DNA from: a virus | IMG/VR virus record: IMGVR_UViG_3300033144_003181 | Coordinates: 1-26,706 of that record | Reading direction: 5' to 3' (one strand) | Length of the DNA stretch: 26,706 nucleotides | Shown here: piece by piece, positions 1 to 26,706 of the stretch | How the letters are laid out: every line of letters begins with the position of its first letter | Position numbering within the stretch: position 1 is the stretch's first letter | Made by a program: the position numbers and the translations under genes | The notes under the pieces: generated by a model | What the model saw: the letters and a program-made list of their open reading frames with translations, nothing else | Database searches by the model: none | What the model was told of the DNA's origin: nothing

Positions 1-2
1 GG

Positions 3-107
3 CAAAGCGAACAGTTAAAATTGTTCTACAAATATTTAGTCAAGCAAGGGTTATCGCCTGATATAGATGATGATTTTTTACAACAACAAATAGATAATTT
101 TAATTGA
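3..107 (+). CDS. C-terminal end of an unknown protein (5' truncated)
   Basis: An open frame enters from the left edge and stops at TGA 105-107. It encodes 34 residues ending in DDDFLQQQIDNFN. The other two forward frames are closed sooner, and a terminator-like hairpin follows directly, so this looks like the true tail of a gene. The fragment is helical and acidic near its end. Too little is present to name a family. Confidence 0.55.
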   Translation, partial: QSEQLKLFYKYLVKQGLSPDIDDDFLQQQIDNFN

Positions 108-121
108 CTACAACACGCAAC

Positions 122-145
122 TAAAAACCGTTTTAATGGTTTTTA
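122..145 (+). terminator. AT-rich hairpin, probable terminator
   Basis: A perfect 8-bp inverted repeat, TAAAAACC (122-129) and GGTTTTTA (138-145), has an 8-nt loop and lies 14 bases after the stop of the upstream gene. The T run is inside the 3' arm, so it could act in either direction. The short AT-rich stem makes efficiency uncertain. Confidence 0.45.
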
Positions 146-160
146 AATGCAGTTATAGAT

Positions 161-200
161 TTTTGAAGAACTAAAAATAATATAATTTACTTATATTTAC
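161..200 (+). promoter_or_regulatory. Possible Bacteroidota-type promoter before the exonuclease gene
   Basis: TTTTG at 161-165 is followed by AT-rich TATAATTTAC (181-190) and TTATATTTAC (191-200), imperfect matches to the -7 element TAnnTTTG, just ahead of the ATG at 204. A very similar TTATTTTTAC occurs at 1403-1412 ahead of another start. The element lacks the consensus final G, so this is weak and partly inferred from position between a terminator and a gene. Confidence 0.25.
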
Positions 201-203
201 AAC

Positions 204-1166
204 ATGGCAGACCCAGTAGGAAAAAGATTATCAAAAAAGAAAAAGCAAAGACTAATAGATTTATATGCTAGTGATAGACCTAAGAAAGAAGTGCAAGAGA
301 TTCTTTCTAAAGAGTTTGGTGTAGGTGAAAGAGTTATTAGGTCTTACGCTAAAGAGTTTGGGTTAAATGTATTAAGAAAGAATATTATAAGTGATAAAGT
401 AATGGTTTATGATATTGAAACAAGCAGGGTTAAGGTTGATACGTGGTGGACAGGCAAACAGCACATAAACCACAAGCAGTTAAGAAGTGAACCAACTATA
501 ATATCTATTGCTTGGAAATGGGTTGGAGAAGATAAAGTTTACTCTTTAACATGGGATAAAAAGCACTGTGACAAATCAATGCTTAAAAAATTCTTAAAAG
601 AATACAATAAAGCATCTATGGTTATAGGTCAAAATAATAATTCTTTTGATAATAAATGGATTAATACAAGAGCTGCTAAACATCAACTTCATGTAGATAG
701 ATATGTTAAGAGTTTTGATATTTACAGGATGGCTAAGAGATATTTTAAACTACCTTCATATTCTATGGATTACATGGCTAAATACTTTGGATTAACACTT
801 AAACAGTCTCACGAAGGAATGCACATGTGGGACATGATAGAATACGGAAACACACAAGAGAAGAAAGAATATCTACAAAAGATGGTTGATTACAACAAAG
901 GAGATATAGTAACAACAGAAGAGCTTTATTTAACTTTACAGCCTTATTTTGGAAGTGTAACAAATCAATCAGTTAAAATGGGGCTACCTAGATGGGGATG
1001 CCCTGTAAGTGGCTCTTTAAATGTTAGCTTATTAAAAACTATATTTACAGAAATGGGAACAGTTCAAAGAATACTGTATTGTGAAGATAGCCAACATCAA
1101 TTTAAAGTAAGTAATAAAACATATATGGATTTCCTTCAAAGGGGAATGAGTAAATATTGGGAATAA
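204..1166 (+). CDS. DEDDy-family 3'-5' exonuclease-like protein with N-terminal helix-turn-helix
   Basis: The 320-residue protein has a basic N-terminus and a helix-turn-helix-like region (about residues 12-55), then a ribonuclease H-like 3'-5' exonuclease core. Exo I is YDIETS with D70 and E72. Exo II is the GQNNNSFDNKW block with D149. Exo III is YNKGD with Y230 and D234, the Y-x3-D spacing of DEDDy enzymes. The family resembles YprB/RNase_H_2-type nucleases that digest single-stranded DNA or RNA. About 70 residues after the core (with C266 and C293) are unassigned. It lies upstream of the terminase genes, so it may serve replication, recombination or DNA processing before packaging; that role is inference. 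The start is the first ATG after the intergenic gap. Confidence 0.72.
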   Translation: MADPVGKRLSKKKKQRLIDLYASDRPKKEVQEILSKEFGVGERVIRSYAKEFGLNVLRKNIISDKVMVYDIETSRVKVDTWWTGKQHINHKQLRSEPTIISIAWKWVGEDKVYSLTWDKKHCDKSMLKKFLKEYNKASMVIGQNNNSFDNKWINTRAAKHQLHVDRYVKSFDIYRMAKRYFKLPSYSMDYMAKYFGLTLKQSHEGMHMWDMIEYGNTQEKKEYLQKMVDYNKGDIVTTEELYLTLQPYFGSVTNQSVKMGLPRWGCPVSGSLNVSLLKTIFTEMGTVQRILYCEDSQHQFKVSNKTYMDFLQRGMSKYWE

Positions 1167-1167
1167 T

Positions 1168-1392
1168 ATGTTATACAAAAAGATAATAGGACTATTTAGA
1201 GCATTACCAGAAGAAAGTTTAGATATTAAATTTATATCCAGAGTTACTAATACAGATGAAAACCTTGTTAAACCTATATTAGAACAATTGGTAAAGGATA
1301 AACATATAAAAGGTAAAAGGAAGTTTAAACTGGATGGTGAATACTTAAAAGACTACGAAAAGAATGCTAAGTTTAAAAAACTTAAAAATTAA
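1168..1392 (+). CDS. Small basic protein, possible winged-helix
   Basis: A 74-residue, lysine-rich protein starts one base after the exonuclease stop, so the two are probably co-translated. The pattern of short helices (IIGLFRALPEE, LDIKFISRVTNTDE, LVKPILEQLVKDKHI) followed by a basic stretch looks like a small winged helix, in which a recognition helix precedes a two-strand wing. No family is recognised. A DNA-binding accessory to the neighbouring nuclease is possible but only inferred from size, charge and position. Confidence 0.55.
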   Translation: MLYKKIIGLFRALPEESLDIKFISRVTNTDENLVKPILEQLVKDKHIKGKRKFKLDGEYLKDYEKNAKFKKLKN

Positions 1393-1418
1393 ATTTATTT
1401 CATTATTTTTACATTGTA

Positions 1419-1634
1419 ATGAGGTTTAAAAAGTACATACCACTATCAGATATTGAGAATATGGAAGATAAAGAGGGTTTTTTAGATGCTTATAGAAGTG
1501 AAGAAGACATTTACAATCTATTTGGGTATGATACGGAAATAGTAGTATTTAATGACGATTATTTTCAAGTTCCAGTTTATGACTGTTTTGGTGATATTCA
1601 TTACATGACATTTACAGATATAGGGGAGAATTAA
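1419..1634 (+). CDS. Hypothetical acidic protein
   Basis: A 71-residue acidic protein rich in Asp, Glu, Phe and Tyr. It has no signal peptide, membrane segment or motif that I recognise. The ATG lies 6 bases after TTATTTTTAC (1403-1412), which resembles the element upstream of the 204 gene, so it may have its own transcript. It sits in a run of small genes ahead of the terminase, a usual position for rapidly changing accessory phage genes. Confidence 0.55.
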   Translation: MRFKKYIPLSDIENMEDKEGFLDAYRSEEDIYNLFGYDTEIVVFNDDYFQVPVYDCFGDIHYMTFTDIGEN

Positions 1635-1660
1635 CAATAGAAACATTCGATTTTATTTCA

Positions 1661-1972
1661 ATGAATTATAAATCAAATCCTGAAATAAATATAAAGTACA
1701 CCAAAGATGAACTTTTCAATTATTTTGGAAGCAAATCATCATTTAATAATAAATGTGTTAAATGTGAATCAAAAAACACTAGGGTTAATGCTCAAACTAA
1801 TAAATCATACTGTATAAACCATTTTAAAACGTCTGTATGGTATAAGAATCCAAACATGGATGCATGGTACTCTTTATGGTTGAAAGGTGTTGAAGATAGA
1901 ACTTTTATGGAATGGTTGGATTATGTTAATAAATATAGTACTATAGAAATTCCAGAAAAGCCAAAAATATAA
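1661..1972 (+). CDS. Small protein with a C-x2-C...C-x2-H zinc-binding pattern
   Basis: The 103-residue protein has C32 and C35 (KCVKCES) and C51 and H54 (YCINHF), spaced C-x2-C-x15-C-x2-H. This is a plausible single zinc site forming a zinc ribbon or knuckle. The C-terminal half is rich in Trp, Tyr and Phe (VWYKNPNMDAWYSLW). Some phage HNH nucleases carry such zinc clusters, but I cannot see the His-Asn-His core, so it is left as a zinc-binding protein of unknown role. It lies 5 bases ahead of the probable small terminase. Confidence 0.55.
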   Translation: MNYKSNPEINIKYTKDELFNYFGSKSSFNNKCVKCESKNTRVNAQTNKSYCINHFKTSVWYKNPNMDAWYSLWLKGVEDRTFMEWLDYVNKYSTIEIPEKPKI

Positions 1973-1977
1973 TAAAC

Positions 1978-2232
1978 ATGAAAAAAGTAGACGGAAGAAA
2001 GAATAATGGAGGTGCTAGAAAAGGAGCTGGAGCGCCTAAAAAAGAAGTTAGCGAAAAGGCTAGAGAAATAATGAAGAAGGCTATTAGAGTTCTTTACAAT
2101 AGAGAAAATGATGAAGAGGCTCAAATAGCATTTTTAAAAGATTTTGCACAAACTACAAGAGGTCAGCAATTTGTAGCTGAACATTTATTTGGTAAAGCTC
2201 CACAGGTTATAGAGCAGGAGTGCTACTATTAA
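1978..2232 (+). CDS. Probable terminase small subunit
   Basis: The 84-residue protein opens with a glycine/lysine/arginine segment (NGGARKGAGAPKK, about residues 10-22) often found at the N-terminus of small phage DNA-binding proteins encoded just before large terminases. A helical region follows, with RENDEEAQIAFLKDFAQT and AEHLFGKAPQ. TerS proteins bind the packaging site and regulate TerL. It ends 8 bases before the terminase large-subunit start. It is shorter than many TerS proteins, and the assignment rests on gene order plus the N-terminal motif rather than a recognised full domain. Confidence 0.6.
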   Translation: MKKVDGRKNNGGARKGAGAPKKEVSEKAREIMKKAIRVLYNRENDEEAQIAFLKDFAQTTRGQQFVAEHLFGKAPQVIEQECYY

Positions 2233-2240
2233 ATTTATAA

Positions 2241-3458
2241 GTGGAACTAAAGATAAGTGATAAATATAAACCATTATTCAATAGACCTAAAGATGTCGAT
2301 ACTTACATAATAACAGGAGGTCGTTTCTCTTCAAAATCTTATACAGCATCCATAGCCGCAACTTATTGGGCTTCACATCTTAACCATAGAATACTATATG
2401 GACGTTATACGAGTATTAGTGGTAAAGATTCTACATTCCCAGAAGTAGAAGAAAAGATAGGTTTATTAGGGTTGAATGAACAATTTGACATAAACATAAA
2501 CAGGATTGATTCTAACGTAAATGATTCTAAAATAGTTTTTAAAGGTTTCAAGACTGGTTCAAATGTTCAATCAGCAGCATTAAAATCATTAAAAGACTTT
2601 TCTGTATTAATAGTTGAAGAAGCTGAAGAGATACCCGACTATGATACATATGAAAAGGTTAGCCTTTCGATAAGAGGTAATAACAACCAAAATACAGAGC
2701 CAAACATAAAAGTTTTAATACTTAACCCTACAACTAAAGAGCATTGGATATTTAAAGAGTTCTTTGAGTCAAAAGGTGTTCAGGCTGGTTTTAACGGTGT
2801 TAAAGATAATGTTTGCTATATTCATACATCTTATTTAGATTGCTTAGATTTTGTTCCTAAAGATATTTTAAGGTCATTTTATAATATGAAAGCAAACAAG
2901 CCTAAAAGATATAGCCACATCGTCCTAGGTGGATGGTTAGATAGGTTAGAGGGATGTGTGATTGAAGACTGGAAGATGGGAAGTTTTGATGAATCTTTGC
3001 CATATGTTTATGGTATGGACTTTGGATATGTTAACGACCCTACAACTTTTGTTAAGGTTGCTACAGATGATAATAATATCTATACAGATTTAAAACTTCA
3101 TAAGAAGGAAATGTCAACTGATGATATTGTAAGCTTCTTGGAAAATAATATAACAAAAGAAGATTTAGTGATAGCAGATTCAGCAGAACCAAGATTAATA
3201 GAAGAAATTAAAATGGCTGGATTTAATATAGTTGGGTGTAGAAAAGGAAAGGATTCTATTAAAAACGGATTAGCAAGATTAAATGATAAAACTATAATAT
3301 CTGAATCAAAAGATACTGAATTTCACAGGGAGTTAAACAACTATGTTTGGAATGATAAAAAGAGTAATACACCGATAGATAATTATAACCATGTTATTGA
3401 TGCTGTTAGATATGCTCACGATGAATTAACACAGGATAATAATTTTTGGATAATTTAG
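2241..3458 (+). CDS. terL: Terminase large subunit (packaging ATPase and nuclease)
   Basis: The 405-residue motor cuts concatemeric DNA and pumps it into the prohead through the portal. In the ATPase half, the Walker A-like loop is GGRFSSKS (26-33), Walker B with its catalytic Glu is VLIVEEAEE (122-130), and the coupling motif is LNPT (161-164). In the RNase H-like nuclease half, the acidic residues are D260 (GMDFGYVNDPT), D313 (IADSAEP) and D387 (HVIDAVRYA). Length and motif order match the Terminase_3 (PBSX-type) family. The start is GTG: an in-frame TAA occupies 2238-2240 directly before it, and no ATG lies near the N-terminus. The next gene begins after a 70-base leader. Confidence 0.95.
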   Translation: MELKISDKYKPLFNRPKDVDTYIITGGRFSSKSYTASIAATYWASHLNHRILYGRYTSISGKDSTFPEVEEKIGLLGLNEQFDININRIDSNVNDSKIVFKGFKTGSNVQSAALKSLKDFSVLIVEEAEEIPDYDTYEKVSLSIRGNNNQNTEPNIKVLILNPTTKEHWIFKEFFESKGVQAGFNGVKDNVCYIHTSYLDCLDFVPKDILRSFYNMKANKPKRYSHIVLGGWLDRLEGCVIEDWKMGSFDESLPYVYGMDFGYVNDPTTFVKVATDDNNIYTDLKLHKKEMSTDDIVSFLENNITKEDLVIADSAEPRLIEEIKMAGFNIVGCRKGKDSIKNGLARLNDKTIISESKDTEFHRELNNYVWNDKKSNTPIDNYNHVIDAVRYAHDELTQDNNFWII

Positions 3459-3486
3459 TTTTATTTAAAAAAAATTATTATTTTTG
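3456..3486 (+). promoter_or_regulatory. Putative Bacteroidota-type promoter ahead of the portal gene
   Basis: TATTTTTG (3479-3486) matches the -7 consensus TAnnTTTG exactly. The -33 candidate TTAG (3456-3459), 19 bases upstream, differs from TTTG by one base. The position in the terminase-portal gap would allow extra transcription of head genes, with about 40 bases of leader. Confidence 0.4.
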
Positions 3487-3496
3487 TAGGTAATAA

Positions 3497-3514
3497 CAAG
3501 GTGAAGATGCCTTG
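3497..3514 (+). other. Small leader hairpin
   Basis: CAAGG (3497-3501) and CCTTG (3510-3514) form a 5-bp inverted repeat around an 8-nt loop in the leader between the putative promoter and the portal ATG. It has no T tract and is short, so it is more likely an mRNA leader structure than a terminator, or it may be chance. Confidence 0.25.
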
Positions 3515-3528
3515 CACTAATTTACTCT

Positions 3529-4791
3529 ATGTCAAGACTAAAAGATGCTTACAACGCATTAGTAGGAACTAAGAATCATAGTTTTAGTTATGAGAAGCCC
3601 TTATACAGGGCTCTCTCTAATTTTCTGTACGGAGAAGATACCCTAGAAAAACTTATTTCAGAAGGATATGCAGGAAATAATCATGTATATTCCATAGTTA
3701 ACAGTATTGCTGAAAGTGGTGCTGATATTCCTTTATTAATTACAGACACTAAATCAAATGGTGATGTAGAAATTATTGATGGTGGTGACTTCTATGATTT
3801 TGTTCATAATCCTAACCCAGAAGAAAACTACAAATCTTTTACTTATAAGTCTTTAGTTTACCAATTAATAACTGGAAACGAAATACATTATGGTGTTAAA
3901 GGTGTTGGTTCAAACTACTTTACAGAAAGATGGAACTTAGCACCTCAATATATTATTCCAAAGGTTACTAATCTAATAACTGGACCACAAGCAACATCTT
4001 ACAAGTACAACTATAACAGTAAGGAATATAATTTGGATGTTGAAGAAGTTATGCACCTAAGAAAGTTTAATCCAGACCCTGCAGACGAAAATGCTGTAAT
4101 GGGATTGAGTCCTTTATCGGCAGCATATAGAACTTTATCGGCATCAAATGAAATAATAACGGCTGATGCTTCTTTAATTAAAAACAAAGGTGCTATCGGA
4201 TTATTATCTTCTAAAGGTGATAGAGGTGTCACGCCAGAACAAGGTAAAGAATTAGATAAAGCTTTAAAGTCTAAAATAGGGGGTGGTGAAAACTTTGGTT
4301 CTATTAAAGTGACTGGCGGAAACTTTGACTATATAAAGTTTGCTATGTCTCCTGCAGATTTACAAATATTAGAAAGTGGAATTGTTAAACTTAGAGACTT
4401 ATGTTCTGTTTATGGGGTAAGTTCAAGGATGTTTAATGACCCTAATGGAACTACTTTTAATAACTCTAAAGAAGATGGTAAGAAGTTTTATACTAGAGGT
4501 GTTTTACCTCCATTAAGAAATGACTTAGACCACTTTAATAAATTCTTTGTAACAGGATGGAATGAAAGAGATAATGCTAACTATAAGGTTGATTTAGATT
4601 TATCTAGTATAGAGGCTTTACAGGAAGATAAGAAAATGGAAGCAGAAAAGGATAAGATTGTTATGGATGGGGTTAATGTTATATTAAATATGCCAATATC
4701 TCCAGAAGGTAAGAAAACTTTATTAATAGATACTTATGGTTTTGATGAAGTTGCTGCCGAATTAATTACTAATGTTCAAGAAAATGAGTAA
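3529..4791 (+). CDS. Portal protein (HK97/phage_portal type)
   Basis: The 420-residue protein forms the dodecameric ring at the head vertex that docks the terminase and later the tail connectors. Recognisable portal features include the N-terminal helix with GNNHVYSIVNSIAESGADIPLLI (split across about residues 48-72). HLRKFNPDP and MGLSPLSAAYRTL mark the central wing-to-stem region, and CSVYGVSSRMFNDPNGTTFNNSKE precedes the C-terminal helices. Gene order TerL-portal-protease-capsid supports the call. The stop overlaps the protease start by 8 bases (ATGAGTAA), implying translational coupling. Confidence 0.92.
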   Translation: MSRLKDAYNALVGTKNHSFSYEKPLYRALSNFLYGEDTLEKLISEGYAGNNHVYSIVNSIAESGADIPLLITDTKSNGDVEIIDGGDFYDFVHNPNPEENYKSFTYKSLVYQLITGNEIHYGVKGVGSNYFTERWNLAPQYIIPKVTNLITGPQATSYKYNYNSKEYNLDVEEVMHLRKFNPDPADENAVMGLSPLSAAYRTLSASNEIITADASLIKNKGAIGLLSSKGDRGVTPEQGKELDKALKSKIGGGENFGSIKVTGGNFDYIKFAMSPADLQILESGIVKLRDLCSVYGVSSRMFNDPNGTTFNNSKEDGKKFYTRGVLPPLRNDLDHFNKFFVTGWNERDNANYKVDLDLSSIEALQEDKKMEAEKDKIVMDGVNVILNMPISPEGKKTLLIDTYGFDEVAAELITNVQENE

Positions 4792-5665
4792 GAAAACTTT
4801 ACAACAGAAAATGGCTACACACTTTGGTGTTAAAACTTTAGAAGGTGGTAATTCTGTTAAACAGATTGATGAAGATAAAAGAACTGTTCAGTTCATAGCT
4901 AACACATATTTCTTTATTGATTCTGACCAAGACATGTTGATTAAAGGATGTGCTGTTAAATCTATTAACGATAGAGGACCAAAATCACAAGCAAACGCAA
5001 AAATTAAACATCAATCAGACCATGTATTAAATACTAAAAATGTTGTAGGAAGATTTGAAGTGATAGAAGAAAGAAATATAGATGGTAAAGATGTTCTTTA
5101 TTGCGAAAGTCATATACCTACTACAAGTAAGGGTAATGATGATTTAATAAACTACCAAGAAGGATTATATGATAACCACTCTATAGGATTTAGATATAAA
5201 AACATAGTTAAGGCGGTTATGAACTCTACTAATGAAGTAGAGCGTAAAGCATGGGATGAGTTTTACCCTTTAGCATTAAATCCAGAGAAGGCAGATGAAG
5301 AAGGATTCTTTTGGGTGGTTAAAGAAATAGAATTATTTGAAATTAGTGTTGTTAGTTATGGAGCTAACGAACTTACACCAACAATAGGGAGTAAGTCTAA
5401 AGATGCTAATATTAAAATAAAGAGTAATCTAATTGACAGATTAGACGAATTAAATAGACAACTTAAATCAAGCGTGGATTCTAAAAGTGACCGTTCTCTT
5501 ATGGGTATGGAAATTTTACAGATGAAGCAAATAATCAACGATTTGAAATTAATCGAGCCATCAAAAAAGGACACTCATGTAGAGCCGTCTAATAATGATA
5601 CAGATGACAGCAAATCAAAAACAATTAATCCAATTAAAAACCTTTCAAAAAATTATAAGAAATGA
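4784..5665 (+). CDS. Prohead protease (HK97/S78-type) with long C-terminal extension
   Basis: The 293-residue protein has a serine protease domain in roughly residues 25-200. The His region is KHQSDHVLN (H76 or H80 as catalytic His), and the serine motif is DNHSIGFRY (S133). FEISVVSYGANELTPT near 185-200 is typical of the domain end. It matures the capsid by removing the delta domain from the coat protein. The ATG at 4784 overlaps the portal stop by 8 bases; an in-frame ATG at 4772 would add only MFKK. Residues about 205-293 form an additional charged, helical tail rich in Lys, Asp and Ser. It is absent from minimal proteases and could supply scaffold function (inference). The stop overlaps the capsid start as ATGA. 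Confidence 0.88.
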   Translation: MSKKTLQQKMATHFGVKTLEGGNSVKQIDEDKRTVQFIANTYFFIDSDQDMLIKGCAVKSINDRGPKSQANAKIKHQSDHVLNTKNVVGRFEVIEERNIDGKDVLYCESHIPTTSKGNDDLINYQEGLYDNHSIGFRYKNIVKAVMNSTNEVERKAWDEFYPLALNPEKADEEGFFWVVKEIELFEISVVSYGANELTPTIGSKSKDANIKIKSNLIDRLDELNRQLKSSVDSKSDRSLMGMEILQMKQIINDLKLIEPSKKDTHVEPSNNDTDDSKSKTINPIKNLSKNYKK

Positions 5666-6939
5666 AAGAATTTAAAGTAAAATCTTCTGAAGAGATTGCA
5701 AAGCTTTCTGAGGAGGATAATGCTAAGTATTTTGCTGATTTATTAGACTGGCAAACAAAAAGCATTGAAGAATTAACTGCAAAAGCAAAGACTGATGCAG
5801 AAAACAAAGAAGAGTTAGAAACTCAAATTAAAGAATTACAATCTGCTAATATTTCAGCAATGAAGTCTACTTTGGAAGCTCAAGGTGGAACTATTGCTAA
5901 GATGGCTAAAGAGTTAGAGGCTAAAACAGAAGATAAGCCTGCTTCTTTTAAAGCGGCTATCTATACTGCTTTAACTGAAAAAGCTGAAGAGTTAAAAAAA
6001 CTATCTGAGTCTAGTCAAAAAAATATTAGATTAGATATTAAAGCTCAACAAGATGCTTCTGATATTACTTCAGGAACTGATTTTGCAGATATGTTGCCAG
6101 GAGTTGGTCAAATTGCAACTCGTCAAACGTTTATGCGTTCTTTATTCAACCAAAGAAACACAAACAAAGAGTATATCAAATATAATGACCAAGAAACTAT
6201 TGTAAGAGATGCTAAAAACGTTGCAGGGTGTGCAGCTTCAACTCATAACTCTAAAATTACATGGCAAGTTAGAACATTACAAATCGCTAAAGTTAGAGAT
6301 TATGTAAATGTTTGTATTGATATGATGGATGATTATGAGTGGGTATCTGGAGAGATTAGAGATTTAGTAACAACTGATGTTGCTTTAAAAATTGATGAAG
6401 GTTTACTTTTAGGAACTAATGTTTATCCAGAATTAAATTCTGTTGCTGCTGTAGCTTCTACATTTGCTGCTGGTTCTTATGCTGCAAGCGTTCAAGCTCC
6501 AACTTTAATAGACTTAATCAAAGTAGGTTCTTGTCAAATTTCTGATGCTGGTTTAAATAATAAATTCAATGCGAATGTTGTTTTATTAAATCCTGCTGAT
6601 ATGTGTTTAATGACACTGGAAAAAGATGCTAACAACAACTATTTAATTCCTAACTGGATTACTTCAGATGGAATGAATATTGGAGCTGTTAGAGTTATTA
6701 CAAATTCTTTAGTACCTGCTGGAGAAATGTACATCATGGATTCTACAAAGGGAACTGTTGTTTCAAGAAAAGGGACTACTGTTGAGTTCGGATTTGAAAA
6801 CAATGATAACTTTGAGAAAGAGTTAGTAACTGTAAAAGCTTACGAAAGATTAAACTTCTTAGTAAGAAATGTTGATGCAAATGCTTTTATGCATGTGCCT
6901 GACATTGCTGCGGCAATTACAGCTATTACTAAACCATAA
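5662..6939 (+). CDS. Major capsid protein (HK97 fold) with delta domain
   Basis: The 425-residue coat protein has residues 1 to about 125 predicted as a charged helical coiled coil (EELTAKAKTDAENKEELE and KAEELKKLSESSQKN). This is the usual delta scaffolding region removed by the protease. The coat body begins near residue 130 with SGTDFADMLPGVGQIATRQTF, followed by the strand-rich region with RDAKNVAGCAAS and ITWQVRTLQIAKVRDYV. Towards the end come WITSDGMNIGAVRVI and KELVTVKAYERLNFLVRN. This matches Phage_capsid-type proteins. It follows the protease with a 4-base overlap and is followed by a terminator-like hairpin, typical for a very highly expressed gene. Confidence 0.93.
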   Translation: MKEFKVKSSEEIAKLSEEDNAKYFADLLDWQTKSIEELTAKAKTDAENKEELETQIKELQSANISAMKSTLEAQGGTIAKMAKELEAKTEDKPASFKAAIYTALTEKAEELKKLSESSQKNIRLDIKAQQDASDITSGTDFADMLPGVGQIATRQTFMRSLFNQRNTNKEYIKYNDQETIVRDAKNVAGCAASTHNSKITWQVRTLQIAKVRDYVNVCIDMMDDYEWVSGEIRDLVTTDVALKIDEGLLLGTNVYPELNSVAAVASTFAAGSYAASVQAPTLIDLIKVGSCQISDAGLNNKFNANVVLLNPADMCLMTLEKDANNNYLIPNWITSDGMNIGAVRVITNSLVPAGEMYIMDSTKGTVVSRKGTTVEFGFENNDNFEKELVTVKAYERLNFLVRNVDANAFMHVPDIAAAITAITKP

Positions 6940-6959
6940 TTTAGTTAGTTAATCCAAAC

Positions 6960-6986
6960 ACCTCGCTATGAAAGTAGCGGGGTTTT
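6960..6986 (+). terminator. Terminator-like hairpin after the capsid gene
   Basis: ACCTCGCTA (6960-6968) pairs with TAGCGGGGT (6975-6983) around a TGAAAG loop: 9 bp including one G-T wobble, followed by TTT and then a run of G. The GC-rich stem stands out in AT-rich surroundings 20 bases after the capsid stop. The T tract is short (TTTT in all), so partial termination or mRNA 3'-end protection is likely. Confidence 0.65.
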
Positions 6987-7006
6987 GGGGGTAAAAGCCA
7001 ATACTT

Positions 7007-7237
7007 ATGAAAGTAATATTTAAAAAAGACCACCCAGCAGGAATAAAAAAAGGTTCTATTCATAACGTTGCGAAGCATGTTGTAGATAGATGGGTTGCTG
7101 ATGGATATGTTTCTATTTATGAAGAAAATGTTGTAGAGGTGGAAAAGTCAGAAACTTCTTCAGTGATTGGTGGGGAAGTTTCAAAGAAAAAAGCAAAAAA
7201 ACAATCGAAATCTGGAAAGAAAAATAAAAAGAAATAG
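7007..7237 (+). CDS. Small capsid-adjacent protein with lysine-rich tail
   Basis: The 76-residue protein has an N-terminal part (FKKDHPAGIKKGSIHNV, then AKHVVDRWVADGYV) that looks like a small SH3-like or beta domain often encoded directly after phage capsid genes. A linker follows, then a C-terminus almost wholly Lys, Ser and Gln (about residues 60-76). Its role is unknown. The polylysine tail could bind DNA or the acidic capsid interior. The ATG at 7238 of the next gene follows its TAG stop without a gap. Confidence 0.65.
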   Translation: MKVIFKKDHPAGIKKGSIHNVAKHVVDRWVADGYVSIYEENVVEVEKSETSSVIGGEVSKKKAKKQSKSGKKNKKK

Positions 7238-7753
7238 ATGTCTTTATACGTACAAGAATCAGATTTTAAAGGGCAAACAGATACAGCCAAAGATATATTC
7301 AGTAAAAGTGATTTACAGGAATATATAGATAAGTTTGAGGTAAGATACCTTCAAGACTTATTAGGGTGTGAATTATATGAAGAGTTTGCTACTGATTTTG
7401 CTATTACTGGGACATCTCCAACAGACCCTAAATTTATTCAGATTTGGAACTCTTTCTGTAAAGATAACAGTTGTGGTATAGAGAGAAGCGAAGGTATAAA
7501 AGAGATGTTAGTTATGTTTATAAACTTTGAATATAAACGTGACCAACCAGTAAAAAACAATATAGGAGGGAATCAAATAAATATGCAGGAAAACTCTACT
7601 TCTGCGGCTAGTACTGCATCTAATATGTACACCGTTTATAATCAAGCATTAGAGAGTTATAATGCTATTCAATGGTGTATATGTGATAACTCTAATAATT
7701 ATGATTGGAGTTCATATAATGGACAAGATAAAGGTATAATAGGATATTTTTAA
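7238..7753 (+). CDS. Putative head-tail connector/adaptor protein
   Basis: The 171-residue protein is mainly helical at its N-terminus: VQESDFKGQTDTAKDIFSKS, then LQEYIDKFEVRYLQDLLGCELYEEF in a continuing helix. A Ser/Asn-rich mid part and YNQALESYNAIQWCICDNS follow. Position after the capsid and the helical N-terminus fit a gp6-type adaptor that binds the portal, and similar proteins are common in Bacteroidota phages. I recognise the general type, not a defined motif. It abuts the gene before it and lies 3 bases from the gene after it. Confidence 0.6.
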   Translation: MSLYVQESDFKGQTDTAKDIFSKSDLQEYIDKFEVRYLQDLLGCELYEEFATDFAITGTSPTDPKFIQIWNSFCKDNSCGIERSEGIKEMLVMFINFEYKRDQPVKNNIGGNQINMQENSTSAASTASNMYTVYNQALESYNAIQWCICDNSNNYDWSSYNGQDKGIIGYF

Positions 7754-7756
7754 GAT

Positions 7757-8095
7757 ATGAGTAAACCACTAAAATATAAATTTGAATTTACAGATGGAAC
7801 AGCACATGATGCTACTATATCTCAAGTTTCTGAATCTTTCCAAATATGCTTTCCTTATGAGTGGAGTGTTTTTGTTGACCAAGTGGGACTAACAAATAGC
7901 TTAGGGACTTGGACTATTGAAGTATCTAATGATGATAATACTTTTTACAACTACAAAAGTAACTCGGTAGATATTCCAATTATAGATGCTTACGATGATA
8001 TTCATATGTCATGGACTTATATGAGAATAAATTATAATGCTCAAACAGAAACAAGTGGAACGGTTGAATTTGAAATAACATTAAAAACTAATTAA
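7757..8095 (+). CDS. Hypothetical beta-rich structural protein
   Basis: The 112-residue protein shows alternating strand-like segments (LKYKFEFTDGTA, WTIEVSNDD, GTVEFEITLKTN), suggesting a small beta sandwich. It has no membrane segment. Between the connector and the fibre-like genes it is probably a virion part, such as a head-completion, stopper or decoration protein, but this is inference from fold pattern and place. Its TAA (8093-8095) touches the TTG start of the following gene. Confidence 0.55.
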   Translation: MSKPLKYKFEFTDGTAHDATISQVSESFQICFPYEWSVFVDQVGLTNSLGTWTIEVSNDDNTFYNYKSNSVDIPIIDAYDDIHMSWTYMRINYNAQTETSGTVEFEITLKTN

Positions 8096-9649
8096 TTGGC
8101 TATAGGTACTGTAATACATGGAGAGGATGCTGGTTCTGGTGGTGGTAGTGGAACTGGATGGAATGGTCAAGTAGAGTTTAGAGGTGATTTACCAATAACT
8201 TTAGGGAATCCTCCTATAGGTTCTATTTACCTAGTTGAAAAACCTACTACAATACTTTTTGGTGCTTATAAGACATACCAAAGTGGTTTATATATAAAAG
8301 ATACTGATACGGGTTCTTTAAGCGATTGGAGAAGATTAAATGTAAAGGTTAACTTTACTGATTCTGAATTTGCTTTAGTTAGTGCCGCTGACAATTCTAA
8401 AAGAGCAAGGTTTGATTTATCGCTTATTACAGCATCTACCACAAGAACTTACACATATCAAGATAAAGATGGAACTATTGCCTTATTAAGTGATATTGTA
8501 TTACAAGATTTACAGAGTGTTTTAAACGAAGGTTTTAACACTGGTGGTAATGATATAGAAACTCAAAATAATGACAAATTTATACCAGAGAACGGGGAAA
8601 CTTTCTTAAATCTAAGAGATGGGGCACAATATGAAATAGTTGGGGCTGATGTGAATGGCGGTGGAATTACTGGTTTTGCATATTTGTTTGATGGAGATAT
8701 AACATTCACAGCTACTATAGGTACTGAGATAGAAATATCTGGAACACCAGCAGGCGTTAATGATGGAATACATACAATATCAGATGTTGACTATGATGGA
8801 ACAAATACAAGAGTTCAATGGTCTGGTATTGTTACAGAGCTTGGGACACCTTACGGAAAGATGACAATTCCACAAGATGGTTGGCTAAGGTTGGGTGACT
8901 CTGATAACAACTTTTTTTTACAGGATGTTTTTGGGTTTAAATTAATAGGTATTATAAACAAGTATAGTGCTAGTGCGTTTTCAGAATTTTACTCATTTTT
9001 TGGATTCACATATATGTGGAATACTGATAGGGAGGATGCAAATCCAGCGAATCATAGACAAGGGGGGTTTACCGTACATAATAATAGATTTAGTTCAGGA
9101 ACAACTACATTAGGAAGTGATGATAGTTATCCTACTTCAGCTTCTCTTAGTAGAGTTCTATTTGGTGTTAATTTGCCAAATATATTTGCAGGAGGGGCTA
9201 AATGGATAACTGCAAGAATACAAGAGTCTATAACTTCGAGAAGGTTTGTAATAAACCATCCTCATACTGATGGTTCAGCACAGGGCGCACCATTTGAACA
9301 TATCATAGATTCAATATATCCTACAGAACAAAGAACATGGGTTTTGCCTGACAAATCAGATACGTTTGCAGGTCTACAAGATATATTAAAGACAAAATCT
9401 GGTATTGTTCCTATTGCATCTTTTGCGGTATCAGGTGGTAATTTAAGAGCAACCGTTAATTTTTCTACTGCTTTTGCTGATGCTAATTACTCTATTTCAT
9501 TAATGGAGACAACAAACGCAAACAGGAGGGTAAATATGAAAGTTGATTCAGCACCTACATCTGCAGGGTTTACAATTAGTTTAGGAACAAGTAACCCTAA
9601 CAATATAGTTGATGTACGTTGGATAGCAATTAAAAACGGAGAAAATTAA
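8096..9649 (+). CDS. Fibre-like virion appendage protein (TTG start)
   Basis: The 517-residue protein has a Gly/Ser-rich N-terminus (residues 10-24). It then carries a fibre-type segment at about 87-133: NFTDSEFALVSAADNSKRAR, then FDLSLITASTTRTYTYQDKDGTIALLSD. The pattern (R-T-x-T-x-x-D-x-x-GTIAL) recurs in tail fibres. A second, looser copy is QRTWVLPDKSDTFAGLQD around 415-432. The C-terminus is beta-rich (ASFAVSGGNLRATVNF). The start is TTG directly after the previous TAA; there is no in-frame ATG until beyond residue 250. The location between connector and tail genes, not at the tail-tip end, leaves open whether it is a head, neck or tail appendage. Confidence 0.7.
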   Translation: MAIGTVIHGEDAGSGGGSGTGWNGQVEFRGDLPITLGNPPIGSIYLVEKPTTILFGAYKTYQSGLYIKDTDTGSLSDWRRLNVKVNFTDSEFALVSAADNSKRARFDLSLITASTTRTYTYQDKDGTIALLSDIVLQDLQSVLNEGFNTGGNDIETQNNDKFIPENGETFLNLRDGAQYEIVGADVNGGGITGFAYLFDGDITFTATIGTEIEISGTPAGVNDGIHTISDVDYDGTNTRVQWSGIVTELGTPYGKMTIPQDGWLRLGDSDNNFFLQDVFGFKLIGIINKYSASAFSEFYSFFGFTYMWNTDREDANPANHRQGGFTVHNNRFSSGTTTLGSDDSYPTSASLSRVLFGVNLPNIFAGGAKWITARIQESITSRRFVINHPHTDGSAQGAPFEHIIDSIYPTEQRTWVLPDKSDTFAGLQDILKTKSGIVPIASFAVSGGNLRATVNFSTAFADANYSISLMETTNANRRVNMKVDSAPTSAGFTISLGTSNPNNIVDVRWIAIKNGEN

Positions 9650-9652
9650 AAA

Positions 9653-10744
9653 ATGAGTTTAGCAATTGAAAATATAGAGTTTGACAGCCTTACATCTGAT
9701 CCAACAACATTAACAGATGGTATGTTTTGGTATAGGTCAGATTTAAACGCTTTTAGGTATAGAGATAGCGGTATTACAAAAGAATTTTCAGAAGGAACGC
9801 CACAGCCTTTACCAATAATAACATTAACTTCAAATGATACTACTACTACAATATCTCAATCATCACCAACCATTTTAGGATGGAATATTGAAAGAGAAAA
9901 AGATACTGGATTTACACATAGTACAAGTGTAAATAATAGTAGATTAACAGTTGATGAAGATGGTACTTATCAACAAAGAGCACAATTTGTTGGTAAAATA
10001 TTAATTGATGGTGTTGTTCAATCTCAACCATATCATGGTGGTTATATAAGAAACTCAGGAAGTTCTTCTGATTATTGGACTTGCGAAATTGAACCAGAAC
10101 CAATAAAATTAACAGCTGGACAATATATTGAATTTCAAATTCAAATTGATTCACAAATAACAACACCAATTACAGGAGTTTTTCAAGGTGACCGTTCAAG
10201 TTGTTCACTTTTAAAATTACAAGGTTCTAAAGGACAAAAAGGTGACCCTGGCAGCGGTTCAAATATTATTGTTAAAAAAAATGGGGCAACAGTTGGAACT
10301 TTAACTGATTCTATTGATATTTTGGGGGGTGTTCCAGTAGTTGACCAAGGCAGTAATAAAACAAGTATTGAAATTGGTAATTATGCCCATGCAACTGGAA
10401 TAACTCAAATGCCATCAAGCCAAATTAGAGAAATTGCAATAACAAGTGGCAGTATTGATGATTATAATTTAGGGAATTTTAATGTTCATTTTATAAACCC
10501 AGGAAACAGTGATAGACCATTTAGTGGAATGGTTGCACCACCTGCTGGAGTGAATAGAATTGTAACAATTATAAATAGTGGAACAAATGGTAAAATAAAA
10601 TTTGAAAACAATAATAATTCAAGCGTTGCAGCAAACAGGATTTTATTAGCTGATAATAATAATTTTGACTTACCGCGTGGGGGTTCAGTTCAATATATTT
10701 ACAAACATAGTTCTAGTAGGTGGATAACTTATACTTATTACTAA
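9653..10744 (+). CDS. Appendage protein with C1q-like jelly roll and collagen-like linker
   Basis: The 363-residue protein has N-terminal region 1-45 (DGMFWYRSDLNAFRYRDSG) resembling the anchor segment of several phage structural proteins. Residues about 55-188 look like a C1q/TNF-type jelly roll: strand-rich with LTVDEDGTYQQRAQF, LTAGQYIEFQIQID and final SSCSLLKLQ. Residues 191-202 are four Gly-X-Y triplets (GSKGQKGDPGSG). The C-terminal part (to ANRILLADNNNFDLPRGGSV and SSRWITYTYY) resembles trimeric receptor-binding tips of phage fibres. A trimeric surface appendage is the best reading. It could decorate head or tail, given its position. Confidence 0.7.
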   Translation: MSLAIENIEFDSLTSDPTTLTDGMFWYRSDLNAFRYRDSGITKEFSEGTPQPLPIITLTSNDTTTTISQSSPTILGWNIEREKDTGFTHSTSVNNSRLTVDEDGTYQQRAQFVGKILIDGVVQSQPYHGGYIRNSGSSSDYWTCEIEPEPIKLTAGQYIEFQIQIDSQITTPITGVFQGDRSSCSLLKLQGSKGQKGDPGSGSNIIVKKNGATVGTLTDSIDILGGVPVVDQGSNKTSIEIGNYAHATGITQMPSSQIREIAITSGSIDDYNLGNFNVHFINPGNSDRPFSGMVAPPAGVNRIVTIINSGTNGKIKFENNNNSSVAANRILLADNNNFDLPRGGSVQYIYKHSSSRWITYTYY

Positions 10745-10754
10745 AATTTAAAAA

Positions 10755-11153
10755 ATGACTAAAATATTCTATAAAGAAGATAACGAGTTAATACCTGCAA
10801 TTGAATTTTCAGATGTTCAACCTATTGATTTTAGTCCTGTTATTGATGAATCTGAATATAAATCACTTATAAAAATGCAATATAAGTGTAGAGAAAAGGA
10901 CGGTAAAGAATATTTTGAAGAAGTAAGGAGTGATTTAGTTTATAGTTATACGATTGAAGAAACTATTACTGCTGAGGATGTTTTTTTTATTGAAACAGCA
11001 TTAGAGCCAGTTTTATTAAAACTAGAAAGGGGTGATTGGATGACTGCCTCCTATTTAATGATAAATAATGTAGTTGTTGAATCTTCTTTAACACAAGAAC
11101 TTTATGATAAAATATTAAACTATATAAACTTATATATACAAAACAATTATTAA
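10755..11153 (+). CDS. Hypothetical acidic protein after the appendage genes
   Basis: The 132-residue soluble protein is acidic in its first half. A C-terminal helical part includes ALEPVLLKLERGDWMTASYL and ends LYDKILNYINLYIQNNY. No catalytic motif or membrane segment is visible. Its place directly behind two fibre-like genes would suit a fibre-assembly chaperone or a small attached protein, but there is no sequence evidence for that. An AT-rich hairpin follows its stop, suggesting the end of a transcription segment. Confidence 0.55.
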   Translation: MTKIFYKEDNELIPAIEFSDVQPIDFSPVIDESEYKSLIKMQYKCREKDGKEYFEEVRSDLVYSYTIEETITAEDVFFIETALEPVLLKLERGDWMTASYLMINNVVVESSLTQELYDKILNYINLYIQNNY

Positions 11154-11155
11154 CA

Positions 11156-11175
11156 AAAAACTAAATAAAGTTTTT
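11156..11175 (+). terminator. AT-rich hairpin, possible terminator
   Basis: AAAAACT (11156-11162) and AGTTTTT (11169-11175) form a perfect 7-bp inverted repeat with the loop AAATAA, directly after the stop of the 10755 gene. Its design matches the hairpin at 122-145 (T run within the 3' arm). It is weak and could act on either strand. Confidence 0.4.
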
Positions 11176-11195
11176 AACTTAAAAAACAGCTTAAA

Positions 11196-11462
11196 ATGAA
11201 TGTAAGTGAAGTAGAAGTAATATTGTTTGAGTTTAAAATTATAAGCGGTTTATTTTTGGCTTTAACAACATTAATTATTTTCGTTTGGAAAACAGAAAGT
11301 AAAAAGAGAGATGAAAACAGAAAAGAGGATAACGAGCATCATACAAAGATGTTTAACCAACATGGTAAAATTTTAGAAGAGGTAAAAAAAGCTGTTGAAA
11401 AACTATCCACAAAAACGGCTATTCATTCAGTACAAATTGAAAATTTAAAAAATAAAAAATGA
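11196..11462 (+). CDS. Single-pass membrane protein with coiled coil (holin/spanin-like)
   Basis: The 88-residue protein has one hydrophobic segment at about 13-31 (FKIISGLFLALTTLIIFVW), then a highly charged helical tail (about 35-85, with KILEEVKKAVEKLSTK heptad-like repeats). This topology is shared by XhlA-type holin partners, inner-membrane spanins (Rz-like) and some tail-tip-associated membrane proteins. The stop overlaps the next gene by ATGA, and the next gene is also a membrane protein, so they probably act together. A role in lysis or membrane modification is an inference. Confidence 0.6.
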   Translation: MNVSEVEVILFEFKIISGLFLALTTLIIFVWKTESKKRDENRKEDNEHHTKMFNQHGKILEEVKKAVEKLSTKTAIHSVQIENLKNKK

Positions 11463-11716
11463 GTTCTGTAATTGTTAAAATTGTTTACTTATTAATGGCT
11501 ACTTTTTGTACTTTAATTGGTATTAAGTACAAAAAAGTAAAAAATGAAGATTTTATTCTTAGTTTGTTTTTTATTTCGATGGCTTTTAGTTGGGGTTGGT
11601 GGGGTGTTTCTACAATATTTCACAATGCAGAAGGTTATCCGCCTCAATGGTTTTTTTATTTTTCTAATGCTCCAGTTTTTATTACAACTGTTTTAATGGT
11701 TTTTAAATTGAAATAA
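11459..11716 (+). CDS. Small three-segment membrane protein (holin candidate)
   Basis: The 85-residue protein has three hydrophobic segments at about 3-22 (SVIVKIVYLLMATFCTLIGI), 32-52 (aromatic, FSWGWWGV) and 63-83 (WFFYF...FITTVLMVF). A small size with three closely spaced transmembrane helices fits a class I holin, but no family signature is seen. It overlaps the coiled-coil membrane gene by 4 bases and is followed 2 bases later by the phospholipase-like gene. The cluster of three resembles a lysis or envelope-acting unit placed within the structural genes. Confidence 0.55.
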   Translation: MSSVIVKIVYLLMATFCTLIGIKYKKVKNEDFILSLFFISMAFSWGWWGVSTIFHNAEGYPPQWFFYFSNAPVFITTVLMVFKLK

Positions 11717-11717
11717 T

Positions 11718-12101
11718 ATGGGTTATAAACCTTATAAATATTGGACTAGGGAGGAGTTATTTAACCATGTTACTAATCAATGTATTGAAATGGGTAATGA
11801 TGATTTAATATCTATTTTTGGAGATATTATTTTTGATAAAAGATGGAATCCAATGGAAAATTATAACGGCTGTAATATTATAGCTGATAGACTACACCCG
11901 TTTCCACCTTGTTTAAAACATGATTTTGATTGGTTGGTTTTAGGGGGTGGCATAAAATATGACAGAGAATTTAAAGAGCTTTGTCATAGTTTTGGGGCTT
12001 CAAAATTTAAGTCTAAATTAAACTTTATAGGTGTTAGAATAGGATGGATATTCTTTTATAAGTGGTCTAAAATTTGGAAAAGATATAAGAATTTAAAATG
12101 A
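11718..12101 (+). CDS. Phospholipase-A2-like protein (putative)
   Basis: The 127-residue protein carries C65-L-K-H68-D69-F-D71-W72 followed by G76-G77-G78, D82 and C89. The Cys-x2-His-Asp centre with aromatic/Asp partners and a later Asp is the arrangement of small PLA2-fold enzymes, in which the His-Asp dyad activates water to cleave the sn-2 ester of phospholipids. NYNGCN (C52) precedes it and might stand in for the calcium loop. The C-terminus is hydrophobic and basic (about 103-120, FIGVRIGWIFFYKW), which could contact membrane. Two membrane proteins lie directly upstream. The fold is judged by eye from few residues, so a non-enzymatic relative is possible. Confidence 0.5.
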   Translation: MGYKPYKYWTREELFNHVTNQCIEMGNDDLISIFGDIIFDKRWNPMENYNGCNIIADRLHPFPPCLKHDFDWLVLGGGIKYDREFKELCHSFGASKFKSKLNFIGVRIGWIFFYKWSKIWKRYKNLK

Positions 12102-12808
12102 ATAAACAAACAGTTGATATAATAGGTGATTTTGTAGATAATATTTCTGCTGAAGTTGTTATTTCAGAAGTTATAGATAATGGAAACGGTAGTTATACTT
12201 TAATTACTAATTGCACTTGGTGGGTTTCTATCTGTCACACATACGAAATAGATGGGTTTAAATACATAGTTGATTCTTTTTCTATTAACCAAAGTATAAC
12301 AGTTAAGCCAGTAGGACACGCAAATATTCCAATTCCAACTACACTAACATTATTACCCCCTAATTATATACATGGTACTCTTAAAATGGCTGGTAATGAA
12401 GTTGATGGTGAAACTGATAAAACAAAACTATGTCCTTTTGTTTATTTATTTGAGATAATAACAGATAGAAAAAATACAGATGAAGAATCTATGATAGATA
12501 GAGAAGTTGATTTAAGATTATTTTTCTTAAACTCTGTTAATACTAAGGACTGGCTAACAAATGAACATTATGAATATTTTGTCAACCCAATGCAACAGAT
12601 GGTTGACTTATTTATCTATAATATAAAGAACTCAAAACTATTCACTGATGAAGTACGTCACGAATGTACACCTTTGATTAATGTTTCTGAACAAGGAACA
12701 AAAGAAAAGTCCGTATTTGACTGTAATTTATCTGGGATAGAATTAAGAATTTTTGCTGAAATACGCGAAGATTTAAGTTGTACGAGTAAAAATAAATGTA
12801 AATGTTAA
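12098..12808 (+). CDS. Hypothetical protein, probable neck/tail component
   Basis: The 236-residue soluble protein has a beta-rich N-terminal domain (TVDIIGDFVDNIS, NGSYTLITNCTWW, SINQSITVKPVG, TLTLLPPNYIHG). A helical middle follows (EHYEYFVNPMQQMVDLFIYNIKNS). The C-terminus is Cys-rich (CTSKNKCKC). It lies just before the probable tail-tube gene, so a tail terminator or connector function is plausible in the order neck-tube-chaperone-tape measure. No motif confirms this. It overlaps the phospholipase-like gene by 4 bases (ATGA). Confidence 0.55.
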   Translation: MNKQTVDIIGDFVDNISAEVVISEVIDNGNGSYTLITNCTWWVSICHTYEIDGFKYIVDSFSINQSITVKPVGHANIPIPTTLTLLPPNYIHGTLKMAGNEVDGETDKTKLCPFVYLFEIITDRKNTDEESMIDREVDLRLFFLNSVNTKDWLTNEHYEYFVNPMQQMVDLFIYNIKNSKLFTDEVRHECTPLINVSEQGTKEKSVFDCNLSGIELRIFAEIREDLSCTSKNKCKC

Positions 12809-12824
12809 ATTTAAAATTAAAAAG

Positions 12825-13778
12825 ATGGCTATAGTATGCGATTGTAGTACTGGCGGTGGAAACACTGGAACACCAACGTGTTTTGGAGTTTTTGACGTAA
12901 CAGTACAAGTAATTTTGGTTAACTACTTAAAACCTGATGGTTCTATTAACGGAATAGATATTTCTACGTTATCAGCAGGTGGGACAGTATTAAGCCAAGC
13001 AGATTTGGATGCTCTTGTTAGAGATGTAAATGCTAAAACAAGATTTTATCCAACACAGCCTTTAAAGAATGTAACTGATGAAAGAGCAGATGATATTACA
13101 GAAGAATTTGAAGATACTTCCTCTGTATTTATCCAAGAAGGTGCTAGAACTTTCACTGGTTTAATCATTAAAGGTGATCCAGTTCAATTAGGTAATTTAA
13201 AAACTTGGAGATGTTCAACTTCTGGAGTTTATTTTATTGATAAGTCTGGAAACTTAATAGGTGACAAATCTAGGGATGGATTTTTAGACCCTGTATTATT
13301 ACAGGATGATTCTTTTAGTGCTTCATTAATTAAAGGAACTGATACAACTAAGCAAAAGATTTCTATTAGTTTTATTGTATCTTCTTTAGCTGATGATGCT
13401 AATTTAGGAATGATTGAAGCTAGTTCTATTACTGCTAACTTAAAAGGAGTAAGAGGACTTATTGATGTTGTTGCAGGAACTCCAAGTGGTGTTACTACTA
13501 CTGAATTTACAGTTCAGTTAAACACTAACTATGGAGGATGTACTAACCCAATAGCGGCTGAAGGTTTGGAATTGGCTGACTTCTCAATGACTGAGGTTTC
13601 TCCAACTCCTGGACCTATTGTAATAACTTCTGTGACAGAAAGTACAACCACACCAGGACTTTATACTTTTGTTTTCCCTGCACAGACTTCTGGCGATGTT
13701 CTTAGAATTAGTAACCCTTTAACTGGTCCACTATCTAAGAATTATGATTTAGGAGACTTTGATGTAACTATCCCATAA
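12825..13778 (+). CDS. Probable major tail (tube) protein
   Basis: The 317-residue protein is rich in strands, Thr, Ser and Gly, without membrane segments. A Cys-rich start (IVCDCSTGGG), a central domain (TFTGLIIKGDPVQLGNLKTW, DKSGNLIGD, and TKQKISISFIVSSLADDANLG) and a C-terminal Ig-like domain (about 220-317, TTTEFTVQLNTNY to LGDFDVTIP) are visible. The Ig-like C-terminal addition is frequent in siphovirus tube proteins. It lies between a neck candidate and genes leading to the tape measure, the expected position of the tail-tube gene, and a small gene plus a strong terminator follow. Assignment is by position and composition rather than a defined signature. Confidence 0.68.
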   Translation: MAIVCDCSTGGGNTGTPTCFGVFDVTVQVILVNYLKPDGSINGIDISTLSAGGTVLSQADLDALVRDVNAKTRFYPTQPLKNVTDERADDITEEFEDTSSVFIQEGARTFTGLIIKGDPVQLGNLKTWRCSTSGVYFIDKSGNLIGDKSRDGFLDPVLLQDDSFSASLIKGTDTTKQKISISFIVSSLADDANLGMIEASSITANLKGVRGLIDVVAGTPSGVTTTEFTVQLNTNYGGCTNPIAAEGLELADFSMTEVSPTPGPIVITSVTESTTTPGLYTFVFPAQTSGDVLRISNPLTGPLSKNYDLGDFDVTIP

Positions 13779-13954
13779 TGGATAAGAAAACAAAGAAGTT
13801 AGAGAACAAGGTGTTGACTTTTGGTAATACACAAATAAACTCTTCTGGATTGGAAAACATGACAAAAGAAGAATTTATGAAAATGTATGAAGGCAAGATT
13901 AGCACAGGAGCAAAAGAAGCTCTAAAAGAGGTTAAAAAATACCTTAAAAAGTAA
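13778..13954 (+). CDS. 58-residue lysine-rich protein after the tail-tube gene
   Basis: The start overlaps the previous stop by one base (TAATG at 13776-13780), and the frame runs to TAA 13952-13954, giving 58 residues. The N-terminus is basic (MDKKTKKLENKVLTFGN), followed by helical NMTKEEFMKMYEGKI and a Lys-rich end (EALKEVKKYLKK). The tight coupling and the following strong terminator support it as a real gene. Its position after the tube gene is where tail-assembly factors lie, but no function can be assigned. Confidence 0.65.
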   Translation: MDKKTKKLENKVLTFGNTQINSSGLENMTKEEFMKMYEGKISTGAKEALKEVKKYLKK

Positions 13955-13959
13955 TATTT

Positions 13960-13984
13960 GAGGGGTGGTTTTGCCACCCCTCTT
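13960..13984 (+). terminator. Strong rho-independent terminator
   Basis: GAGGGGTGG (13960-13968) pairs perfectly with CCACCCCTC (13974-13982) around a 5-nt loop (TTTTG), followed by TTATT. A 9-bp GC-rich stem in AT-rich DNA, 5 bases behind a stop codon, is a convincing terminator, though the T tail is interrupted. It separates the probable tube gene unit from the tail-completion/tape-measure genes. Confidence 0.85.
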
Positions 13985-13996
13985 ATTAGATAGTTT

Positions 13997-14470
13997 ATGG
14001 CAAATGAGTTTTTTCAACCAATAAGAGATATATTAAATGGTATAATTTCTTTAGATATTGATTTGGTTGCTCAAGAAATAGCCAAAACTAATGATTTTAA
14101 GAAACTTGTAATAACTTTAAACACGGAAGGGCAACCAACATCTCAACTATTTATTTTAGGTGAAGATGCAACAGGAAGAAATTTAAAAAGTATTGGAGGA
14201 GATTATTCACCTTTTACGAAAAGAGAAAAAGCTAGGAAAGGTCAGCCAACTGATAGAGTTACTTTAAAAGATGAAGGTGATTTTTATAGGTCTTTTAATG
14301 TTGTACCATTTAAAGGTGGTTTTACAATAGAGGCTGATACGTTTAAAGATGGTCAAGATTTACAAGATAGATGGGGTGATAATATTTTAGGGTTAAATGA
14401 TGAAAATATAAATATTATTATTAACTTTTACATTAATGCTATTCAAGAGAAAATCAACCAAAGAATATAA
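13997..14470 (+). CDS. Putative tail-completion/neck protein
   Basis: The 157-residue soluble protein has an N-terminal helix (FFQPIRDILNGIISLD), then GDYSPFTKREKARKGQPTDR and TLKDEGDFYRSFNVVPFKGG. The last part (a basic loop followed by D-G-x-F-Y-x-S) is typical of phage head-tail joining or tail-completion proteins of the HK97-gp10-like kind found in Bacteroidota phages. The C-terminus has DRWGDNILGLNDENI. It starts 12 bases after the terminator stem. Its 3' end overlaps the next ORF by 35 bases. Confidence 0.55.
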   Translation: MANEFFQPIRDILNGIISLDIDLVAQEIAKTNDFKKLVITLNTEGQPTSQLFILGEDATGRNLKSIGGDYSPFTKREKARKGQPTDRVTLKDEGDFYRSFNVVPFKGGFTIEADTFKDGQDLQDRWGDNILGLNDENINIIINFYINAIQEKINQRI

Positions 14471-14915
14471 TGCAAATCTTTATGATTCTATTGATGAATT
14501 ACCAATAAAAATATGGTTTGAAATTCATAAAACAGGTGATTATAGTTTATTAATCAAAGGTAAATTGAAAATAAATGATTATATTATAGATAAATGTGAT
14601 AAAAAGTGGGCTGAATTATATAATGAATACATAGATAAGTTTGGTTTATCTGAAGAGTTTTTAGTTGACTTAGATAGTCAAATTGAATTAGCACAGCAAA
14701 AGGCAGAATATATAATAAATGGAGATAGATATTTAAAGACTTTAATAAAAATAGGGGAAGAAAAATTAAAGGAAAATAGAACAGGGGAAGTTAAACCAGT
14801 AGAATTAGAAGTATTATTGGCAAAGATGTCTAAATACTACGGTTTTAAACTTGAATCTAGGGAGTTAACGGTAACGCAATATTACAGTTATTTAAAAACA
14901 ATAAATAATGGCTAA
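14436..14915 (+). CDS. Probable tail-assembly protein ahead of the tape measure
   Basis: The 159-residue helical protein contains YDSIDELPIKIWFEIHK, a phrase (LYDSI-ELPI) seen near the start of proteins encoded just upstream of tape measures in related phages. The ATG at 14436 lies inside the previous gene (35-base overlap); no other in-frame ATG occurs before MSKYYG near the end. The recognisable part begins at residue 14, so the true start could be a near-cognate codon, or the product could come from a frame change in the preceding gene. It overlaps the tape-measure start by 8 bases (ATGGCTAA). Confidence 0.6.
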   Translation: MLFKRKSTKEYNANLYDSIDELPIKIWFEIHKTGDYSLLIKGKLKINDYIIDKCDKKWAELYNEYIDKFGLSEEFLVDLDSQIELAQQKAEYIINGDRYLKTLIKIGEEKLKENRTGEVKPVELEVLLAKMSKYYGFKLESRELTVTQYYSYLKTINNG

Positions 14916-15306
14916 AAGAGTAAGTAATCAAGATTTATTTGAAAAGGATTTATTTGCCAAAACGGTAAATGAAGCCGAAAAGCTTATTGATGTATTGGAT
15001 GGTATTGAAAAGGGATTAAAGGATGTTGCTAAGGCACAAAAGGAAATATTAAATAATCAAGATAATAAAACCTTTGAAAGCATACAAAAAACAAAGGTAG
15101 CAGTAGAAGAACTTAATGAGGCTGAAAGAATAGCGGAAAAGATTGCTAAAGATAAGATTAAGTTAGAGAAAAGACTTTCTCAGTCTAGAGATGAATCTGA
15201 AAAATCAAATACAGAGTTAAAAGTTCTTATACAGGAACAAAATAAACTTAATAAAGAGTTAGCGAAAGAAACTTTAGGGCTTACAGACGGACTAGAGAGC
15301 TTTTAA
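14908..15306 (+). CDS. Tape measure protein, N-terminal part (frame-interrupted)
   Basis: The 132-residue ORF starts [20 protein letters not shown], typical of the N-terminus of Bacteroidota-phage tape-measure proteins. It continues as long charged helices ([20 protein letters not shown], then [16 protein letters not shown]) and stops abruptly at TAA 15304-15306 after GLTDGLESF. The rest of the protein continues in the -1 frame, open from 15255. The tape measure sets tail length and is expelled during DNA injection. The ORF is too short to be a complete tape measure, so it represents either one half of a frameshifted product or a broken gene. It overlaps the upstream gene by 8 bases. Confidence 0.75.
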
Positions 15307-17522
15307 GAGAGATTACAAAACTTGATAGGGAATTAAAAGAGGTTGACGAATCTGTAGGGCAGTTTCAAAGAAGTATAGGTGAATATCCTAGTGCTGTTAA
15401 TTCAGCTACAGCATCTTTAGAAAATTTTGCCACTGGAGCATTAACTGTTGGGACTGTTTTAAGTGGTTTGAAAACATCATTAGAGGATTCTGCTGATGGG
15501 GCAGAAAAATTACGTAAAGCATCAGCGACTATAGAGGGTGGATTGAGTCAGGTTAAAAATGTTGCGGCTAACGCTGCTGTTGATTTCTTTAGTTTCGCAA
15601 AATCTTTAGCCGAAGGTGATGAGCAAGCATTAAATCTAGCTGGAAATGTATTAAAAAGTACTTCTGCATTAGGATTTTTCCTAGATAAGTCTGAGGATAC
15701 AGGTGAGTTTTTTGACAATACAGCAGAGTCAGCAGAGAATTTTTCAGGCAAGGTTCTTGAATCTGCAAATGCAGCTTTAGAGCTTGAAAACCGTATTATA
15801 GCATTCGAAAAGGCTACAAGACCCTTAGAAGTTAGGATAGAAAGGCTTAATGGTCTTATAGAACAACAATCTATAATAGCTGGAGACAGTACTAGGTCTT
15901 TTAATGAAATATCTGACGCCATACTTAAAGGTCAAGACTTACAGGTTAAAAGAGCAGATATAAACCTAAGACTTGCTAAGGAGGAGTTAGAGATAACACA
16001 AGAAAGGATTAGAATAAGAAATTTAGCAGGAGGAGCTAGTGTTGAATTGCTCAACCAAGAAACTGAAGCTATAAAAGCTGTTATAAATGCAGAGAATGAG
16101 CTTAAGAACGAAATACTTGAAAACGAAAAAGAGTTAAGGCAAGTTAAGCAGGATAGACTTGAGATTGATTTAGATATTTTAATTGACGGTTTTGACAATC
16201 AAAAAACTATAAATGAAAGAATTATAGCAAATGAAAAAGAAACTCTGGAGACTAGAGCAGCTTTATTTGAGCAAACAAGAAAGTTGGCAGAAGACAGTTT
16301 TAGAGGTCAAAAAGAAGTTTTAGAGGAGTTGTCAGCGGCAAACATAGATGTTGATGAGTTGTTATTGTTGGATGCTACTGAGTTAGCAAAGCAGATACAG
16401 TTATTAGAACAATCAGAGATAATAAACACTAGAACTCTAGAGGTTATAAGAGAGAGGAGAACTGTTCTACAAGACTTAGATGACGCACAACAAGACCTTA
16501 ATGAATCACAACAAGAGGGTATTGACTTACAGAAAGAAATACTCGCTCAAGAAGAGGCTTTAGGAAAACAATCGGAGGGTAATTTTTCTGAAAACACAAA
16601 GGCTTTGGATGATTTAGAAAAAGACAGGCTGAAAAATCAAAAAGAAAACATAAGAAGGAGGCTTGAGAATGTTAAGTCTGGCTCAATAGAAGAGCTTAGA
16701 TTGAGAAAAGAATTAAACGACCTATTGTTGCATGAGGCTGAAGAATCCAATAACAAACAAAGGGAGCTACAAGAAAAGGAGGATGAAGAGAGAAAACAGT
16801 TTGTTCAAGATGCTATAAATACAATAGGAGATATTATTGATGAAGGTTTTGATAAAAGAATAGATGCCATAAACGAAAAACTTGACGCAACAAGTCAAAA
16901 TATCGATAGGTTAAGAGATAAAGCTGCTGAAGGTAGATTAGCCTCTGAAGAAAGTTTAGCATTTGAACAAAAACAAGAAGCAGAACTAGAAAGACAAAGA
17001 GAGCAGACAAGAAAAAGACAGGAAAGAACTAAAGCACTTTTTGCAGTTCTTGAATCATTTACAGCTAATGAAGGCGACCTTCCTAAAACTATAGCCGACA
17101 TAAGTGTGTTAAGAGCGTTATCTGGAAGTCTTACAGGTTTCTCCGATGGTGGTTATACTGGTGATGGTGGTAAATATGAAAACGCTGGAATAGTACATAA
17201 AGGTGAGTTTGTAATTGATAAAGAAACAACTAGCAAGATAGGACTTAGAGGTGCTACAATGAAGGATTTTAACAACCGTTTAAGTTCTATGAATGATATT
17301 ATATCTTATGATGGCTCTAATGAATTTATGAGTGCTAAAGCTTTTTCACTAAACGGCTTGGATACAACTGTATTAGAGAGCAAAATGGATACTTTAAATA
17401 GCAGCATAAATAATATAGATATTCCTGAAGGGATGGTTAAATTTGACGATGTAAGAGGTTTAATAAATTTTATATCAAAAAAAGGTAATAAAATAACTAA
17501 AGAAAGAAGTAAATTATACTAA
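15255..17522 (+). CDS. Tape measure protein, main part (-1 frame relative to N-terminal part)
   Basis: The frame is open from 15255 (after TAA 15252-15254) to TAA 17520-17522. It has no ATG near its beginning; the first conventional alternative start is TTG at 15468. The region before that TTG clearly encodes tape-measure sequence: [20 protein letters not shown], then [20 protein letters not shown], matching the [15 protein letters not shown] motif of the family. A long helical coiled-coil body follows. The C-terminal motif [11 protein letters not shown]...[19 protein letters not shown] is diagnostic of these proteins. Joined with the 14908 ORF the protein would be about 870 residues. Whether the join is by programmed frameshift, sequence error or mutation is open. 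Confidence 0.82.
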
Positions 17523-19247
17523 ATGTCTAATATTTCTAAAAATACAGAGTCTAAATATAGGTTAAACGGTATAACAAGTAACGCACCTATAGATTGGAGT
17601 GACGTTACTATAGAGGCTGAGTATGAAAATGATTCTGTACAACCAAATCTAACCATATCTGAGTTTAATTTTAACTTAGAATCTAGGAAGGCTATAAACG
17701 AGTGGATAGCTAATGGAACTACTTCTGGTGTTGGGATATTTGAGGGTATGCCTTTTGAGTTAGATATATTTAACAATAATGGTGTAGCAAAAACATTTAA
17801 AGCGTTTATAGATTTTACTGAGAGTTACAATGACCTAACTGATGATGGTGAGGTGTTAGTATCTATAATGAAGGATGGAGATATAGAAAACTTTTTTGAT
17901 AAACTAAACGGAACTACTTGTGGATACCTTGAAGAGATAGGTGTTTTTACAAGTGCAGACTATATAAATGTTCCCTATGTTGTTGAGAAAAAATTTAATC
18001 TATTTGAAATTCTACTAACATCTATAGTTTTATATTTAATGGTTAAAGAATTGGCTGAATCTATTAGAAACACTTCAGAATCTATCGCTACTGCCAGTGG
18101 TATATTTTCTGCTGGATTTACTGGTTCTGTTGGTAGTGCTATATATTTAGCTTTAATAGCAATAGTTAATATTATTTATACAGCTATATTAGTGTTAGCA
18201 ATAATAGAATTAGCAAAATCATTATTTAATACACTAATATCTCCATTAAGAACACACAAAGCCATATTACTAAAGACTGCACTAACTAAGATAGCTAATC
18301 ATTTTGGTTATGACTTTGTGTGTCCTGTTGAAGAGTACAATAATTTAGTTTACCTACCATCAAACCCTAACTTAGATGAAAAAACATTATTTGGATTTGT
18401 TAGTGTTACCAAAGGCACTCCATCTGGCATACCAAACAATTTAGACTACGGATATTTTACAGAAGACCTCTTTAATCTTGCAAAAAGAATACCATACGCT
18501 AAAATGCAGTTAATAGGCAATACTATACATCTTAGACCTGAAAACGACCCGTTTTGGGAGATGCAATCAACCTGGGTGATGCCAGATATAAAATTAAACA
18601 CATTACAATATAATACAGAAGACCTTCAGTCAACTAGATTAATGTCTTTTCAAGTAGATTTAAATGATGAATGGACTATAGATAATTATGACAGAACTGC
18701 TGTAGAGATAAAAACAGACCCTATATCTGTAATTAATGAAAGAGCTGTTCTTTTAAAAGGTTTGGAAGAGGTTGATTATAATACTGCTTTAGGAAATAGA
18801 AAAGACAATCTTAATGCTGTAGAGAAGTTGTTAAAAACTGTAGGGGCTTTTATAGACTCTACTACGTCTTTTCTTGGTAGTAGCTCTAACTTTTCAGGAC
18901 TTATACAAAATAAGATATGTTCATTAAAGCAAACTTCAAACTGGCATTCTCTACCAAAATTATTATATATGACTGGAGGTTTTTTACCTGTTAATCATAG
19001 AGATTTATTTAATGCAGAGGTTTTATGGGATAAGTATCATGTTGAAAAATCTTTTGTACAAAATAATTGGAGAGGCCAAAAATACATTTATAGAGGTATA
19101 GATATTCCTTTTGGTGTAGAAGATTTTTTAAAGTTAACAGATAATTCTTTCTTTACATTTGAAGGAAAACAAGCAAAAATAATTAAATTTGTATGGACTA
19201 CAGGAGAAGACACTGCTAAAATAGATTTTTGGGTAAGAGAACCTTAA
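17523..19247 (+). CDS. Distal tail/baseplate protein with hydrophobic segments
   Basis: The 574-residue protein directly follows the tape-measure stop. The N-terminal domain (1-155, YRLNGITSNAPIDWSDVTIE, then FEGMPFELDIFNNN) has the look of a distal-tail domain. Two hydrophobic stretches follow at about 157-175 (FNLFEILLTSIVLYLMV) and 203-232 (GSAIYLALIAIVNIIYTAIL), long enough to span a membrane. The C-terminal part is soluble and strand-rich (YHVEKSFVQNNWRGQKYIYRG; FTFEGKQAKIIKFVW), like hub proteins. Hydrophobic segments inside a tail-tip protein suggest contact with the cell envelope during injection; that is inference. Confidence 0.62.
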   Translation: MSNISKNTESKYRLNGITSNAPIDWSDVTIEAEYENDSVQPNLTISEFNFNLESRKAINEWIANGTTSGVGIFEGMPFELDIFNNNGVAKTFKAFIDFTESYNDLTDDGEVLVSIMKDGDIENFFDKLNGTTCGYLEEIGVFTSADYINVPYVVEKKFNLFEILLTSIVLYLMVKELAESIRNTSESIATASGIFSAGFTGSVGSAIYLALIAIVNIIYTAILVLAIIELAKSLFNTLISPLRTHKAILLKTALTKIANHFGYDFVCPVEEYNNLVYLPSNPNLDEKTLFGFVSVTKGTPSGIPNNLDYGYFTEDLFNLAKRIPYAKMQLIGNTIHLRPENDPFWEMQSTWVMPDIKLNTLQYNTEDLQSTRLMSFQVDLNDEWTIDNYDRTAVEIKTDPISVINERAVLLKGLEEVDYNTALGNRKDNLNAVEKLLKTVGAFIDSTTSFLGSSSNFSGLIQNKICSLKQTSNWHSLPKLLYMTGGFLPVNHRDLFNAEVLWDKYHVEKSFVQNNWRGQKYIYRGIDIPFGVEDFLKLTDNSFFTFEGKQAKIIKFVWTTGEDTAKIDFWVREP

Positions 19248-19291
19248 CCTTACACATTTAACTTAAAAGAAACTAAAATAATACCAAGCTA

Positions 19292-19531
19292 ATGGATGAG
19301 TATTTAAAAAAAATGATGAATCTTTCTAAAATAATGATAGAAAGAAATAGGGAGTCTTTTAATGAGAATTTCATAAAGCTTAGTAATATGGAAAATCTTA
19401 ATGATTCTCAAAAAAAAGAAATAGAAGAGGCAAAGGTTCTTTATAAAGAAACAAATCAGGCTATGGCTAATGGGGATATTGACTCTTTAAATAATATAAT
19501 ATCTAGGGTTTTAAGTAAAGCAAAGAAATAG
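19292..19531 (+). CDS. Small helical protein between tail genes
   Basis: The 79-residue protein is almost entirely helical and charged (MDEYLKKMMNLSKIMIERNR, LNDSQKKEIEEAKVLYKETN), ending in ISRVLSKAKK. It has no membrane segment. It starts after a 44-base gap and ends one base before the next tail gene. It may be a chaperone or small structural partner of the flanking tail proteins. No family recognised. Confidence 0.6.
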   Translation: MDEYLKKMMNLSKIMIERNRESFNENFIKLSNMENLNDSQKKEIEEAKVLYKETNQAMANGDIDSLNNIISRVLSKAKK

Positions 19532-19532
19532 G

Positions 19533-21977
19533 ATGCCATTAACAGTATTATTAACAGACATAAAGTATTTTAACGAGTTTAAAAATGACGTTGGATTTGC
19601 TTCAAACCCATCAGACTTCACCAAAAACCTTTCTGGAAGCACGATGGAAAAGGTTAAAGTATTGTACACAATAGAAGTTAACTGGTTTTCTTCTGTCACC
19701 TCTAGTGACCCATGGAGCTTTGACCTATCTTTAGGAAGGATAAATAGGTCAAATGGAAGCTTTAGGGCTGATGGGTTTAGTCCTGGAGATATTTGTGCGT
19801 GGAGTCAGAACGGGGTTAACACAGCTACAATAACAATAAACTCCATATCACAATCTGGAGGTACAATAAACTTCACATTAAACTCAGGATCTATAACTAG
19901 TGCATCCAACGCAGGTTTAATAGCAGTCACACCTTTAACTGCTTTGAGAAATAACTTTGGAGTTATAGAGAATAGTGATACTTTTTCAATAGAGTCTTTA
20001 GTTACTGGTTCAGACCAAGGGTATTACACTGGAGGTATAGGTATTGACTTTGGAGGCGGTAGAGATACAAATTTTGTAAACATGACCCCTTTGGGAACAA
20101 ACAAGGATTGGCAAACAGGTTCTATGAGAGTTAGGTATGTAAGTAATCCTGCTTTTGATGTTCAAAGGTTTGAGATAGAGCATATATTTACAATACCATC
20201 TTGGTATGTTCAAGGGGAGCTAAACAACCTTTTAAATAAGCAAATAACACAGCTTTTTGATGGGCAAAACAGTTTAAAATATGTTATAAATCCAGAGTTT
20301 CAAACTGTTTTATCAAATCCTAATACTGGTAAGTCAACCATAATTGATGTTGATGATGGCTCTGTGGCTTGGTTTCAGGAGAATTTTAACGGATTCCAAA
20401 ATAACTATCAAGTAAATTCAATTAACTATGAAGAACAAGCAACAACAAATAGTGCTTCAGGTCTTTTAATAGGTTCAAAAACAAAAGTAACCATAGAGGT
20501 GCAGAAAAACAATGGAAACTTTTCTGTAGGAGAAAGAGCTGGGGTGTATGTGTCGTATTTACCTAGTCAGGCGGAATACACTAATACTACGTTAACTGAT
20601 TTAATAGACAATTTTATATATGACAATGCAGTTAATAGTAATGGTCTTGCATCTGTAAATGGTCAAGATTTTATAGAGAATTTTGAAATAATAAACATCT
20701 CAGGAAACACTATGGATTTAGTTTTTGAGGTAGATTATTCAACATTACAAAAGGTAAGGCTATCAAACTTAAATTCGCAAGGAGATATATATTATGTTAT
20801 AGGTGTTCAGCTAGGGGACAACTCTCTATCTTCAGCAAATTCAGATAGGGTTATGTTGATTGGAGATGTTAATCAATATGATGAGAGTGCTGATATACCA
20901 GATTTATTAGAATTCACTAAGTTTGATATTTATTCTCACGATAGGATTATAGGTATTGATAGCGGTAATACAGATTTAACAGCTTGGATTGAAGACGGTA
21001 TCGCTTTAGATTATACTATGAGTCTTAATTTAAATAAAAGTGCAGTACTTAATTCATTAGACTTTATATTGTTAGCGTACAACCCTTCCACAGAAAATTA
21101 TTTTGAGTTAGATAAGTATTCTTATAATATATTTCCTTCCGTAGTTTCTTCAGGGATACAACAATTATCTTTAAATAGCACGAGGGGGTATATTTTAGAT
21201 GTAGGAAGTCAGTTTAATAAGGCTGAATTATCCACAGGAGCTAACGCTTTAGGCTTTCAAGAATACGATGGTGTTATAGGTCAGAAATTTAGCTGGCAGG
21301 ATTGGATTCAAAATCTAAATGTTGACACTGTTTTTTATGACTCTTCAAAGCCTAACAACAATCTTAATAACAAATCTTCAAACTACTCTTTATTGAATGG
21401 TTATGAGATTAGAATTGCTTTTTTTGGTAATCTTTCGGGTGTTAGTGATTTAGGTGTTTCTGGATTTACAGATTACCTATATTTATCACAACCTTTAACA
21501 ACATATAATTATGAAGAGGATGGAAATATAACTCCGATATGGAGTTGTAATATGGAAACTTTTGATGCTTCTGGAACAAATAATTTAGGTGGGGCAATAC
21601 TTACTGGTCAAGATACATTATATAGGTGGACTTGGACTAATTCTGGAGGACCAGTTACATCATTAACTGGTATATGGGGTATAAACAGGATTGAAGAGAC
21701 TGGTGATGTGGGTTATCAAATAACTGAAATATCATCATTATATAATCAGCCTTCTGGACAGATATTAAAACCAATCTCTGGTAGTACATTATTTATGTAC
21801 TTAAATTCTGGCAATGTTGTTATGGAATGTTTGATAGATGGTTCAATTGCTCAATCTGGATTGGAATACAACCTTTCATCAAGAATACATGACTCTAATG
21901 CTCTTGTGGATGGTAAAGAAACTGAGAGTGGAGTATTGAAAGATACAGAAGCAGGAATAATAAAAGAAATAGAATGA
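19533..21977 (+). CDS. Large tail-tip/baseplate protein
   Basis: The 814-residue protein is rich in beta strands, Asn, Ser and Gly, with no membrane segment or enzymatic motif that I can see. The N-terminus MPLTVLLTDIKYFNEFKND begins a domain with YTIEVNWFSSVTSSDPW. Repeated strand-turn segments such as ITINSISQSGGTINFTLNSG look like baseplate or hub domains. A later jelly-roll-like region (EYNLSSRIHDSNALVDG) ends the protein. The order tape measure, distal tail, large protein, fibre is usual for siphoviruses, so this is probably the tail hub or a baseplate wedge. It shares a 4-base ATGA overlap with the next gene. Confidence 0.65.
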   Translation: MPLTVLLTDIKYFNEFKNDVGFASNPSDFTKNLSGSTMEKVKVLYTIEVNWFSSVTSSDPWSFDLSLGRINRSNGSFRADGFSPGDICAWSQNGVNTATITINSISQSGGTINFTLNSGSITSASNAGLIAVTPLTALRNNFGVIENSDTFSIESLVTGSDQGYYTGGIGIDFGGGRDTNFVNMTPLGTNKDWQTGSMRVRYVSNPAFDVQRFEIEHIFTIPSWYVQGELNNLLNKQITQLFDGQNSLKYVINPEFQTVLSNPNTGKSTIIDVDDGSVAWFQENFNGFQNNYQVNSINYEEQATTNSASGLLIGSKTKVTIEVQKNNGNFSVGERAGVYVSYLPSQAEYTNTTLTDLIDNFIYDNAVNSNGLASVNGQDFIENFEIINISGNTMDLVFEVDYSTLQKVRLSNLNSQGDIYYVIGVQLGDNSLSSANSDRVMLIGDVNQYDESADIPDLLEFTKFDIYSHDRIIGIDSGNTDLTAWIEDGIALDYTMSLNLNKSAVLNSLDFILLAYNPSTENYFELDKYSYNIFPSVVSSGIQQLSLNSTRGYILDVGSQFNKAELSTGANALGFQEYDGVIGQKFSWQDWIQNLNVDTVFYDSSKPNNNLNNKSSNYSLLNGYEIRIAFFGNLSGVSDLGVSGFTDYLYLSQPLTTYNYEEDGNITPIWSCNMETFDASGTNNLGGAILTGQDTLYRWTWTNSGGPVTSLTGIWGINRIEETGDVGYQITEISSLYNQPSGQILKPISGSTLFMYLNSGNVVMECLIDGSIAQSGLEYNLSSRIHDSNALVDGKETESGVLKDTEAGIIKEIE

Positions 21978-22903
21978 TAATAATAGAGCATCCAAATAGT
22001 AATCCTTATTCATACCTTAGTGGGAACGCTTGTAAAGTTTTAGGTAAATCACTACCTAATACTCCAGACCCACAAACAAACGATATATGTATTTGCGATT
22101 ATATAACTTGTGAATATAAGGAGAAGGTTTTTGCGTCACCATCAAACCCTAATGATTTTTGGAAAAATGATAAAAACGAATTTTTATTTAAGAGGTTTGT
22201 AAGTTCTGATACTGTTGAAATTGAATTACAACTAGACGGTGTAAAGGTTGCCGACCTAAACAATAATACATACGGTGAGTTTTTTAATGGTTTTCCTTCT
22301 GGAAATGACGAACAACAGTTATATGTAGGTTATTTATTAGATTGGTTAAGCGTGTATAATGCTTTTGGAACTGGCAAATATAACGTTGTTTCTAACCTAA
22401 ACATAATAGGTAATTTAACAACGTTTACGAGTAGGGATTTTAATTTATGCTTATATTCGGATATATTAGCTAATGGCACTGTTAGGGTTGAAACTTATCA
22501 AAATGGAAACATACTTGGTAATGATTTTGATTTTACTGATTTAAATTGGTATCAGTCTTTAAGGTTGCCTGCGATATTTGGAAATCCAACGCCTGTATTT
22601 GAAACCACAGATTATATAACTAGCAACCATATAAGAAGACAAAACAAAGCAAAAATGTCAAGAGAGTGGGATTTAAATACTAAACTAATAGACTGGGAGG
22701 TTGCTAATAAGTTGGTTTATAATAAGATGTTAGGAAACAAAATACTTGTTACCGATTATCAAATAAGAGCAGAGTCAATATGGAGAAGGATTCCAGTTTT
22801 TATGAAGGAAATTGATAAGCCAGAATTAAGAAACAATCCAAAGAGAAGATACAATATTAAATTCGTTGATGAAGAAGATATATTTACAAAAAGAAACTTT
22901 TAA
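21974..22903 (+). CDS. Tail/baseplate protein
   Basis: The 309-residue soluble protein is beta-rich in its N-terminal two thirds (CICDYITCEYKEKVFASPSN; RFVSSDTVEIELQLDGVKVA). The C-terminal part is more helical and basic (NHIRRQNKAKMSREWDLNTK; RNNPKRRYNIKFVDEEDIF). A Cys pair (C38, C40) and C46 lie near the N-terminus. It overlaps the large tail-tip gene by 4 bases and precedes the fibre gene by 11, so it is likely part of the same baseplate and perhaps a fibre adaptor. No family recognised. Confidence 0.6.
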   Translation: MIIIEHPNSNPYSYLSGNACKVLGKSLPNTPDPQTNDICICDYITCEYKEKVFASPSNPNDFWKNDKNEFLFKRFVSSDTVEIELQLDGVKVADLNNNTYGEFFNGFPSGNDEQQLYVGYLLDWLSVYNAFGTGKYNVVSNLNIIGNLTTFTSRDFNLCLYSDILANGTVRVETYQNGNILGNDFDFTDLNWYQSLRLPAIFGNPTPVFETTDYITSNHIRRQNKAKMSREWDLNTKLIDWEVANKLVYNKMLGNKILVTDYQIRAESIWRRIPVFMKEIDKPELRNNPKRRYNIKFVDEEDIFTKRNF

Positions 22904-22914
22904 AATAGATACAA

Positions 22915-23955
22915 ATGGGAGATAAAATTTCAGACTACCCGTCTAAAACAACAATACATGGTGATGATTTGTTAGATTTTTCTAATACAGAAGATAGTGG
23001 TGCTAGTTATAATCAGAGCCAGAAAGTAACCGTAGACCAGTTTATGGCTTATATTAACTCAAACATAAGCAGTATATATAATTCAGATGGTAATATAAAC
23101 GAAAACAGAATACTAACATCTAATGGCTCATTCACAAAGTGGATAGGAGGTGATGTTATTGTTCAAACAAATAATGAGATTGATGATTACGCATTTTTAG
23201 TACAAGACCAATTAGGTTCTGAACGTGGTCGTTTTGGAATGGACACAGCAAGCGGTTCTAGTGTTTTAGAATTATCAAACGTTAGTGGAACTTGGTTTGA
23301 TGCAAACGATGAAGTTATTGATGTTAATAGTGGTTTTTTCAATGTGTCTACTACAGAAGTTAAATTAGCAACTTTTGGAGAGTTTAAAAATATAGCTAGT
23401 TTTAACTACTATGGTTTTACTGGTTTTGCTGTTGGTGAGTACGCTATTGGTTCAAATGCCGCTGGTAGAACAAATTTAAATGCAGCTAGTGGTCAAAGCT
23501 TGTTTTTTATGAATAACAACTCAGAACAATGGTCAATTGATGGTTCTGGTAAGTTTAGAGGTAATACAAGTGTTGGTATGAAAGTAGCTGCATACAGTAG
23601 TGGTGGTTCTGATGAGTTCGGTATTGGAATACAGTCTGGAGAATTTCAAAATATTATACCAACATCTGGTACTCCTAGATTTACATGGTTGAGTGGAGAT
23701 AGCACAACACATACTGAGTTAATGACATTATTAACAAATGGTAGTCTTGCTCTTGGTGTAGCTTCTCCAGATGCAAGTGCATTATTACAAATGGATTCAA
23801 CAACCCAAGGATTATTGCCGCCAAGAATGACAGCAGGACAGGGTTCTGCGATAGCACCAGTTGACGGATTAATAATTTATGTGACATCAACTAACGGAAC
23901 TTTTACAAGTGTTGGTATTTGGGCTTATGAAAATGGAGCTTGGACTAAATTGTAA
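22915..23955 (+). CDS. Tail fibre
   Basis: The 346-residue protein has an N-terminal attachment-type region (SDYPSKTTIHGDDLLDFSN; QKVTVDQFMAYIN). A long Ser/Gly/Asn-rich beta shaft follows (for example AIGSNAAGRTNLNAAS; MKVAAYSSGG). The C-terminal block has ALLQMDSTTQGLLPPRMTAG and GLIIYVTSTNGT...GIWAYENGAWTKL. The LLxxDSTTxGLLPPRM / GLIIYxTxxN block recurs at fibre and adhesin ends in Bacteroidota and their phages. No S74-type autoprotease is visible. It is the last gene of the tail block and the best candidate for the receptor-binding fibre. Confidence 0.78.
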   Translation: MGDKISDYPSKTTIHGDDLLDFSNTEDSGASYNQSQKVTVDQFMAYINSNISSIYNSDGNINENRILTSNGSFTKWIGGDVIVQTNNEIDDYAFLVQDQLGSERGRFGMDTASGSSVLELSNVSGTWFDANDEVIDVNSGFFNVSTTEVKLATFGEFKNIASFNYYGFTGFAVGEYAIGSNAAGRTNLNAASGQSLFFMNNNSEQWSIDGSGKFRGNTSVGMKVAAYSSGGSDEFGIGIQSGEFQNIIPTSGTPRFTWLSGDSTTHTELMTLLTNGSLALGVASPDASALLQMDSTTQGLLPPRMTAGQGSAIAPVDGLIIYVTSTNGTFTSVGIWAYENGAWTKL

Positions 23956-23972
23956 TATTTTTTATATATTTG
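23940..23972 (+). promoter_or_regulatory. Putative Bacteroidota-type promoter before the lysis region
   Basis: TATATTTG (23965-23972) matches the -7 element TAnnTTTG exactly. A TTG at 23940-23942, 22 bases upstream within the end of the fibre gene, may serve as the -33 element, a little far. The ATG of the next gene lies 20 bases downstream, giving a short leader. This would start a lysis-region transcript independent of the tail operon. Confidence 0.5.
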
Positions 23973-23992
23973 TAGTTTACACATAAAACATT

Positions 23993-24169
23993 ATGAAAGA
24001 TTTAACGGAAAGAGAATTACAATTATTAATAGGTTCTATTGACTTATCAATATCAAATATAGGTGGTCAAATGATTAAAATATCTCCAGAACAAAAACAA
24101 GAAGCAAGAAAGACACTTTCAGAGTATCTTAAATTGCAAGAAAAATTAAACAATATTAAAACTAAATAA
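23993..24169 (+). CDS. 58-residue helical protein
   Basis: The frame runs from ATG 23993 to TAA 24167-24169: MKDLTERELQLLIGSIDLSI, then SPEQKQEARKTLSEYLKLQE and a Lys-rich end. It is charged and helical, without a membrane segment. It follows the putative promoter by 20 bases and precedes the 24172 gene by 2. Its function is unknown. Tight spacing and normal codon use support it as a true gene. Confidence 0.68.
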   Translation: MKDLTERELQLLIGSIDLSISNIGGQMIKISPEQKQEARKTLSEYLKLQEKLNNIKTK

Positions 24170-24171
24170 TT

Positions 24172-24507
24172 ATGCCTAAAGTAGAAATAACAAAGCAATT
24201 AGACAGACCAGATGGTGGTGTAGTTGCTTCTGGTTCGATTGCTGACTCAAACCCAGTTTTTATTGAATCTGAAAAAGCAATTAAATTCCCAACTAAACTA
24301 ATGTTAAACCAACAAGCAATTGATGATGGTAAACAACCAGTTCCATCAATTGATGAATTTAAGTTTAACAAATTAGTTAAAATGTGTTCTGATTCAGAAT
24401 GGAATGCTGTTAACGATGATTCTGGTGCTGGTCTATTAGTGACTCAGTTTTATCAAGAAGTAATCGCTGAACATATCGGTGATGGATTTACTAACCCAAT
24501 TTCATAG
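24172..24507 (+). CDS. Hypothetical protein between tail fibre and lysis genes
   Basis: The 111-residue acidic protein has a beta-type N-terminus (KVEITKQLDRPDGGVVASGS) and a helical C-terminal half (FKFNKLVKMCSDSEWNAVND; VTQFYQEVIAEHIGDGF). It has no membrane segment or motif I know. Its stop is one base ahead of the endolysin start. The place just after a tail fibre would also suit a fibre-associated or virion protein, so its role is left open. Confidence 0.6.
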   Translation: MPKVEITKQLDRPDGGVVASGSIADSNPVFIESEKAIKFPTKLMLNQQAIDDGKQPVPSIDEFKFNKLVKMCSDSEWNAVNDDSGAGLLVTQFYQEVIAEHIGDGFTNPIS

Positions 24508-24508
24508 T

Positions 24509-24958
24509 ATGGTAAGAATAAGCAAACACATTAGTTATAAAGAGGGGACTTATTCAAATACCGCAACAAGAAAGGGGATAGATAATAGACCTAACAGCCA
24601 TCAATTAAGAAATATGATTTTGGTTGCTGAGAATGTTTTTGAGCCTTTGAGGGCTTATTTTGGTAAGCCTATACGCATAAATTCTTTTTTTAGAAGTGAA
24701 GAACTTAATATAGCGGTTGGAGGTAGTAAAACATCTCAACATTGTAAGGGTGAGGCATTGGATTTAGATGCTTTAAAAGGTGTTAAAAATGCTGATTTAT
24801 TTCACTATATAAAAGATAATTTAGAGTTTGACCAACTAATATGGGAGTATGGAACAGATGAAGAGCCTGATTGGGTTCATGTTTCTTATAATTCAGAGCG
24901 AAATAGAGGTGTTATTTTAAAAGCTGTAAAAGGAAAAGGCTATTTAAGGTATGGGTAG
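24509..24958 (+). CDS. M15-family peptidase (endolysin)
   Basis: The 149-residue protein is a small zinc D-Ala-D-Ala-type carboxypeptidase/endopeptidase domain of the M15_3 kind. INSFFRSEELN (58-68) is the family substrate loop, H78 and D85 (HCKGEALD) bind zinc, and H124 (WVHVSY) is the third ligand. These enzymes cut peptidoglycan peptide bridges at lysis. I chose the ATG at 24509, one base after the preceding stop; an upstream in-frame ATG at 24479 would overlap that gene by 29 bases. There is no signal peptide, so release depends on a holin, two genes downstream. The last 8 bases overlap the next small gene. Confidence 0.9.
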   Translation: MVRISKHISYKEGTYSNTATRKGIDNRPNSHQLRNMILVAENVFEPLRAYFGKPIRINSFFRSEELNIAVGGSKTSQHCKGEALDLDALKGVKNADLFHYIKDNLEFDQLIWEYGTDEEPDWVHVSYNSERNRGVILKAVKGKGYLRYG

Positions 24959-25064
24959 AGATAATGATTTTAAAGAAATGGTAGAAGCTGTTGATAAATT
25001 TCCAGTAGGAATTTTTATTATAATGTTTTTTGCTTTTGTAATATTTATTTTAACAAGTTGTTAA
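24951..25064 (+). CDS. 37-residue membrane peptide ending at a lipobox-like cysteine
   Basis: The ATG at 24951 overlaps the endolysin stop (ATGGGTAG), and the frame ends at TAA 25062-25064, one base before the holin ATG. The product is a charged head (MGRDNDFKEMVEAVDKF) and one hydrophobic segment (about 19-34), ending in LTSC, a lipobox-like L-x-x-C whose Cys is the last residue. Tight packing within the lysis cassette argues that it is real. It could be a minimal spanin, an antiholin or a membrane-tethered lysis regulator; function is inferred from place only. Confidence 0.62.
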   Translation: MGRDNDFKEMVEAVDKFPVGIFIIMFFAFVIFILTSC

Positions 25065-25065
25065 T

Positions 25066-25509
25066 ATGGGAAGATATAAAGAAGAAAACGGAAAAACTAG
25101 AGTGGGTAATTTTTTAAAAGGAATTAAAGGTGTTGCACCAGATATTTTAAACTTAGTTGGCAATGTTACTGGTATGGACGTTTTAAAGAACGTAGGGGAA
25201 GCGATAAAAGGAAGTAACACTATTAGTCCAGAAGATAAAGAAACAGCCTTAGAACTTCTTAAATTAGATGTTGCAGATAGAGATTCTGCAAGAAAAAGAG
25301 AAATAGAAGTTTTAAAAACTGGCAGTTCTGACTTTATGATGAAGTTAACAGGTATTGTTGGTTTGGCTTCTTTTATGTTTTTGCTTTATGTAGTGGTGTT
25401 TAATAAAGATGTTCAGCATAATGAGTTATTAATTCATGTAATGGGAATGGTAGAAGGTGTTGCACTATCCATATTTTATTATTATTTCGGGAAACATAAA
25501 ACGAATTAA
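25066..25509 (+). CDS. Holin (two-segment, Bacteroidota-phage type)
   Basis: The 147-residue protein has an N-terminal amphipathic part (GNFLKGIKGVAPDILNLVGN). The segment DRDSARKREIEVLKTGSSD (71-89) is a conserved feature of holin-like proteins next to lysins in phages of this group. Transmembrane segments lie at about 93-111 (LTGIVGLASFMFLLYVVVF) and 122-141 (with MVEGVALSIFYYYFG). Holins form lethal lesions in the inner membrane that let the endolysin reach the wall. It follows the small membrane peptide by one base and is ended by a terminator. Length and the ARxREIE / EGxxxxxxxYYFG pattern make this a good assignment. Confidence 0.82.
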   Translation: MGRYKEENGKTRVGNFLKGIKGVAPDILNLVGNVTGMDVLKNVGEAIKGSNTISPEDKETALELLKLDVADRDSARKREIEVLKTGSSDFMMKLTGIVGLASFMFLLYVVVFNKDVQHNELLIHVMGMVEGVALSIFYYYFGKHKTN

Positions 25510-25535
25510 AACCTAAAACTTTCCTTTCCTGTTTT

Positions 25536-25570
25536 ATCCCTTGTCAATATTTTTTGGCAGGGGATTTTTT
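25536..25570 (+). terminator. Rho-independent terminator after the lysis cassette
   Basis: ATCCCTTG (25536-25543) pairs with CAGGGGAT (25558-25565), one G-T wobble. Two more inner pairs (25544-25545 with 25556-25557) give about 10 bp around a 10-nt loop, followed by TTTTT and further T-rich DNA. It marks the end of the late block. Confidence 0.78.
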
Positions 25571-25627
25571 ATTCTTATTGATTTTCAATTAGTTAGAATT
25601 TTTTATTAAAATTATTTTGTAATTACT

Positions 25628-25657
25628 TTTGTAGTTACAAAAATGGTCGTATATTTG
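25628..25657 (+). promoter_or_regulatory. Bacteroidota-type promoter for the downstream operon
   Basis: TTTG (25628-25631), an 18-base gap and TATATTTG (25650-25657) give close to ideal -33/-7 elements (TTTG, TAnnTTTG). TACTTTTG (25624-25631) is itself a second -7 match, so two overlapping promoters may exist. The ATG at 25684 lies 26 bases beyond the -7 box, with AAGGAAAG just before it, a Shine-Dalgarno-like sequence that is unusual in this window. The site follows the late terminator, so it should drive the acidic protein, the annealing protein and later genes. Confidence 0.68.
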
Positions 25658-25683
25658 TTTCATAATAATTAAAATAAGGAAAG

Positions 25684-25983
25684 ATGATTAATTTAGAAGA
25701 CTTAGATTACAATGATGACACTAAAGAGCTTAGAGCTGATTTTGGTGGTTTTTTAGAAGATGGTTTTTACATTGAGTGTGAAATTGATTATGATGAAGAT
25801 GATGAAAAAGCAGAGCCAGAAATAGGAATAATGAATGATTATTCTACATTTTCAAATTTTACATTTTGGTATTTTAAAATATATAATTCTGCAAATGAAG
25901 AAGTTTCTTTTTCAGATAGAGTTGTAAAAAAAATAAAAGAAGAAATAGAATATGAACTTAAAAGACAAATGGAGGAACATTAA
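25684..25983 (+). CDS. Hypothetical highly acidic small protein
   Basis: The 99-residue protein is very rich in Asp and Glu (CEIDYDEDDEKAEPEIG; KIKEEIEYELKRQMEEH) and has an aromatic patch (FSNFTFWYFKIYN). It is the first gene of the new operon, behind the promoter and a Shine-Dalgarno-like AAGGAAAG. Early-positioned small acidic phage proteins can be nucleic-acid mimics or inhibitors of host enzymes, but no motif supports that here. It could equally be an accessory to the recombination protein that begins 15 bases after its stop. Confidence 0.6.
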   Translation: MINLEDLDYNDDTKELRADFGGFLEDGFYIECEIDYDEDDEKAEPEIGIMNDYSTFSNFTFWYFKIYNSANEEVSFSDRVVKKIKEEIEYELKRQMEEH

Positions 25984-25998
25984 TTTAAAATAATTATT

Positions 25999-26451
25999 AT
26001 GGATTTAGACGATTTAAAAAAAGAAATACCCTTTAAATGGAGGGTTCAAAGCTCAAACCAATATGGTGCTAGTTGTGTTGCTTATATTGATGCTAGAGAT
26101 GTTCAAGATGTACTAGATGAAGTTTGTGGTGCTGATAAATGGCAATGTAAATATTCAGAACATAAAGGAAATTTATTTTGTTCTATTGCTATATTAGATA
26201 AGCATGGTTCTTGGGTATGGAAAGAAGATTGTGGAACTGAATCAAATGTTGAAAAGCAAAAAGGTGAAGCATCAGATGCTTTTAAAAGGGCTGCGGTAAT
26301 GTGGGGAATCGGTAGGTTTTTATATTCTAAAACTATTGTAAAGTTGCCAGTAAAAGAAAAGAACGGTAAATGGTTACCATATTCAGAAAATACAGGAAAG
26401 TTTGTTTATGGGGATAATATAACAAAATGGTGTAACCAATTAAGTAAATAA
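25999..26451 (+). CDS. Rad52-type single-strand annealing protein
   Basis: The 150-residue protein matches the short phage Rad52/22 annealing proteins (Sak-like). It has an N-terminal helix (LDDLKKEIPFKWRVQSS) and VAYIDARDVQDVLDEVCGAD (48-67). The diagnostic segment, split here, is KQKGEASDAFKRAAVMWGIG then RFLYS (about residues 91-115). Such proteins anneal complementary single-stranded DNA and support phage recombination and replication together with a nuclease and an SSB. Its length fits the catalytic core without the extra C-terminal domain of eukaryotic Rad52. It sits second in the operon behind the promoter and ends 6 bases before the next gene. Confidence 0.88.
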   Translation: MDLDDLKKEIPFKWRVQSSNQYGASCVAYIDARDVQDVLDEVCGADKWQCKYSEHKGNLFCSIAILDKHGSWVWKEDCGTESNVEKQKGEASDAFKRAAVMWGIGRFLYSKTIVKLPVKEKNGKWLPYSENTGKFVYGDNITKWCNQLSK

Positions 26452-26457
26452 ATAGAT

Positions 26458-26706
26458 ATGATAGATACAGCAAATTTAGTACAAGAAGTAATGGATGGTA
26501 ATTTTAGCCCTTACAAGGCTGAATACATTTTAAAAGAACAAATTAATATATTAAAAGAACATTTAGAAATAGTGCATACAGAAGCACAAAATCAATCAAT
26601 TTATGAAGATAAAACATTTGAAAAAGATGGCTTTAAAATGGAGAAAAGAAACGGTAGAAAAGTTTGGAATTTTAAAGGATGTGAATCGTATAAAATAGCA
26701 AAAGAC
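26458..26706 (+). CDS. Recombination-operon protein, 3' end outside the window
   Basis: The first 83 residues are present, and the frame is open to the right edge. The N-terminus has MIDTANLVQEVMDGNFSPYK and the helical AEYILKEQINILKEHLEIVH. MEKRNGRKVWNFKGCESYKI follows, a strand-rich KRNG-x-x-WNF segment that I have seen as a conserved feature in proteins encoded beside Rad52-like and SSB genes in Bacteroidota phages. The role is unknown, possibly an accessory of recombination. The start ATG is 6 bases after the annealing-protein stop. Confidence 0.6.
   Translation, partial: MIDTANLVQEVMDGNFSPYKAEYILKEQINILKEHLEIVHTEAQNQSIYEDKTFEKDGFKMEKRNGRKVWNFKGCESYKIAKD

Follow-up and report, generated by a model that had tools for sequence, protein, structure and literature searches.

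In the lambda-type G/GT system, a programmed −1 frameshift at a slippery site operates in the genes for the tail assembly chaperones, and this arrangement is conserved across phages (PMC5009743). The tape measure of phage TP901-1 has been studied through engineered deletions, and its N-terminal 154 residues are needed for infectivity (PMC5099701). Among phage records, the only phage with a tape measure similar to the one considered here is Croceibacter phage P2559Y.

The stretch of DNA that we analysed, referred to below as the window, covers 26.7 kb of a virus record (IMGVR_UViG_3300033144_003181, positions 1 to 26,706) and has a G+C content of 31.5%. It carries tailed-phage structural genes for terminase, major capsid, tail, and tape measure proteins, and among cellular genomes its relatives turn up in assemblies of Bacteroidetes and Saprospiraceae. 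A gene at 25999–26451 encodes a Rad52/22-family recombination protein (Pfam PF04098) with 84–85% identity to the copies in two related viral records (L001 and L002), far closer than the tail genes. In the tail module, the tape measure gene comes after a phrog_6195 tail protein and a 159-aa gene and before a phrog_12387 gene, an order that is the same for the homologues in L001 and other relatives. The 159-aa gene (14436–14915), which lies immediately 5′ of the tape measure gene and has homologues in the closer relatives, gave no family match, and its position fits that of a tail assembly chaperone. The upstream gene at 13997–14470 was considered as a possible further broken gene given that alignments to it end at 14395; this was rejected, as the gene retains a full C terminus that has simply diverged.

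An earlier note on this DNA had described a single tape measure gene divided between two frames, and homology bears this out. Residues 1–136 of the L001 tape measure protein (TMP) match frame 1 (55% identity, tblastn E 7.5e-35) and residues 152–893 match frame 3 (60% identity, tblastn E reported as 0.0); because both halves match one relative protein, the split is not due to chance. The frame 3 product additionally matches the tape-measure families PHROG 24, 1506, and 20660 at E values of 1e-10 to 1e-14, the best being phrog_24 (4.5e-14) and phrog_1506 (5.8e-12). The locus therefore shows the profile match of a tape measure gene, together with matches of both frames to the TMP ORFs of relatives, and it occupies the expected tail-module position; it does not form one continuous frame of several hundred residues, being split at 15289–15306. 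The ORF at 14908–15306 codes 132 residues. The open −1 frame begins at 15255, giving an overlap of 52 nt with this ORF, and has a TTG at 15468 as its first ATG, GTG, or TTG; these coordinates agree with those reported earlier. The break had been placed within 15255–15306, where homology and codon usage do change frame: on a codon-usage score built from the other genes of the window, the preference lies with frame 1 to about 15279 and has passed to frame 3 by 15291. The features of the gene are as follows.

14908–15288, plus strand: N-terminal portion of the tape measure gene in frame 1; homology to relatives extends to ...KETLGLTD
15289–15290, plus strand: deletion junction, where the window falls about 85 nt short of its relatives
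15289–15306, plus strand: out-of-frame end of the N-terminal ORF, coding GLESF with the stop TAA at 15304–15306, unlike relatives beyond LTD
15291–17522, plus strand: remainder of the tape measure gene, frame 3 (the −1 frame), stop at 17520–17522

In viral contigs, peptides of the downstream half of the gene picked up 35 relatives, and 32 were aligned over the junction. As the search peptides lie downstream of the junction, this set is not biased towards the block found to be missing there. The closest TMP relatives are 61–66% identical to the window, and in nearly all relatives the whole tape measure gene is a single open frame from an ATG. Peptide patterns from the N-terminal half retrieved no relative, and this half matched nothing in phage records. 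Exact probes of 20–25 nt from both sides of the junction and from a second lesion (see below) found no near-identical copy in the viral contigs, and the deleted sequence and its breakpoints are thus estimated from distant relatives.

Across the junction, L001 reads KESLGLTD-AYQKQSKRLNLLRKQYKSLVVEEGKATKESKK-LLREIKKLDKEL, and the corresponding frame 1 stretch of the window, KETLGLTD, ends at 15288, with homology resuming in frame 3 from TREL at 15291. Residues of about 127–158 of L001 have no counterpart in either frame of the window, which indicates that the junction lacks more than one base. The spacing from LTD to LLREI is 96 nt in L001 and 11 nt in the window; the 85 nt in question amount to 28 codons plus 1 nt, and their loss therefore leads into the −1 frame. 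Length is otherwise closely maintained in this region: from the conserved tyrosine (AYxKQSKRLNxLRKxYKxL...) to the GQFQRNVGNY segment there is no length change in 31 of the 32 relatives, and the one exception, L052, is one residue shorter between the tyrosine and VGNY. A 95-residue profile of the segment gave L001 112 bits; the two possible frameshift products reached 52 and 48 bits, low values because both are without the block, and the separate frames scored 12 and 40 bits, with frame 3 matching from TREL onwards.

We consider that these results are best explained by an out-of-frame deletion of about 85 nt at 15289/15290, to which we assign a probability of roughly 90%. Such a deletion would have taken out a conserved N-terminal block of ~28 codons and shifted the remainder of the gene into the −1 frame, leaving the gene as recorded to yield a 132-residue N-terminal fragment that is probably non-functional. 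No recoding would be expected to rescue the protein, since a frame change would still produce it without the block kept by all intact relatives compared. The loss presumably occurred as a single event; a two-step history, with an earlier in-frame shortening and then a small indel that changed the frame, is conceivable as well. Judged from the sequence, the phage as recorded would have no working tape measure gene.

The earlier note had left three options: programmed frameshifting, an inactivating mutation, or a sequence error. The last two are in keeping with our results; the first, in which −1 ribosomal frameshifting yields a functional fusion of the two tape measure frames, is extremely unlikely. 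It draws on the 52-nt overlap, on a downstream frame that offers no start before 15468, and on the fact that both possible joins give stop-free proteins. Against this, the slippery heptamer is absent: we found no X-XXY-YYZ sequence anywhere in 15252–15303, in line with the earlier remark that no classical site was evident. Nor is there a structured stimulator downstream, as the RNA fold of 15295–15400 is no better than that of shuffles (z of +0.27), RNA folding being the kind of stimulator that this analysis covers. Aligning the tape measures of relatives at this place, a check that had been proposed, showed that the two-frame arrangement is not conserved: none is split at the junction site, and the block is kept. 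The joined protein would still be without that block, and the programmed frameshift described for tailed phages belongs to the tail chaperone gene rather than to the tape measure gene (PMC5009743). It is likewise most improbable that the phage makes a shortened but working tape measure through unconventional recoding at a non-canonical site.

Those relatives that do have a frame break carry it elsewhere in the gene, in A or T runs (L002/L007 and L031). L002 and L007 are the same phage from two samples, and both contain several tape measure breaks in adenine-rich stretches of the N-terminal part (4099–4700 in each record), with one further break at about 5560 in L007 compared with L002; a second gene in these records, the homologue of window 12098–12808, is split as well. 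L031 has its break at about 4960–4970, with one T fewer in a T run than L032. The breaks in the tape measure genes of these three records look like base-level sequence errors. We also considered the L002/L007 split as a conserved frameshift and rejected this, as there are several breaks, in adenine-rich stretches and at other places.

Loss of a single base, by base calling or point mutation, is another reading, and the earlier note had proposed that one G is missing from GGG at 15277–15279. A difference of one base would link the frames, and the −1 frame starts with AY, like that of many relatives. Frame 1 nevertheless remains homologous after the GGG, through LTD, and with one base restored about 28 residues would still be absent; with about 85 nt gone from the junction, the proposal does not hold, and we regard it as very unlikely. 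The smooth join from KETLG into AYRR that had been described likewise fails, given that frame 3 homology begins only at TREL (15291). The resemblance of this AYRR to the conserved AY appears to be a coincidence, since the frame 1 match already extends through LTD and the block is absent regardless. A further possibility is that two separate proteins are made, the second from the TTG at 15468, where an open frame does have a possible start. Conserved family sequence (LDRELKEVD...) lies upstream of this TTG, however, and the intact relatives encode one protein, so that this scenario can hardly be credited.

The next gene of the tail module also departs from its relatives. This second lesion lies 4 kb downstream of the tape measure junction and is absent from the earlier note.

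17523–19247, plus strand: next tail-module gene, phrog_12387 (E 1.6e-74), with a premature TAA at 19245–19247
19241–19252, plus strand: perfect tandem duplication ACCTTA ACCTTA, a 6-nt unit, which creates the TAA
19248–19292, plus strand: orphaned C-terminal codons PYTFNLKETKIIPS plus stop, 14 codons conserved with relatives

Relatives align through the TAA at 19245–19247, the window carrying 2 inserted residues here; at 19241–19252 they have a single REP/YTF-like passage and no stop, and beyond it YTFNLKETKIIPS is identical to L044 at 13 of 13 residues. Perfect 6-nt tandem duplications are common by chance in the window, and the evidence is therefore the disagreement with relatives rather than the repeat itself. 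By the proteins of the fetched relatives, no other window gene lies in two frames, in a check that covered all but six genes, those having no relative in the fetched set.

Whether the genome is damaged or an amplification or assembly fault has intervened stands at about even odds, and the two cases should be regarded as variants of the same deletion. That the deletion is such an artefact, with the gene intact in the virus, has about an even chance. The sequence flanking the junction is undamaged and conserved, and so are the other window genes that have relatives, which would be odd in a phage without a tape measure; moreover, there are two indels of differing kinds, 4 kb apart, in tail genes, and the assemblies of relatives likewise hold false-looking breaks in the tape measure gene. 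On the other hand, the 85-nt loss and the 6-nt duplication are not base-call errors of the homopolymer type, and without a longer repeat short-read assemblers rarely produce either. Alternatively, the deletion may be real and the record a recently inactivated, defective or decaying genome or a prophage remnant, which we place somewhat below an even chance. The two independent indels, which truncate neighbouring tail genes, point in this direction, and conserved sequence persists downstream of both, as recent inactivation predicts. There are just two lesions in 26.7 kb, however, and a prophage remnant has no independent sign here, with neither host flank nor integrase seen in the window. In either case the finding is an ordinary one, a fault of the gene or of the assembly that involves no special decoding.

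On the deletion reading, a supposed case of programmed frameshifting in a tape measure gene proves false. The locus also illustrates how a split reading frame in a metagenomic phage gene can conceal a larger deletion, visible only against relatives. For annotation, the record should be treated as holding two broken tail genes.

Compared with the G/GT system, the locus is similar in that a tail-module gene of a tailed phage switches to the −1 frame, but the gene is another one, the locus shows neither slippery site nor conservation, and sequence is missing from it. The tape measure of TP901-1 is comparable in that segments have been deleted from the gene; those deletions were designed, whereas the one in the window would be out of frame and falls at about residue 127, and the parallel is offered as an analogy only, with no known sequence relation. 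Both halves in the window belong to the tail length tape measure family (PHROG 24, 1506, and 20660), which includes that of Croceibacter phage P2559Y. The tape measure genes of the relatives stand in the same order, with the phrog_12387 tail gene next; there the gene is intact, and in the window it probably carries an out-of-frame deletion.
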